This document shows positions 1-64,000 of a DNA stretch of 64,000 nucleotides, one piece after another. The stretch comes from Cronobacter universalis NCTC 9529 (GTDB lineage Bacteria; Pseudomonadota; Gammaproteobacteria; Enterobacterales; Enterobacteriaceae), in NCBI RefSeq assembly GCF_001277175.1, contig NZ_CP012257.1, positions 3,782,001-3,846,000 of the forward strand. The letters run 5' to 3'. Each line of letters opens with the position of its first letter. The stretch's first letter is position 1. The position numbers and the translations under genes were made by a program. The notes beneath the pieces were generated by a model, which was not told where the DNA came from, searched no databases, and saw only the letters and a program-made list of their open reading frames with translations.

Positions 1-1033
1 GGTGACCGGGCACAGTTATCTGCTCTACGGGCCGCTCGCCTGCGGCGCCACCACGCTGATGTTTGAAGGCGTGCCGAACTGGCCCTCCGCCAACCGTATG
101 GCGCAGGTGGTGGATAAGCACAAGGTGAATATTCTCTATACCGCGCCGACGGCCATTCGCGCGCTGATGGCGGAAGGCGACAAGGCTATCGACGGGACTG
201 ACCGTTCGTCGCTGCGCATTCTCGGTTCCGTCGGCGAGCCGATTAACCCGGAAGCGTGGGAGTGGTACTGGAAGAAAATCGGCAATGAAAAATGCCCGGT
301 CATCGACACCTGGTGGCAGACCGAAACCGGCGGCTTCATGATTACGCCGCTGCCCGGCGCGACCGAACTCAAAGCCGGTTCCGCCACGCGTCCGTTCTTC
401 GGCGTGCAGCCAGCGCTGGTGGATAACGAAGGCAATCCGCAACAGGGTGCCACCGAAGGCAACCTGGTCATTACCGACTCCTGGCCGGGCCAGGCGCGCA
501 CGCTGTTTGGCGATCACGAACGTTTCGAGCAGACCTATTTCTCGACGTTTAAAAACATGTACTTCAGCGGCGACGGCGCGCGCCGTGACGAAGACGGTTA
601 CTACTGGATTACCGGGCGCGTGGATGACGTACTGAACGTCTCCGGGCACCGTCTCGGCACCGCTGAAATTGAATCCGCGCTGGTCTCGCACCCTAAAATC
701 GCCGAAGCCGCGGTGGTGGGCATTCCGCACAGCATTAAAGGCCAGGCGATCTACGCTTACGTGACGCTGAACCACGGCGAGGAGCCGTCAGCGGAGCTGT
801 ACAGCGAAGTGCGTAACTGGGTGCGTAAAGAGATTGGCCCGCTGGCGACGCCGGACGTGCTGCACTGGACCGATTCGCTGCCGAAAACCCGCTCCGGCAA
901 AATTATGCGTCGTATTTTGCGCAAAATCGCGGCGGGCGATACCAGCAACCTCGGCGATACCTCAACGCTCGCCGATCCGGGCGTGGTGGAAAAACTGCTC
1001 GAAGAGAAGCAGTCCATCGCGATGCCATCATAA
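1..1033 (+). CDS. acs: Acetyl-CoA synthetase, C-terminal part (5' end outside window)
   Basis: Acs activates acetate through acetyl-AMP to acetyl-CoA in the cytoplasm and is the high-affinity acetate scavenging route. The window holds about 343 residues, roughly the C-terminal half of the usual ~652. Visible family motifs are the substrate loop [10 protein letters not shown], the hinge region [20 protein letters not shown] and the C-terminal [11 protein letters not shown], whose lysine is the catalytic residue acetylated by Pat-type enzymes in the family. The gene is followed by yjcH and actP on the same strand, the standard acs-yjcH-actP operon, so uptake and activation are coupled. Identity is certain; the start cannot be seen. 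Confidence 0.97.
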
Positions 1034-1060
1034 CCACGCTTGCATACTGACCTTTCGACC

Positions 1061-1087
1061 TAACCCTCTCCCCACAAGGGAGAGGGA
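1061..1087. repeat. 9-bp stem palindrome in the acs-yjcH gap
   Basis: CCCTCTCCC (1064-1072) and GGGAGAGGG (1078-1086) form a perfect 9-bp stem around the 5-nt loop CACAA. No U-run follows, so it is not a classical terminator. From general knowledge, this CCCTCTCCC-type palindrome recurs in enterobacterial intergenic regions. It may adjust acs mRNA 3'-end stability relative to yjcH-actP. Confidence 0.7.
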
Positions 1088-1123
1088 ACAATAACAACCC
1101 CTACTTTACTTCTGGAGACTGCG

Positions 1124-1441
1124 ATGATGAATAACGATATTTGTCAGCAGATAGAGAACAGTGCGCCTTACAGGGAGTTAATTCATAAGCGGCAACGGTT
1201 TGCCTTCACCCTTTCCCTCATCATGTTGATTATCTATGTCGGTTTTATCCTGCTTATCGCGTTCGCGCCGGGCTGGCTTGGCACGCCGCTCTCGCCCGGC
1301 AGCAGCGTGACGCGCGGCATTCCTATCGGCATCGGCGTGATCCTTATTTCGTTTATTCTCACCGGCGTGTATGTCTGGCGCGCCAACACGGAATTTGACC
1401 GGCTGAATAACGCCGTGCTGAAAGAGGTGCAGTCATCATGA
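1124..1441 (+). CDS. yjcH: DUF485 inner-membrane protein YjcH
   Basis: This is a 105-residue member of the DUF485 family, encoded between acs and actP. Two hydrophobic segments are visible (about residues 26-50 and 68-90), with a charged N-terminus and a short cytoplasmic tail. Its molecular role is not established; the conserved position suggests an accessory subunit of the acetate permease. The stop overlaps the actP start in an ATGA arrangement (1438-1441), indicating translational coupling. A second ATG follows directly at 1127, so the start is uncertain by one codon. Confidence 0.93.
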
Positions 1442-3084
1442 AAAAGGTCCTTTTCCCGCTGCTGACTCTGCTGTCGCCCGCCGCCCTGGCCGATGCGCTG
1501 ACCGGTGATGTCCAGCGCCAGCCGACCAACTGGCAGGCCATCATCATGTTCCTGATCTTCGTGGCGCTGACGCTTGGCATCACGTACTGGGCCTCCAAAC
1601 GCACCCGTTCGCGCAGCGATTACTACACCGCGGGCGGCAACATTACCGGTTTCCAGAACGGACTGGCCATCGCGGGCGATTTTATGTCCGCCGCATCGTT
1701 CCTCGGCATCTCCGCGCTGGTTTATACCTCCGGCTACGATGGGCTTATCTACTCGCTGGGCTTCCTGGTGGGCTGGCCGATTATCCTGTTTTTAATCGCC
1801 GAGCGGCTGCGTAATCTCGGGCGTTATACCTTCGCGGATGTCGCCTCTTACCGCCTGAAGCAGCGTCCCATTCGCCTGCTCTCCGCCTGTGGTTCGCTGG
1901 TGGTGGTGGCGCTCTATCTGATTGCGCAGATGGTCGGCGCAGGCAAGCTTATCCAGCTGCTGTTCGGCCTGAACTATCACATCGCCGTGGTGCTGGTGGG
2001 CGTGCTAATGGTGATGTATGTACTGTTCGGCGGCATGCTGGCCACCACCTGGGTGCAGATCATCAAAGCCGTTCTGCTGCTGTTCGGCGCGAGCTTTATG
2101 GCCTTTATGGTGATGAAGCATGTGGGCTTTAGCTTCAACAACCTGTTTACGGAAGCGATGGCGGTTCACCCGAAAGGCAGCGCCATCATGAGCCCCGGCG
2201 GTCTGGTGAAAGATCCGGTCTCCGCGCTGTCGCTCGGCCTCGGCCTGATGTTCGGTACCGCCGGTCTGCCGCATATTCTGATGCGTTTCTTTACCGTGAG
2301 CGACGCCCGCGAGGCGCGTAAAAGCGTCTTCTACGCCACCGGGTTTATGGGTTATTTCTATATCCTGACCTTTATCATCGGCTTCGGCGCCATCATGCTG
2401 GTGGGCGCGAATCCGGCGTTTAAAGACGCCGCCGGCGCGCTGATTGGCGGCAACAACATGGCGGCGGTACATCTGGCCGATGCCGTGGGCGGCAACCTGT
2501 TCTTAGGTTTTATCTCGGCGGTCGCCTTCGCCACGATCCTGGCGGTCGTCGCGGGACTGACGCTCGCGGGCGCGTCGGCGGTGTCGCACGATCTCTATGC
2601 CAATGTGTTCCGTAAAGGCGCGACCGAGCGCGACGAGCTGCGCGTTTCCAAAATCACCGTGCTGGTGCTGGGTGTGGTGGCTATCCTGCTCGGGATTCTG
2701 TTCGAGAAGCAGAACATCGCGTTCATGGTAGGCCTGGCGTTCTCGATTGCGGCGAGCTGTAACTTCCCGATCATTCTGCTCTCGATGTACTGGTCGAAGC
2801 TCACCACCCGCGGCGCGATGATTGGCGGCTGGCTCGGTCTGCTGACCGCCGTGGTGCTGATGATCCTCGGCCCGACCGTCTGGGTGCAGGTGCTGGGCCA
2901 TGCCGCGCCGGTCTTCCCGTATGAATACCCGGCGCTGTTCTCTATCGCCGTGGCGTTTATCGGGATCTGGATCTTCTCGGCGACTGACAACAGCCCGGAG
3001 GGCAATCTGGAGCGCGAACAGTTCCGCGCGCAGTTTATCCGTTCGCAAACCGGTCTTGGCATCGAACAGGGCCGCGCGCACTAA
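1438..3084 (+). CDS. actP: Cation/acetate symporter ActP
   Basis: This 548-residue sodium:solute symporter family protein takes up acetate and glycolate across the inner membrane. An N-terminal signal-like segment ending PAALADAL precedes about 13 predicted membrane helices. The SSF region includes the conserved segments [14 protein letters not shown] and [12 protein letters not shown]. Length matches the E. coli protein (549). It is the last gene of acs-yjcH-actP, starting in an ATGA overlap with yjcH. Expression should follow acs (CRP and overflow metabolism control in E. coli); the promoter lies outside the window. Confidence 0.97.
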
Positions 3085-3092
3085 ATCTTTCT

Positions 3093-3124
3093 CCCCGGCC
3101 ATTACGGCCGGGGATCACACTTTT
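3093..3124 (+). terminator. Probable terminator after actP
   Basis: CCCCGGCC (3093-3100) and GGCCGGGG (3106-3113) form an 8-bp GC stem just after the actP stop. The T-run (3120-3124) is six bases away from the stem, so termination may be partial. Confidence 0.55.
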
Positions 3125-3231
3125 TCCCCTCCGCGGTATGCATTCTCTCCGGTCGCGCTACATTAGAAAAATGAAACGTTGTTTTTATTTTATCCATACA
3201 ACATATCATGTTGCCTGAGAGGACGCTGACC

Positions 3232-4527
3232 ATGAAAAAATACGCCCTGGTGGGAACCGGCGGGCGCGCCGGAATGTATATCGAGGCTATCGGCAAGACA
3301 TTTCGCGACAGCGCGCAGATGGTCGCGTTCTGCGACACCAACCAGACCCGCATGCGTTACGCTAATCGTCTGCTGGGAAACGCAGGCGCGCAACCGGTGC
3401 CCTGTTTCGTCGCCGCGCAGTTTGAAGAGATGATCCGCGATACCCGGCCCGATACGGTCATCGTCACCACGATGGATCGGACCCATGACGACTATATCGT
3501 GCGCGCGCTTTATGCGGGCTGCGATGTCATCACCGAAAAGCCGATGACCATCGACGAAGTCCGCGCGCTGCGCATTCTTAACGCCATTGAAGAGACGGGC
3601 CGCGAAGTGCGTGTGACCTTCAACTACCGCTACGCGCCGCATCACAGCAAAGTGCGCGAACTACTGATGAACGGCACCATCGGCGAGGTGTTTTCGGTCC
3701 ATTTCGAATGGCTGCTGAATACCGAACATGGCGCGGACTATTTCCGCCGCTGGCACCGGGAGAAGCGCAACAGCGGCGGCCTGCTGGTGCACAAATCGAC
3801 CCACCATTTCGACTTAATGAATTTCTGGCTCGGCAGCTACCCGGCGCGCGTCTACGCCGAAGGTGCGCTGCGTTTTTATGGCCGCGAAAATGCCGAGAAG
3901 CGCGGCGTCTCGCAGTTTTATCCGCGCGCCCACGGCTATCCGGCGGCGAAGAACGATCCGTTCGCGCTGCACATGGAGGAGAGCGCGCAGCTCAAAGAGC
4001 TCTATCTGGAGGCCGAACATGAAGACAGCTACTTTCGCGATCAGAGCGTGTTCAGCGACGGCATCACCATTGAGGATACGCTGTCGGTGCTGGTGAAATA
4101 CCAGAACCAGACGCAGCTCACCTATTCGCTCAATGCCTATCTGCCACAGGAAGGGCTCAATGTGGTGTTCAACGGCAGCCGCGGACGGCTTGAAATGAAG
4201 CTGGTGGAAAACTCTTACGTCAACGGCGGCGGGCTGCGTGAAGCCGAAGGGAGCCTCGACCGTTGCGATATCACGGTTTACCCGATGTTCGCGGCGCCCT
4301 GGAAGGCGGATTTCACGCTGGGCGAAGGAGGACACGGCGGCGGCGATAACGCGATGCTGGCGGATCTGTTTGGCGAGCCGGGCGACGACCCGCTGCAACG
4401 CGCCGCCGATCACCGCGCGGGCGCGATGTCTATCCTCACAGGCATCGCCGGGAATATCTCGATGCAGCAGCAGCGGCCGGTGAATTTTAGCGAATTTGAA
4501 CTGGTGCGAAGGCTGGCGGGGCGGTAA
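3232..4527 (+). CDS. Gfo/Idh/MocA family oxidoreductase
   Basis: This 431-residue NAD(P)-dependent oxidoreductase of unknown substrate is expected to act on a sugar or sugar-derivative. The N-terminal Rossmann fold begins KKYALVGTGGRAGMY, and the family EKP motif appears as ITEKPMTIDE near residue 104. The C-terminal alpha/beta domain is complete. I chose the ATG at 3232 because GAGAGGA (3217-3223) lies 8 nt upstream; an in-frame ATG at 3208 has no Shine-Dalgarno sequence. It stands alone between actP and the convergent yjcE, so context gives no substrate. Confidence 0.9.
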   Translation: MKKYALVGTGGRAGMYIEAIGKTFRDSAQMVAFCDTNQTRMRYANRLLGNAGAQPVPCFVAAQFEEMIRDTRPDTVIVTTMDRTHDDYIVRALYAGCDVITEKPMTIDEVRALRILNAIEETGREVRVTFNYRYAPHHSKVRELLMNGTIGEVFSVHFEWLLNTEHGADYFRRWHREKRNSGGLLVHKSTHHFDLMNFWLGSYPARVYAEGALRFYGRENAEKRGVSQFYPRAHGYPAAKNDPFALHMEESAQLKELYLEAEHEDSYFRDQSVFSDGITIEDTLSVLVKYQNQTQLTYSLNAYLPQEGLNVVFNGSRGRLEMKLVENSYVNGGGLREAEGSLDRCDITVYPMFAAPWKADFTLGEGGHGGGDNAMLADLFGEPGDDPLQRAADHRAGAMSILTGIAGNISMQQQRPVNFSEFELVRRLAGR

Positions 4528-4528
4528 A

Positions 4529-4557
4529 GAAAAACCGCCGGAACGATCCGGCGGTTG
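4529..4557 (-). terminator. Terminator of yjcE
   Basis: AACCGCCGG (4533-4541) and CCGGCGGTT (4548-4556) pair perfectly over 9 bp. Read on the minus strand, the stem runs straight into TTTTTC, so it terminates yjcE. It also lies just after the convergent oxidoreductase gene. Confidence 0.85.
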
Positions 4558-4560
4558 GGG

Positions 4561-6207
4561 TTATTTGCGCTCCATCAGCAGCGCTTCGAGCAAGTCCATA
4601 TCGTGCAGCATTTTCTGTAGCGTCTCGTTGCTGATCTGCCGCGTGGCGCGCAGATGGTACAGCTCGGCGCGCTCCGCACGCAGCGCGGTCAGACGGAAAC
4701 GGCGCTCCAGATTTTCCTCAAGCTCGCTGTTTTCCACATCGTTGCGCCCGTCGGCGCGGCGGCGCAGATTGCCCGTCACGCGCGCGGACACTTCTTTCAG
4801 CAACTGATCGTCGATGTTCTCTTCGGTATTGGCGGCCAGACGCTCTTCCATTTTCTGGATGGCGGTAATCGCCACTTCCGCCGTCACCGCGCGCGCCATC
4901 CGTTCTTCTTTGTGCGCCAGACCGTGATCCGGCGTCTCGACCTGTTGCAGCAAAATCGGCAGCAGGATCACGCCGACAAACAGCGAGAAGAGGATCACGC
5001 CTGCGGCAAGGAACACCAGCTCATAGCGCGCCGGGAACGGCGAGCCATCCGGCAGCAGCAGCGGAATGGAGAGCACGCCCGCAAGGGTAATCGCCCCTCG
5101 CACCCCGGCGAATGACGCGACCAGCAGTTCGCGCGTCGAGTACTCGCCAAACGTGAGCGGCTTTTTCTTCAGGAAACGCAGGCTAAAGCGCTTCATGATC
5201 CACAGCCACAGGAAACGCACGCCAATCAGCGCCCCGTAGATCAGGACGACATCCATGAACAGCATCCAGGTTTCAACGTTCGGATCCAGTTCGGCGGCGG
5301 CCAGCGACGTTTCCATAATCCCCGGCAGCTGGAGGCCGAGCATCAGGAAGACCATGCCGTTAAACACAAACTCCAGCATCGACCAGACGCTGTTGGCGCG
5401 CAGGCGCATCGCCAGCGGCGCGGTACGCATCACGCCGGAGCGGGTAATAGTCATCCCGGCGGCCACCGCGGCCAGAATGCCGGAGAAGCCGATATGCTCG
5501 GCAATCAGGTAAGAGGCGAACGGCAGCAGGAACAGCAGCACTATCTGCGTGGCGGGCTCATCGCCGCCCCAGCGGCTCAGCAGGCGCAGCGAGCGGCCAT
5601 ACAGCCAGCTTACCGCGATACCGGCGAGCAGGCCGCCAATCGCCACTTTTAAAAACTCCAGCGACGCGCCGCCCACGGTGAAGACCATCGTCCCCATCGC
5701 AACCGCCACGGCGAATTTCAGCGACACCAGGCCGGAGGCGTCGTTCATCAGCGCCTCGCCCTGCAAAATCCCCATGATTTTTTTCGGGATGCGGCCTTCG
5801 CCGACGATGCCGGAGAGCGCCACCGCATCGGTCGGCGACAGCACCGCCGCCAGCGCGAAGGCGGGGATCAGCGGAATGCCCGGCACCATCCAGTAGATAA
5901 GAAAACCGATGCCGACGACCGTGACCACCACCAGCGCCAGCGCGAGACCGATGATTTCGCGGCCGTGATCGAGAAATTCACGGGTCGGGGTTTTCCAGCC
6001 GTCGGCAAACAGTAGCGGCGGAATAAACAGGACCAGGAACAGCTCCGGATTAAAGTCGACGTGCAGACCGAACGTCGGCCAGGCGAGCAGCGCCCCGATG
6101 GCTATCTGCATCAGCGGCAGCGGGATCTGGAATGGCAGCATACGGGTGACGACCCCGGAGAGCGATACCATGAGGGTCATGATGAGGATGGTAAAAAAGA
6201 TTTCCAT
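4561..6207 (-). CDS. yjcE: CPA1-type Na+/H+ antiporter YjcE
   Basis: This 548-residue inner-membrane protein matches E. coli YjcE almost end to end. About 12 membrane helices occupy the first ~420 residues, including the CPA1 core ALAAVLSPTDAVALSG and the GEALMNDASGLVSLKF segment with its ion-binding aspartate. A soluble, charged C-terminal domain of about 120 residues, probably helical, follows. Exchange of Na+ or K+ for protons is inferred from the family. The ATG at 6207 gives the conserved MEIFFTILIMTL start; 14 further upstream codons are not conserved. AAGGAG lies 13 nt upstream, somewhat far. Confidence 0.94.
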   Translation of the reverse strand: MEIFFTILIMTLMVSLSGVVTRMLPFQIPLPLMQIAIGALLAWPTFGLHVDFNPELFLVLFIPPLLFADGWKTPTREFLDHGREIIGLALALVVVTVVGIGFLIYWMVPGIPLIPAFALAAVLSPTDAVALSGIVGEGRIPKKIMGILQGEALMNDASGLVSLKFAVAVAMGTMVFTVGGASLEFLKVAIGGLLAGIAVSWLYGRSLRLLSRWGGDEPATQIVLLFLLPFASYLIAEHIGFSGILAAVAAGMTITRSGVMRTAPLAMRLRANSVWSMLEFVFNGMVFLMLGLQLPGIMETSLAAAELDPNVETWMLFMDVVLIYGALIGVRFLWLWIMKRFSLRFLKKKPLTFGEYSTRELLVASFAGVRGAITLAGVLSIPLLLPDGSPFPARYELVFLAAGVILFSLFVGVILLPILLQQVETPDHGLAHKEERMARAVTAEVAITAIQKMEERLAANTEENIDDQLLKEVSARVTGNLRRRADGRNDVENSELEENLERRFRLTALRAERAELYHLRATRQISNETLQKMLHDMDLLEALLMERK

Positions 6208-6306
6208 GCGGTCTGAGCGGCTCCTTATTATCTGTGATGTAAGACTCACCTCTGATAATAGAACATTGACGCGCCGGAAAAGGAATCAGGTTGTGCCCTG
6301 AAAGCA

Positions 6307-6333
6307 GGAAAAAGCGGGCCGCAGCCCGCTTTG
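6307..6333 (-). terminator. Terminator of ghxP
   Basis: AAAGCGGGC (6311-6319) and GCCCGCTTT (6324-6332) form a 9-bp stem with a 4-nt loop. On the minus strand it is followed by TTTTTCC, a canonical intrinsic terminator. Confidence 0.88.
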
Positions 6334-6345
6334 TTAAAGAAAGGT

Positions 6346-7695
6346 TTAGATTGCCCAGCCGCCCGCGTAGAAAGCGACCAGCGCGATGGCGATAACCACG
6401 GTGCCGATATTGAGCTTGCGGAACTCGCCCGAGACGATGCGGCCAATCACCAGCGACGCGAAACCGATCATGATGCCGGTCACGATGTTGCAGGTCAGCA
6501 CGATAAACACCGCGGTAATCAGCCCCGCCATCGCGTCAACGAAATCGGCGAAGTCGATTTTCGCCACGTTGCTCAGCATCAGCAGGCCGACATACATCAG
6601 CGCAGGCGCGGTGGCGTAGGCCGGTACCAGATACGAGAGCGGCGAGAGGAACAGGATCAGCAGGAACAGTACGCCGACGGTAATCGCCGTCAGGCCCGTT
6701 TTACCGCCCGCTGCGGTGCCGGCGGCAGATTCGATATAAACCGCCGCCGGCGCCGCGCCCACCAGGCCTGAGAAGACGCTGGAGAGGGAGTCGGTGGTCA
6801 GCGCTTTGCCGCCGTCGATGATCTGGCCGTCTTTATCCAAAAGATTCGCCTGGCCCGCGACCGCGCGAATGGTGCCGGTGGCGTCGAACACGGCGGTCAT
6901 CACCAGCGCCAGCACGCTCGGAATCACCACAGGATCGAGCGCGCCCATGATATCAAGGCTGCCAATCAGCGAATTGCCCTTCTCATCGCTCAGCGACGGC
7001 ATGGCGAACAGGCCGGTGAATTTTACCGTCGGGTCGAAGATCAGGCCGACAATCGAAATGCCGATGATGGTCAGCAGAATGCCGCCCGGCACTTTCAGTT
7101 TCTCAAGGCCGATAATCACGGCCAGGCCAATCAGCGACATGATCACCGGGAAACTGGCGAAATGACCGAGCGCCACCGGCAGGCCGTCGAGCGGGTTTTT
7201 AATCACCAGGCCCACGCCGTTGGCGGCGATCAACAGCAGGAACAGACCGATACCGATGCCGGTGCCGTGCGCCACGCCCTGCGGCAGATTGCGAAGGATC
7301 CAGCTACGAATGCCGGTCGCGGAGATAACGGTAAACAGCACGCCCATCAGGAAGACCGCGCCGAGCGCGACCGGTACGCTGATGTGCTGCCCGAGCACCA
7401 GGCTAAACGCCGTAAAAGCGGTCAGCGAAATGGCGCAGCCAATCGCCAGCGGCAGATTCGCCCACAGCCCCATCACGATGGAGCCAACGCCAGCCACCAG
7501 ACAAGTGGCGACAAACACGGCGGCAGGCGAGAAACCGGCTTTGCCGAGCATCCCCGGCACGACGATCACGGAATAGACCATCGCGAGGAACGTGGTGAGA
7601 CCGGCAACAATCTCCTGGCGCACGTTACTGCCGCGCGCGGAAATTTTAAAAAAGGCGTCGAGTGAACCGCCGTTACGCGCAGAAGGCGTAGACAT
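6346..7695 (-). CDS. ghxP: Guanine/hypoxanthine permease
   Basis: This 449-residue NCS2/AzgA-type transporter imports guanine and hypoxanthine by proton symport. Length equals E. coli GhxP (YjcD). Hallmarks are the N-terminal [22 protein letters not shown], the [17 protein letters not shown] segment, and the [22 protein letters not shown] and [22 protein letters not shown] motifs that carry the purine-binding residues in AzgA relatives. About 14 membrane spans are expected. PurR-like operators lie upstream, consistent with purine-responsive repression. Confidence 0.95.
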
Positions 7696-8009
7696 AATGA
7701 GACATCCCCTGAAAGTGATAGTTTTTTAAAGCCTGCGCGTGGCAAACAACCCGCTGCGGATCAAACGTTAACTCCCTGCGTTCTGTTTGTGGTTTTGGAG
7801 GGTCCACAAAAAGCAAACGTTTAACTCCACGCGCAAAAAACGGCAAAATTTATAGGCAAACGATTATCCAGCCTTAGGACGGGGATTTTCAACTGAACTT
7901 TATGGCTTTTGGCAAAAAGTTGTGCTGGCTGATGAATAATTCAGCGCAGGCTGCGCAAACGATATCGTTGATGCGCAAAAAACAGGCCTTCGGGTGAAGG
8001 CCTGCGTTA
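7696..8009. promoter_or_regulatory. ghxP upstream region with PurR-like operators
   Basis: This 314-bp gap holds the ghxP promoter region and the GST terminator. Two near-identical boxes, CAAACGTTAACTCC (7762-7775) and CAAACGTTTAACTCC (7814-7828), resemble the PurR operator core (CAAACGTTT). A third site at 7951-7974 contains the perfect palindrome AACGATATCGTT (7958-7969) preceded by TGCGCA, also PurR-like but farther away. Purine control of ghxP is expected from E. coli. I could not place a confident -10/-35 pair. Confidence 0.6.
7977..8004 (-). terminator. Terminator of the GST gene
   Basis: AGGCCTTC (7984-7991) and GAAGGCCT (7996-8003) form an 8-bp stem with loop GGGT. On the minus strand it leads into TTTTTTG (7976-7982), a strong intrinsic terminator. 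Confidence 0.87.
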
Positions 8010-8678
8010 TTAACTGCCGGGGATCTCCAGCGGGCCGCCTTTTTCAATCGCGCGCCGCCAGGCCGGGCGGGCCTGAAGATTGGTAAGCCAGGCGCGTAGC
8101 TGGCGGAACTCGCCGGAGTCGCTGCGCGCCAGCAGGGCGATAACCGGAAAGCTCATCTGGATATCCGCCATGCTGAAGGTCTGCCCGGCAAACCACGGAT
8201 GCAGCGTCAGGTGATCTTCCATAAAGCGCGTGTGGGTGGCGAGCTGCTTATTAAGCCAGGCTTTCTGCACGCCCTGCCCGAGCGCCTTGCCGAGGGTGCG
8301 AAACCCGAGCGGAACAGGCTTTTTGCCAAGGCTGCCAAACACCAGCTTCATCAACAGCAGCGGCATTAAAGACCCTTCGGCGTAATGGAGCCAGATGCGG
8401 TACTGGATTTTCTCTTCAGCGCTTTGTGGCTTCAGGCGCTGTTCAGTGTCATACGTCTCCTGGAGGTACTCCAGAATCGCGCCGGACTCGATAATTTTCT
8501 GGCCGTTATCCTCCAGCACCGGCGACTTGCCGAGCGGATGCACCTTCTTTAGCGCAGGCGGCGCCAGCATGGTGGGTTCACGCTGGTAGCGCACCAGTTC
8601 ATAAGGCAGGCCGAGCTCTTCCAGCGCGAAGAGAATGCGCTGCGAGCGGGAATTATTCAGATGGTGGACCGTCAGCAT
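8010..8678 (-). CDS. Glutathione S-transferase family protein
   Basis: This is a 222-residue cytosolic GST. The thioredoxin-like N-terminal domain includes the active-site region HHLNNSRSQRILFALEE and the glutathione-binding GKSPVLED and IIESGAILEYL segments; an all-helical C-terminal domain includes FSMADIQMSFPV. The catalytic residue is probably the Ser or Asn near residues 8-10; the substrate is unknown. The gene lies directly downstream of soxR on the same strand, with only 77 bp between, so it could be partly co-transcribed with soxR. A role in redox or electrophile detoxification fits but is not proved. Confidence 0.92.
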   Translation of the reverse strand: MLTVHHLNNSRSQRILFALEELGLPYELVRYQREPTMLAPPALKKVHPLGKSPVLEDNGQKIIESGAILEYLQETYDTEQRLKPQSAEEKIQYRIWLHYAEGSLMPLLLMKLVFGSLGKKPVPLGFRTLGKALGQGVQKAWLNKQLATHTRFMEDHLTLHPWFAGQTFSMADIQMSFPVIALLARSDSGEFRQLRAWLTNLQARPAWRRAIEKGGPLEIPGS

Positions 8679-8755
8679 GGCGTTTTCCTTTCGCTTTTCA
8701 TTGTATTAACTATAGAGAATCCGCCGCCGGCGCACCGAATTTGTTTGCGCGCCGC

Positions 8756-9214
8756 TTATTCGTCTTCCAGTAAACGCGCCCCGCTGCCCTGCGCGCCCAG
8801 ACGGTCCTCGGGGTTGCGCAGCGGGCAATCGCGGTGCGACAGACAGCCGCAACCGATGCAGCCGTCGAGATCGTCGCGCAGCGCGGTGAGCGTTTTAATG
8901 CGCCTGTCCAGTTCCTCGCGCCACTGCGTGGAGAGCTGCTTCCAGGCCTTCGGGCTCAGGTTATGCCCTTCCGGCAACACGCCGATAGCCTCGCCAATCG
9001 TTGCCAGCGGAATACCGATGCGCTGGGCGATTTTAATGATCGCCACCTGACGCAGCACGTCGCGCCGGTAACGCCGCTGATTGCCACTGTTACGGGTGCT
9101 TTTAATCAGCCCTTTGCTTTCATAGAAGTGCAGCGCGGAGACCGCCACGCCGCTGCGCTTCGCGACTTCGCCTGGCGTAAGCAGCGATTTGATTCTGGGT
9201 GCTTTCTTTTCCAT
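8756..9214 (-). CDS. soxR: Redox-sensing activator SoxR
   Basis: SoxR is a MerR-family [2Fe-2S] regulator whose oxidised form activates soxS in response to redox-cycling compounds. The protein has 152 residues. The N-terminal winged-helix segment [20 protein letters not shown] is typical of the family, followed by the dimerisation helix. The four cluster cysteines are present at positions 119, 122, 124 and 130 ([12 protein letters not shown]), the same numbering as E. coli. It is divergent from soxS, and the shared intergenic region contains its operator. All residues needed for function appear intact. Confidence 0.97.
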
Positions 9215-9221
9215 CAGGGGC

Positions 9222-9252
9222 TTTACCTCAAGTTAACTTGAGGAATTATACT
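9222..9252 (+). promoter_or_regulatory. SoxR operator and soxS promoter
   Basis: The perfect 18-bp palindrome CCTCAAGTTAACTTGAGG (9226-9243) is the SoxR site. It sits between a -35-like TTTACC (9222-9227) and a -10 TATACT (9247-9252). The spacer is 19 bp, the over-long spacing that MerR-type activators correct by distorting DNA. The same site is expected to autoregulate soxR. Confidence 0.93.
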
Positions 9253-9300
9253 CGCCGACCAGAAGAACGGCTAACCCAAAACAGAGGAAGAGGACGGCTT

Positions 9301-9624
9301 ATGTCACATCAGGAAATTATCCACGCACTGACGCAATGGATTGATGAGCATATTGACCAGCCACTGAATATCGATGTGGTGGCAAAGAAGTCGGGCTATT
9401 CGAAATGGTATTTACAGCGGATGTTTCGCACCGTGATGCATCAGACGCTGGGTGAGTATATTCGCAAGCGGCGTTTGCAACTGGCGGCGCAGGAGCTACG
9501 AACGACCCGGCGGCCGATTTTTGATATCGCGATGGATTATGGTTATGTGTCGCAACAGACGTTTTCGCGCATTTTCCGCCGTCAGTTCGACCGCACGCCG
9601 AGCGATTACCGTCAAAGCGCCTGA
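9301..9624 (+). CDS. soxS: AraC/XylS-type activator SoxS
   Basis: SoxS is a 107-residue AraC-family protein that consists only of the two helix-turn-helix DNA-binding module. It activates superoxide and drug-resistance genes as a monomer and is controlled by its level alone. The sequence MSHQEIIHALTQWIDEHID through FSRIFRRQFDRTPSDYR matches E. coli SoxS closely. The ATG at 9301 follows a purine-rich GAGGAAGAGGA segment; an upstream in-frame start at 9199 would run through the SoxR operator and is rejected. Its 3' end overlaps the 3' end of the convergent pdeC by 13 bp (9612-9624). Confidence 0.96.
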   Translation: MSHQEIIHALTQWIDEHIDQPLNIDVVAKKSGYSKWYLQRMFRTVMHQTLGEYIRKRRLQLAAQELRTTRRPIFDIAMDYGYVSQQTFSRIFRRQFDRTPSDYRQSA

Positions 9625-11219
9625 CGATTAATGGTGCAGTTCTGCCAGCCCGGCACACCCCGGGCGTCATCCTGTTGCAGCCAGGCGACAAACTCCTGAC
9701 GCGACAGCGCTTTTGAGAAATGCCAGCCCTGGCAATACTGCACCCCACGCTTTAACAGCCAGCCCACCTGTTCGGCGGTTTCCACGCCCTCGGCGATAAT
9801 CTTTAGCCGCAGGCTCTGGGCCATATCGATAATATGCTCCGCAATCAAATGGCTGGTGCTGTTGGTGGTTAACGTATCAATAAACGATTTATCAATTTTC
9901 AGAATATCGACATTCAGCGAATAGAGATTATGCAGGTTGGAATATCCGGTGCCGAAATCATCGATGGCAATCTCAAAGCCTGACTGACGAAACGCCTGAA
10001 TAACCGGCGTAGTGCGCGGCACGTCAATAAAGCCCCGCTCGGTCACTTCAATCTTGATTTGCTGCGCCCGCACGCCGTGCTGGCTATTTTTTCCTTCGAT
10101 CAACGCAATCAGACGCGACGAATGGAAATCCGAAGCGGAAAGGTTAATGGAAATATAAATTTGCGGGTGGGTCGCCAGGAAATGGCCCAGATCGTTAAAT
10201 AACTCTTCTACCACATAATCAGTCACCTGCGCGATCATCCCGGTTTTTTCCGCGAGCGGAATAAACTCCGCCGGGCTCATCACCTGACCGTTATAACCAG
10301 GCCAGCGCAGCAGCGCCTCCGCGCCGACGCACATGCCATGCTTAATATCCATAATCGGCTGGTAATGCAGGCACAGCGCCCGCTTCTGCAACGCGCGCTG
10401 TAGCTGGCGGCTCGGCGAATTAAAGCGGTTACGCGTACGGGTGCCGAGAAAAACCAGAAAACCGCCCATGACAAGCCCGAGCGGCAGCATAACGGACATC
10501 TGACGCCGCCACGCCTGCCAGAACCAGGCATCGCTGGTAGAAACGACGACGGCAATCGGACGCTTGCCGGATTGTACTATCGACCAGAAACGGCCCTCTT
10601 TCTGGAAATCGGTATTTCCGGCACGCGTGAAAGACGCAAGCGTTCGCGCGTCGGCCTTTTCGCTTAATGAAAAAAAGCTGTGGGTGGCGGTGTCATAAAC
10701 GCCATAAATAAGCGTAGTGTCGCTGGATAATATTTCGCTAAAAGAAAGGGGGTTTACGACCGCGACATAATTGCCTTTACGCAAATAAACCATTTTGTGG
10801 CCGGAGAAGAACGGTGTATCGCGGTAATAGTAAAAAGCGATATCCGGCGTGCGGGTATAATTGGCGGGTGACAGAATAAAAGGCTGATCGAACAGGGTCG
10901 AACATAATAATTCATCTCCCTGCGCGTAAATTAAATCTTCGATATAGATTTGTCCGCGAGAAATATCCAGCATATTTCGTTGATGCGCAGGTGAACATAT
11001 TTCGCCCTGATATTTTTCGGCTTCGTTACGGGCGGCTTCAACGTGACTTAACACCAGTTCGGTACGGTTGAGCACCAGTTGCGCGAAGGCGTCCAGATGC
11101 GCGCGCGTCTCGCTGACCGCCCGGTGATGGGCGACCCAAAGCGCAAGCATCACAGGCAGTAAGACCACCATGATTATGCCTGAGATTCGCAACGCCTGAC
11201 GTCGTGCCCTGAAATTCAT
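9612..11219 (-). CDS. pdeC: CSS-motif cyclic-di-GMP phosphodiesterase
   Basis: This 535-residue inner-membrane phosphodiesterase corresponds to E. coli PdeC (YjcC). An N-terminal helix (about 13-30) and a second helix (about 235-258) bracket a periplasmic CSS domain. The redox pair is visible as C75 in EICSPAHQ and C106 in DELLCSTLF, the cysteines that form a DsbA-dependent disulfide in this family. The cytoplasmic EAL domain has GAEALLRW, ISINLSA, KIEVTE, DDFGTGYSN, KIDKSF and AEGVET, so the catalytic metal ligands are present and activity is expected. It lies between soxS and yjcB. A GGDEF gene lies about 1.4 kb beyond its start. Confidence 0.95.
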   Translation of the reverse strand: MNFRARRQALRISGIIMVVLLPVMLALWVAHHRAVSETRAHLDAFAQLVLNRTELVLSHVEAARNEAEKYQGEICSPAHQRNMLDISRGQIYIEDLIYAQGDELLCSTLFDQPFILSPANYTRTPDIAFYYYRDTPFFSGHKMVYLRKGNYVAVVNPLSFSEILSSDTTLIYGVYDTATHSFFSLSEKADARTLASFTRAGNTDFQKEGRFWSIVQSGKRPIAVVVSTSDAWFWQAWRRQMSVMLPLGLVMGGFLVFLGTRTRNRFNSPSRQLQRALQKRALCLHYQPIMDIKHGMCVGAEALLRWPGYNGQVMSPAEFIPLAEKTGMIAQVTDYVVEELFNDLGHFLATHPQIYISINLSASDFHSSRLIALIEGKNSQHGVRAQQIKIEVTERGFIDVPRTTPVIQAFRQSGFEIAIDDFGTGYSNLHNLYSLNVDILKIDKSFIDTLTTNSTSHLIAEHIIDMAQSLRLKIIAEGVETAEQVGWLLKRGVQYCQGWHFSKALSRQEFVAWLQQDDARGVPGWQNCTINRQAL

Positions 11220-11805
11220 TATGGCCTCATATCCCTGCTTTCTGTGTCACATTTATCGCCTGATGGGACACATCGCAAACAGGTGTTTACGTTGCATCAA
11301 TCAGCACGCATTGGCAATAGCCATTTCCAGTTATCCGTCCACTATTTCGCGCGAAACATTAAAATTTGCCGTAAGGAAAATAGGGAATGGCTATTTAATT
11401 TTTCTTAAGTGAAATATTTGCGTTGATACCCATACTAAAAAGTCATCAGCCACTTCAGAAAGTGTTTTAAGTTAAATTAATCACGGTTGTCGAAAAAATG
11501 TACGGGCCGCGTTTTTTTGTGTCGAAATGAAAATTTATGCATCGGGAAAACCCGGCAAGAATTTTTTGAGACGCTTTCTTTTCGCACGTTTTTTATTCCG
11601 GACGGTTGCCGGTAAGCGCATTAATTTTGCGTTTTTTTTCGTCAACGCGCGGTCGCCAGACTGGCGAATAAAACAACAAATGTGATACAGTTCACACTTA
11701 GTGTGCAAGTTTACATGCTTGCCGTCACGTTAAATTTTAGCGCCGCGCCTGGCCTGCCTCTCCCCGGCCGCTCGCGCGGCAGATCGTTTTTTGAGGACAG
11801 GTTTC
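11220..11805. other. Long non-coding gap between pdeC and yjcB
   Basis: This 586-bp AT-rich interval separates the divergent pdeC and yjcB and should contain both promoters. There are several T-runs and short weak hairpins, for example CGGG-AAAA-CCCG near 11540, but no conserved RNA or operator that I can identify. A reading frame at 11221-11412 has no ribosome site and no recognisable product. The yjcB ribosome site (TTGAGGACAG) lies at its right end. Confidence 0.5.
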
Positions 11806-12084
11806 ATGGCTACGCTTACCGCCAGCATGGTACTGATGCGCTGGCAACTTCTGGGTGCGGTTTTAATGTTTCTTGCCAGCACGCTTAATATTCAGTTTCG
11901 CAAATCCGACTACCAGGCGCTGGCGGTGATCAGCAGCGGGCTGGGTATCGCCGCTTCCTGCGTATTCGCGACAGGGCTGCTCGGCGTCAGCATCGACTTT
12001 CACGCCATCTGGCACAATATGAAAGACGTCATGGTGGAAGTAATGAGCCACACGCCGCCGGAATGGCCGATGGTCGTGACCTGA
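11806..12084 (+). CDS. yjcB: Small inner-membrane protein YjcB
   Basis: This 92-residue protein matches E. coli YjcB from start to end (MATLTASMVLMRWQLL...EWPMVVT). Two to three hydrophobic segments suggest an inner-membrane location. The function is unknown. The ATG at 11806 was chosen because conservation begins there; an in-frame ATG five codons upstream lies inside the GAGGACAG ribosome-binding region. A strong terminator follows directly, so it is a single-gene unit. Confidence 0.9.
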   Translation: MATLTASMVLMRWQLLGAVLMFLASTLNIQFRKSDYQALAVISSGLGIAASCVFATGLLGVSIDFHAIWHNMKDVMVEVMSHTPPEWPMVVT

Positions 12085-12103
12085 TACCCCTGTCGCCTTT
12101 CAT

Positions 12104-12130
12104 TTAAGCCCCTGCATCAGGGGCTTTTTG
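12104..12130 (+). terminator. Terminator of yjcB
   Basis: AAGCCCCTG (12106-12114) and CAGGGGCTT (12118-12126) pair over 9 bp with a 3-nt loop and run into TTTTT (12125-12129). Confidence 0.92.
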
Positions 12131-12146
12131 CTTTCTGCAACGCCGC

Positions 12147-12491
12147 TTACATACAGCCCGCGCAGCTGGTGCAGCGCCAGTCCGCTTTGTTCACCGCCCG
12201 CCAGAAGGCGCGGTAATAGCGCTCCTCCAGCGGAATGCCATTATCGAAAAACCAGTCGGTCAGCCATTCGACGTTCTCGACAATCCACTCATCTTCTTCG
12301 AGCCCGTCGGCGAACGTTTCATCCTCAGGATCGATAATCGAGTAGATCCCCCGGGTGTTCATCGCCTTATCCTGCCAGTGTTGCGGCAGCGTCACCGGGC
12401 GCGTTTCAAACGTAATGATCCAGTGACCGTGGCAGAGCAGATTGCCGTTACGGCTCCAGGCGGCGGTAAACGGGTTAGGTTCCTGTGACAT
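12147..12491 (-). CDS. Uncharacterised small acidic protein with C-terminal CxxC pair
   Basis: I do not recognise this 114-residue protein. It is soluble, rich in Trp and acidic residues (a central block EDETFADGLEEDEWIVENVEW), and ends in DWRCTSCAGCM, giving a CxxCxxC arrangement that could bind metal or form a disulfide. There is no signal peptide with the chosen start. The ATG at 12491 has AGGAA 9 nt upstream; the longer frame from 12587 has no better ribosome site. It is encoded between yjcB (convergent) and the GGDEF gene on the same strand, 175 bp downstream of a different reading unit, so no operon partner is evident. Confidence 0.7.
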   Translation of the reverse strand: MSQEPNPFTAAWSRNGNLLCHGHWIITFETRPVTLPQHWQDKAMNTRGIYSIIDPEDETFADGLEEDEWIVENVEWLTDWFFDNGIPLEERYYRAFWRAVNKADWRCTSCAGCM

Positions 12492-12666
12492 CGCTTGCAT
12501 TTCCTGTGTGAAATTCACCTGCGGGCGGCAGCTGGCGCGCACGTCAATAAACGCCGTCGCACAGGAAGGAGTCGCAAAGCATGGCACTTCGCCATCACCG
12601 GGAAAATGCTAACTAAGGAGTACCCGGGGGTTACTTTTTACCCATTTCAATTTTTAAATCAGAAAG

Positions 12667-13713
12667 TTAGTCCGCCATCACCAGCCGGTTCCGCCCCTGC
12701 TGCTTACCGGCATACAACATTTTATCAGCGCGATTAAGCGCTTTTTCAAACGCCTCGTCTTTGCCGAGCGCGCTGAGCGCCAGCGTCGCGGTCACTTCAC
12801 GCGGATTTTTCTCTGTCTGGCCGACCCACTCCTGAATACGCCCCATCAGCCGCTCCGCCACCCGCCTGGCATCCGACAGCGAGGTATCCGGCATCAATAC
12901 CAGAAACTCCTCCCCGCCCCAGCGCGCCACGATATCGCTCTCGCGCACGTTATCGGTAATGGCGCGAGCGATCCGCTGCAAAATCATATCCCCGTAGCTG
13001 TGGCCGCAACTGTCGTTGATCGCTTTGAAATGGTCGATATCCAGCAGCAGCAGCGCCACGTTTGGGTTGCCGGACTCTTTTTCGAGCAGAGCCACCTGAT
13101 GCATAAAGTGGCGTCGGGTATACAGGTTCGTCAGGCTGTCACGGCTGGCGGTATTAAAAAGATCGAGTTTCATCGTGTGTGTGAATTCGACCGAACGCAG
13201 CGTGGTATACATTAGAAAACTAATCGCCATCACCGCATTGGCGATACCGATGCTGTTCAGCACCGACGGGCTTAACCCGGACGCCGTACCGGTATGATGC
13301 CGCAGGGCGTAACCTGCCGTGCCCAGCACCGCAATCGCCGCCAGAAACAGCGCGCGCCGCACCGGCACCTGCTGAAAACTGAACGAGACAATCGGGATCA
13401 GCGAAAAGACAAACAGATAAAAATTGCTCTCCCAGCCCAGCAATACTGTAGTGACAATGGCATGCGCCAGGATCTCCACGCTCATCAGGGTACCGACATA
13501 CAGATACCGGTAGTGCTCTATCTCATTCAGGCAGTGGATATAAACCATCACGCTGAAAATGTTAAAAATGGCGAGCGTCGGAATGCTCATCGACAGAAAC
13601 AGAAAAATCAGCCCGACGTGAATCATCAACGCCAGCCAGACGATCGGAATAATGTGTTGCCAGTACTGGTCGGTCGCCTGGCTAAGGAGTTGGTCGCGAT
13701 CTCTTTCTGACAT
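12667..13713 (-). CDS. Membrane diguanylate cyclase (GGDEF domain)
   Basis: This 348-residue protein is predicted to make cyclic-di-GMP from two GTP. The first ~180 residues form about six membrane helices without a recognised sensor name. The cytoplasmic GGDEF domain starts near DSLTNLYTRRHF. The active-site motif is GGEEF at residues 266-270, and RESD at 257-260 lies exactly five residues before it, which is the allosteric product-inhibition (I) site. LLLDIDHFKAINDSCGHSYGD is the metal and nucleotide region. All catalytic residues are intact. It lies close to the phosphodiesterase pdeC, so opposing c-di-GMP enzymes are neighbours here. The signal sensed is unknown. Confidence 0.93.
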   Translation of the reverse strand: MSERDRDQLLSQATDQYWQHIIPIVWLALMIHVGLIFLFLSMSIPTLAIFNIFSVMVYIHCLNEIEHYRYLYVGTLMSVEILAHAIVTTVLLGWESNFYLFVFSLIPIVSFSFQQVPVRRALFLAAIAVLGTAGYALRHHTGTASGLSPSVLNSIGIANAVMAISFLMYTTLRSVEFTHTMKLDLFNTASRDSLTNLYTRRHFMHQVALLEKESGNPNVALLLLDIDHFKAINDSCGHSYGDMILQRIARAITDNVRESDIVARWGGEEFLVLMPDTSLSDARRVAERLMGRIQEWVGQTEKNPREVTATLALSALGKDEAFEKALNRADKMLYAGKQQGRNRLVMAD

Positions 13714-13994
13714 GGGCTAACCTGAACTTGGGGCATCCCTGCCGAAAACGTACGGAACGTATGAATACTTCATGAAACCTATATCGGCAGTCATCGGATG
13801 AGATTTAGCGCCGCGCCGCGTAAAAGCGCCATCCCCTTCATTTGACGACAGTTTAATCGTGCCAGCAGAGGGCTATACCGTGCGCGGACAGGCATGATGA
13901 AAGGCCCCGTGGCGGTAAACGCGTGCTGGCTGAAACGTCTGCCGCGTGTAGGCAGGCAGAAAACGTCGCACAGCCACAGCAGAAAAAGGGTAAA

Positions 13995-14021
13995 GAAAAA
14001 GCCCTGCCGGAGCAGAGCTTT
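13995..14021 (-). terminator. Terminator of ssb
   Basis: AAGCCCTGC (13999-14007) and GCAGAGCTT (14012-14020) pair with one G-U type mismatch around a CGGA loop. On the minus strand it continues into a T-run, as in E. coli ssb. Confidence 0.8.
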
Positions 14022-14066
14022 TCAACGCTTTCTGAAGTGAGGCATTCCAGGCGGAACGCCGCGTTA

Positions 14067-14609
14067 TCAGAACGGGATATCGTCGTCGAAATCCATCGGC
14101 GGTTCGTTAGAAGGCGCTGGCGCCTGCTGCTGCGGACGGGACTGTGCGCCGCCGCTGAACTGCGCGCCGCCACCCTGCTGCTGCGGCTGCTGAGGCTGAC
14201 CCCAGCCGCCCTGCTGCTGGCCGCCGCCCATGTTGCCGCCTGCCGGTGCGCCGCCGCCCTGACGGCCGCCCAGCATCTGCATGGTGCCGCCGACGTTCAC
14301 CACGACTTCGGTAGAGTAGCGATCCTGACCGCTCTGATCCTGCCATTTACGCGTGCGCAGCTGACCTTCGATGTAGATCTGCGAGCCTTTGCGCAGGTAT
14401 TCGCCCGCCACTTCCGCCAGTTTCCCGTACAGCACGACGCTGTGCCATTCGGTCACTTCTTTCATCTCACCGGTCTGCTTATCGCGCCAGGATTCGGAAG
14501 TCGCCAGGCGCAGGTTCGCCACGGCCCCGCCGTTCGGCATGTAGCGTACTTCCGGGTCCTGCCCCAGATTACCGACGAGAATCACCTTGTTTACGCCTCT
14601 GCTGGCCAT
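14067..14609 (-). CDS. ssb: Single-stranded DNA-binding protein
   Basis: SSB is a tetramer that coats single-stranded DNA and recruits replication and repair proteins. The protein has 180 residues. The OB-fold occupies about 1-115 ([23 protein letters not shown] onward). A Gly/Gln/Pro-rich linker follows, and the acidic tip MDFDDDIPF, which docks SSB partners, is intact. The start at 14609 gives the conserved MASRGVNK; a longer frame to 14630 is not conserved. It is divergent from uvrA, and the shared region holds a LexA box, so at least part of its expression is SOS-linked as in E. coli. Confidence 0.98.
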
Positions 14610-14735
14610 GATCGTGTCTCCTGAAAACATTTCTTAATAGTGTAAACATTCCATTCTACCACGTCAGCCTTCAATGTTGATAGATGCGAGACGGCTTCAG
14701 GAAATGTTCACACAGTATACACGGTTGCAAATAAA

Positions 14736-14755
14736 TACTGGATATCCATTCAGGT
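14736..14755. promoter_or_regulatory. LexA (SOS) box between ssb and uvrA
   Basis: TACTGGATATCCATTCAGGT contains CTG (14738-14740), ten bases and CAG (14751-14753), the LexA operator pattern CTG-N10-CAG. Position and flanks resemble the E. coli uvrA operator. Confidence 0.88.
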
Positions 14756-14839
14756 TAAATTGTGTCATAATTAACCGTTTCTGGCCACCGGTTGTCCTTC
14801 AAACACCCAGGCATTAGCGTTCAAATCCAGGAAAGGTGA

Positions 14840-17665
14840 ATGGATAAGATAGAAGTTCGGGGCGCCCGCACCCACAATCTCAAAAATATCAACCTCGTCA
14901 TTCCGCGCGACAAACTGATCGTCGTGACCGGGCTGTCGGGTTCCGGCAAGTCTTCACTGGCTTTCGACACGCTCTACGCCGAAGGGCAGCGCCGTTATGT
15001 CGAGTCGCTTTCCGCCTACGCGCGTCAGTTCCTGTCGCTGATGGAAAAGCCGGATGTCGATCATATTGAAGGGCTGTCGCCTGCTATTTCCATTGAGCAG
15101 AAATCGACGTCCCATAACCCGCGTTCTACCGTGGGGACCATCACTGAAATCCACGACTATCTGCGTCTGCTCTACGCCCGCGTCGGCGAACCCCGCTGCC
15201 CGGATCACGACGTTACGCTTGCGGCGCAAACCGTCAGCCAGATGGTGGATAACGTGCTGGCGCTGCCGGAAGGCAAGCGCCTGATGCTGCTGGCGCCTGT
15301 GATCAAAGAGCGTAAAGGCGAGCACACCAAGACGCTGGAAAACCTGGCAAGCCAGGGCTATATCCGCGCGCGTATCGATGGCGAAGTGTGCGATCTCTCC
15401 GATCCGCCGAAGCTGGAATTGCAGAAGAAACATACCATCGAAGTGGTCGTGGACCGCTTCAAGGTGCGTGAAGATTTAGCGCAGCGCCTGGCCGAGTCGT
15501 TTGAAACCGCCCTTGAGCTTTCCGGCGGTACGGCGGTCGTGGCGGATATGGACGACGAAAAAGCGGAAGAGCTGCTGTTCTCCGCCAACTTCGCCTGCCC
15601 GATTTGCGGCTACAGCATGCGCGAGCTTGAGCCGCGCCTGTTTTCGTTCAACAACCCGGCCGGCGCCTGCCCGACCTGTGACGGCCTTGGCGTGCAGCAA
15701 TATTTCGATCCGGATCGCGTGGTGCAGAACGGCGAGCTGTCGCTCGCGGGCGGCGCCATTCGCGGCTGGGATCGCCGCAACTTCTACTATTTCCAGATGC
15801 TGCGCTCGCTGGCCGACCACTATAAGTTCGACGTCGAAGCGCCCTGGAATACGCTCAGCGAAAAAGTGCAGCACGCGGTGCTGTTCGGCTCCGGTAAAGA
15901 AACTATCGAATTCAAATACATGAACGATCGCGGCGACACCTCCGTGCGTCGTCATCCGTTCGAAGGCGTGCTGCATAATATGGAGCGCCGCTACAAAGAG
16001 ACCGAATCCAACGCGGTGCGCGAGGAGCTGGCGAAATTTATCAGCAACCGCCCCTGCGCCACCTGTGAAGGTACGCGCCTGCGTCGCGAAGCGCGCCATG
16101 TGTTTGTCGAAAACACGGCGCTGCCGACCATTTCCGATATGAGCATCGGTCACGCGATGGAGTTCTTCAATAATATGAAGCTCTCCGGCCAGCGCGCCAA
16201 AATCGCGGAAAAGGTGCTGAAAGAGATTGGCGATCGCCTGAAATTCCTGGTGAATGTCGGTCTGAACTACCTGACGCTCTCCCGTTCAGCGGAAACGCTC
16301 TCAGGCGGCGAGGCGCAGCGCATCCGTCTGGCAAGCCAGATTGGCGCGGGCCTGGTCGGCGTGATGTACGTGCTGGACGAGCCGTCCATCGGCCTGCATC
16401 AGCGCGATAACGAACGCCTGCTGGGCACGCTGATTCACCTGCGTAACCTCGGCAACACCGTAATTGTTGTAGAGCACGATGAAGACGCCATCCGCGCCGC
16501 CGACCATGTGATCGACATCGGCCCTGGCGCTGGCGTGCACGGCGGCCAGGTGGTCGCGGAAGGCCCGCTGGACGCGATTATGGCGGTGCCGGAATCGCTC
16601 ACCGGGCAGTTTATGAGCGGTAAGCGCAAGATTGAAGTGCCGAAAGAGCGCGTAAAAGCCGATCCGGAAAAAGTGCTGAAGCTGACAGGCGCGCGCGGCA
16701 ACAACCTCAAAGACGTTACCCTGACGCTGCCGGTAGGGCTCTTTACCTGCGTAACGGGCGTTTCCGGTTCAGGTAAATCGACCCTTATCAACGATACGCT
16801 GTTCCCGATTGCCCAGCGCCAGCTCAACGGCGCGACGATCGCCGAACCGGCGCCGTATCGCGACGTTCAGGGCATGGAGCATTTCGATAAAGTTATCGAT
16901 ATCGACCAGAGCCCGATTGGCCGCACGCCACGTTCGAACCCGGCGACCTACACGGGCGTCTTTACGCCGGTGCGCGAGCTGTTCGCAGGCGTGCCGGAAG
17001 CGCGTTCGCGCGGCTACACGCCGGGCCGCTTTAGCTTTAACGTGCGCGGCGGGCGTTGTGAAGCCTGCCAGGGCGACGGCGTTATCAAAGTTGAGATGCA
17101 CTTCCTGCCGGATATCTACGTGCCGTGCGATCAGTGCAAAGGCAAGCGCTATAACCGCGAAACGCTGGAGATCAAATACAAAGGCAAGACTATCCATGAA
17201 GTGCTGGATATGACCATCGAAGAAGCGCGTGAGTTCTTCGACGCGGTGCCGGCGCTGGCGCGCAAGCTGCAAACGCTGATGGACGTTGGCCTGACTTATA
17301 TTCGTCTCGGCCAGTCCGCCACCACGCTTTCCGGCGGTGAAGCGCAGCGCGTGAAGCTCGCGCGTGAACTCTCGAAACGCGGCACCGGGCAGACGCTCTA
17401 TATCCTCGATGAGCCGACCACCGGTCTGCACTTCGCGGATATCCAGCAGTTGCTGGCGGTTCTGCATCAGCTGCGGGATCAGGGCAACACAATCGTGGTG
17501 ATTGAGCATAACCTCGATGTGATCAAAACCGCCGACTGGATCGTCGATCTGGGCCCGGAAGGCGGCAGCGGCGGCGGCGAGATCCTCGTCTCCGGTACGC
17601 CGGAAACCGTGGCGGAGTGCGAAGCCTCGCATACCGCTCGCTTCCTGAAACCGCTTCTGAAATAA
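14840..17665 (+). CDS. uvrA: Excinuclease ABC subunit A
   Basis: UvrA is the damage-recognition ATPase of nucleotide excision repair, loading UvrB at lesions. The protein has 941 residues, one more than E. coli. Two ABC modules are seen: Walker [10 protein letters not shown] near residue 31 and GVSGSGKST near 640, with signature motifs [12 protein letters not shown] and [12 protein letters not shown]. Zinc-binding Cys clusters are [26 protein letters not shown] in the first module and [21 protein letters not shown] in the second. The ATG at 14840 follows AGGAAAGGTGA. A LexA box about 85 bp upstream marks SOS control. Confidence 0.98.
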
Positions 17666-17672
17666 CCCTTAC

Positions 17673-17706
17673 GCGTCGGGTCGTCCGGCCCGACGCACCT
17701 CTCGTT
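17673..17706 (+). terminator. Possible terminator after uvrA
   Basis: GCGTCGGG (17673-17680) and CCCGACGC (17689-17696) form an 8-bp stem with an 8-nt loop shortly after the uvrA stop. The T-rich stretch starts about nine bases later, so strength is uncertain. Confidence 0.5.
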
Positions 17707-17821
17707 TTTCCTCAATGCTTTCTGATGATGTTTCCTGTCACGCGCGTGAGCAGCGATGATTTGCGCACGTCCCTTTCTGATGCTGAATTTCACACAGATC
17801 GGGCAAACGCACGAGGACATC

Positions 17822-18268
17822 ATGAACCACGTATCGACGCTAACGCTTTCCGGGCGAGCCTGGCTGCTGTGGCTGGCCGTTCTGCTTTCTGCCTGTAGTC
17901 TTATCGGCAACTATCAACCACGCGCGCACGCGCAATTAACTGACCTGATGGCGGCGCATTTACAACTGATCGACGATTTTACCGCGTTATCCGGCCCCCT
18001 CGACGCCGCCGCGCTGGCTGATGAAAATCGCCTTCTACGGCTGCGTTTTGCCGAAGCCATTGCCTATTCGGAGAGCCTTCGCGACCCGTTACGTACCGAT
18101 AATCTGCGTCTGTTACTGATGATTTACCAGGAAGACCATGCCCGTTTGCTCAGGCAACAGCGCCCTTTTACCCCGGCGCAGGCCGCGCTCTGGCGTGACC
18201 AGGCACGGCTGGCTTATCTCGAAGCCGTCCGGGGCGAATGCAGCCGGCCCGCTTCCCCATGTCAGTAA
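17822..18268 (+). CDS. Uncharacterised helical lipoprotein
   Basis: This 148-residue protein has a lipoprotein signal with the lipobox LLSAC (cysteine near residue 26) followed by SLIG. No Asp follows the Cys at +2, so Lol-dependent sorting to the outer membrane is likely. The mature part is almost entirely predicted helix, with many Leu/Ala/Arg and no recognised domain. Two further cysteines lie at the very C-terminus (GECSRPASPC) and may form a disulfide. The ATG at 17822 is close behind GAGGA; a start at 17756 would place charged residues ahead of the signal. It is 12 nt upstream of the next gene, so the two form an operon. Confidence 0.78.
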   Translation: MNHVSTLTLSGRAWLLWLAVLLSACSLIGNYQPRAHAQLTDLMAAHLQLIDDFTALSGPLDAAALADENRLLRLRFAEAIAYSESLRDPLRTDNLRLLLMIYQEDHARLLRQQRPFTPAQAALWRDQARLAYLEAVRGECSRPASPCQ

Positions 18269-18280
18269 AGGAGATGAATT

Positions 18281-18625
18281 ATGAGCGCACTGCTTAACGC
18301 CGTAAGCCAGTTGCTGGCTTCCCCGACGTTTCAGAAAAGCGCAGCAAAGATCGTCGCGAATGAATTTCTTAGCCTGTTAAAACAGGGGCTTGACGATCGA
18401 GACGCGTTTATCAAAACCAGCGCGGAGATAACCGCGCAGGCGCTGTTAGATCGGGCGCAGGGGATGATCGATGAGGACGATCTGGCGGCGGTGTTAAATA
18501 AACAGACAGCGATCGCGCAGATCCATGCCAACAGCAGCGAGATAGCGTTGCGGACGCGGATCCAGTCGGTGGCGATGCGGTTGCTGGAACTTGCGACCGG
18601 CACTATCGCTCCCGGACTGAAATAA
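18281..18625 (+). CDS. Uncharacterised small helical protein, partner of the lipoprotein
   Basis: I do not recognise this 114-residue protein. It has no signal peptide or membrane helix, and is predicted all-helical, with amphipathic segments LLNAVSQLLASPTFQKSAAKI and LRTRIQSVAMRLLELATG. AAGGAGATGAATT before the ATG gives a clear ribosome site, and the 12-nt gap shows co-transcription with the lipoprotein. The pair sits between uvrA and the C-terminal end of tpsA, opposed to tpsA, so a functional link to the secretion locus is possible but not shown. Confidence 0.75.
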   Translation: MSALLNAVSQLLASPTFQKSAAKIVANEFLSLLKQGLDDRDAFIKTSAEITAQALLDRAQGMIDEDDLAAVLNKQTAIAQIHANSSEIALRTRIQSVAMRLLELATGTIAPGLK

Positions 18626-18646
18626 AAGCCCCGCCGGAGCGGGGCG
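18624..18646 (-). terminator. Terminator between the helical-protein gene and tpsA
   Basis: GCCCCGC (18628-18634) and GCGGGGC (18639-18645) form a 7-bp GC stem with loop CGGA. T-run follows on the minus strand (TTTTAT), so it serves tpsA. It may also stop convergent transcription. Confidence 0.75.
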
Positions 18647-18653
18647 GGAAAGA

Positions 18654-20870
18654 TTAGTGATGGTGATATTCAGGTGTCGGAGCCGGGGCTGGAGCCGGAG
18701 ATGGATTCGGTACCGGTGTATGGCCACCGTTATCATCCGGGTGCGGCGTCGGGACGTCATCCGGAATGTAATCGGGAGTAATCGTGCCCTGGTTATCCAC
18801 GGTACCGCTGATGGTAACGCTCTTACCGTCAATCGTTGCGCCTTTTGCATTTTTCAGCGACTGAACGCTAAAGCGAATATCGCTGTTGCTGTCGATAACC
18901 CCTTTGTTCGTGACATTAGTGCCATGCCAGCTCAGCGCGTCGCCTGCTTTGATAGTCCCTTCGTTAACAAAGTTGGTCATATCTGTTTGCAGCGTCATCG
19001 CGCCGCCAGCAGTAATCTGGCCTTTGTTATAGCTGGTATCAGCCAGATAATTATGGCCATCGCCTACATTGAGCAACAGATCGCGCGTGGCTGAAATCTT
19101 GCCGCTATTATTGAACGTGCCGCTGGTACGAATATTCACGTTGTTACCTTTAATTTCACCCTGACTATCAGAGGTGAAATCATAGGCATTGAGGTTAAGA
19201 TCCTGAGCGGCGGTCACTTTACCATTGCCATTGTTAAACTGGCTGTACTGGTTAATGGTCAACGATTTTGCAGAATCGATAACGCCGTTATTGTTGTTAA
19301 TCTCCTGGCTGCTGCTAATCCGCAGGTCAGTATTTTTGCCTGTAGAAACGATACGGCCGGATTCGTTATCCAGCGACGCAACGGTAAGCACGTTTTCGCC
19401 AGTCAGATAGTGAGAGTGCGTGTTAGGCCCGTCACTTTCGCCAGCGTAAATACCTCCCGCCTGGTTAGCGCCTTTCCAGTTTTCACTGGCGACGAAATCG
19501 TCACTGTTTGTATTAATCAGCTTAGTGGCAGTGATTGACAACGATTTGTCGGCATTGATCAGACCGCTGTTGTTATCAATGTTTACCGTTTCGATATACA
19601 TATTGCCAGCGGAAGCTATCACACCATTCTCGTTTTTAATGGCATAAACGGAAGGATCGTTATGATTGCTGTATTCGTAGCTGGCACCGAGATCGCCGCC
19701 GCTGCTAATAACACCGCTGCGGTTATCGAGCGTAAAGCCTCGCAGAGTCATGTTGCCTTTAGACTCAATCACGCCATCGGTATTATTGGTGTCGCCACCA
19801 CTAACAGAAACGTTATCGCCAGTGATTTTACCGTTGTGGTTGTTCAGATCACCACGGGAGTTAATCACAAGGCCGCCCGCGTCAGAACGAATTTCACCGT
19901 TGCTGTTATCCAGTGACTCGCTGTTAATGCTGAGGGTATTGCCGGACGCGATCACGCTGTTATGGTTTTCAAGCTTACCTGCAGTGGTAATTGTAAGCCC
20001 GTCCTGCGCAGTGATATCTGCATTATCAAGACGCACGCCAACGCCCTCTTCGGTACCCAACATCGAGATTTTACCGGCATACATAGAGCCGAGCGAAGAG
20101 ACATCCAGCGCTACCCCAGGCGCCTGGCCGACACCATCCAGGGTTTTTTCTACGGTACCGATCGTTCTGACGCGGTTCGCGCCTGTCACAATATTAAGGG
20201 TATTAGCCTGCAGCTCGGCATTCACTTTTACGGAGCGCGCATAAATATCCGTCATCTGCGGTTTGCCGTTATTGTTAACGTCCATGCCAGCGCCGGTGAT
20301 GACGACCTGGCCTTTCTGAACGTCATAACCGGTCAGATTGCCCTTATCATCGAAGTTCGCCGTTCCTGTGGTCAGAGTGGCATGATTGGTGTTAATAAAA
20401 CCGCAGCCGTCACAGGTAATACCGGAAGGGTTCGCAATAATGACCTGAGCAGACTGCCCAGCGACTTCCACCATGCCGTTTAACTGACTTGGATCGGAAG
20501 AGCGCACTTCGTTGAGGATCACCGTCGCGCTCTGCCCTGCCAGGTTCGCGTTACCGTTAATATTACCGGCCTGTTGCGTAGACGTATTCGTGGTGCTGTT
20601 GTTCAGCACCACGCCATTTTTATCAACGTTAAATTCAGAATAAATATTGTGTGAAACACCCTGGCTGCTGGCTTTATTGATATCAACAACGGTTGCGCCG
20701 CCAGCGCTGGTATGAATACCCGGTTGATTGGCTGCGCTGGTATCAGCCGTAATGGCCGCGCTGGCGTTTTGCACCATGCCTAAAGCCAGAAGCGTGGCAA
20801 AACAGACAGGGCCCATTTTAGCACGCAACTCTTTCGGGGCGCGAAAGGTTGCTCCTCTGCTGGTTTTCAT
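18654..20870 (-). CDS. Short TpsA-type two-partner-secretion exoprotein (filamentous haemagglutinin-like)
   Basis: The 738-residue secreted protein begins with a long signal peptide that ends near ASA (about residue 38). The TPS secretion domain (about 39-290) contains NPSGITCDGCGFINT, the family NPNGI-type motif, and SHNIYSEFNVDKNGVVLNNS. The middle is a low-GC, Asn/Gly/Ser-rich series of NNNGVI/LDNxSGxI-like repeats expected to form a beta-helix. The C-terminus is proline-rich (TPVPNPSPAPAPAPTPEYHHH) and ends in three histidines; there is no toxin domain, so an adhesin is more likely than a CdiA. Its transporter tpsB lies upstream beyond yjbQR. Codon use is more AT-rich than its neighbours, suggesting acquisition. 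Confidence 0.9.
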   Translation of the reverse strand: MKTSRGATFRAPKELRAKMGPVCFATLLALGMVQNASAAITADTSAANQPGIHTSAGGATVVDINKASSQGVSHNIYSEFNVDKNGVVLNNSTTNTSTQQAGNINGNANLAGQSATVILNEVRSSDPSQLNGMVEVAGQSAQVIIANPSGITCDGCGFINTNHATLTTGTANFDDKGNLTGYDVQKGQVVITGAGMDVNNNGKPQMTDIYARSVKVNAELQANTLNIVTGANRVRTIGTVEKTLDGVGQAPGVALDVSSLGSMYAGKISMLGTEEGVGVRLDNADITAQDGLTITTAGKLENHNSVIASGNTLSINSESLDNSNGEIRSDAGGLVINSRGDLNNHNGKITGDNVSVSGGDTNNTDGVIESKGNMTLRGFTLDNRSGVISSGGDLGASYEYSNHNDPSVYAIKNENGVIASAGNMYIETVNIDNNSGLINADKSLSITATKLINTNSDDFVASENWKGANQAGGIYAGESDGPNTHSHYLTGENVLTVASLDNESGRIVSTGKNTDLRISSSQEINNNNGVIDSAKSLTINQYSQFNNGNGKVTAAQDLNLNAYDFTSDSQGEIKGNNVNIRTSGTFNNSGKISATRDLLLNVGDGHNYLADTSYNKGQITAGGAMTLQTDMTNFVNEGTIKAGDALSWHGTNVTNKGVIDSNSDIRFSVQSLKNAKGATIDGKSVTISGTVDNQGTITPDYIPDDVPTPHPDDNGGHTPVPNPSPAPAPAPTPEYHHH

Positions 20871-21243
20871 TTTTCGTCCTTATGATTTCACAATAATTTA
20901 TAATTGGTATTTATGCCTTGCCGATGAGTTGTTCCCTCAATGGATGGGCTTCGCAATTATAAGCCACTGGGGGATTTAAATAAGGGATATGAATTAATTT
21001 AAGATATGTGATCGCTATTATTAAGAATGGTTTTCTGACTTTTACGAAAAATTAGTCTGTGTATCGCCACTGAAATAGACCTGTTCTTTTTAAAAGCCAT
21101 CCAAAAATAGACACACCTTATTTTTATTAATCAAAAAAACAGAAAAGGAAAATACTTAACGAATAATTTGCGAATTTCAAAGGAAAAAAGATCCGACCGT
21201 GCAGCAGTCTTACCTGCTGCACTTTCCGTCGTATTAGCAGCTG
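20871..21243. other. AT-rich gap between yjbR and tpsA
   Basis: This 373-bp interval contains the tpsA leader (ribosome site AAGGACG before 20870) and, at 21199-21222, the hairpin GTGCAGCAG / CTGCTGCAC with loop TCTTAC. On the minus strand that hairpin is followed eleven bases later by TTTTTT, so it probably ends the yjbQR transcript. The centre is very AT-rich and could hold a tpsA promoter; I cannot assign one. aphA, expected near here from E. coli, leaves no visible remnant. Confidence 0.55.
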
Positions 21244-21597
21244 TTACACTGACAGCTGTTGTCGGACTTGCTCCGGCAATAGCCCCACAACCTGCTGGTA
21301 TGACGCGTCGACCAGATAATAGATTTGCGAATCCGGCAATTCTCCATCCAGATACAGCGTGCTCCAGTGCGCTTTGTTCAACTGTGCGCTGGGAAATACG
21401 TCTTTATGCTCCTGGCGCAACAGTTCTGCCAGCTCCGGGCTGGTTTTTAACGAGACGGCGGGACGGTTTTTAACGTCGTGCACCATCGCGAACATCACAT
21501 CGCCGACTTTAATTTGCGCCGCTTTCCACTCCTGGCGCTCACTCTGTTCCGCGCCCGGTTTGTTCATACAATAATCCAGCAAATCAGAATTCGTCAT
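21244..21597 (-). CDS. yjbR: MmcQ/YjbR family protein
   Basis: This 117-residue protein matches YjbR (MmcQ-like fold, similar to a double-wing DNA-binding domain). The conserved segments [37 protein letters not shown] and [13 protein letters not shown] are present. The function is not established. The ATG at 21597 overlaps the yjbQ stop as ATGA, so translation is coupled to yjbQ. The longer frame up to 21666 lies inside yjbQ and is rejected. Confidence 0.93.
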
Positions 21598-22016
21598 AAA
21601 GATTCTCCTTGTAGCGTCGCGACTATCCGGCGCGAGCCGCCATGGTTGCGATGTTCGCCAAGCCAAATCCCCTGCCAGGTGCCGAGCAGCAGACGCCCCT
21701 GCGTAACCGGCAACATCAGAGAAACGCCCAACGTAGAGGATTTGATATGCGCAGGCATATCGTCAGGCCCCTCGTCATCATGCTCATACTCGCCGTTATC
21801 CGGTACGGCGCTTAGAAAATAACGCTCCATATCGCGACGCACCGAAGGATCGCAATTTTCATTGAGCGTCAAAGAGGCCGAGGTGTGCTGAAGTAAAAGA
21901 TGCAATAGCCCCGTATGCACCTGCGATAGCACGGGAAGCTGGCTGACAATGTCATCAGTGATGAGGTGAAAACCCCGCGGTCTGGCTTTTAATGTCAGGG
22001 TTTGTTGAAACCACAT
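21594..22016 (-). CDS. yjbQ: YjbQ family protein (UPF0047)
   Basis: This 140-residue protein belongs to the YjbQ/UPF0047 family; the E. coli member has weak thiamine-phosphate synthase activity, but the physiological role is open. The family core [24 protein letters not shown] and the closing [21 protein letters not shown], with its conserved His residues, are present. It forms a two-gene operon with yjbR. In E. coli the order is tyrB, aphA, yjbQ, yjbR, uvrA; here aphA is missing and tpsB stands between tyrB and yjbQ. Confidence 0.94.
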
Positions 22017-22143
22017 ACGCTGCCCCTTAAAAATAGTGATTTTCTAAGTGTGCAGGCTGAGCGGCAAAAGGCAAAATTTCGCTGGCATTCTGTTGTAATT
22101 TTACACAGCGCGCCAGCGAACAGGCCGGAAAAATATCAAGGGA

Positions 22144-23826
22144 TCAGTATTGCCACTGCAGGGCGAAGCCGAGCGTAAAGGGGCTGGTATGCAGTTCCTG
22201 TGGTTTCATCAGCGGCACGCCGGCAAACAGATCGTAGCCAAATTTGCCTTTCGCGCCGCGCACGCCCAGCGCTGCGCCGGCAAGTTGCTTGCCGCTCCAG
22301 TAATCGTTTTTCGAACCTTTCACTTCGCCATAGTCGAGTCCAAGGTACGGTTGCATTCCCCACTGCGGCAGGTTGAGATTAATGTCGTTGCGCAGGTACC
22401 AGCCCTTATCAGCGTAGATCGTCGTTTCGCCATCAAAACCGCGCACTGTCCAGCGGTTGCCGATGGTGAATTTATCCGGCTGCGTGAGGCGATCCGGCGA
22501 CGTTTGCGACATAAAGTGCGGTTCATAGCTCATAGACAGTTTGCCGATTTTAAACGGGAACGCGCCGTCGACACCCATCGTAATGATGCGCGCCTGTGGG
22601 TCTGCGCTGCCAACATCTTCTTCAGCATCTTCCAGTTCATTAAACCAGCGCGCCGCTTTCTGGTAGCCGAGGCTGCTTCTGATCTGGCCAAATGGCAGAT
22701 ACGCGAGATGCTCGAGCGATAGCCTCCAGTTGCTGGTTTTGCGCCGCTGCACTTCAATCTCCACATCATTAAGCTGATAGGTGGAATCCCGACGGAAAGC
22801 TTTTAATGCCAGCGTCGTCTTCTGGCTGGCGCTGCGGTAAATCACCCGGCTGAGCTGCGCGCTGAGGTACTTTTCGATGCCGCTGTAGAGATAGCTGGAA
22901 GCGCTGTCGTGGATGGTTTGCGTATAGCGGTATTTGCTGCCATAAAATTCGAGTTTCCAGTACCCCCACGGAACCGAGTAAAACGCCGAGACGTTATCGC
23001 TGCGGCGGCCATCTTCATTTTTAAGCCCTCCGCCATAAGCGGCGTAGAACAAATCGTTAAGCGAAGTCAGATTGTCCAGATAGAAGGCAAGCCCGCTCTG
23101 GTAACGCCCCGTGTACTTACTGCCGGAGTCATCGGCCCACGCGCCCAGCCGCCAGTGTTTAGGCTGGGTACGTGCTACTTCAACCTGCGTTTCGCCAGGC
23201 TTCGTTCCCGGCAATAAACGAATATTGGCTTCGGAGCCTGGCGTGCGTTGCAGGTTCTCCAGCCCCTGTTCAAGACCGCGCAAATCAAGTACATCGCCCG
23301 GATGCTCAGGGAAATTATTCATTGCGTGAATATACTTGCCGCTGTCACCTTTAAAAACAATATCGCTAATCGTTCCGGGAAGGACTCTGAACGTGAGCGT
23401 GCCGCTCCTGAGATTCTGTTCAGGGAGCAAAACGCGCGTCGTAATATAGCCGTGCTCAATCAGACGATTTTGCACGACTTTATGGATCATTCTCAGACCA
23501 TTGATGCCAACACATTTTCCCTTCACGCTGCGCGTTACATCCTGAAAGGTCATCCAGTGCGCTACCGCGTTTTTATTCTCAAGCTGAATCGCGTTAATCG
23601 GATAGCAAGGCTGCTCTTCGGGCAAATTCAGCCCTTCACTGGGCTTACCTTCCACGGTTGAAAGTAAGGATTTACTTTCCGTAGTAAGAGTTTCTCGCCG
23701 GGCTTCATCTTGCTGCTGCTGGTTTAACGCCTGTTGATTCGCGGTAACTTCACCATAAGCGGGAGAGTGAACGCCAGCCAGTACCGACAGGATCGCTATA
23801 TATACGTTGGAACGACAAACAATCAC
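22144..23826 (-). CDS. TpsB-type outer-membrane transporter (ShlB/FhaC/HecB family)
   Basis: This 560-residue protein exports its TpsA partner across the outer membrane. An N-terminal signal (to about residue 25) precedes a linker. Two POTRA domains (about 70-230) follow, including CVGINGLRMIHKVVQNRLIEHGYITTRV, and then a 16-strand Omp85-type barrel. The barrel carries the conserved lid-lock motif as GNRWTVRGFDGE and ends in an aromatic residue (LQWQY). The start is GTG at 23826, six nt after AAGGA. It is 127 bp from yjbQ and separated from tpsA by the yjbQR operon, an unusual split. Base composition is lower in GC than the flanks. Confidence 0.93.
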   Translation of the reverse strand: MIVCRSNVYIAILSVLAGVHSPAYGEVTANQQALNQQQQDEARRETLTTESKSLLSTVEGKPSEGLNLPEEQPCYPINAIQLENKNAVAHWMTFQDVTRSVKGKCVGINGLRMIHKVVQNRLIEHGYITTRVLLPEQNLRSGTLTFRVLPGTISDIVFKGDSGKYIHAMNNFPEHPGDVLDLRGLEQGLENLQRTPGSEANIRLLPGTKPGETQVEVARTQPKHWRLGAWADDSGSKYTGRYQSGLAFYLDNLTSLNDLFYAAYGGGLKNEDGRRSDNVSAFYSVPWGYWKLEFYGSKYRYTQTIHDSASSYLYSGIEKYLSAQLSRVIYRSASQKTTLALKAFRRDSTYQLNDVEIEVQRRKTSNWRLSLEHLAYLPFGQIRSSLGYQKAARWFNELEDAEEDVGSADPQARIITMGVDGAFPFKIGKLSMSYEPHFMSQTSPDRLTQPDKFTIGNRWTVRGFDGETTIYADKGWYLRNDINLNLPQWGMQPYLGLDYGEVKGSKNDYWSGKQLAGAALGVRGAKGKFGYDLFAGVPLMKPQELHTSPFTLGFALQWQY

Positions 23827-24269
23827 TTTAATTCCTTAACCATCCCTGTTTACTGGCTGCGAGTTAATGTGCGATATACCAGCAGCGTTCATAACATGGC
23901 CAGCTGAAAAATAGCGAACAGGTATATACCGACGTCTCTTTTCCTACAAAAAAAACGTGTAAATGAAGGCGAGTAAAAAAAGTGATGTTCTTGCAGAAAT
24001 CATTTTCACAATGAATATTCAAGAACGAGATAAGCCGTTAAAACATCCACTAATAAACAGCCAATGCATTATTAAGCGAACAAAATAAACAGCGGCCGGT
24101 TTAGTATCGGCAGTATAAACAAGATCCATAAAACATATTAACGTCTGCCAGAAACAGCATAATAAAATCTATTACAATTTTTTGATTAATACTTAAGAAA
24201 AGCCGCAAAATGAAGGCCGGGAAGATAGCATAAGAAAAAAGCGCTGTCATACAGCGCTTTTAACGCGTA
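23827..24269. other. AT-rich gap upstream of tpsB
   Basis: This 443-bp non-coding interval lies between tpsB and tyrB. It is distinctly AT-rich with many A and T runs, typical of H-NS-bound acquired DNA, and should contain the tpsB promoter, which I cannot place. The tyrB terminator lies at its right end (24235-24261). Confidence 0.5.
24234..24261 (-). terminator. Terminator of tyrB
   Basis: GCGCTG (24241-24246) and CAGCGC (24252-24257), extended by flanking A/T pairs, form a hairpin with loop TCATA. The minus strand continues into TTTTTT (24235-24240). Confidence 0.88.
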
Positions 24270-25463
24270 TTACATGACGGCGGCAAACGCCTGCGCCACC
24301 TGTTTCACGTTACGGCTGTTAAGGCCCGCCACGCACATGCGTCCACTGCTTATCAGATAAACACCGAACTCGTCACGCAGGCGGTCAACCTGCGCAGCAC
24401 TCAGGCCGGTATAGCTGAACATCCCGCGCTGCTTGAGCAAATAATCGAAATTACGCCCGGGTACTTCCGTTTTGAGAACCTCCACCAGCGCCTGGCGCAT
24501 CTCCAGAATGCGGCTGCGCATCGCTTCCACCTCGGCGAGCCACTGCGCTTTCAGCGCGGCATCATTGAGGACCGTCGCAACGACCTGCGCGCCGAAATTC
24601 GGCGGGCTCGAGTAGTTGCGGCGCACGGTGGCTTTCAGCTGGCCCAGTACGCGGGCGGCGGTTTCTGCCTCGTCACAGACCACGGACAGCCCGCCCACCC
24701 GCTCGCCATAGAGCGAGAAGATTTTTGAGAACGAGTTGCTGACCAGCGCCGGCAGGCCCGCGCTGGCGATAGCGCGGATCGCGTAGGCGTCTTCTTCCAT
24801 TCCTGCCCCAAAACCCTGATAGGCGATATCCAGGAACGGGATTAGCTCGCGCACTTTCAGCACCCCGACGACGGCATCCCACTGCTCGTTTGTGAGATCC
24901 GCGCCGGTCGGGTTATGGCAGCACGGGTGCAGCAGTACGATATCGCGCGCAGAGAGGGTGTTAAGTTTTTCCAGCAGCGCCTCGAAACGCACGCCGTTGG
25001 TAGCCTCGTCAAACCAGGGGTAAGTGCTTACTTCAAACCCGGCGCCGCTGAAGATGGCTACGTGGTTTTCCCAGGTCGGATCGCTGACCCAGACGCGGGA
25101 ATGCGGAAAATAACGTTTAAGGAAATCCGCGCCGACTTTCAGCGCGCCCGAGCCGCCCACCGTCTGGATGCTGGCGATACGGCCTGCGGTCAGCGCCGGG
25201 TGATCGGCCCCGAACAGCAGCGGCGCTATCGCGCTGCGGTAGTTGTTGAGCCCTTCCATCGGGAGATAAAGCGAGGCGCCGTGCGGCTGCGCGTTAAGGC
25301 GCGCTTCTGCCTGAGCCACGGCCTGTAGCTGCGGGATAATGCCCTGCTCGTTGTAATAGAGGCCGATACTCAGGTTAACTTTGTCGCTGCGGGGATCTTC
25401 TTTAAAGCGTTCCATCAGCGAAAGGATGGGGTCGCCGGCGTAGGCGTCAACATTCTGAAACAC
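24270..25463 (-). CDS. tyrB: Aromatic amino acid aminotransferase
   Basis: TyrB is a PLP enzyme that makes tyrosine, phenylalanine and leucine from their keto acids with glutamate. The protein has 397 residues, as in E. coli. Class I aminotransferase motifs include [15 protein letters not shown] and the PLP lysine in [19 protein letters not shown]. The start is GTG at 25463, giving [20 protein letters not shown], with GGAG 8 nt upstream; E. coli tyrB also uses GTG. TyrR control is expected, but I could not identify a clear TyrR box. A repeat array separates it from alr. Confidence 0.97.
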
Positions 25464-25563
25464 GCTTGGTTCTCCAGATTTACGGTGTAATGTGTCTTCA
25501 CAATAAACCGGATAGCGCAGCAGATCGAGAGGGATGTGGCGGGTGCGCTGCGTTCAGGAACAT

Positions 25564-25592
25564 GGCGGGTGCGCTTCGCTTACCCGCCCTAC
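25564..25592. repeat. REP-like palindrome, GGCGGGTGCGCTTCGCTTACCC type
   Basis: This copy is in the reverse orientation relative to the three tandem copies that follow. Its ends GGCGGGT and ACCCGCC pair over 7 bp. It belongs to the dispersed family seen also at 39.4, 46.2 and 50.2 kb in this window. Confidence 0.8.
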
Positions 25593-25611
25593 AGAAGACG
25601 CGCCGGTGTTT

Positions 25612-25766
25612 GTAGGGTGGGCAAGCGTAGCGCACCCATCGCCAGCCATTTAGACAGGTATGACCGTCATGTTTGTAGGGTGGGTAAGCGCAGCGCACCC
25701 ACCGTCAGCCATTTAGACAAGTATGACCGTCATGTTTGTAGGGTGGGTAAGCGTAGCGCACCCACC
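25612..25766. repeat. Tandem array of REP-like palindromes, 63-bp period
   Basis: Three copies of GTAGGGTGGGTAAGCGNAGC-type palindrome begin at 25612, 25675 and 25738, an exact 63-bp period. The spacers between them, containing CAGCCATTTAGACA and GTATGACCGTCATGTTT, are also repeated. This is tandem duplication of a palindrome plus unique flank between tyrB and alr. Each palindrome can fold through GGTGGGT/ACCCACC. Confidence 0.88.
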
Positions 25767-25793
25767 ACCAGTCACTGACGCGAATATGTGCCT

Positions 25794-26873
25794 TTAATCC
25801 AGGTAGCGCATCGCCACTCTGGAGGTCAATCGCGTAACAAGTTCGTAAGCACTCACTCCTGTTACTTCGGCGATACGCTCGACCGGCAATCCTTCACCCC
25901 ACATGACTACCGTATCGCCCGCTTTTTCTGTCGCGTCAGGGCCTAAATCGACGCAGATCATATCCATCGCCACGCGCCCGACAATCGGCACTTCGCGGTC
26001 ATTGACTAACACCGGCGTGCCTGTCGGCGCGCAGCGCGGATACCCGTCGCCGTAGCCCATCGCCACGACGCCAAGCCGCGTGTCGCGCTCGCTCACCCAG
26101 GTGCCGCCGTAGCCGACGGGCTCGCCAGCTTTGTGATCGCGCACGGCGATAAGGCTTGAAGTCAGCGACATCGCGGGCTGAAAACCAAGCTCCGCGCCCC
26201 ACGGGTGGGTATCAAGCGGCGACACGCCGTAGAGAATAATGCCGGGGCGCACCCAGTCGAAATGCGACTGCGGCCAGAACAGGATGCCGCCGGAGGCGGC
26301 AATCGAGCGCTTGCCCGGTTTGCCGTGGGTAAAGCTGTTGAAGATATCGAGCTGGCGCTCGGTGGCGCCGCAGTCTGGCTCATCGGCGCGGGCGAAATGG
26401 CTTACCACGTTCACTGGCTGGCGCACGTTTTTGCAGGCCGCGAGCCTGTCGTAAAACGCCTGCGCCGCTTCCGGGCGCACGCCTAAGCGATGCATGCCGG
26501 TGTCGAGCTTCATCCAGACGGTGACGGGCTCTGAGAGCGTCGCCTGCTCCAGCGCCGCCAGTTGCTCTTCGCTGTGTACCGCGGTGTGTAGCCGTTGCGC
26601 GGCAATCGCCGGCAAATCGCCTGCGTTAAAAAAGCCTTCGAGCAAAAGAATGGGTTGGGTAATGCCGCCTTCACGCAGGCGCAGCGCCTCTTCAAGGCGC
26701 GCCACGCCGAACGCATCGGCATCAGGGAGAGTGCGGGCGGTCTCAAGAAGACCGTGTCCATAGGCGTTTGCCTTCACCACCGCAACCAGTTTACTGGCGG
26801 GCGCCAGTTCACGCAGGCGTTGCAGGTTGTGACGCAGAGCGCGGCGGTTTACTACCACAGTTGCCGCTTGCAT
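25794..26873 (-). CDS. alr: Alanine racemase, biosynthetic
   Basis: Alr interconverts L- and D-alanine for peptidoglycan synthesis. The protein has 359 residues. The PLP lysine is K34 in [10 protein letters not shown], and the second catalytic base is the tyrosine in [13 protein letters not shown]. The PLP phosphate/carboxylate region [12 protein letters not shown] appears as [17 protein letters not shown]-terminal beta domain includes [13 protein letters not shown]. The ribosome site is AAGGAAAG. It follows dnaB on the same strand with a 127-bp ERIC element filling most of the gap. Confidence 0.97.
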
Positions 26874-26906
26874 TGACTTTCCTTGCTTATTTAAAAAGTT
26901 ACCGTC

Positions 26907-27033
26907 AATCCCCTAAATCATTCGCGTTGCAGGAAGGCGACAAGCTCGGGAATCCCCGGGAGCTTAGTAAACTAAGTGACCGGGGTGAGCGAGCGCGGTC
27001 AACGCACCTGCGGCGTGAAGGATGACGGGGATT
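26907..27033. repeat. Full-length ERIC element abutting the dnaB stop codon
   Basis: This 127-bp element has terminal inverted repeats AATCCCC (26907-26913) and GGGGATT (27027-27033). The core GGGAATCCCCGGGAGCTTAG and AAGTGACCGGGGTGAGCGAG matches the ERIC consensus used for ERIC-PCR primers. Its right end is directly next to the dnaB stop codon at 27034. It will be transcribed in any dnaB-alr read-through RNA and can fold as a long hairpin. Confidence 0.93.
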
Positions 27034-28440
27034 TTATTCGTCGTCGTACTGGGGACCCGCGTAGTTATCAAACCGCGACCACTGCCCGTTAAACGTCAGG
27101 CGCACCGTACCTATCGGGCCGTTACGCTGCTTACCGATAATAATCTCCGCGATGCCTTTTAAGTCGCTGTTTTCGTGATACACCTCGTCACGATAGATAA
27201 ACATAATCAGGTCGGCGTCCTGCTCGATAGAGCCGGATTCACGCAGATCCGAGTTCACCGGGCGCTTGTCGGCGCGCTGCTCCAGCGAGCGGTTAAGCTG
27301 CGAGAGCGCCACTACCGGCACCTGAAGCTCTTTCGCCAGCGCTTTCAGCGAGCGGGAAATCTCGGCGATTTCCAGCGTACGGTTATCGGAGAGCGACGGC
27401 ACGCGCATCAACTGTAAATAGTCGATCATAATCAGGCTTAAGCCGCCGTGCTCGCGGAAAATACGGCGCGCGCGGGAGCGCACTTCCGTCGGCGTCAGAC
27501 CCGAGGAGTCGTCAATATACATATTGCGCTTCTCAAGCAGGATGCCCATGGTGCCGGAGATACGCGCCCAGTCCTCGTCATCCAGCTGGCCGGTACGAAT
27601 ACGCGTCTGATCCACGCGGGAGAGCGACGCCAGCATACGCATCATGATCTGCTCGCCGGGCATCTCAAGGGAGAAGATCAGCACCGGTTTATCCTGGAGC
27701 ATCGCGGCGTTTTCACACAGGTTCATCGCGAACGTGGTTTTACCCATCGACGGACGCGCCGCCACGATGATGAGATCCGAGCGCTGCAAGCCCGCGGTCT
27801 TTTTATTGAGATCCTGATAGCCGGTATCCACGCCCGTCACGCCGTCGTGCGGCTGCTGATAGAGCGTTTCGATACGCGCGACGGTGGCCTCAAGGATCTG
27901 ATCGATACTCTTCGGGCCCTCGTCTTTATTGGCGCGGTTTTCGGCTATCTGAAACACGCGCGATTCCGCGAGGTCGAGCAGATCTTCGCTGCTGCGGCCC
28001 TGCGGATCGTAACCGGCGTCGGCAATCTCATTGGCGACGGAAATCATGTCGCGCACGACCGCGCGTTCGCGCACGATATCGGCATAGGCGCTGATGTTCG
28101 CGGCGCTTGGCGTGTTTTTAGAGAGCTCCGCGAGATACGCAAAACCGCCGACGCTTTCCAGCTGTCCCTGGAGTTCCAGCGATTCGGAAAGCGTAATCAG
28201 ATCGATGGGTTTGCCCATCTCCTGCAGCCGATGCATTTCGGTGAAGATCATGCGGTGCTGGCGGGTGTAAAAATCCTCGGCCACGACGCGCTCGGCCACA
28301 TCGTCCCAGCGCTCGTTATCCAGCATTAAACCGCCCAACACCGACTGTTCCGCCTCCATGGAATGCGGCGGCATTTTCAGCCCGGCGACCTGCGGGTCAC
28401 GAGGTTCAGTAGGTTTGTTGAAGGGTTTATTTCCTGCCAT
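27034..28440 (-). CDS. dnaB: Replicative DNA helicase DnaB
   Basis: DnaB is the hexameric 5'-3' helicase of the replication fork. The protein has 468 residues against 471 in E. coli. The N-terminal primase-interacting domain begins MAGNKPFNKPTEPRDPQVAG. The RecA-like domain carries Walker A ARPSMGKTTFAMN, Walker B LIMIDYLQLM and the arginine-finger region near DKRPVNSDLRESGSIEQDAD. The start at 28440 matches E. coli; six upstream codons are not conserved. It is divergent from qorA. No intein is present. Confidence 0.98.
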   Translation of the reverse strand: MAGNKPFNKPTEPRDPQVAGLKMPPHSMEAEQSVLGGLMLDNERWDDVAERVVAEDFYTRQHRMIFTEMHRLQEMGKPIDLITLSESLELQGQLESVGGFAYLAELSKNTPSAANISAYADIVRERAVVRDMISVANEIADAGYDPQGRSSEDLLDLAESRVFQIAENRANKDEGPKSIDQILEATVARIETLYQQPHDGVTGVDTGYQDLNKKTAGLQRSDLIIVAARPSMGKTTFAMNLCENAAMLQDKPVLIFSLEMPGEQIMMRMLASLSRVDQTRIRTGQLDDEDWARISGTMGILLEKRNMYIDDSSGLTPTEVRSRARRIFREHGGLSLIMIDYLQLMRVPSLSDNRTLEIAEISRSLKALAKELQVPVVALSQLNRSLEQRADKRPVNSDLRESGSIEQDADLIMFIYRDEVYHENSDLKGIAEIIIGKQRNGPIGTVRLTFNGQWSRFDNYAGPQYDDE

Positions 28441-28560
28441 AGTGAATGGAGTTACCAAAAATCATCATCAGAGAGAATGAGGAGTGTATCTGATCTGAGT
28501 CGTTTTGTACTCAGTTTGCGCGCTCCTGCTTTCATGCCCGACACTTAACAAGGAGTTCCT

Positions 28561-29544
28561 ATGGCGACGCGTATTGAGTTCAGCCAGCATGGCGGACCAG
28601 AAGTGTTAAAAGCGGTGACGTTTACCCCGGCCGACCCGGACGAGCTGGAAGTGCAGGTGGAAAACAAAGCCATCGGCATCAACTATATCGACACCTATAT
28701 TCGCAGCGGTCTCTACCCGCCGCCAGCGCTCCCGGCGGGCCTCGGCACCGAAGCCGCGGGCGTTGTGACGAAAGTCGGCAGCGGCGTGACGCACCTCAAA
28801 CCTGGCGATCGCGTCGTCTACGCACAGTCGGCGCTCGGCGCCTACAGCTCGGTGCATAACGTGCCGGCGGAAAAAGCCGTCGTGCTTCCGGACGTCATCT
28901 CGTTTGAACAGGCGGCGGCCTGTTTTTTAAAGGGGCTGACGGTCTTTTATCTCCTGCGCAAAACCTATGAAATCAAACCCGACGAGATGTTTCTGTTCCA
29001 TGCCGCGGCGGGCGGCGTCGGGCTTATCGCCTGCCAGTGGGCGAAAGCGCTGGGCGCGCGGCTTATCGGTACTGTTGGTTCCGCGGAAAAAGCCCAGCGG
29101 GCGAAGCAGGCGGGCGCGTGGCAGACCATCAACTACCGCGAAGAGAGCGTGCCTGAAAGAGTGCGTGAGCTGACCGGCGGCAAAAAAGTGCGCGTGGTAT
29201 ATGACTCGGTGGGCAAAGAGACCTGGGAGTCGTCGCTCGACTGCCTGCAACGCCGCGGCTTAATGGTGAGCTTCGGTAACTCTTCCGGCCCGGTCACTGG
29301 CGTGAATCTCGGCATTCTTAACCAGAAAGGCTCGCTTTACGTGACCCGGCCGTCGCTAAACGGCTATCTGACCAATCGCGCCGAGCTGGAAGAAGCCAGT
29401 AACGAACTCTTTTCGCTGATCGCCAGCGGAGTGATTAAAGTGGAAGTGGCGGAGAGCCAGAAGTTCGCGCTCGAAGACGCCGCGCGCGCCCATAAGACAC
29501 TGGAGAGCCGCAGTACGCAAGGTTCCAGCTTATTGATTCCCTGA
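28561..29544 (+). CDS. qorA: NADPH:quinone oxidoreductase
   Basis: This is a 327-residue medium-chain dehydrogenase/reductase of the zeta-crystallin type, without the structural zinc. It reduces quinones in the cytosol with NADPH. The MDR Rossmann motif is HAAAGGVGLIACQWAKALGA, and GTVGSAEKAQRAKQAGA contributes to NADPH specificity. The start ATG at 28561 follows AAGGAG with a 5-6 nt spacing. The gene is divergent from dnaB as in E. coli and ends in a strong terminator. Confidence 0.96.
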   Translation: MATRIEFSQHGGPEVLKAVTFTPADPDELEVQVENKAIGINYIDTYIRSGLYPPPALPAGLGTEAAGVVTKVGSGVTHLKPGDRVVYAQSALGAYSSVHNVPAEKAVVLPDVISFEQAAACFLKGLTVFYLLRKTYEIKPDEMFLFHAAAGGVGLIACQWAKALGARLIGTVGSAEKAQRAKQAGAWQTINYREESVPERVRELTGGKKVRVVYDSVGKETWESSLDCLQRRGLMVSFGNSSGPVTGVNLGILNQKGSLYVTRPSLNGYLTNRAELEEASNELFSLIASGVIKVEVAESQKFALEDAARAHKTLESRSTQGSSLLIP

Positions 29545-29551
29545 AAGAATT

Positions 29552-29582
29552 AGGGCTTCCCGCAGGAAGCCCTTTCTTTTTT
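29552..29582 (+). terminator. Terminator of qorA
   Basis: AGGGCTTCC (29552-29560) and GGAAGCCCT (29565-29573) pair over 9 bp with a CGCA loop and run into TTCTTTTTT. Confidence 0.93.
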
Positions 29583-29693
29583 ATTGTTCGCGCCGCATGT
29601 AGGGTACAGCGCTGATGAATTCGGTAACACGGCTGACATAGTGACAGATAGACTCCGCAAAGAACATGCTTTGCCGCCCAAAGCAGGCCGGAA

Positions 29694-29723
29694 AGTTGCG
29701 AGGTTGTGATCAACCCCGCAACT
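29694..29723 (-). terminator. Hairpin downstream of pspG
   Basis: AGTTGCG (29694-29700) with CGCAACT (29717-29723), and inside them GGTTG with CAACC, form a long stem interrupted by one mismatch. It lies 2 nt after the pspG stop. Only a short T-run follows, so it may act as an mRNA 3' stabiliser more than a terminator. Confidence 0.6.
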
Positions 29724-29725
29724 TA

Positions 29726-29986
29726 TCAGTAACGCCAGCGATTCGTCCGGCTGTAACGTGAGGTACGACGATACTCCGGCACTTTCGGGGCCTTCACGGC
29801 GCGGATCACCCACACCACCGCCACCGCCAGCAGCAGCCACGGCAGCACTTTAATCATCAGCGCCAGTACGCCGCCGAAAAACATCACCAGCGTCGCCACC
29901 ATCAGCGCGGCGATAATGCCTATAAGCGACACGCCGGTCGCCAGTAGCATCAGGAAGAAGGCGACCACAAACAGCAGTTCAAACAT
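29726..29986 (-). CDS. pspG: Phage shock protein G
   Basis: This 86-residue inner-membrane protein matches PspG (YjbO). Two to three hydrophobic segments span residues 2-62 (FELLFVVAFFLMLLATGVSLIGIIAALM), followed by a basic, Arg/Tyr-rich tail. It belongs to the PspF regulon and is induced by membrane stress. The gene lies next to dusA as in E. coli and has its own sigma-54 promoter upstream. The tail is a few residues longer than in E. coli. Confidence 0.94.
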   Translation of the reverse strand: MFELLFVVAFFLMLLATGVSLIGIIAALMVATLVMFFGGVLALMIKVLPWLLLAVAVVWVIRAVKAPKVPEYRRTSRYSRTNRWRY

Positions 29987-30020
29987 TCTCGTTCTCCTTA
30001 AAAACGTTATGCTCTGCTAT

Positions 30021-30036
30021 TACAAGTTTCGTGCCA
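30021..30036 (-). promoter_or_regulatory. Sigma-54 promoter of pspG
   Basis: On the minus strand TGGCACGAAACTTGTA matches the sigma-54 -24/-12 pattern TGGCAC-N5-TTGCW with TTGT at -12, a variant I recall also from the E. coli pspA promoter. It lies about 35 bp upstream of the pspG start. Confidence 0.85.
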
Positions 30037-30061
30037 GAATTAACGCATTGAATTGAAAAGA

Positions 30062-30089
30062 AACGCCCCGGAATGTTATCCAGGGCGTT
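30062..30089 (-). terminator. Terminator of dusA
   Basis: AACGCCC (30062-30068) and GGGCGTT (30083-30089) form the base of a hairpin with a 14-nt loop. On the minus strand it is followed by TCTTTTC. It stands directly upstream of the pspG promoter. Confidence 0.65.
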
Positions 30090-30116
30090 AGCGAAATTGA
30101 CGAGATTCTGGCGAAC

Positions 30117-31112
30117 TTAACGTTTGTCGGCCACCAGCTTAAGCGCCTGCTCCAGCACGTTAATATCCGCGCCTGGCTTGTGGGCGTTTTCGCTGAGGTA
30201 GCGACGCCACTGGCGCGCGCCAGGGATCCCCTGAAACAGTCCGAGCATATGGCGGGTGATATGCCCAAGGTACGCGCCTTTCGCCAGCTCGTCCTCAATG
30301 TAGGGATACATGGCGCGCACGACCGCCACCGGATCGGCATCCTGCACATCAAGCCCGAAGATTTCGCGATCGACCGACGCCAGCAGGCCCGGATTCTGAT
30401 ACGCCTCGCGGCCCACCATTACGCCATCCATATGCTCCAGGTGCGCTTTCACATCGTCCAGCGTTTTGATGCCGCCGTTAATCGACATCGTAAGCTTTGG
30501 GAAATCGCGCTTAAGCTGGTAAACGCGCGGATAATCCAGCGGCGGGATTTCGCGGTTCTCTTTCGGGCTCAGGCCAGAGAGCCACGCCTTGCGCGCGTGA
30601 ATAATAAAGGTGTCGCAGCCGCCCTGCTCCGCCACGGTGCCGACAAAATCGCACAGGAATTCGTAGCTGTCCTGGTCGTCAATGCCGATACGGGTTTTCA
30701 CCGTCACCGGAATGGAGACCACGTCGCGCATCGCCTTGACGCAATCGGCAACCAGTTGCGCCTCGCCCATCAGGCAGGCGCCGAAGCGGCCATTCTGGAC
30801 GCGGTCGGACGGGCAACCGACGTTGAGGTTAACTTCATCATAGCCGCGCGCCTCGGCGAGCTTCGCGCAGTGCGCCAGCGCCGCCGGATCGCTTCCGCCC
30901 AGCTGCAACGCCACCGGATGCTCCTCATCGCTATAAGCAAGATAATCGCCCTTGCCATGAATGATCGCGCCCGTGGTGACCATTTCGGTATACAGCAACA
31001 CCTGCGACGAAAGCTGACGCAGGAAATAGCGGCAATGGCGATCGGTCCAGTCGAGCATCGGCGCGATGGAAAAACGATGGGCGGGGAAAGCGTTACGGGA
31101 TGTGGACGTCAT
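30117..31112 (-). CDS. dusA: tRNA-dihydrouridine(20/20a) synthase
   Basis: DusA is an FMN enzyme that reduces uridine 20 and 20a in the tRNA D-loop with NADPH. About 331 residues are encoded. The TIM-barrel start [19 protein letters not shown], the catalytic cysteine in [23 protein letters not shown] and the FMN-binding [15 protein letters not shown] are present, as is the C-terminal helical RNA-binding domain. The start is uncertain: the ATG at 31112 has no strong ribosome site, and a frame from 31166 exists, but E. coli homology begins close to the chosen start. Confidence 0.95.
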
Positions 31113-31174
31113 AATAGCTAAGCGAGTCGAAGTTCGGGCTGAAAAAGGGGCGTTACTATAGCACAAACTTCAGA

Positions 31175-31195
31175 CAGGGGCGCACTGCGCCCCTG
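31175..31195 (-). terminator. Hairpin after the TraF-like gene
   Basis: CAGGGGCGC (31175-31183) and GCGCCCCTG (31187-31195) pair over 9 bp with a 3-nt loop, 7 bp after the stop codon. No T-run follows on either strand, so termination is uncertain. Confidence 0.5.
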
Positions 31196-31202
31196 CACAT
31201 GG

Positions 31203-32483
31203 TCAGAAGGTCAGGCTCAGTTGCGCGCCCGCGCCCCAGGTTTCGTTTTCACCGACGATGCCGGTCAGGTCGAGATGCACGCGGTTAAATGGCGCGAAGC
31301 CAACGCCCGCGGTAAACACATTGCTCTCGTTATCTTTCACGTCAGCGCGATAACCGGCGCGCACCGCCAGCCAGTTAAGCGGACGCACCTCGGCACCGAC
31401 GCCGACGAACTGGGAGTTCTCTTCGCTCTTAAAGCCTTTGGTTTCCGTCAGGTCGCCATCGGCGCTCAGCGTCACCATATCGTTATGCCAGGCCACGCCA
31501 GCGGTCACCAGCGGCGAGATCTGATAGGTATCTTTATACCCATTGACCTCTTTGGTATCGATATCGCGCGATACCAGGTTCTGCCCGCTCACGCCCACGG
31601 TCCAGTTCGGGCCGAAATCCGCCGCCACGCCGGCGTCGACGTTAAAACCGTTATCGTCGTTGCGATAGCGCGTGCTGTTCAGATCGCCGCTGTCGTAGTT
31701 ATAAATCGAGGCGGTGTAGTTATAGAGCCAGGTTTTTTGCAGCTTCGGCGTAACGCCGACGGAAACCGGCACGTCGCCGACCTGGAACCGGTGCGCAAAC
31801 GCCACGCCGTAATCAGAAACGATCGCCGCACGGCCAAACGCCGTAGAGGTCAGGCGATCGGTGATCGTGTCAGAACCGTTGATCGCGGCGTTAATAATCT
31901 GACCGCCGGCATAAAGATCGTCGTTCTGGATGCGGCGCAGATAGTCGATATCGCTCTGATCCACACGGGTGCTGACGCGCGCATGCGCGTAGGCTTTCGC
32001 CACAAACGCCACCGCCAGCACGTCGTTGGGGATACTTACGGCGATACCGCCCGCCGCACGCGCGCTTGCCGTTTTGCCGCGCAGGTATTCCAGCTCGTCG
32101 CCAAGCTCGCCCGCCGCCCCCTGGAACTGACGCAGCGTGCCGATCGGATCGGCGGCGATGTCGCCAGGCGTCAGGCTGTTTACTACATCGCGATAATAAT
32201 CAACGCGATCGCTGATATGGTCGATCTCATCCTGAAGATTATCTTCATCGGAAATTTGCGCCTGTAACGCCGGCAAAATCACCGTAATGTCATCTTCCGG
32301 TTGTGAACGCGCCAGTAAAGCCGGGTTAATTAACGCGCCGCTGCCGTAATCGGCTGACGCCACGCCGGTGCCGCCCATCGCATCGTTACGCGCCTGCGCC
32401 CAGGTATTCGCTGCACTCGCCTGATTGACCATCACCAGAGAAAGGGCGACGGCTGCCACTGAAGGTTTGATTATATTTTTCAC
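31203..32483 (-). CDS. TraF-like outer-membrane beta-barrel protein
   Basis: This 426-residue exported protein has a signal peptide ending NQASAANTW. The mature part fits the chromosomal TraF_2-type family (annotated as conjugal transfer TraF in many genomes): an N-terminal GGTGVASADYGSGALINPALLA motif resembles FadL/OMPP1-type barrels, a helical coiled insertion lies at about 75-130, and regular amphipathic strands end in the outer-membrane terminal signature AGAQLSLTF. There are no conjugation genes here, so the name does not imply transfer. The start is GTG at 32483 with AGGG six nt upstream. The ligand is unknown. Confidence 0.8.
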   Translation of the reverse strand: MKNIIKPSVAAVALSLVMVNQASAANTWAQARNDAMGGTGVASADYGSGALINPALLARSQPEDDITVILPALQAQISDEDNLQDEIDHISDRVDYYRDVVNSLTPGDIAADPIGTLRQFQGAAGELGDELEYLRGKTASARAAGGIAVSIPNDVLAVAFVAKAYAHARVSTRVDQSDIDYLRRIQNDDLYAGGQIINAAINGSDTITDRLTSTAFGRAAIVSDYGVAFAHRFQVGDVPVSVGVTPKLQKTWLYNYTASIYNYDSGDLNSTRYRNDDNGFNVDAGVAADFGPNWTVGVSGQNLVSRDIDTKEVNGYKDTYQISPLVTAGVAWHNDMVTLSADGDLTETKGFKSEENSQFVGVGAEVRPLNWLAVRAGYRADVKDNESNVFTAGVGFAPFNRVHLDLTGIVGENETWGAGAQLSLTF

Positions 32484-32631
32484 TGTTTACCCTGCTTATA
32501 AGCAACATGAATGACATCCTCTGTCAGCCCATGACAGAGACGATTTCTGTTGTGAAGTACGCACTACGCCAGAGGTTGAGGCTAAAAGCTCAACGGCATT
32601 GCCGGGCTCGTTTCGTGACCGCCCTCATTAT

Positions 32632-33138
32632 TTATAGATTAGGGTTCTTAATTCGTGTAGGTAAGCCGTCGTGTGGGCCAAAAAATTGTGGCGGGTGGTC
32701 TATCCAGCGATCTGGCCGGGTGGCGGCGTAAGGGCCGTTCAGGGGATAGTAAATACGGTTTTCCGGTTTGTTCGCCTCGCCCACCACCAGCAGCCGGACT
32801 TCGCTGTCGGTATTATTAATGAACGTGTGGCAAAGCCCGGTGCCTGCCGGAAAGCCGACGCTGTCGCCCGGTTTTAGCGGCCACAGCTCACCATTGAGCC
32901 AGACATCCGGAAATCCTTCGAGCACATAGACAAACTCTTCTTCACTGCTTTCCGCATGCGGATAAGAGGTGCGACGCCCAGACGGCAGCCGCTCATGGTG
33001 AATGCCAAGCCGCGTGAGTCCTGTGCGCTTCGCCAGTGGCGCGCCGATTGACATCAACTCGTTACTGTCCGGGTAACCCGCGTCGTCATTACCTTCTACT
33101 TCCTGCCAGTGACAAATACATTCAGGTCGCTTTTGCAT
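32632..33138 (-). CDS. Cupin-domain protein
   Basis: This 168-residue single-domain cupin has motif 1 as RRTSYPHAESSEEEFVYVLEGFPDVWLNGE and motif 2 as PLKPGDSVGFPAGTGLCHTFINN, with His and Glu metal ligands in the usual places. The substrate is unknown; many such proteins are annotated as cupin or sugar-isomerase-like. The ATG at 33138 has GGAGG 5 nt upstream; 13 further codons upstream lack a ribosome site. The gene is divergent from zur with 110 bp between, and the C-terminus includes a conserved-looking WIDHPPQFFGP segment. Confidence 0.88.
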   Translation of the reverse strand: MQKRPECICHWQEVEGNDDAGYPDSNELMSIGAPLAKRTGLTRLGIHHERLPSGRRTSYPHAESSEEEFVYVLEGFPDVWLNGELWPLKPGDSVGFPAGTGLCHTFINNTDSEVRLLVVGEANKPENRIYYPLNGPYAATRPDRWIDHPPQFFGPHDGLPTRIKNPNL

Positions 33139-33248
33139 ATAAACCTCCAGAGAACATCTCCTCAAAAGGTATAACATAGCCGGAATGTCGGCGTTTTGGC
33201 TGGTTCATGATAAAGTGATGGCTCAGACACGATTCATAGAGGATGCCG

Positions 33249-33764
33249 ATGGATACGACGATTTCGCAGGAAGTTCTGGCGCAAGCTGAAAAGCTCTGCC
33301 AGCAACGTAATGTGCGCCTGACTCCGCAGCGCCTCGAAGTGCTGCGCCTGATGACCATACAGCCGGGCGCTATCAGCGCTTACGATCTGCTCGATTTATT
33401 GCGCGAAACCGAGCCGCAGGCGAAGCCGCCCACCGTTTATCGCGCGCTCGATTTTCTGCTGGAGCAGGGATTTGTGCATAAGGTCGAGTCCACGAACAGC
33501 TATGTGCTTTGTCATCTGTTCGATAACCCGGCGCATACCTCCGCGATGTTTATCTGCGACAGGTGTGGCGTGGTAAAAGAGGAGGCAGCGGAAGGCGTGG
33601 AAGATATCATGCATGCGCTGGCGGCCAGAATGGGCTTTGCGTTGCGTCATAACGTCATTGAAGCGCATGGGTTGTGCGCGGCCTGCGCGGAAGTTGAGGC
33701 GTGTCGCCATCAGGGACAGTGTGGTCACGACCACAGTATCACGGTGAAAAAGAAAGGGCGTTAA
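33249..33764 (+). CDS. zur: Zinc uptake regulator Zur
   Basis: Zur is the Fur-family zinc-sensing repressor of zinc import and zinc-free ribosomal protein genes. The protein has 171 residues. The winged helix includes RNVRLTPQRLEVLRLM and KPPTVYRALDFLLEQGFVHKVES. Zinc ligands are seen in CDRCG, HGLCAACAEVEAC and the C-terminal His cluster GQCGHDHS. The ATG at 33249 was chosen because AGAGG is six nt upstream; the ATG at 33243 overlaps that ribosome site. Confidence 0.96.
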   Translation: MDTTISQEVLAQAEKLCQQRNVRLTPQRLEVLRLMTIQPGAISAYDLLDLLRETEPQAKPPTVYRALDFLLEQGFVHKVESTNSYVLCHLFDNPAHTSAMFICDRCGVVKEEAAEGVEDIMHALAARMGFALRHNVIEAHGLCAACAEVEACRHQGQCGHDHSITVKKKGR

Positions 33765-33846
33765 TCAGTCAGGATGGGTGGTACATCCTTGTACCGTTGG
33801 GCAGGGCAGCCTCAGAGGGAAAATACCGTTTGAGGTGGTGGCCGGA

Positions 33847-34056
33847 TTACCAGCGGTAATCGTGGCGGCTTTCCCAGTCAGTCACTTCCTTGTCGGCTTC
33901 ATCTTTCGCATAACCGTAACGTTCCTGGATTTTACCCACCAGTTGGTCACGTTTCCCTTCGATGATAGTCATATCATCGTCGGTTAATTTACCCCATTGC
34001 TCTTTCACTTTACCTTTAAACTGTTTCCAGTTACCGCCAGCTTCATCTCTGTTCAT
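33847..34056 (-). CDS. yjbJ: CsbD-family stress protein YjbJ
   Basis: This 69-residue, very hydrophilic protein belongs to the CsbD family; E. coli YjbJ is an abundant, sigma-S-dependent stationary and osmotic stress protein of unknown function. The family signature NWKQFKGKVKEQWGKLTDDDMTIIEGKRDQLVGKIQERYG is complete. The ribosome site AAGGAG is just upstream of the start at 34056. It lies between zur (convergent) and dinF, as in E. coli. Confidence 0.95.
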   Translation of the reverse strand: MNRDEAGGNWKQFKGKVKEQWGKLTDDDMTIIEGKRDQLVGKIQERYGYAKDEADKEVTDWESRHDYRW

Positions 34057-34263
34057 AGACGTCTCCTTAACATTCGGTAGTGAATCAGTCTCACAGGTTC
34101 TCCTGTGGGGGTTCAGCCCGGGTCATCTTCATCATTTGCTGAACGTACTACTCATTTTAGACGTCAATTTTACCCCCGGCGGGATATTCAGAATCTTTAA
34201 CCATAACGAAGCGCTGGAGCCGACAAATTTTCTTTTATCGGCGATGTGATACATCAGGAAAAC

Positions 34264-35571
34264 TTAGTGCAAAAGACGCCCGCGACGCCATAAGTAACCG
34301 AGCGACAATCCGCGCAGCGCCAGGAAAACGGTGAGCGCCAGCCACAGACCGTGGTTGCCAAGCCGCGGCAGCGTGAGCAGCGTCAGGCCAAAACCGAGCG
34401 CCGCGACAGCCATACTGTTGCGCATCTCCGCCCCGCGCGTCGCGCCGATAAACATGCCGTCCAGCAGATAACACCAGACGCCGACTACCGGCAGGATCGC
34501 CTGCCAGAAGAGATAGGGCTGCGCCAGCGCCTGCAACGACGGCAAAGATGTTAACAGCGACACAATATACTGCCCCGCCACGGCATACAGCAGCGCGAAC
34601 GCCAGCGCGACCATGCCTGCCTGTCGGCACGCCGCGCGCCAGACGCTGCGCAGTTGCGATTTATCCCGCGCGCCAAAGGCCTGCCCGGCATGCGCTTCCA
34701 CCGCGTAGGCGAAGCCGTCGAGCGCATAAGCCGTGAAGGTTAACAGCGTCATCAGAATGGCGTTAACGGCGACAATATCGCTGCCAAGCCGGGCGCCAAA
34801 CACGGTGACGGAGGCAAAGCAGATCTGCAACAGCAGCGAGCGCAGCATGATGTCGCGGTTAAGCTTAAGCAGCCTGCCGACGCCGCCGCGCCAGGCGGTT
34901 TTCAGCATCGCCGGGGTAATGCCGCGCAGGCGCAGCACGCGGGCCGCCATCATAAGACCAATGCCAAGCGTCGCGTATTCCGCTATCGCCGTCGCCAGCG
35001 CTGCGCCCTGGACGTTAAGGCCAAGCCCCATGACGAACCAGAGATCAAGCGCGATATTAAGCAGATTACCGACCACCAGCAGGATAACCGGCGCGCGGGC
35101 GTACTGAACGCCCAGCAGCCAGCCCAGCAGCACCAGATTAGCAAGCGACGCGGGCGCGCTGAGCCAGCGAATCTCCAGAAACCGCCGGGCCTGCGTCAGC
35201 ACAGCGTCGCTGCCGCCGGTAATATGCAGCGCCAGATGAATCAGCGGTTCGCGCAGCGCGATAATCAGCACACCGGCGATAAGCGCCAGCGCCATGGGCT
35301 GCACCAGCGCGCGGGCCAGCGCCGCCGGATCGCGCGCGCCGAACGCCTGGGCGGTTAACCCGGTGGTGCTCATACGTAAGAACAGCAGCAGCATAAACAG
35401 GAAGCTGGTGGCGGTTGCGCCAACCGCGACGCCTCCCAGATACACGGGGCTGTCGAGATGGCCAATCACGGCGGTATCCACCAGGCCCAGCAGCGGCACG
35501 GTGATATTGGAGAAAATCATTGGCAGCGCGAGGCGCCAGAGAGCTTTATCGGTAGAAGTGAGAAAGGGCAT
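34264..35571 (-). CDS. dinF: MATE-family efflux transporter DinF
   Basis: DinF is a 435-residue MATE transporter with 12 predicted membrane helices in two six-helix halves. The E. coli protein protects against oxidative stress and bile salts and is SOS-induced. The start LPMIFSNITVPLLGLVDTAVIGHL and the second-half SDIVAVNAILMTLLTFTAYALDGFAYAVEAHAGQAFGA motifs are typical. It lies 125 bp downstream of lexA on the same strand; read-through from lexA gives SOS control. A large hairpin in the gap may modulate this. Confidence 0.94.
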   Translation of the reverse strand: MPFLTSTDKALWRLALPMIFSNITVPLLGLVDTAVIGHLDSPVYLGGVAVGATATSFLFMLLLFLRMSTTGLTAQAFGARDPAALARALVQPMALALIAGVLIIALREPLIHLALHITGGSDAVLTQARRFLEIRWLSAPASLANLVLLGWLLGVQYARAPVILLVVGNLLNIALDLWFVMGLGLNVQGAALATAIAEYATLGIGLMMAARVLRLRGITPAMLKTAWRGGVGRLLKLNRDIMLRSLLLQICFASVTVFGARLGSDIVAVNAILMTLLTFTAYALDGFAYAVEAHAGQAFGARDKSQLRSVWRAACRQAGMVALAFALLYAVAGQYIVSLLTSLPSLQALAQPYLFWQAILPVVGVWCYLLDGMFIGATRGAEMRNSMAVAALGFGLTLLTLPRLGNHGLWLALTVFLALRGLSLGYLWRRGRLLH

Positions 35572-35636
35572 ATGGCGTTCCGATGCCGTTACGCGATGAT
35601 GAAAAAATATGCAGACTTTAGCAGACGGGAGAGGTC

Positions 35637-35670
35637 ATTACCGTAACCGGGGCGGGCCAGTTACGGTAAT
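35637..35670 (-). terminator. Hairpin in the lexA-dinF gap
   Basis: ATTACCGTAAC (35637-35647) and GTTACGGTAAT (35660-35670) form a perfect 11-bp stem around a 12-nt G/C-rich loop. No adjacent T-run is present. It may act as a partial terminator or processing site that sets the lexA:dinF ratio. Confidence 0.65.
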
Positions 35671-35696
35671 GCGGCGTCAGGCAGCCGGGAAAGGCC

Positions 35697-36305
35697 TCAG
35701 AGCCATTCGCCGTTACGGATCACGCCGACCGCCAGACCTTCGATAGAGAAGTTATGCTCGCGCAGATCGACAACGATCGGTTTGAACTCGTTGTTCTCTG
35801 GCAGCAGCTCAACGACATTGCCCTGTTTTTTAAGGCGTTTTACCGTCACTTCATCGTCAATACGCGCGACCACAACCTGGCCGTTGCGCACATCCTGCGT
35901 TTTATGAACCGCTAACAGGTCGCCGTCCATAATCCCGATATCTTTCATCGACATCCCACTAACGCGCAGCAGGAAATCGGCGTTCGGCTTAAACAGGCCA
36001 GGATCGACCTGATAGTGGCCTTCGATATGTTGCTGGGCCAGCAGCGGCTCACCTGCCGCGACGCGCCCTACAAGCGGCAGGCCGGTTTCTTCTTCCTGCA
36101 GCAGACGAATACCGCGCGACGCGCCGGAGACAATCTCAAGAACCCCTTTGCGCGCCAGCGCTTTGAGGTGCTCTTCCGCCGCGTTTGGCGAACGGAAACC
36201 CAGACGCTGCGCGATTTCCGCACGCGTAGGCGGCATGCCGGTCTGGCTGATGTGATCCCGAATGAGATCAAACACCTCTTGTTGCCTGGTAGTTAATGCT
36301 TTCAT
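35697..36305 (-). CDS. lexA: SOS repressor LexA
   Basis: LexA is the self-cleaving repressor of the SOS regulon, with 202 residues as in E. coli. The N-terminal winged helix includes [26 protein letters not shown]. The cleavage site A84-G85 (RVAAGEP), the nucleophile S119 in SGMSMKDIG and the base K156 in TVKRL are at the E. coli positions. The start at 36305 gives [17 protein letters not shown]. Two LexA boxes upstream provide autoregulation. dinF follows on the same strand. Confidence 0.98.
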
Positions 36306-36313
36306 TCCGCCCC

Positions 36314-36350
36314 CTGGGTGCATATACAGTTATGCTGTGAGTATATACAG
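36314..36350 (-). promoter_or_regulatory. Two LexA boxes upstream of lexA
   Basis: On the minus strand CTGTATATACTCACAG (36335-36350) and CTGTATATGCACCCAG (36314-36329) both fit CTG-N10-CAG. They are spaced 21 bp centre to centre, the same dual-operator arrangement as in E. coli. Confidence 0.95.
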
Positions 36351-36413
36351 CTAAAGGTGATTTTAAAACCATAACCGGTTAAAAAAGCGCTTCTTTCGCG
36401 ATTTCTGGAAAAC

Positions 36414-36782
36414 TTATCGCAAATGCTGCCAGAGCAGCGTGACCCACACGACCAGCGCGAGGATAATCGACAGCAGGACCGCGGCGGAGCCCATATCCTT
36501 GGCGCGCCCGGAAAGTTCATGAAATTCAGGGCCGATGCGATCAACGACCGCTTCGATGGCGCTGTTGAGGATCTCAACGATCATAACCAGCGTCACGGAG
36601 CCAATCAGCAGGACGCGGGTGATCGGGTCGACATCCAGCCAGCAGGCGATAAGAATGGCGGCTATTACGGCAACCCCTTCCTGGCGAAATGCGGCTTCAT
36701 TTTTCCAGGCGGCGCGTAATCCCTTCCAGGAATAGCCGGCAGCGTTAATAATTCGAGTTAACCCCGTGGTGTTGTTGGCCAT
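36414..36782 (-). CDS. dgkA: Diacylglycerol kinase
   Basis: DgkA is a small trimeric inner-membrane kinase that recycles diacylglycerol from membrane-derived oligosaccharide synthesis to phosphatidic acid. The protein has 122 residues and three membrane helices. The conserved active-site block EILNSAIEAVVDRIGPEFHELSGRAKDMGSAAV is intact, including the Glu and Asn residues that bind substrate and Mg-ATP. It is divergent from plsB, so the two phosphatidate/lysophosphatidate-forming enzymes share an upstream region. Confidence 0.97.
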   Translation of the reverse strand: MANNTTGLTRIINAAGYSWKGLRAAWKNEAAFRQEGVAVIAAILIACWLDVDPITRVLLIGSVTLVMIVEILNSAIEAVVDRIGPEFHELSGRAKDMGSAAVLLSIILALVVWVTLLWQHLR

Positions 36783-36914
36783 GACAAGAAACCTTTTTTA
36801 AATTCAGGCGTCAATGCTAATGCGCTTCGATAAAGAAGCACCACAGAAATTCTACGGAGTTTCTGATATTCTTGCGCCGCAATTGCATTATTAACCAGAG
36901 GCTTTACATCGTTT

Positions 36915-39341
36915 ATGTCCGGTTGGCCACGAATTTACTACAAATTACTTAATTTACCATTAAGCGTGCTGGTAAAAAGCAAGTCCATCCCGGCGGCGCC
37001 CTGCCCCGAACTTGGGCTCGATACGTCACGCCCCATCATGTATGTGTTGCCGTATAACTCGAAGGCGGATCTCCTGACGCTGCGCGCCCAGTGCCTGGAG
37101 CACGATCTGCCGGACCCGCTGGAACCACTGGTTATCGACGGCACCGAACTGCCGCGCTATGTGTTTATCCATGGCGGCCCCCGCGTGTTTACTTACTACA
37201 CGCCGAAGGAAGAGTCGATCAAGCTGTTCCACAACTATCTCGACCTGCACCGCAGCAACCCGGATCTCGACGTCCAGATGGTGCCGGTGTCGGTCATGTT
37301 CGGCCGCTCGCCGGGGCGCGAAAAGGGCGAGGAAAACCCGCCGCTGCGCATGCTGAACGGCATTCAGAAATTCTTCGCGGTCTCCTGGCTTGGTCGCGAC
37401 AGCTTTGTGCGTTTCTCGCCGCCGGTGTCGCTGCGCCGCATGGCGACCGAACACGGTACGGACAAGCGCATCGCCCAGAAACTGGCCCGCGTGGCGCGTA
37501 TGCATTTCGCCCGCCAGCGCCTCGCCGCTGTCGGCCCGCGCCTCCCTGCGCGCCAGGATCTCTTTAACAAGCTGCTCTCGTCAAAAGCTATCGCTCGCGC
37601 CGTTGAAGACGAAGCGCGCACCAAAAAAATCTCGCACGAGAAAGCCCAGCAAAACGCCGTCGCGTTGATGGAAGAGATCGCCGCAAACTTCTCTTACGAG
37701 GCGATTCGCCTTACCGACCGCGTGCTTGGGTTTACCTGGAACCGTCTCTACCAGGGCATTAACGTCCATAACGCCGAGCGGGTGCGTCAGCTCGCCCACG
37801 ACGGCCACGAAATTGTCTATGTGCCCTGCCATCGCAGCCACATGGACTATCTGCTGCTCTCTTACGTGCTTTATCACCAGGGGCTGGTGCCGCCGCATAT
37901 CGCCGCTGGCATCAACCTGAACTTCTGGCCCGCCGGGCCGATTTTCCGCCGTCTGGGCGCGTTTTTTATCCGCCGCACCTTTAAAGGCAACAAGCTTTAC
38001 TCCACGGTCTTCCGCGAATATCTCGGCGAACTGTTCAGCCGCGGCTATTCGGTGGAGTACTTCGTGGAAGGCGGGCGCTCGCGCACCGGTCGTCTGCTCG
38101 ATCCGAAAACCGGCACGCTCTCCATGACCATCCAGGCCATGCTGCGCGGCGGTACGCGTCCGATTACGCTGGTGCCGATTTACATTGGCTATGAGCATGT
38201 GATGGAAGTGGGCACTTACGCGAAAGAGCTGCGCGGCGCCACCAAAGAGAAAGAGAGCCTGCTGCAGATGCTGCGCGGCTTAAGCAAGCTGCGTAACCTG
38301 GGTCAGGGTTATGTGAACTTCGGCGAACCGCTGCCGCTGATGACCTTCCTGAACCAGCATGTGCCGGAGTGGCGCGATTCCATCGACCCGATCGAAGCGG
38401 TACGTCCGGCGTGGCTGACCCCGACGGTGAATGAAATTGCTTCACAGCTGATGGTGCGTATCAACAATGCGGGCGCGGCTAACGCCATGAACCTGTGTTG
38501 CACCGCGTTGCTGGCCTCGCGTCAGCGTTCGTTAACGCGCGAGCAGTTGACCGAACAGCTGGATTGCTACCTGAGCCTGCTGCGTAACGTGCCATACGCC
38601 TCCGACGCCACGGTGCCGGACGCCACGGCGACGCAGCTCATCGAGCACGCGTTGCAGATGAACAAGTTCGATGTCGAGAAAGATACGATCGGCGATATCA
38701 TCGTGCTGCCGCGCGAGCAGGCGGTGCTGATGACCTACTACCGCAACAACATCATGCATATGCTGGTGCTGCCATCGCTTATCGCCGCTATCGTGACGCA
38801 ACATCGCCGCATCAGCCGTGAAGCGGTGCAGCAGCAGGTTGAACAGCTGTTCCCGATGCTGAAGACGGAGCTGTTCCTGCGCTGGGAAAAAGAAGAGGTG
38901 CCGGCGGTCGTCGATGCGCTGGTTAACGAACTGGCGCAGCAGGGGCTGATCCTTGCCGACGACGTCTGGCTGCAGGTGAACCCGGCGCGCTCCCGTACGC
39001 TGCAACTGCTGGCCGCTGGCGTGCGCGAAACACTGCAACGCTACGCGATCACCTTCTGGCTGCTGAGCGCTAACCCGTCCATCAACCGCGGAACGCTTGA
39101 GAAAGAGAGCCGCACCGTGGCGCAGCGCCTTTCCGTGCTGCACGGCATTAACGCGCCGGAGTTCTTCGATAAAGCGGTGTTCTCGACGCTGGTGCTGACG
39201 CTGCGCGATGAAGGCTATATCAGCGATACCGGCGATGCCGAACCGGCGGAAACCATGAAAGTTTACCAGATGCTGGCAGAGCTAATGACGTCGGATGTGA
39301 GGCTGACTATCGAGAGCGCGGCGGCGCAAGCGGGCGCGTGA
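36915..39341 (+). CDS. plsB: Glycerol-3-phosphate 1-O-acyltransferase PlsB
   Basis: PlsB makes 1-acyl-glycerol-3-phosphate at the inner membrane, the first step of phospholipid synthesis. The protein has 808 residues against 807 in E. coli. The catalytic HX4D box is HRSHMD (about residue 306). Substrate-binding motifs [26 protein letters not shown] and [11 protein letters not shown] follow in order. The ATG at 36915 gives [18 protein letters not shown] strong terminator follows. Confidence 0.98.
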
Positions 39342-39362
39342 TCGGGTCTGATCAGTGACAGT

Positions 39363-39390
39363 AAAAGGCGGGGAAACCCGCCTTTTTTAT
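39363..39390 (+). terminator. Terminator of plsB
   Basis: GGCGGG (39367-39372) and CCCGCC (39377-39382), with loop GAAA and flanking A/T pairs, run into TTTTTT (39383-39388). Confidence 0.93.
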
Positions 39391-39428
39391 TGGCGGAAAA
39401 CAGTGGTAATAGCTGATAACGATGTGGA

Positions 39429-39457
39429 TGGTGGGTGCGCTTCGCTTACCCACCCTA
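39429..39457. repeat. Single REP-like palindrome between plsB and ubiA
   Basis: GGTGGGTGCGCTTCGCTTAC followed by CCACCCTAC is one copy of the window's dispersed palindrome family. A degraded half copy (GTAGGGCGGGTCCCGCC) follows at 39484-39500. Confidence 0.8.
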
Positions 39458-39521
39458 CGTTTTATCAATGCTGCGGCCTCTTGTAGGGCGGGTCCCGCCG
39501 TCACAGCACCGCCGCTAATAA

Positions 39522-39543
39522 CAAAAAAGCGGGTTTCCCCGCT
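39522..39543 (-). terminator. Terminator of ubiCA
   Basis: GCGGG (39529-39533) and CCCGC (39538-39542), extended by A/T pairs, form a hairpin. The minus strand continues into TTTTTTG. It lies 7 bp after the ubiA stop. Confidence 0.88.
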
Positions 39544-39549
39544 TCTCTG

Positions 39550-40422
39550 TCAGAATTTTAAATAACTTAGCGCCAGGCCGATAAATACCAACAGCCCCAC
39601 ATAGTTATTATTTAAAAATGCCCGGAAACAGGCGTCGCGATCGCGCCCGGCAATAATTTTCTGCTGCCAGATAAACAGCGCGCCTGCGCATGCAAGGCCT
39701 GCATAATAAAACGCGCCCAGGCCGTTCAGCCAGCCCACTGCGCCCAGCAGCGCCAGCACGGCAATCTGCAGTAGCCCGATAATCAGCTTATCGTGGCGCC
39801 CGAAAAGAATAGCCGTCGACTTAACGCCGATTTTCACGTCATCGTCGCGATCGACCATCGCATATTCCGTATCGTACGCCACCGCCCAGCAGATATTGGC
39901 GAAAAACATCAGCCAGCAGCTTAACGGCAGCGACTCGCTCACCGCGCAAAACGCCATCGGAATTGACCAGCCAAACGCCGCGCCCAGCACCACCTGCGGC
40001 AGATGGGTATAGCGCTTCATAAACGGATACATCCAGGCCAGCGCCAGCGCCGCCACCGAGAGCAAAATGGTTTTCACATTCAGCGTCAGCACCAGCAAAA
40101 ACGACAGCAGCACCAGAATGACGAACAGATTGCGCGCCTCTTTTTCGGTCACATCGCCGCTCGGCAGCGGCCGGTGCGCCGTGCGCTTCACATGCCCGTC
40201 GAATTTACGGTCGGCATAATCATTCACCACGCAGCCTGCGGCGCGCATCAGCCAGACGCCCGCCACAAACACCGCGAGTATCCACAGCGGCGGCACGCCG
40301 GGCGACGCCACCCAGAGCGCCCACAGCGTCGGCCAGAGCAGCAGTAACGCGCCAATCGGCTTATCGGTGCGCATCAGGCGGTGATAGGCGAGCAGCTTAT
40401 TCTGCGTCAGGCTCCACTCCAT
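39550..40422 (-). CDS. ubiA: 4-hydroxybenzoate octaprenyltransferase
   Basis: UbiA attaches the polyprenyl tail to 4-hydroxybenzoate in the membrane, the committed step of ubiquinone synthesis. The protein has 290 residues and about nine membrane helices. The first Asp-rich motif is [20 protein letters not shown] and the second is [20 protein letters not shown]; both bind the Mg-prenyl diphosphate. Its ATG overlaps the ubiC stop by one base (TAATG), so translation is coupled to ubiC. Confidence 0.97.
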
Positions 40423-40931
40423 TATTTTTCCTCTCCGTACAAGGGTGATGCGGGTAAAAACAGTTCGGTCAACAGCAGCGGCTTGCCGGAGAGCCTCAGC
40501 AGAGAGCGGCGCCCCCAGAGTTCGTCGCTGCGGCCCGGCTGGATAAAATCACGCGTGAGGGTGGATGAGGTAAACAGATAACGGCCCAGCGGCGTGGTGC
40601 CGAGCTGCTGCAACGCCAGTTCCGGCCCACACAGTGTAGACTCCGGCACCAGTGTCCGCCCGACCAGCCACGGCACGCCGTCGCCGCACAGCAGGATTTC
40701 GCGCAGCCAGTAGCGCGGCTCTGGGGGTAAAAACTCCCCTTCCTCCTCCAGCGCCTCAGGGCCGACGAAGCCTTCAAACAGCATCTCAACCGTCACGCGC
40801 TCGCAAAACCCCTCGAAACGGCGGGTCATGGAATCTTCCAGCATCAGCCAGTCGAGCAGCGCGCTATCCAGCGTGCTGATATCGTCAAAAAAGGACAACG
40901 CGCGCAGTTGTCTCAGCGCGGGATGGGACAT
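40422..40931 (-). CDS. ubiC: Chorismate pyruvate-lyase
   Basis: UbiC converts chorismate to 4-hydroxybenzoate plus pyruvate, feeding UbiA. The protein has 169 residues against 165 in E. coli. Recognisable parts are [18 protein letters not shown] at the start, [14 protein letters not shown] and the core [26 protein letters not shown] with its active-site arginine. The ATG at 40931 has GGAGAG six nt upstream; a longer frame to 41090 is not conserved. It is the first gene of the ubiCA operon. Confidence 0.95.
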
Positions 40932-41054
40932 GCGTGACTCTCCGGGGCCAAAAGTGGACGTATTGTAACGCAGAACCGGCAAAACGGGGGCGGGGAAACA
41001 AGGAGTACGAACAAAAGCGCAACATGGGTGCAACAGTACGTCATGCTGCGCCAG

Positions 41055-41080
41055 GAAAAAAGGTGCGCGCAAGCGCACCA
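41055..41080 (-). terminator. Terminator of malM
   Basis: GGTGCGC (41062-41068) and GCGCACC (41073-41079) pair over 7 bp with loop GCAA. On the minus strand TTTTTTCC follows (41056-41061). It ends the malK-lamB-malM transcript. Confidence 0.87.
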
Positions 41081-41113
41081 GGTGTTGCAAACATCAGCAG
41101 CGTGGGGAGACTG

Positions 41114-42055
41114 TCACCCCTTGCCTTTTACGCTGCTGATAAAAGTCTGACGTGCCGTGGTGGAGCCGAGACGCTCCGCTTCATCCAGCAGTTTCAGCGC
41201 TTTATCGACATCGCCCTTCGCAACGGCTTCCTTAATGGCGCGATTGAAATAGGCCTCGGTGTCATTAAGTACCGGCTCGCGTTTCGCGGCGGGCGCTGGC
41301 GCAGCCGCCGGTGCGGCAGGGGCTGGCGCGGAATAAGCAGCGGCAGGCGCTGCGGTATTGCCGACCGTCACAGACGACGGGCCGGAAGAACCGAACAGCG
41401 GGCCGACCAGAACGCTGGATGCGGAGTTAGTGCTTACTTTCAATTTAAGCTTGCCGTCAGGCGTGTGGCGCGCCACCGGATCGGCGATATCCGGTACGGC
41501 GTTACCCACCCCTTTGGCGTAAGCCTTCGCCGGGTTGGTCATCGTGGTGGTCTTTTGCAGATCCTGCGGCGTGGTAAAGACCAGCAGGTACAGTTTCTGC
41601 TGCCCCAGCGCTGGCGTCAGCTTGATGACGCCTTCGAGGCGGTCTTCAGAGACCACGCCCGGCTCCTGATAGGTAAAGTAGCTGCTCGGGAAGTAGGCGG
41701 CAGGCGTTAAGTTCTGATCCAGCACCAGTACGTTCGGGGCGTAAATGCCGGTCTGTTTGTTCGCAAGGCTGGTAAGCGTAATGGTCAATTCGCCAATATT
41801 CGCCGGCACGCTATAGGCGGCGACTTTACCGGTAATGCCCGGTACGTTGAGGGTCTGCCCCACGGCGGCCAGATCGGTCGTCTGGGTTTGCGACTGCGCG
41901 ACAGGCGTCCAGGTCAGGCGCTGTAACTCACCGGCCGGGATGGATGGCGCCGCGGCGGTGTTCTGCGGCACGATATTCACATCAGCGAAGCTGACGGCGG
42001 GCAGGCCTGCGAGCAGCCCTGCGCTTAAGCATAATGCGACGAGACGTTTTTTCAT
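41114..42055 (-). CDS. malM: Maltose operon periplasmic protein MalM
   Basis: MalM is a 313-residue periplasmic protein of unclear function encoded at the end of the malK-lamB-malM operon. A signal peptide ends VSFADVN. The protein then shows a beta-rich region, an Ala/Pro-rich linker (about 235-260, APAPAAPAAAPAPAAK) and a C-terminal helical segment YFNRAIKEAVAKGDVDKALKLLDEAERLG that resembles a helical hairpin repeat. The linker is low-complexity but in frame. It follows lamB by 124 bp with a hairpin between. Confidence 0.94.
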   Translation of the reverse strand: MKKRLVALCLSAGLLAGLPAVSFADVNIVPQNTAAAPSIPAGELQRLTWTPVAQSQTQTTDLAAVGQTLNVPGITGKVAAYSVPANIGELTITLTSLANKQTGIYAPNVLVLDQNLTPAAYFPSSYFTYQEPGVVSEDRLEGVIKLTPALGQQKLYLLVFTTPQDLQKTTTMTNPAKAYAKGVGNAVPDIADPVARHTPDGKLKLKVSTNSASSVLVGPLFGSSGPSSVTVGNTAAPAAAYSAPAPAAPAAAPAPAAKREPVLNDTEAYFNRAIKEAVAKGDVDKALKLLDEAERLGSTTARQTFISSVKGKG

Positions 42056-42137
42056 TTTTTATTACCTCGGATGGAAAGGGAAACGGTAGCCAGGCAATAG
42101 CGCGCTTCCCGAAAATCGGTACTTTTCAATGAGGGTT

Positions 42138-42159
42138 AAGAGGGGCTTTCGCCCCTCTT
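42138..42159 (-). terminator. Hairpin between lamB and malM
   Basis: AAGAGGGGC (42138-42146) and GCCCCTCTT (42151-42159) form a perfect 9-bp stem with loop TTTC. There is no T-run on the minus strand, so full termination is unlikely. It probably protects lamB mRNA and lowers malM expression relative to lamB. Confidence 0.7.
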
Positions 42160-42179
42160 GTTACTGCAATAACGCGTGA

Positions 42180-46208
<4,029 letters not shown>

Positions 46209-46222
46209 CGGTCGTGGAAAAT

Positions 46223-46335
46223 GGCGGGTGCGCTTTGCTTACCCGCCCTACAAAACCATTCTCAGAGATTTACGGTGGGTAAGCGACGCGCACCCGCGAA
46301 CACCCTGTAGGGTGGGTAAGCGACGCGCACCCGCC
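46223..46335. repeat. Cluster of three REP-like palindromes in the malE-malF gap
   Basis: Copies lie at 46223-46251 (GGCGGGTGCGCTTTGCTTAC type, reverse orientation), 46275-46297 and 46307-46334 (GTAGGGTGGGTAAGCGACGC type). In E. coli the same intergenic position carries a different REP family that stabilises upstream malE mRNA. The same use here is an inference. Confidence 0.85.
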
Positions 46336-46404
46336 ACACCCTGTAAAGAGTTGCACCGTGGCGCGGCCACACCCACGTTTTCATCGTTGTTGAGGATTAT
46401 CCCC

Positions 46405-47949
46405 ATGGATGTCATTAAAAAGAAACACTGGTGGCAAAGCGACGCGCTGAAATGGTCGGCGATAGGTCTGCTGGGCATACTGGTGGGTTACCTTGTTGTT
46501 TTAATGTACGCACAGGGGGAATACCTGTTCGCCATCATGACGCTGATTTTAAGCTCGGCTGGCCTCTATATTTTCGCGAACCGCCGCGCCTACGCGTGGC
46601 GCTATGTTTACCCGGGGCTGGCAGGTATGGGGCTGTTCGTGCTCTTTCCGCTGGCCTGTACCATCGCTATCGCCTTTACCAACTACAGCAGCACCAACCA
46701 GCTCACGCAGGAGCGCGCGCGTCAGGTGCTGATGGACCGTAAATACCAGGCGGGCGAAAGCTATGCCTTTGGCCTGTATCCCTCAGGCGAGCGGTGGCGC
46801 CTGGCCCTCACGGACGGCGCCAGCGGCAAATATTATGTTTCTGAACCGTTTAAATTTGGCGGCGAGCAGAAACTGAAGCTTTCCGCCGCGCCAGCCCTGC
46901 CGGAAGGCGAACGCGCCAGCCTGCGCGTCATCACGCAAAATCGCCAGGCGCTGAACCAGATCACCGCCGAACTGCCGGACGAAAGCCAGCTGGTGATGAG
47001 CTCGCTGCGCCAGTTCTCCGGCACCCGTCCGCTCTATGCGCTCGCCAATGACGGCACGCTCACCAACAACCAGAGCGGCGTGAAATACCGCCCGAATAAC
47101 GATATCGGCTTTTATCAGGCGGTGAGCGCTGACGGCCAGTGGGGCGATGAGAAGCTGAGCCCCGGTTATACCGTGACGATCGGCTGGGATAACTTCCTGC
47201 GCGTCTTCGTCGATGAAGGCATTCAGAAACCGTTTATGGCGATCTTCGTCTGGACGGTCGTCTTCGCGGCGCTGACCGTCGTGCTGACCGTGGCGGTCGG
47301 CATGGTGCTGGCGTGCCTGGTGCAGTGGGAATCGCTGAGGGGCAAAGCTATCTACCGCGTGCTGCTCATTCTGCCGTATGCGGTGCCGTCGTTTATTTCC
47401 ATTCTGATTTTCAAAGGGTTGTTCAACCAGAGCTTTGGTGAGATCAACATGATGCTGAGCGCGCTGTTTGGCATCAAACCGGCGTGGTTTACCGACCCGA
47501 CCACGGCGCGCACCATGATCATTATCGTCAACACCTGGCTTGGCTACCCGTACATGATGATCCTCTGCATGGGGCTGCTGAAGGCTATCCCGGACGATCT
47601 GTATGAGGCTTCCGCGATGGACGGCGCAGGCCCGTTCCAGAACTTCTTTAAAATCACGTTCCCGCTGCTGATAAAGCCGCTGACGCCGCTGATGATCGCA
47701 AGCTTCGCGTTTAACTTTAATAACTTCGTGCTGATCCTGCTGTTAACCAACGGCGGCCCGGATCGCATCGGCACCACGACGCCTGCGGGCTATACCGACT
47801 TGCTCGTGAGCTACACCTGGCGTATCGCCTTTGAAGGCGGCGGCGGTCAGGACTTTGGCCTCGCGGCGGCTATCGCCACGCTTATCTTCCTGCTGGTGGG
47901 CGCGCTGGCGGTCGTGAACCTCAAAGCCACGCGCATTAAGTTTGACTAA
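46405..47949 (+). CDS. malF: Maltose ABC transporter permease MalF
   Basis: MalF forms the inner-membrane channel with MalG. The protein has 514 residues, as in E. coli. Eight membrane helices are expected, with the large periplasmic P2 loop (about residues 92-275) that contacts MalE. The coupling EAA loop appears as [23 protein letters not shown]. The ATG at 46405 follows TGAGGA; an apparent extension back to 46228 only translates the palindromic repeats and is rejected. Confidence 0.97.
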
Positions 47950-47960
47950 GGAGATCCCAC

Positions 47961-48851
47961 ATGGCTATGGTGCAACCCAAATCGCAAAAGCTGCGTCTGC
48001 TGGCGACTCACCTGCTGCTGCTGGCGTTTATCGCCGCCATTATGTTCCCGCTGTTGATGGTCGTGGCGATTTCGCTGCGCCCCGGCAACTTCGCGACCGG
48101 TAGCCTCATCCCGGATCAAATCTCCTGGGAGCACTGGCGGCTGGCGCTCGGTTTCAGCGTGGAGCATGCCGATGGCCGCGTCACGCCGCCGCCGTTCCCG
48201 GTGCTGCTGTGGCTGTGGAACTCAGTGAAAATCGCGGGCATTACCGCGGCAGGCATTGTGGCGCTCTCCACCACCTGCGCCTATGCCTTCGCCCGCATGC
48301 GTTTCCCGGGTAAAGGCGCGCTGCTGAAAGGCATGCTGATTTTCCAGATGTTCCCGGCGGTGCTGTCGCTGGTGGCGCTCTACGCCCTGTTTGACAGGCT
48401 CGGTCAGTACATTCCGTTTATCGGGCTTAATACCCACGGCGGCGTGATCTTCGCGTATCTGGGCGGTATCGCGCTGCATGTCTGGACCATCAAAGGCTAT
48501 TTCGAAACCATCGACGGGTCGCTTGAAGAAGCGGCGGCGCTGGATGGCGCGACGCCGTGGCAGGCGTTCCGGCTGGTGCTGCTGCCGCTGTCGGTGCCGA
48601 TCCTGGCGGTGGTCTTTATTCTTTCGTTTATCGGCGCGATTACCGAAGTGCCGGTCGCCTCGCTGCTGCTGCGCGATGTCGACAGCTACACCCTGGCGGT
48701 GGGCATGCAGCAATATCTCAACCCGCAAAACTACCTGTGGGGCGATTTCGCGGCGGCGGCCGTGTTGTCAGCCATCCCAATCACCGTGGTCTTCCTGCTG
48801 GCACAGCGCTGGCTGGTGAGCGGCCTCACGGCGGGGGGCGTCAAAGGTTAA
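47961..48851 (+). CDS. malG: Maltose ABC transporter permease MalG
   Basis: MalG is the second channel subunit, 296 residues with six membrane helices. The EAA coupling motif is [26 protein letters not shown]. The C-terminal tail that reaches into the MalK dimer (GLTAGGVKG) is present. It starts 11 bp after malF with AAGGAG upstream and ends in a strong terminator, closing the malEFG operon. Confidence 0.97.
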
Positions 48852-48910
48852 GTCTCTTCATCGTTATTTTGCCACTGTAGTCCCATTGTATCCCTGACTG
48901 TAAGTCTGTT

Positions 48911-48938
48911 TTGGCGGCCCCGTGCCGCCTTTTTTTAT
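48911..48938 (+). terminator. Terminator of malEFG
   Basis: GGCGGC (48913-48918) and GCCGCC (48924-48929) with a 5-nt loop run into TTTTTTT (48930-48936). Confidence 0.93.
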
Positions 48939-49057
48939 GCGTGTTTCCCCTGCGCGGCGGTTAAAAACATGGCGAGCGTCTATAGTTAAAGGTTCAGGTT
49001 TTGCCCGGCCCGCGAGAGGCTGTGCACTGTAAAGTTTACTGATAACAGGGAAAGAAA

Positions 49058-49699
49058 ATGAAAATAGCCTGCCTGCATACGGCGCAAAGCAACGTGGCGG
49101 TTTTTGATGAGGCAGCCCGCGCGCTGAATCTTCCGCAAGACGCCTTAACCCATAAAGTGATGCCGCACCTGCTTGAACAGGCGCAAGCCGCAGGCGGCGT
49201 CACGCCCGAGATTGAAAAAGAGACGATAGCGGCGCTCGCGGATCTGCGCACTGATGCCGACGTGGTGCTGCTTACCTGCTCGACGCTGGGCTCCGCCGCC
49301 GATTTCCTGGCGCAGGATCCGGGCATTATGCGTGTCGACCGCGCGCTGGCGCAGGCGGCAGCGACCGCCGGGCAGCCCGTTGTGGTGCTCTGCGCCGCGC
49401 CGACCACGCTGCACCCCACCGCCGCGCTGTTTCGCGCCACGCTCGCCCCCATCACGCCGCTTGGGGTTGAGATTGTCCCCGATGCCTGGGCGCTGTTTCA
49501 GAGCGGTCAGCACGACGCCTTTCACCAGCGCATCGCCCAGGCCGCTGAGCAGGCGTTCGCGCGCAGCGCAGGCTGCGTGGCGCTGGCGCAGGCCTCTATG
49601 GCGGGCGCGGAGCGTTATTTCAGCCATCCCAAACTGCTCACCAGCCCACGCGCCGCGCTGGCGCAGATTGCGGCGCGCATTGAGCGGGAGCGCGCATAA
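49058..49699 (+). CDS. Asp/Glu racemase superfamily protein, atypical active site
   Basis: This 213-residue protein resembles the aspartate/glutamate/hydantoin racemase fold. The first catalytic cysteine motif is clear as VVLLTCSTLGSA (C74). At the second half the usual LGCTE-type cysteine motif is replaced by CVALAQASMAGA, where the aligned position is not cysteine; C173 lies five residues earlier. A one-cysteine member (decarboxylase, isomerase or non-racemising) is therefore possible. The stop overlaps the next gene's start by one base (TAATG), indicating coupling with a hexapeptide transferase. The substrate is unknown. Confidence 0.82.
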   Translation: MKIACLHTAQSNVAVFDEAARALNLPQDALTHKVMPHLLEQAQAAGGVTPEIEKETIAALADLRTDADVVLLTCSTLGSAADFLAQDPGIMRVDRALAQAAATAGQPVVVLCAAPTTLHPTAALFRATLAPITPLGVEIVPDAWALFQSGQHDAFHQRIAQAAEQAFARSAGCVALAQASMAGAERYFSHPKLLTSPRAALAQIAARIERERA

Positions 49700-50166
49700 T
49701 GACGACACCCGTGCCTGAACTGCGTGAAGTGGCCGTGCGCGATGTGACCGTCGGGCGCGACGTGGTGATTTATCAGCCCGCCAACGTGTATGGCTGCGAG
49801 CTGGGCGATGAGGTGTTTATCGGCCCGTTTGTGGAGATCCAGCGCCATTCCCGCATCGGGCGCGGCACGCGCGTGCAGTCGCATACGTTTATTTGCGAGT
49901 ACGTGACCATCGGCGAAGATTGTTTTATCGGCCACGGGGTGATGTTCGCCAACGATATGTTTCGCGACGGCAAGCCGGACCCGAACAGCGAGAATTGGGG
50001 GCGGATTGTGATTGGTAATGGCGTGTCGATTGGCAGCAACGCGACCATTCTCGCGGTGTCGATTTGCGATGGCGCGGTGATTGGCGCAGGCAGCGTGGTG
50101 ACAAAGTCGATTACTGAAAAAGGGGTGTACGCCGGTAACCCGGTGCGGTTGTTGCGGCGATTGTAG
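49699..50166 (+). CDS. Left-handed beta-helix (hexapeptide) acyltransferase
   Basis: This 155-residue protein consists almost entirely of hexapeptide repeats ([LIV]GxxxxI) such as CELGDEVFIGPFVEIQRHSRIG and VTIGEDCFIGHGVMFANDMF. It resembles WbbJ/WlbB-type sugar N-acetyltransferases that use acetyl-CoA. The conserved catalytic histidine is probably in FIGHGVMF. The C-terminus VYAGNPVRLLRRL closes the helix as in that family. It is translationally coupled to the racemase-like gene, so both probably act on one metabolite, perhaps an amino sugar or surface glycan precursor; this is inference. Confidence 0.85.
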   Translation: MTTPVPELREVAVRDVTVGRDVVIYQPANVYGCELGDEVFIGPFVEIQRHSRIGRGTRVQSHTFICEYVTIGEDCFIGHGVMFANDMFRDGKPDPNSENWGRIVIGNGVSIGSNATILAVSICDGAVIGAGSVVTKSITEKGVYAGNPVRLLRRL

Positions 50167-50177
50167 TCATATTGCGT

Positions 50178-50206
50178 GGCGGGTGCGCTACGCTTACCCG
50201 CCCTAC
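50178..50206. repeat. REP-like palindrome, reverse orientation
   Basis: GGCGGGTGCGCTACGCTTAC followed by CCGCCCTAC is one copy in the opposite orientation to the tandem group that follows, the same pairing pattern as at 25564-25766. Confidence 0.82.
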
Positions 50207-50235
50207 AACATCTCACCGTCCCACATGGACCATCC

Positions 50236-50358
50236 GTAGGGTGGGTAAGCGAAGCGCACCCACCGTTGAACATGGGCCGTCCGTAGGGTGGGTAAGCGCA
50301 GCGCACCCACCGTTGAACATGGGCCGTCCGTAGGGTGGGTAAGCGCAGCGCACCCACC
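50236..50358. repeat. Tandem array of REP-like palindromes, 47-bp period
   Basis: Copies of GTAGGGTGGGTAAGCGNAGC-type palindrome start at 50236, 50283 and 50330, an exact 47-bp period. The intervening CGTTGAACATGGGCCGTCC is repeated with them. The array lies just beyond the yjbH stop (convergent to it). Confidence 0.88.
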
Positions 50359-50406
50359 ATCCCACATAAGCCACCCACCGCTTCGTAAACCTGAACCACC
50401 GCCCTA

Positions 50407-52503
50407 TTACCGGAAGTTCAGGCTCTTATCGCTGGTCATGCTGTAGAGATCAAACTTACGGCCCAGCATCTGACCGCCGTCACGGGTGAGCGGCGTCCAG
50501 CCGATCGCGGCCCGGCTGCGGGTCGGGCTGGTGGTGAAGAGATCAAACGGCACCGACACATAGACGCCTTTGGTGAAATCGCCCTCGCCATACTCTTCCG
50601 GCGAGACGTTCGTGATAGTCGCGTACGCGCCCACCACAATCCCGCTGTCGAAGTGTTTCGAGACTTCCAGCGTGCCGCCCTTATCGCCTGCCAGATACTG
50701 GCCGACGCTCGCTTTAATCAGCACATCCTGCGCAAACGGCGGCGTCCAGTACGCGGTCAGGTGACCGGTTTTCACGCTGTAGTCGGTGAATTTCATCATG
50801 TTCTGCGGGCTGGTCCAGTCACGCTGTTTCACGTAGTTGCCATTGACCCCAAACGCCCAGTTGCTGTCCACCGGACGCCACAGCACTTCCGCGCCGGCAC
50901 CGGCATACATGGTTTCCAGATAGCCCGCGTAGACCTGTCCGTAGAAATCGCCGCCCAGATGTTGGAAGTAGTTCGCCTGCAGGTTGTTAACGTAATAGTT
51001 GTTCTCAACATATTCGCGCACGCGGGTACGCACGCGCGGCAGCGGCGAACGATCTTTCGGGTCGGTGTAGCTGAACTTGTCGTAATTGTTCGCTAGGTTC
51101 ACAAACACGCTGCCGGAGGTTAGCAGGTGGTCGGTCATCCACCAGTCGGCGGTGCCCATCAGGCCCAGCTGATACATGTAGAAGTTTTCCGGGCCGCCGA
51201 TGGACTGGTTCAGCACCGGGTTGATCGCGACATTAAAGCGCGATTTCTCGATATACCAGCCCTGCTCCGGGTTCTCCGCCTCGACCGGCGTCATGCGCTG
51301 CTGCGCCAGCGGCGTCTCATGGCCGAGCGGTTCGCCTTCCAGATGACGCTTCAGGCTCGCCACGTCGGTTTCCGTGGTGACCTGCGGCATATTGAGCCGC
51401 GTTTCGGTCACGCGGATGCGGTTCACGCCTTCCGGCAGGTCATTCATGATAATGCGGTTGGCGCGCTCGATCCCTTCGCGCGAATCACGGTATTTATACT
51501 GCTCGCCCGTCACGTAGAGCGTGTCGCCCTTCACCTGAATCTGCGGGTCGTTAAGACCGGCGTTGTATTTCAGCGAAGTAAGCTGGTTCGCCACCACGCT
51601 GTGCTGCAACATCGCGTCCTGCGGCTGCGGATCATACTCAGGGCGGCGGTTATCGTTATAGGACGGGCGCAGATCGTTAAAGTTGGTGCGCAGCGTAAAG
51701 CCGAACATCACCGTGTTGCCGCGCTCGTAGCTCAGGTTAACGTCCGCCCAGTCGGCGACGCGATAAATCGCGCCCACGTTGAATTTGCTTTTCTGATCGA
51801 TTTTGCCCGCGAAGTCCTGGGTGTAGTTGTTGCCTTCATACTCCAGCTTCAGGCGCAGCGGCTGCCACGGCGTCTGGTATTCGATACCGCCGAAAATCGC
51901 CGCCGGGCCGTGGAACATGGTGCTGCCGTCAATCGAGCCCGCGCGCTGGTAGCTCGGATCGCGGTAGCAGAATTTATCGTCGTACTGGCAGAACGGGTTT
52001 TTCACGTTGCCGTTCGTTCCCAGATAACCCCAGCCCAGGCCGAGCGAGAAATCAAACGGGCCCCAGGCTTTGCTGGCGACAAGGTATTCGGCGTCAAACA
52101 GCCCCGTACCGCCGATATCGCGCGCGCCCACCGCCACCTGCGGCAGCCAGTACCCCTCTTCCCACAGGCGCAGCTTGAGATCGAACGCCTTATCTTTGTA
52201 GGTCTGATCGCCGGAGAACGCATCCACGTTAGAGTATTCACGGGTACGCACGTCGGTGTAGCGCAGCGTGGTTTCCAGCCACGGGAAGAGCTGAATGGAG
52301 GCGGAGTAGTAGCGATACTGATCGTTATCGTGATAGTTAAGACTCAGCTCACCCTCGCGCGCCATGCGCGCCGTCGGCGTCTGCATCAGGCCGACGCCGC
52401 CGAAATCTGTCTGCGAAGGGCCCACCGGCGCCGGATACGTTTCGGCATGACAGGCGGAAGCGACCGCCAGCGCCAGCAGGCTGAAATAGTAATGTTTTTT
52501 CAT
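50407..52503 (-). CDS. yjbH: YjbH outer-membrane exopolysaccharide protein
   Basis: This 698-residue protein matches the YjbH/GfcD (DUF940) family of large outer-membrane beta-barrel proteins linked to exopolysaccharide export. The signal peptide ends [10 protein letters not shown]. The N-terminal segment [23 protein letters not shown] is the family signature, and many alternating strands follow to the C-terminus. It is last in the yjbEFGH operon and starts in a TAATG overlap with yjbG. Export of a matrix polysaccharide is inferred from E. coli data. Confidence 0.95.
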
Positions 52504-53237
52504 TAATCCGGTACCCGATGCGTCAGAGAAGAGATGATTTGCTCGTTCAGCCCGTCATACGCTGAGGTAAACGTATGGTCAGCGAAGCCGACATACAGAA
52601 TGCTGCCGGGCATCGGCTCAACGTGGCGCTTATTCCAGTACGCCACCGGCACCTTTTCCACGCGCCCGGTCGGCTGAATCAGCCAGGCGTAGCTACGCTC
52701 GGCGCCGCTCAGACGGCTGACCTCATCCAGGTAATCGGTCACGGGTTTGCCGGGGGTAAACGTTTTTTTGCCCGGCGCGCTGACAAGCCCGACAAGCGTA
52801 ATGGTGGACGGCTGCGGGCCCACCCATAACTCATAGTCGCCTTCCAGCGGCGGGTTGTTGTGCGGACGCACCCGCACGCGATCCGGGTCGAGGATCACTC
52901 TCTGACGGCCTGTCACTTTGATGGCCTGTAACTGCTGGCGCACGCGGTTAATCGCCGCGCCGTCATCGCCGCCCTCTTCGGCGGCAAGCGACGCCAGGCG
53001 GTTGAGCAGCACCTGATGCTGCGCCTGCGCCTCAACGCTTGCCTGACGTTCGCTGATAACCGCGCCCAGCCACCAGCTGCCGGCTAACTGCGGTTGAGAA
53101 ACCAGATCGGCGAGATGTTTCGCGCCGGAGACTTTTAGCGGCTGTGCGTGGTCCCGATAAACGGTAATAGTGCCGTCGGCGAAAGCGCAAAAGCTGCCGA
53201 GGCTAAAAATCAGCGAAGCGATAAGTGTGGTTTTCAT
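52503..53237 (-). CDS. yjbG: YjbG periplasmic exopolysaccharide protein
   Basis: This 244-residue protein belongs to the YjbG/GfcC family. A signal peptide ends [21 protein letters not shown] helical segment rich in Gln/Arg/Glu (about 65-105) and two ubiquitin-like beta-grasp (SLBB-like) segments around [23 protein letters not shown] and YVGFADHTF follow, as in GfcC. It is probably a periplasmic partner of YjbH in polysaccharide export. TAATG overlaps join it to yjbF and yjbH. Confidence 0.94.
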
Positions 53238-53872
53238 TATTTCGCTGCCTTCAACAGAATGGTGGTGACCGGAAAATACCCCGCTCCCAGATATTGTTTT
53301 GACTGACGAATCTGTCCATCGCTGTCCACCCAGAAGCGGTTGTGCCAGGTGGCGGCTTCCGTGGTCACTTCTTCATCCAGCACGCGCACCGGCGTGATGT
53401 CGCTGCCCACTTTCAGGGTATCGGTGCCGTCCCAGGTAAAGGTGGAGCGGGCGGTGGCGTAACGCACCTGATGACGCTCGGTCCAGCCCATCGTGCGCGT
53501 CCAGCTTGCGCCGTCGATAATCTGGTTGGCATGAACCAGCGGATCGGCCGCCAGATTATTGATGTCTATCAGGTTGTCGGCGAGGCTTAAGGTTTTCACG
53601 ACGCGCCCGCGCTGCGTCACGATGGTCGCGCGGTCCTGCGTCACCCATTTTTGCTGGCCGTTTTCAGAAAAGGCGAGGACCACAAAGAGTTGCGGGCCGT
53701 TATTCAGCGTCATGTACTGGCTGGCGTAGGGCATGTTCTGGATATCGTCATCCGTGAGCTGCACGCCATCCGGGCCGAAAATACTTTGCCTGAGTGAATT
53801 GCCGAGTCCCTTGGTCGTGGTGGAGCAGGCCTGAATCATCAGGCACATCAACACAATCGCGAGTCGCTTCAC
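53237..53872 (-). CDS. yjbF: YjbF exopolysaccharide lipoprotein
   Basis: This 211-residue lipoprotein of the YjbF/GfcB family has the lipobox MIQAC with Ser at +2 (STTTKG), so outer-membrane sorting is expected. The mature part is beta-rich (FVVLAFSENGQQKWVTQDRATIVTQRGRVVKTLS). It sits second in yjbEFGH after a hairpin that separates the highly expressed yjbE. It overlaps yjbG by one base. Confidence 0.94.
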   Translation of the reverse strand: MKRLAIVLMCLMIQACSTTTKGLGNSLRQSIFGPDGVQLTDDDIQNMPYASQYMTLNNGPQLFVVLAFSENGQQKWVTQDRATIVTQRGRVVKTLSLADNLIDINNLAADPLVHANQIIDGASWTRTMGWTERHQVRYATARSTFTWDGTDTLKVGSDITPVRVLDEEVTTEAATWHNRFWVDSDGQIRQSKQYLGAGYFPVTTILLKAAK

Positions 53873-53890
53873 GATATTTCCCCAAAAAAA

Positions 53891-53918
53891 GTCAAAATAA
53901 CCACACCGTAGTGTGGTT
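53891..53918 (-). terminator. Attenuator-like hairpin between yjbE and yjbF
   Basis: AACCACAC (53899-53906) and GTGTGGTT (53911-53918) form an 8-bp stem with loop CGTA. On the minus strand it is followed by ATTTTGAC and TTTTTTT. It probably ends most transcripts after yjbE. Confidence 0.8.
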
Positions 53919-53940
53919 ATGGTTAAAGCCCCCGAAGGGT

Positions 53941-54189
53941 TTACTGGGTGGTCGTGCTGGTGGTGGTGGTGGTGGTGGTCCCGGTATTGGAACCATCGCC
54001 GCCGCCGGTGGCGGCAAGCGCCACACCGACAACCGACCCTACAGTGCTTGACGCGCTGGCGCTGGAGCTGCCAACCGACACGGAGGTCGCTGCTGAGCCT
54101 GCCGCTTCACCGACGCTAACCGGTGCCGCCTGGGCTGAGACAGCGCCAAGCGCTGCAATGGCGAAAACGCCACTAAGGATTTTCTTCAT
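53941..54189 (-). CDS. yjbE: YjbE small exported protein, Ser/Thr/Gly-rich
   Basis: This 82-residue protein has a signal peptide ending SAQAAPVS, then a low-complexity Ala/Ser/Val/Gly mature part and a terminal polythreonine tract ([12 protein letters not shown]). It matches YjbE, the first gene of the Rcs-activated exopolysaccharide operon. It may be a matrix- or transport-associated peptide; the role is not defined. The seven-Thr tract is encoded by seven identical triplets, an in-frame microsatellite at 53959-53979. Confidence 0.9.
53959..53979. repeat. Trinucleotide microsatellite (GGT)7 in yjbE
   Basis: Seven uninterrupted GGT units (ACC on the coding strand) encode threonine. Slippage would change the length of the Thr tract without a frameshift. 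Confidence 0.85.
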
Positions 54190-54575
54190 ATCAATTTCCC
54201 TTCATTGAATGAATGGAGATTTACCTGAAAAGCTTTTCAGGCGCTTCCGAGTATACACAACAACCCCTGTCGGTTTACGACACAGGGAAATAGGCACAGG
54301 GTTTTAGGATAATTAGACAAACCGCGCAGGATGGCGTAATAAATTTTATATAAATCGCCTGTTTTTCATGCGCTTATAATATATTCCTGAAAAACGGAAA
54401 TCCGGTTTATCTGAAAGGCTTCAGGCGTGCAGAGAGCCAGCGCGGCGATTTTCGGATTAACCTCAAGATTAAAGAGTAGCGGGACGCGGGCGAACAACAA
54501 GATTTATCCGATAAAAAAATGCCGGCATATTGCCGGCATCATTACATTACGCTTATTTTTAACGCTTATTTAAAA
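54190..54575. other. Gap between pgi and yjbE
   Basis: This 386-bp interval contains the yjbE promoter region and the pgi terminator. An inverted repeat CCTGAAAAGCTTTTCAGG (54222-54239) lies about 35 bp before the yjbE start. Control by the Rcs phosphorelay is expected from E. coli, but I found no convincing RcsAB box. No coding potential is seen. Confidence 0.5.
54512..54540 (-). terminator. Terminator of pgi
   Basis: ATGCCGGCA (54519-54527) and TGCCGGCAT (54531-54539) pair over 9 bp with loop TAT. The minus strand continues into TTTTTTT. Confidence 0.93.
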
Positions 54576-56225
54576 TCAGCCGCGCCAGGCTTTATAACGG
54601 TTAATTAAGCCGTTGGTGGAGCTGTCATGGCTGTCGACCGATTTATCATCGCCCAGCTCCGGCAGGATGCGGTTAGCGAGCTGTTTGCCCAGCTCCACGC
54701 CCCACTGGTCGAAGGTAAAGATGTTCAGGATGGCGCCCTGGGTGAAGATTTTGTGCTCATAGAGCGCAATCAGCGCGCCCAGGCTGAACGGGGTGATTTC
54801 ACGCAGCAGGATGGAGTTGGTCGGGCGGTTGCCTTCAAACACTTTAAACGGCACCACGTTTTCCAGCTGTGCCGGATCTTTGCCCTGGTCGCGGAACTCT
54901 TGTTCCACCACGTCGCGGGATTTACCGAACGCCAGCGCTTCGGTCTGGGCGAAGAAGTTTGAGAGCAGTTTCGGATGATGATCAGACAGCGGGTTATGCG
55001 TAATCGCCGGCGCGATGAAATCGCACGGGACCAGTTTGGTGCCCTGGTGGATCAGCTGATAGAACGCGTGCTGGCCATTAGTGCCCGGCTCGCCCCAGAT
55101 AATCGGGCCGGTCTGGTAATCCACGGCGTTGCCGTCACGGTCAACGTATTTACCGTTGGATTCCATATTGCCCTGCTGGAAGTACGCCGCGAAGCGGTGC
55201 ATGTACTGGTCGTACGGCAGAATCGCTTCGGTTTCGGCACCAAAGAAGTTGTTGTACCAGATGCCAATCAGCGCCAGCAGCACCGGCAGGTTTTTCTCAA
55301 ACGGCGTGGTGGAGAAGTGTTTGTCCATCTCGTGCGCGCCGGAGAGCAGCTCGACAAAGTTGTCGTAGCCCACGGACAGAATGATAGAGAGACCAATCGC
55401 CGACCAGAGGGAGTAACGGCCGCCGACCCAGTCCCAGAACTCAAACATGTTCGCGGTATCGATGCCGAAATCGCCGACCGCTTTCGCGTTGGTGGAGAGC
55501 GCCGCGAAGTGCTTCGCCACATGCTTTTCGTCACCGGCGGTTTTCAGGAACCAGTCGCGCGCGCTGTGGGCGTTGGTCATGGTTTCCTGAGTGGTGAAGG
55601 TTTTGGACGCCACCAGGAACAGGGTGCTTTCCGGGTTCACCTTTTTCAGCACTTCGGCGATGTGGGTGCCATCGACGTTGGAGACAAAGTGCATGTTGAG
55701 GTGATTTTTGTACGGGCGCAGGGCTTCGGTCACCATGAACGGGCCGAGGTCAGAGCCGCCGATACCGATGTTCACCACGTCAGTGATAGGCTTGCCGGTA
55801 TAGCCTTTCCATTCGCCGGAGATAATGGCTTCGGAGAATTTTTTCATCTTCTCCAGCACGGCGTTCACTTCCGGCATCACATCTTTGCCGTCCACCAGGA
55901 TCGGCGTATTGCTGCGGTTGCGCAGCGCGACGTGCAGCACGGCGCGGTCTTCGGTGCGGTTGATCTTCTCGCCGGAGAACATGGATTTAATGGCGCCCGC
56001 CAGATCGGTCTCTTTTGCCAGATCCAGCAGTTTGCTGAGCGTTTCTTCCGTGATGCGGTTTTTAGAGTAGTCCACCAGCATCTGATCGTTGAAGGTGGCG
56101 GAGAATTTACCGAAGCGGTCAGCGTCTTTGGCGAAGAGTTCCGCGAGGGTGACATCCTTCATCGCGTCGAAGTGATTTTGTAGTGCCTGCCAGGCAGAAG
56201 TCTGCGTTGGGTTGATGTTTTTCAT
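54576..56225 (-). CDS. pgi: Glucose-6-phosphate isomerase
   Basis: Pgi interconverts glucose-6-phosphate and fructose-6-phosphate in glycolysis. The protein has 549 residues, as in E. coli. Signature motifs are [34 protein letters not shown] in the form [16 protein letters not shown] and [24 protein letters not shown], with the catalytic Glu and His in the last. It is a single-gene unit divergent from lysC, ending in a strong terminator. Confidence 0.98.
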
Positions 56226-56588
56226 AGCAATACTCTTGTGATTTGAGAATTGTGACTGCGGTCGATTGTAGCGCCAGTCGCTGAAATTGTGATGATTTTT
56301 ATCATAAGGCCGGACGCCAGCCTCCCCGGCGACAAGAGAAAAGTATAGCCGTTATAAGTTATTTTCCTGGCAGCCTGCGTAATATGAAAAATCCCCATGA
56401 CCGTATCGTTGACAATCCCCCGCCCAACCCTTTATTTATGAATAAGTACCGGCCCGACGCGCCCTGCGCACGCCTGGCCGGTCTTTTTTCTGCGGCTTTA
56501 GCCAATTGCTTACGCAACCTGAAGCTGCCTCTGACGCCCGCTTAGGGTTTTGCGCATTACGGCAATAAAGCAGCAGCACAGCGTCAGC

Positions 56589-56657
56589 GTTTTTCAGATG
56601 AGTTCGGGTATGGCAAGCGCAACCAATGCCGCCATAGCCTGAGTAAAGAAAGAGAAC
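56589..56657. repeat. Internally deleted ERIC element (69 bp)
   Basis: The left end GTTTTTCAGATGAGTTCGGG and the right end CAATGCCGCCATAGCCTGAG match the two ends of the full ERIC at 56790-56916, but the central ~58 bp with the conserved core is missing. The ends can still pair (GTTTTTC with GAGAAC-type end). Confidence 0.75.
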
Positions 56658-56659
56658 AC

Positions 56660-56786
56660 GATTTTCAAACGGTTTGGGGTTACGCGAAGGCGGCGACGCA
56701 GCGAATCCCCAGGAGCATACAAAAGTATGTGACTGGGGTGAGCGAGGAAAGCCAACACACGCGTAGCCACAAACAGGACGAAAATC
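56660..56786. repeat. Full-length ERIC element (127 bp), first of a tandem pair
   Basis: Terminal inverted repeats GATTTTC (56660-56666) and GAAAATC (56780-56786) bound exactly 127 bp. The core GCGAATCCCCAGGAGCATAC and GTATGTGACTGGGGTGAGCG is the ERIC consensus. Confidence 0.92.
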
Positions 56787-56789
56787 ATT

Positions 56790-56916
56790 GTTTTCCAAAA
56801 TAGTTCGGGGTGTGGCAAGGCGGTAAGCGAGCGAATCCCCGGGAGCATACAAAAGTATGTGACCGGGGTGAGCAAGCGCAACCAACGCCGCCACAGCCTG
56901 AAATATGAAGGAAAAC
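56790..56916. repeat. Full-length ERIC element (127 bp) abutting the lysine riboswitch
   Basis: Terminal inverted repeats GTTTTCC (56790-56796) and GGAAAAC (56910-56916) bound exactly 127 bp. It is separated from the previous ERIC by only ATT. Its last base is the first base of the riboswitch P1 helix. Confidence 0.92.
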
Positions 56917-57101
56917 CGGAAGAGGCGCGTCGGCCAGGTAACGTGTGCGAGGAACCCGTCCCACGACCACACGCGAGGGGGAACGACGCCGAGATGGCGC
57001 GCTGTCTGGTAAGGCGCGTCATCGGCTGCAGGGGCTGAATCCCCTGGGCTGTCACCCGAAACGACGGCAGTCGAACGTTTCGCAAGGTGGAGCGCTTCTG
57101 G
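56916..57101 (+). ncRNA. Lysine riboswitch (L box) of lysC
   Basis: The lysC leader closely follows the E. coli L-box. P1 is formed by CCGGAAG (56916-56922) and CTTCTGG (57095-57101) with one G-U pair. Conserved core elements are AGAGGCGCG near the start, GGGGCTGAATCCCCTGGG, GTCACCCGAAAC and GCAGTCGAACGTTTCGCAAG near the end. Lysine binding is expected to sequester the lysC ribosome site and expose RNase E sites; the 117 nt between aptamer and start form the expression platform. Confidence 0.95.
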
Positions 57102-57218
57102 GTGTATCGTAACGTAGGTTTTATCCTCCTGCGTCCGCCCCTTTACTGCGCTTTCCTTGTGCCCAGGCTGAACAGATTCCGCCATACATGATGAATGGCG
57201 CCCTGACACGAGGTTGTT

Positions 57219-58571
57219 ATGAGAGATTCTTTAGTGGTCGCTAAATTTGGCGGCACCAGCGTGGCGGATTTCGACGCCATGAACCGCAGCGCCGATGTCG
57301 TTCTGGACGACGGTCACGTCCGTCTGGTGGTGCTTTCCGCCTCCGCCGGGATCACTAATCTGCTGGTGGCGCTGGCGGAAGGTCCCGAAGCGACCGAGCG
57401 CTTTGTGAAGCTCGACGCCATTCGCAAGATCCAGTACGACATTCTGGAGCGCCTGCAAAACCCGGCGGTTATCCGCGAAGAGATTGATCGCCTGCTGGAA
57501 AATATCGCCACGCTTTCGGAAGCCGCGTCGCTGGCGACCTCTACCGCGCTCACCGACGAACTGGTTAGCCACGGCGAGCTGATGTCCACCCTGCTGTTTG
57601 TCGAGATCCTGCGCGAGCGCGGCGTGGACGCGCTGTGGTTTGACGTGCGTAAAGTGATGCGCACCAGCGACCGCTTCGGCCGCGCCGAGCCGGATGTCGC
57701 GGCGCTCGCGGAGCTCTGTACGCAGCAGCTCGCGCCGCGCCTGACGGAAGGGTTGGTGATCACCCAGGGGTTTATCGGCAGCGAAGCCAAAGGACGCACC
57801 ACCACGCTTGGCCGCGGCGGCAGCGACTATACCGCCGCCCTGCTCGCCGAGGCGCTGAAAGCGCGCCGCGTGGATATCTGGACGGACGTGCCGGGCATCT
57901 ACACCACCGATCCGCGCGTGGTGCCCGCCGCGAAACGCATTGATGAAATCGCGTTTGAAGAAGCCGCCGAAATGGCGACGTTCGGCGCCAAAGTGCTGCA
58001 CCCGGCGACGCTGCTGCCCGCCGTGCGCAGCGACATTCCGGTGTTTGTCGGCTCCAGCAAAGATCCGAAAGCGGGCGGCACGCTGGTATGCAACAAAACC
58101 ACCAACCCGCCGCTGTTCCGCGCGCTGGCGCTGCGCCGCAAGCAGACGCTGCTGACGCTCCACAGCCTGAACATGCTGCACTCGCGCGGTTTCCTCGCGG
58201 AAGTGTTCAGCATCCTGGCGCGACATAATATTTCGGTCGATCTCATTACCACCTCGGAAGTGAGCGTGGCGCTGACGCTCGACACCACCGGCTCCACCTC
58301 AACCGGCGACACGCTGCTGACCCAGGCATTGCTGACCGAGCTCTCCTCGCTCTGCCGCGTGGAAGTGGAGGAAAACCTGGCGCTGGTGGCGCTGATTGGC
58401 AATAACCTTTCTAAAGCCTGCGGCGTCGGCAAAGAGGTGTTTGGCGTGCTGGAGCCGTTTAACATCCGCATGATTTGCTACGGCGCGTCGAGCTATAACC
58501 TCTGCTTCCTGGTGCCGGGCAACGACGCGGAACAGGTCGTCCAGAAGCTGCACCAGAATCTTTTTGAATAA
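57219..58571 (+). CDS. lysC: Lysine-sensitive aspartokinase III
   Basis: LysC phosphorylates aspartate, the first step to lysine, threonine and methionine, and is feedback-inhibited by lysine. The protein has 450 residues. The kinase domain begins VAKFGGTSVADFDAMNRSADV and includes TTTLGRGGSDYTAALLAEAL. Two C-terminal ACT domains (about 310-450) contain the lysine site, including the LHSRGFLAEVFSILARHNISVDLITTSEVS segment. The ATG at 57219 follows CACGAGGTTGTT. Control is through the lysine riboswitch upstream. Confidence 0.97.
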   Translation: MRDSLVVAKFGGTSVADFDAMNRSADVVLDDGHVRLVVLSASAGITNLLVALAEGPEATERFVKLDAIRKIQYDILERLQNPAVIREEIDRLLENIATLSEAASLATSTALTDELVSHGELMSTLLFVEILRERGVDALWFDVRKVMRTSDRFGRAEPDVAALAELCTQQLAPRLTEGLVITQGFIGSEAKGRTTTLGRGGSDYTAALLAEALKARRVDIWTDVPGIYTTDPRVVPAAKRIDEIAFEEAAEMATFGAKVLHPATLLPAVRSDIPVFVGSSKDPKAGGTLVCNKTTNPPLFRALALRRKQTLLTLHSLNMLHSRGFLAEVFSILARHNISVDLITTSEVSVALTLDTTGSTSTGDTLLTQALLTELSSLCRVEVEENLALVALIGNNLSKACGVGKEVFGVLEPFNIRMICYGASSYNLCFLVPGNDAEQVVQKLHQNLFE

Positions 58572-58573
58572 GT

Positions 58574-58602
58574 AAAAAAATGGCCTGACATTGTCAGGCC
58601 AT
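58574..58602 (-). terminator. Terminator of the slipin-rtcB-nucleotidyltransferase operon
   Basis: ATGGCCTGAC (58580-58589) and GTCAGGCCAT (58593-58602) pair over 10 bp with a 3-nt loop. The minus strand continues into TTTTTTT. The stem includes the nucleotidyltransferase stop codon. It also lies right after lysC on the plus strand. Confidence 0.9.
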
Positions 58603-59379
58603 CACCGTTTCATAAAGCAGCTTATCTAACTGACTCGCCTGCGCCTTTTCGCTGTGCGGCAGCTCGGGCGGGGTTTCGCCGCGCGCCAGCTCTGCGGCGA
58701 TAAACGCATGTATCCGCGGCATCGATGCGCCATACTCAGCCTCGCCCGCCCGCTGTTTTCTCGCCAGCAGCGTGTCGATTTCTTCCCGCAGCAGCGGATC
58801 GTTCACCGTGCCCTCCAGCAGCGTGCAGAATCGCATCGGCGGCGCGCCCTTACCCGCTTCCACCCAGCGCACCGCCAGCAGCGGGCGCAGCACGTAGAAA
58901 TATTTCTTCAGCCGCACCGTCTCGCCCTGCAAATAACTGTGAAAGTTTTTGCGGGCCATCGAGTAGTAGTGCCAGCGCGCACGCTCAGCGGAGAACCAGA
59001 GCGGCACCTGGTCACGCAGCGCGCCGATGGCGGTCTCATCCTGCCGGTAGACTATCGGCGAGTCGAGCCACTCGATAAGCGTCGGGTTCGCCCGCTTGAG
59101 CAGCCCGAGCGCTTTGCGCCACTCCCAGCCGCAGACGTCGAGCGTGTCGTCGATGGGCAGTTCGATAACATCGCGCGGCGCATCGACCCGTAAATACCAC
59201 TCAGGCGGATGCACATAGAGAAAGCGCACGTCGTAGTCGCTGTCCGGCGAGGCAAAGCCCCAGCCCCGGCTCCCCGATTCGCAGGCGTAAAGCACCTTCA
59301 CGCCATACTTTGTTTCCACCTCGTTTAACACCTGCCGCACGCGCTCGCGCATGGCGGCGTCCACCCCGTTCAGTTCCAT
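58594..59379 (-). CDS. RNA-repair-associated nucleotidyltransferase (RlaP-like)
   Basis: This 261-residue protein belongs to the polymerase-beta-like nucleotidyltransferase group that co-occurs with RtcB-type ligases. The active-site motif is ACESGSRGWGFASPDSDYDVRFLYV, with the GS pair at about 36-37 and metal-binding aspartates in DSDYD at 46-50. The rest is largely helical (SMARKNFHSYLQGETVRLKKYFYVLRPLL). It is the last gene of the operon, 13 nt after rtcB, in the place where rtcA stands in E. coli. It may add or remove nucleotides at the ends of damaged RNA; this is inferred from family and context. Two ATGs are adjacent; the second (59379) has better spacing from AAGGAA. Confidence 0.88.
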   Translation of the reverse strand: MELNGVDAAMRERVRQVLNEVETKYGVKVLYACESGSRGWGFASPDSDYDVRFLYVHPPEWYLRVDAPRDVIELPIDDTLDVCGWEWRKALGLLKRANPTLIEWLDSPIVYRQDETAIGALRDQVPLWFSAERARWHYYSMARKNFHSYLQGETVRLKKYFYVLRPLLAVRWVEAGKGAPPMRFCTLLEGTVNDPLLREEIDTLLARKQRAGEAEYGASMPRIHAFIAAELARGETPPELPHSEKAQASQLDKLLYETVMA

Positions 59380-59395
59380 CATTTTTCCTTAAAAA

Positions 59396-60622
59396 TTATC
59401 CTTTCACGCACACGACCTGACGCAGCGTATGCACAATCTCCACCAGCGACGACTGCGCGGCCATCACGGCGTCGATGTCTTTATACGCCATCGGGATCTC
59501 ATCGAGCACGTCGCTGTCTTTACGGCACTCAACGTGCGCCGTGGCGCGAATTTGATCTTCCACCGTGAAGCGTTTTTTCGCCGCGGTACGGCTCATCGCG
59601 CGCCCTGCGCCGTGGCTGCATGAACAAAAGCTCTCTTCGTTTCCCAGCCCGCGCACGATAAAGCTTTTCGCGCCCATGGACCCCGGAATGATCCCCATCT
59701 GGCCTTTTTGCGCCGACACCGCCCCTTTGCGCGTCACCAGGATCTCTTCACCAAAGTGCGTCTCTTTCTGCACGTAGTTATGGTGGCAGTTCACGGCCTC
59801 CTGCTGCGTCATAAACGGCTTCGTGATAATCGCGGAAAGCGCCGCCAGCACGCGGTTCATCATCACTTCGCGGTTCTGGCGCGCGAAATCCTGGGCCCAT
59901 TCGACCGCCTCAATGTAATCGGCGTAGTGTTTGCTGCCTTCTTCAAAATAGGCGAGATCGCGGTCCGGCAGATTCGCCATATGGCGCTGCATATCTTTCT
60001 GCGCAAGCCCGATGAAATGGGTGCCGATGGCGTTACCCACGCCGCGCGACCCGCTGTGCAGCATCACCCACACGCGCTCCTGCTCATCAAGGCAGATCTC
60101 GATAAAGTGGTTACCCGTACCGAGCGTTCCCAGATGCTGATGATTATTAGTCTTCAACAGGTTGGGATATTTATCCGTCAGGCGCTTAAAGCGCGACGCA
60201 AGCGGCGCCCAGTGGTGATCCACATCCTGCGGCGTGTTCGACCACGCGCCTTTATCACGCTGGCCGCGCCCTGTGGTGCGCCCGTGCGGAACGGCCTGTT
60301 CGATGGCGCTGCGCAGCCCGCTCAGGTTATCCGGCAGATCGCGCGCCACGAGCGACGTGCGCACCGCGATCATTCCGCAGCCGATATCCACCCCCACCGC
60401 CGCCGGGATAATCGCCCCTTTGGTCGGGATCACGCTGCCGATGGTCGATCCTTTACCCAGATGCACATCCGGCATCACCGCCAGATGTTTAAAAATAAAC
60501 GGCATTTTCGCCGTTTTCAGCAGTTGCTCACGCGCTTCCGGCTCTACCGGCACGCCGTGGGTCCACATTTTTACCGGCGCGCCGTTAGCCTGCGCCAGCG
60601 TCTGATAGTGATTCTCTTGCAT
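59396..60622 (-). CDS. rtcB: RNA-splicing ligase RtcB
   Basis: RtcB joins RNA 2',3'-cyclic phosphate or 3'-phosphate ends to 5'-OH ends using GTP and Mn2+. The protein has 408 residues. Visible motifs are the PDVHLGKGSTIGSVI metal region, AVGVDIGCGMIAVRT with the metal-binding cysteine, LGTLGTGNHFIEI, INCHHNYVQKE (as VNCHHNYVQKE) and the guanylated histidine in SCSHGAGRAMSR. The catalytic set is intact. The first ATG (60628) overlaps the slipin stop as ATGA; the second (60622) has AGGGG at ideal spacing and is preferred. It stands between the slipin and nucleotidyltransferase genes. Confidence 0.96.
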   Translation of the reverse strand: MQENHYQTLAQANGAPVKMWTHGVPVEPEAREQLLKTAKMPFIFKHLAVMPDVHLGKGSTIGSVIPTKGAIIPAAVGVDIGCGMIAVRTSLVARDLPDNLSGLRSAIEQAVPHGRTTGRGQRDKGAWSNTPQDVDHHWAPLASRFKRLTDKYPNLLKTNNHQHLGTLGTGNHFIEICLDEQERVWVMLHSGSRGVGNAIGTHFIGLAQKDMQRHMANLPDRDLAYFEEGSKHYADYIEAVEWAQDFARQNREVMMNRVLAALSAIITKPFMTQQEAVNCHHNYVQKETHFGEEILVTRKGAVSAQKGQMGIIPGSMGAKSFIVRGLGNEESFCSCSHGAGRAMSRTAAKKRFTVEDQIRATAHVECRKDSDVLDEIPMAYKDIDAVMAAQSSLVEIVHTLRQVVCVKG

Positions 60623-60624
60623 TG

Positions 60625-61758
60625 TCATACCCCTTTAATCTGTACCAGCCCCTGCAGCACCTGATCCAGGCCGCCGAATACGGAGATCTTATCGATACGC
60701 TCCGCCACTTTTTCCAGGGTTTCGAGCTCTTTCAGTCGCAGCGCGACCGGGTTGTTTTCCATCACTTTCGCGGTGTTCAGCAGCGAACGGGTCGCGGCGG
60801 TCTCTTCACGACGACGAATCACGTTCGCCTGCGCGGATTTCTCCGCTTCCACCAGCCGCGACAAAATCGTTTTCATGTCGCCCGGCAGCACGATGTCTTT
60901 CACGCCGGTCGACGCCACGTCGATACCAAACGGCGCCATACGTGCGATAACCTGCGCGCTCACCACATCGTCGATAACCTGTTTATTTTCCAGCAGCTCA
61001 TCGAGCGTGCGGGTGCCGACCGCCTCGCGCAGCCCAAACTGCAATTCGCGGTATAAATGCTCCAGCGGTTTGGCAAGCTGGCTGTACGCCTGCAACACGT
61101 CCTGATAGCGCCAGTTGGCCCCCAGATTAATGCGCAGGTTCACTTTATCTTTAGTCAGGATCTCCTGACCGGACACTTCCATCGCCTGAAGGCGCGTATC
61201 CACCACTTCCGCCTCCACCAGATGGTTGATTTTCCAGTACGCGCTTAAGCCTGGCGGCAGCAGCGGCTGGGTGACGCCGTCGATTTTCAGCACGCCCGCA
61301 TGCCAGGCGGGCACGTTAACGGTCAGGATCGCGTCGCGCCCTTTCACTACGGCATCGCGGCCGCGCGGTTGCAGCACGGCGGTCATTATCTCCGTCGGTA
61401 CCTGCACGTCGCGGGTATCCATATGCACGGCGCGCAGGCTGTCGCCGTCGCGCCAAAAGAGACGCCGCGCGCCCGGCGGGATAATTTCCACCAGCACGTT
61501 GTTGCGCCACAGCGCCGCGGTTTCGTTATCGGCGGTATCGACCGCCAGGCAATATTTCTCTACCCATTCTGGCTGAAAACGGCGCAGATAGTCGGCCAGT
61601 TCCGGCGCGACGTCGCCGCTGTTCATCTCCACCAGCGTCACGTCCGGTTTGTTAAACCAAGGCAGGCGATGCTCGCCTGCTTCCAGCACCTGATAAAAGT
61701 CGCCCTGTTTTGCCAGTAAACCCAGCTGGCCCTTACGAATCGTCACTTTGTTATTCAT
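60625..61758 (-). CDS. Slipin (SPFH/band-7 domain) protein of the RNA-repair operon
   Basis: This 377-residue SPFH-domain protein starts MNNKVTIRKGQLGLLAKQGDFYQVLEAG. The SPFH core covers roughly residues 150-320 and includes VNLRINLGANWRYQDVLQAY and ARMAPFGIDVASTGVKDIVLPGDMKTIL. A C-terminal coiled-coil segment (ETAATRSLLNTAKVMENNPVALRLKELETLEKVAERI) is typical of slipins that form rings. Unlike stomatin, no clear N-terminal membrane helix is seen. Slipins recur in RtcB operons but their role there is not settled. It is the first gene of the operon, with AAGGGA six nt before the ATG, and follows a ~310-nt leader. Confidence 0.9.
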   Translation of the reverse strand: MNNKVTIRKGQLGLLAKQGDFYQVLEAGEHRLPWFNKPDVTLVEMNSGDVAPELADYLRRFQPEWVEKYCLAVDTADNETAALWRNNVLVEIIPPGARRLFWRDGDSLRAVHMDTRDVQVPTEIMTAVLQPRGRDAVVKGRDAILTVNVPAWHAGVLKIDGVTQPLLPPGLSAYWKINHLVEAEVVDTRLQAMEVSGQEILTKDKVNLRINLGANWRYQDVLQAYSQLAKPLEHLYRELQFGLREAVGTRTLDELLENKQVIDDVVSAQVIARMAPFGIDVASTGVKDIVLPGDMKTILSRLVEAEKSAQANVIRRREETAATRSLLNTAKVMENNPVALRLKELETLEKVAERIDKISVFGGLDQVLQGLVQIKGV

Positions 61759-62071
61759 TTTTTTCCCTTACTGTTGTGGCTGACGCGAATAACGGCGCGA
61801 AGCGGGAGGGGGAAGCCACCTCTGTTCCGGTCTTTTCTGCCTGCCGCCCGGCGCCGTTACCGGCGTCAGTGCGTGGCGGTCGCTAACGACTCAACCGCCG
61901 GGGTACTGCTTCAAAGGTTTCTCTGGAAGGAGAAAGAAAATTCAGGAGTCGAACCTGATAAACCGACAGTTTTCCGCGTCATTGCACTGGCGGAACGCCC
62001 CCTGGATAACGTGTTACCGTTCCCGGTGCGCCGGCGGGGTCATTAGCCCCTGCATACCCAGCGTGCTGACA
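61759..62071 (-). ncRNA. Structured 5' leader of the RNA-repair operon with a tRNA T-arm mimic
   Basis: The expected transcript from the sigma-54 promoter starts near 62071 and has about 310 untranslated nt. On the minus strand TCAGG-TTCGACT-CCTGA (61958-61942) is a perfect 5-bp stem with a seven-base tRNA T-loop sequence. GGAAAA (61975-61970) can pair with TTTTCT (61940-61935) to stack an acceptor-like helix on it with an 11-nt linker. Competing helices are GGAACG (62023-62018) with CGTTCC (61997-61992), and TTCCGC (61995-61990) with GCGGAA (61977-61972). A stable CGCCG-GTAA-CGGCG hairpin lies at 61865-61852. A full tRNA cloverleaf is not present. Confidence 0.6.
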
Positions 62072-62081
62072 ACGTAGTAAT

Positions 62082-62097
62082 TGCCAGAAGCGTGCCA
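62082..62097 (-). promoter_or_regulatory. Sigma-54 promoter of the slipin-rtcB operon
   Basis: On the minus strand TGGCACGCTTCTGGCA matches the -24/-12 consensus TGGCACRNNNNTTGCW at 14 of 16 positions or better, with both GG and GC invariant dinucleotides and correct spacing. It faces the operon, and its dedicated activator rtcR is divergent. Confidence 0.9.
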
Positions 62098-62124
62098 GTT
62101 TCAGTTAAGGTGAAAATAAATTTT

Positions 62125-62159
62125 TAAGTTATTGATTATTAATAGTTAAATTTTTGATG
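62125..62159. promoter_or_regulatory. IHF-like sites between rtcR and the sigma-54 promoter
   Basis: TAAGTTATTGATT (62125-62137) matches the IHF consensus complement YAANNNNTTGATW exactly, and TAAATTTTTGATG (62147-62159) matches with one mismatch. IHF bending between enhancer-bound RtcR and the promoter would fit sigma-54 activation. RtcR binding sites themselves could not be assigned. Confidence 0.6.
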
Positions 62160-62233
62160 CGATGCGCGACGGCTATAACAGAAAGGGATATGATTTATCT
62201 TTCAATATCGTTATTTATCTTTAAGGATAAAAC

Positions 62234-63826
62234 ATGCAAAAGCGTCGCGTGGTGATTGGCATGCTGGGCACCGTACTGGACCGGCGCGGTAAGCGCGCCA
62301 ACCGCTGGAATAAATGGCGCCCCTCCATCGCGCTGTGTCAGCAGCCCGGTTTGCCTGTCGACCGCTTTGAATTGCTGCATCAGGCGCGCGACGCGTCGCT
62401 CGCAGAGCGGGTCATGGAAGATATCGCCGCCGTCTCGCCGCATACCGAAGTGCGCCCGCACACCGTGGTGATGGACGATCCGTGGGATTTCGAGGAGGTG
62501 TACGCGGCGCTGCTGGATTTCGCCACGCGCTATCCCTTTGATACCGACAATGAAGAGTATCTGGTGCATATCACCACCGGCACGCACGTAGCGCAGATCT
62601 GCTGGTTCCTGCTGACCGAAGCGCGGTATCTCCCGGCGGCGCTGTTACAGACCAGCCCCGATCGCCGGGGCGATGAGGAAGATCAGAAAGCCACCGGCAC
62701 GGCGTCGGTCATCGATCTCGATTTAAGCCGCTATGCGACGCTGACCAGCCGCTTCCAGCGCGAGCAGCAGCAGTCGGTGTCGTTTCTCAAATCCGGCATC
62801 GACACCCGTAACGCCACGTTTAACCGCCTGATCGACCAGATCGAGCGCGTGGCGCTGCGATCCACCGCGCCGATTCTGCTGACGGGGCCGACCGGCGCCG
62901 GGAAATCATTTCTCGCAAAGCGCATTTTCCAGCTGCGCCAGGCGCGGCATCTGGTGCAGGGAAAGCTGGTCTCCGTGAACTGCGCGACGCTTCGCGGCGA
63001 TAACGCGATGTCGACGCTTTTTGGTCATGTGAAGGGCGCGTTTACCGGCGCGCAGCAGGCGCGGCATGGGCTTTTGCGCGAGGCCGACGGCGGCGTGCTG
63101 TTTCTGGATGAAATCGCCGAGCTGGGGCTCGATGAGCAGGCGATGTTGCTGAAAGCTATTGAGGAAAAGACCTTTTTCCCGTTCGGCTCGGATAAAGAAG
63201 TGCGGAGCGATTTCCAGCTTATCGCCGGTACGCACCGCGACATGGCGCGATGGGTCGCCGAAGGTCGCTTTCGTGAAGATCTCTACGCGCGCATTAATAT
63301 GTGGGCCTTCGCGCTGCCGGGCCTCGCCGAGCGCCGCGAGGATATCGCGCCGAACGTGGAGTATGAGCTACAGCGCTTCTCGGCGCAGCAGCAGACGCAG
63401 ATCCGCTTTGATAAAACCGCGCGCGAGCGCTATCTCGCTTTTGCCTGTTCGCCACAGGCGCGCTGGCCGGGCAACTTTCGCGAACTGGGCAGCTCGGTGG
63501 CGCGCATGGCGACGCTTGCCGAACAGGGACGTATTACCGACGCCTTAGTCGAGGAAGAGATCGCCCGCCTTACCGCGAGCTGGCAGCCGCTCGCAGACCC
63601 TGCCGTCGCGCTGCCCGTCGACACCGCGACGCTCGATCTCTTCGACCGCGACCAGCTGACGGCGGTTGTTGCCGTGTGCCGGCGCAGCGCCTCGCTCTCC
63701 GAAGCCGGACGCACGCTGTTTGCCGTTTCACGCCAGAAGAAAGCCAACCCGAACGATGCCGACCGGCTGCGTAAATATCTGGCGCGCTTTGGGCTGAGCT
63801 GGGAGCAGGTTAAAGCCCCTGAATGA
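62234..63826 (+). CDS. rtcR: Sigma-54-dependent activator RtcR with CARF-type sensor domain
   Basis: RtcR activates the RNA-repair operon when it senses RNA damage products. The protein has 530 residues. The N-terminal domain (about 1-180, MQKRRVVIGMLGTVLDRRGK...) is the CARF-like RtcR domain. The AAA+ domain has Walker A GPTGAGKS (218-225), the sigma-54 contact loop GAFTGA (268-273), Walker B VLFLDEIAEL and a GTHRDM/NMWAFALPGL region. A helix-turn-helix follows (SLSEAGRTLFAVSRQKKANPNDADRLRKYL). The ATG at 62234 has AAGGA six nt upstream. It is divergent from the operon it should control. Confidence 0.96.
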   Translation: MQKRRVVIGMLGTVLDRRGKRANRWNKWRPSIALCQQPGLPVDRFELLHQARDASLAERVMEDIAAVSPHTEVRPHTVVMDDPWDFEEVYAALLDFATRYPFDTDNEEYLVHITTGTHVAQICWFLLTEARYLPAALLQTSPDRRGDEEDQKATGTASVIDLDLSRYATLTSRFQREQQQSVSFLKSGIDTRNATFNRLIDQIERVALRSTAPILLTGPTGAGKSFLAKRIFQLRQARHLVQGKLVSVNCATLRGDNAMSTLFGHVKGAFTGAQQARHGLLREADGGVLFLDEIAELGLDEQAMLLKAIEEKTFFPFGSDKEVRSDFQLIAGTHRDMARWVAEGRFREDLYARINMWAFALPGLAERREDIAPNVEYELQRFSAQQQTQIRFDKTARERYLAFACSPQARWPGNFRELGSSVARMATLAEQGRITDALVEEEIARLTASWQPLADPAVALPVDTATLDLFDRDQLTAVVAVCRRSASLSEAGRTLFAVSRQKKANPNDADRLRKYLARFGLSWEQVKAPE

Positions 63827-63834
63827 GGGCTTTT
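63812..63834 (+). terminator. Terminator overlapping the end of rtcR
   Basis: AAAGCCC (63812-63818) and GGGCTTT (63827-63833) pair over 7 bp around an 8-nt loop that contains the rtcR stop codon, followed by T. Confidence 0.65.
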
Positions 63835-63884
63835 CATCATAATTTGTTTGAATAACTTTCCTTCGCACGATAAACAATATCAAT

Positions 63885-63911
63885 GGCCGGGCTCGATCCC
63901 GGCCTTTTTTA
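63885..63911 (+). terminator. Strong intrinsic terminator downstream of rtcR
   Basis: GGCCGGG (63885-63891) and CCCGGCC (63898-63904) pair over 7 bp with a 6-nt loop and run into TTTTTT (63905-63910). Confidence 0.88.
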
Positions 63912-63988
63912 TAATTACACAACACAACATTCTCCCCGGCGATGCCGCGTTACGACGACGGTTCGCCACGGGGCGCAAGGAAAACACG

Positions 63989-64000
63989 ATGCTCGCGACA
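63989..64000 (+). CDS. Possible start of a further gene, cut by the window end
   Basis: ATG at 63989 is preceded by AAGGAAAA at a spacing typical for a ribosome site. Only four codons (Met-Leu-Ala-Thr) are visible, so identity cannot be judged. Confidence 0.25.

Follow-up and report, generated by a model that had tools for sequence, protein, structure and literature searches.

The 5′ untranslated leader of the slipin operon of Cronobacter universalis carries a conserved, structured RNA that ends in a tRNA-like minihelix, and the occurrence of this RNA tracks the slipin gene, not RtcB or RtcR operons as such. We consider it plausible, though still tentative, that a noncoding RNA of two modules, encoded by the leader and mimicking tRNA, serves as a tRNA-shaped partner of a slipin/RNA-repair complex. 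The locus lies in a 64,000-nucleotide stretch of DNA (the window), in which the slipin gene (SPFH/Band 7; 60625..61758, ATG at 61758), the gene for the RNA ligase RtcB (59396..60628; PF01139, 445.5 bits) and the gene for the nucleotidyltransferase RlaP (58594..59382; PF10127, 319.9 bits) are encoded on the minus strand, and the gene for the σ54 activator RtcR is divergently encoded on the plus strand (62234..63826; NF038308, 847.2 bits). A σ54 (−24/−12) promoter, TGGCACGCTTCTGGCA, was recognized by its sequence at 62097-62082 on the minus strand, and the slipin leader extends from this site and the predicted +1 at 62071, a position derived only from its spacing to the σ54 site, to the slipin ATG at 61758. 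A matching σ54 site was present upstream of slipin at all 52 Enterobacterales loci (L001-L049, L061, L066 and L070) among the best 80 of the 115 slipin loci. ARAGORN found no tRNA genes in the window, the region 55000-64000 gave no tRNA (RF00005), YrlA or tmRNA match in Rfam (RF00005 and YrlA at E ≤ 5), and no Rfam match overlapped the leader RNA of the window. Elsewhere in the window, on the plus strand, a lysine riboswitch (RF00168, 97.3 bits) occupied 56912-57105 upstream of lysC at 57219, and two structured repeats of about 124 nt stood in tandem at 56659-56912; these scored 42.3 and 39.9 bits as Vibrio AS5 RNA, under the AS5 gathering score of 96 bits.

The original prediction placed a T-arm in this leader, and we found it at 61958-61942 on the minus strand, with a 5-bp stem (TCAGG/CCTGA) and a TTCGACT loop, by sequence, motif counts and covariation. 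The chance of such a match was assessed by counting a motif with a stem of at least 4 bp and a TTCRANY loop in the 600 nt upstream of slipin. Slipin loci were taken from a search of one genome per species, the best 80 of 115 loci were kept, and the 80 upstream regions comprised the window and 79 loci (L067, with only 45 nt of upstream sequence, was omitted). The motif occurred in 68 of these 80 regions, compared with 1/80 for the reverse complement, 4/80 for slipin coding sequence, 2/79 for sequence further upstream and 2/80 for shuffled sequence; these locus counts do not equal independent events, because several loci are close kin and three of them (L062, L065 and L076) belong to a single Gilliamella strain. 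Across both strands of the 64-kb window, the same motif occurred three times. Nine of the 12 misses (L005, L006, L010, L015, L017, L018, L020, L021 and L070) retained the T-loop above a shorter stem, and the remaining three (L040, L061 and L073) lacked it; L048 lost its T-arm under a stricter motif, yet counted as a match in the test with at least 4 bp and TTCRANY. The T-loop motif was kept in 50 of 53 sequences consisting of the window and the 52 Enterobacterales loci among the best 80 of 115.

An independent set gave the same picture. When 398 Pseudomonadota genomes were searched with a profile, slipin was found at E ≤ 1e-60 in 23, or 22 once the genome of the window was left out, and T-arms of at least 4 bp lay within 700 nt upstream of slipin at 21 of these 22 loci, with two or more in 20; the reverse complement and slipin coding controls each gave 0/22. 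The single miss, L175, had only 136 nt of upstream sequence, and eight genomes of this set belong to other classes of the phylum. A chance origin was ruled out by the controls of both sets, confirming that the T-arm in the window is real.

In Enterobacterales, the T-arm forms the 3′ end of a conserved RNA of about 140 nt that begins at the predicted +1; the T-arm element that had been proposed for the RNA-repair leader is real, but makes up no more than the 3′ half of this larger RNA. Module 1 (61978..62070, minus strand), supported by covariation and by covariance-model matches, is a branched 5′ domain that has GTC/GAC and CTGG/CCAG as its closing stems and contains hairpin A (62053-62034) and the long hairpin B/C (62033-61991), both on the minus strand. 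Module 2 (61935..61975, minus strand), supported by a permutation test and covariation, is a tRNA minihelix in which an acceptor-like helix, a linker and the T-arm follow one another. The acceptor-like helix has 6 bp including one G-U pair (GGAAAA at 61975-61970 with TTTTCT at 61940-61935), and the 3′ tail of the minihelix in the window is TTTCTCC, not NCCA. By eye, the linker contains a GG (61964-61963, minus strand), which is likewise visible in most leaders with a long linker; in tRNAs, GG is where the D-loop docks on the T-loop. Immediately 3′ of the minihelix, a single-sequence fold placed a small hairpin, TTTCTC-CTTCCA-GAGAAA (61918..61935, minus strand), that has one base in common with the acceptor-like helix; hairpins resembling it were noticed by eye in relatives, and its loop, also by eye, could pair with the ribosome-binding site. 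A long hairpin 5′ of the slipin ribosome-binding site (61780..61869, minus strand) was predicted from a single-sequence fold only. Three leaders (L040, L048 and L061) have the 5′ domain without the T-arm and represent natural deletions for comparison.

We evaluated the 42-pair structure in an alignment of 20 sequences. Paired cells amounted to 88.0%, compared with 73.0% in shuffled alignments and 35.8-45.5% when the structure was slid, a control that favors the structure because the structure was partly derived from the same sequences. Two-sided changes numbered 158 versus 59.7 (sd 7.2) in shuffles, and the covariation score was 0.494 versus 0.235; the number of further pair types did not rise above the shuffles (61 versus 58.8, with 126 of 500 shuffles equally high). 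In Module 1, the closing stems (helices 1 and 2) were 83.3 and 73.8% paired, hairpins A and B/C (helices 3 and 4) 94.3 and 93.4%, and two-sided changes occurred at 23 of the 32 pairs of these four helices. The acceptor-like helix (helix 5) was 64.6% paired with two-sided changes at four of five pairs, and the T-stem (helix 6) 97.0% paired with two-sided changes at three of five pairs, bearing out the expectation of compensatory changes in the 5-bp stem among relatives. At the level of sequence comparison, both modules are preserved by compensatory change.

The acceptor-like helix was also examined without an alignment by permuting the partner strands among leaders, which were assigned to groups by eye. 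In the 23 leaders with a long linker, the mean score was 11.91 compared with 9.78 for permuted partners, and none of 2000 permutations scored as high; together with the covariation, this agrees with the earlier proposal of a tRNA minihelix lacking D and anticodon arms. The helix was unsupported in the 15 short-linker leaders of the Klebsiella/Citrobacter type, in which 211 of 2000 permutations reached the observed value and the T-stem has 3-4 bp, so we rejected the idea that the acceptor helix is universal to all leaders. For the five Gilliamella loci the comparison carried no information (2000 of 2000 permutations scored as high), since these loci hardly differ in their 3′ strands and the tested stretch does not include the true acceptor strand.

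A recurrent hairpin of the form GGY-stem...stem-RUNCC preceded the first T-arm by no more than 260 nt in 63 of 100 regions (25/50 from Enterobacterales and 38/50 from others), compared with 4.3 expected from shuffles, 10/100 in the reverse complement and 4/100 in slipin coding sequence, a count that is not independent of the motif because the motif was drawn from some of the counted sequences. Seven of 107 regions had been excluded from this count for want of a T-arm or sequence.

We searched 64 sources with a covariance model of the RNA, R1, built from 20 training sequences, one of which is the window, so the match of R1 to the window arises by construction. Outside the training set, R1 matched all 35 searched Enterobacterales slipin leaders at E of 8.6e-8 or better, including the three leaders that lack the T-arm and some near copies of training sequences, and it matched none of seven non-slipin RtcR/rtcBA loci at E ≤ 1 (L093, L096, L098, L125, L128, L132 and L139). 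The covariance-model search that had been suggested for slipin leaders came out in favor of the proposal, 35/35 against 0/7. R1 also matched over its full length in Betaproteobacteria, Burkholderia among them (L052 and L055, 1.5e-9; L051, 2.6e-6; L147, 3.6e-6; L060, 8.8e-5; L148, 0.0022). Weaker R1 matches, part of which fall on tRNA genes (e.g., at L074), were excluded from the counts. Within the family, R1 matched 15 of 119 genomes at E ≤ 0.001, and 13 of these were exactly the genomes with a slipin-first RtcR locus, with one copy each. Two weak matches (G005:C2:146885-147028 and G082:C125:50917-51004; 30.5 and 26.5 bits) were seen where no RtcR was found. The window has the features by which we define the slipin-leader tRNA-mimic RNA, namely a 5′ branched domain and a minihelix that covary and lie between a σ54 promoter and slipin.

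We found RtcR in 22 of the family's 159 genomes, and a T-arm followed the promoter at 12 of the 13 slipin-first RtcR loci of the family. The exception (G028) comes from a genome of poor quality whose genes are broken, and R1 still finds the RNA there at 120.3 bits. Conversely, no T-arm followed the promoter at any of 12 RtcR loci with a first gene other than slipin (4 rtcB-first, 3 rsr-first and 5 without slipin, rtcB or rsr in the stretch), nine of which came from the family RtcR search and three from a search of the class; at one of them, L125, an AT-rich chance match to the T-arm precedes the promoter. The class search with NF038308 retrieved mostly other σ54 activators, with 5 of 229 genomes over the cut-off, and its slipin-first locus L097 has three T-arms. 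No T-arm was found in the rtc region of E. coli K-12. In addition, at 16 of the 52 Enterobacterales slipin loci among the best 80 of 115, the leader was kept although tblastn detected no rtcB within the fetched stretch (L004, L007-L009, L011-L016, L018, L019, L022-L024 and L066). Because the leader is kept without rtcB and the T-arm is missing from RtcR loci that do not begin with slipin, we conclude that the RNA tracks slipin. The RNA is not a general marker of RtcB/RtcR operons, as the 12 non-slipin-first RtcR loci and the K-12 rtc region rule this out; the tie to the RNA-repair operon that had been drawn originally is correct as to position in the leader, but the association is with slipin. 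At 15 of the 16 loci without detectable rtcB, rlaP directly follows slipin. The phage collection contained no slipin; one IMG/VR contig (L178), catalogued as viral, has at its edge a slipin gene with 75% identity, which may be host flank.

Beyond the minihelix of the window, we surveyed 55 loci, almost all of them from outside Enterobacterales (L061 belongs to the order, and L175 is cut off), and found 97 tRNA-like elements, 60 of them with a D-arm; two or more elements were present at 42 of the 55 loci. The anticodon loops of the 60 D-arm elements had 7 nt in 34 cases, 6 nt in 11, 5 nt in nine, 8 nt in two, and 4 and 9 nt in one each, with two unresolved. Only 22 of the 34 seven-nucleotide loops had U33 and a purine at position 37; 13 different anticodons occurred among them, and anticodons differed even inside one genus (G509 versus G704 and G792). 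In the Burkholderia loci, GAAA or AAA closes the stem, and by eye the minihelix layout of the window recurs in the first element. Some distant elements score as good tRNAs (at most 68.1 bits, at L162), and L074 has additional tRNA genes nearby; because these scores are good and 22 of 34 seven-nucleotide loops look normal, some distant elements could be charged. The plasmid collection yielded eight loci (four Burkholderia, Citrobacter, E. coli, Photobacterium and Subdoligranulum), at seven of which T-arms with stems of 3 bp or more lay within 600 nt upstream, and at the eighth, L149, they lay about 743 and 818 nt upstream. In the Subdoligranulum plasmid record (L154), two T-arms and a GGY...RUNCC hairpin were observed at about 3640-3700, upstream of a Firmicute slipin relative with 33% identity. 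As judged from these sequences, tRNA-like elements, singly or in greater number, occupy the same position at related slipin genes, and their anticodon loops are often resized or replaced. The minihelix form that had been predicted accordingly holds for the window, but the relatives have fuller tRNA-like elements, mostly two together.

Several known RNAs resemble the leader RNA in part. With tRNA (RF00005) it has in common a T-arm and an acceptor-like helix, and many distant relatives retain a D-arm and a cloverleaf; the window form differs in lacking D and anticodon arms, and the anticodons and loop lengths of the relatives are not conserved. Tandem tRNA-like elements or tRNA arrays can also attract the YrlA model, whose matches reached E ≤ 0.001 in 155 of 198 genomes and passed the cut-off in only six; sub-gathering YrlA matches in L060, L156 and L164 coincide with tandem tRNA-like elements, and because low YrlA scores fall on such elements or arrays, we did not take them as Y RNAs. 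YrlA consists of two modules, one of which is tRNA-like; binding to Ro and the presence of tRNA modifications are further hallmarks of bacterial Y RNAs. In MALAT1/mascRNA-type signals and the tRNA-like domain of tmRNA, a tRNA-like element likewise stands within a longer RNA, possibly for RNase P; their context differs from that of the window RNA, and the window region has no tmRNA match. Like the leader RNA, YrlA (RF02553, from rsr-yrlBA-rtcBA operons) is, according to passages of PMC7790460, a noncoding RNA that mimics tRNA and belongs to an RtcB operon under RtcR control. The window RNA has the YrlA-like trait of a tRNA-like module with a T-loop, but in a different arm order: the T-arm precedes the D-arm in the YrlA Rfam model, whereas the minihelix has a linear order. 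It also differs in standing at the 5′ end, before slipin, in a genome without a Ro gene. The absence of Ro, already noted originally, was upheld by a search for Ro60/Rsr (TROVE, PF05731), which found none in this genome at E ≤ 0.001; with no YrlA match at E ≤ 5 in 55000-64000 and no Ro protein, membership in the YrlA family was rejected.

On the protein side, the slipin model matches the major vault protein (MVP) among SPFH proteins (best E 4.7e-12), which recalls the vault particle of MVP and vault RNA, a comparison in which RNA similarity was looked for through Rfam only. Stomatin is the better match to the slipin model (6.2e-16), and the N-terminal part of slipin alone gave no match at E ≤ 0.001. 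By eye in an alignment, the N-terminal half of slipin (residues 1-185) resembles repeats of one short beta unit before the SPFH domain; MVP is characterized by N-terminal repeats ahead of its SPFH shoulder. A P. aeruginosa study mentions an SPFH gene in the rtc locus (PMC13086221), and in Anabaena, according to parts of PMC10272220, TrcR represses the slipin gene alr0740, rtcB and a tRNA array, with alr0740 up 42-fold and rtcB up 77-fold in a trcR mutant. Among the matches listed, no title or beginning of an abstract presented such a slipin-leader RNA; an earlier mention in Burroughs and Aravind 2016 is possible.

In the reading that we tentatively favor, firing of the operon by RtcR would produce the leader RNA, which would function as RNA, either released or still on the mRNA. 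The minihelix may dock tRNA-binding proteins without offering an anticodon loop to be cut, and its partners would be slipin or the repair enzymes, by analogy with the way YrlA serves the Ro/RtcB operon. The position in an mRNA leader fits cis-regulation equally well. It is possible, if somewhat unlikely, that slipin translation or mRNA stability is under the control of the tRNA-like fold, for example through recruitment of RNase P, RNase E, RtcB or a tRNA-modifying enzyme, or through cutting under stress. The location between promoter and slipin speaks for such control, as does the fact that an acceptor and T-arm form the minimal RNase P substrate, which is cut 5′ of the acceptor strand and has a 3′ NCCA, and in the window a long hairpin adjoins the ribosome-binding site in the predicted fold; however, two or more tandem elements at 42 of 55 loci seem more than a control site needs.

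It is improbable that the RNA acts as a decoy that titrates tRNA-cleaving enzymes and so spares tRNAs during repair, along the lines suggested for YrlA. Passages of Hughes et al. 2020 (PMC7790460) state that tRNA fragments activate RtcR and suggest YrlA as a competitive inhibitor of a nuclease, and resized or replaced anticodon loops, frequent among the relatives, would suit this role. The window form, however, could compete only through acceptor and T-arm contacts because it has no anticodon arm, and where loops exist, their anticodons vary within one genus. We regard it as very unlikely that the leader simply retains ordinary tRNA genes, or fragments of them, as relics or a reserve: the good scores of some distant elements and the tRNA genes near L074 point that way, but compensatory change is seen in Enterobacterales leaders, where no tRNA was found, and anticodon loops of 4-6 and 8-9 nt do not suit ordinary tRNAs. 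An intrinsic terminator or attenuator, with the T-arm as a hairpin before a T-rich tail, is scarcely credible; although the region contains a single terminator-like site, the T-arm of the window, chance alone would give 0.7 such sites, the tail of relatives is not T-rich (e.g., ATTCGC), and a conserved T-loop would be needless.

Slipin and its leader were present in 1624 of 5426 complete E. coli genomes, and because the locus occurs in so many of them, the RNA can be studied in a tractable species. In five aligned Escherichia leaders, GGGTTCGATTCCC was unchanged and differences lay at the outer stem. At L152, no rtcR is listed beside slipin in an annotation table known to be incomplete, and control in trans is possible there. 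Going beyond the tRNA-shaped partner proposed above, we consider speculative, and on balance doubtful, the idea that a slipin (SPFH) assembly and its own tRNA-mimic RNA, made from one transcript, form an undescribed ribonucleoprotein in Enterobacterales, in Betaproteobacteria and further classes of Pseudomonadota, and probably in one cyanobacterium and one Firmicute. If true, such an SPFH-RNA particle would parallel Ro-Y RNA, or even the vault with its RNA; it would handle or sense broken tRNA, and the minihelix of the window would be its most reduced form. The tRNA-mimicking RNAs of RNA-repair operons known so far occur with Ro proteins, as YrlA does. For the slipin-leader RNA and its relatives, which include tRNA-shaped RNAs without an anticodon loop, the partner gene in many bacteria encodes an SPFH protein, whether or not RtcB is present. 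A candidate RNA partner is thereby at hand for the slipin of rtc loci, and the role of tRNA mimics in RNA repair becomes testable.
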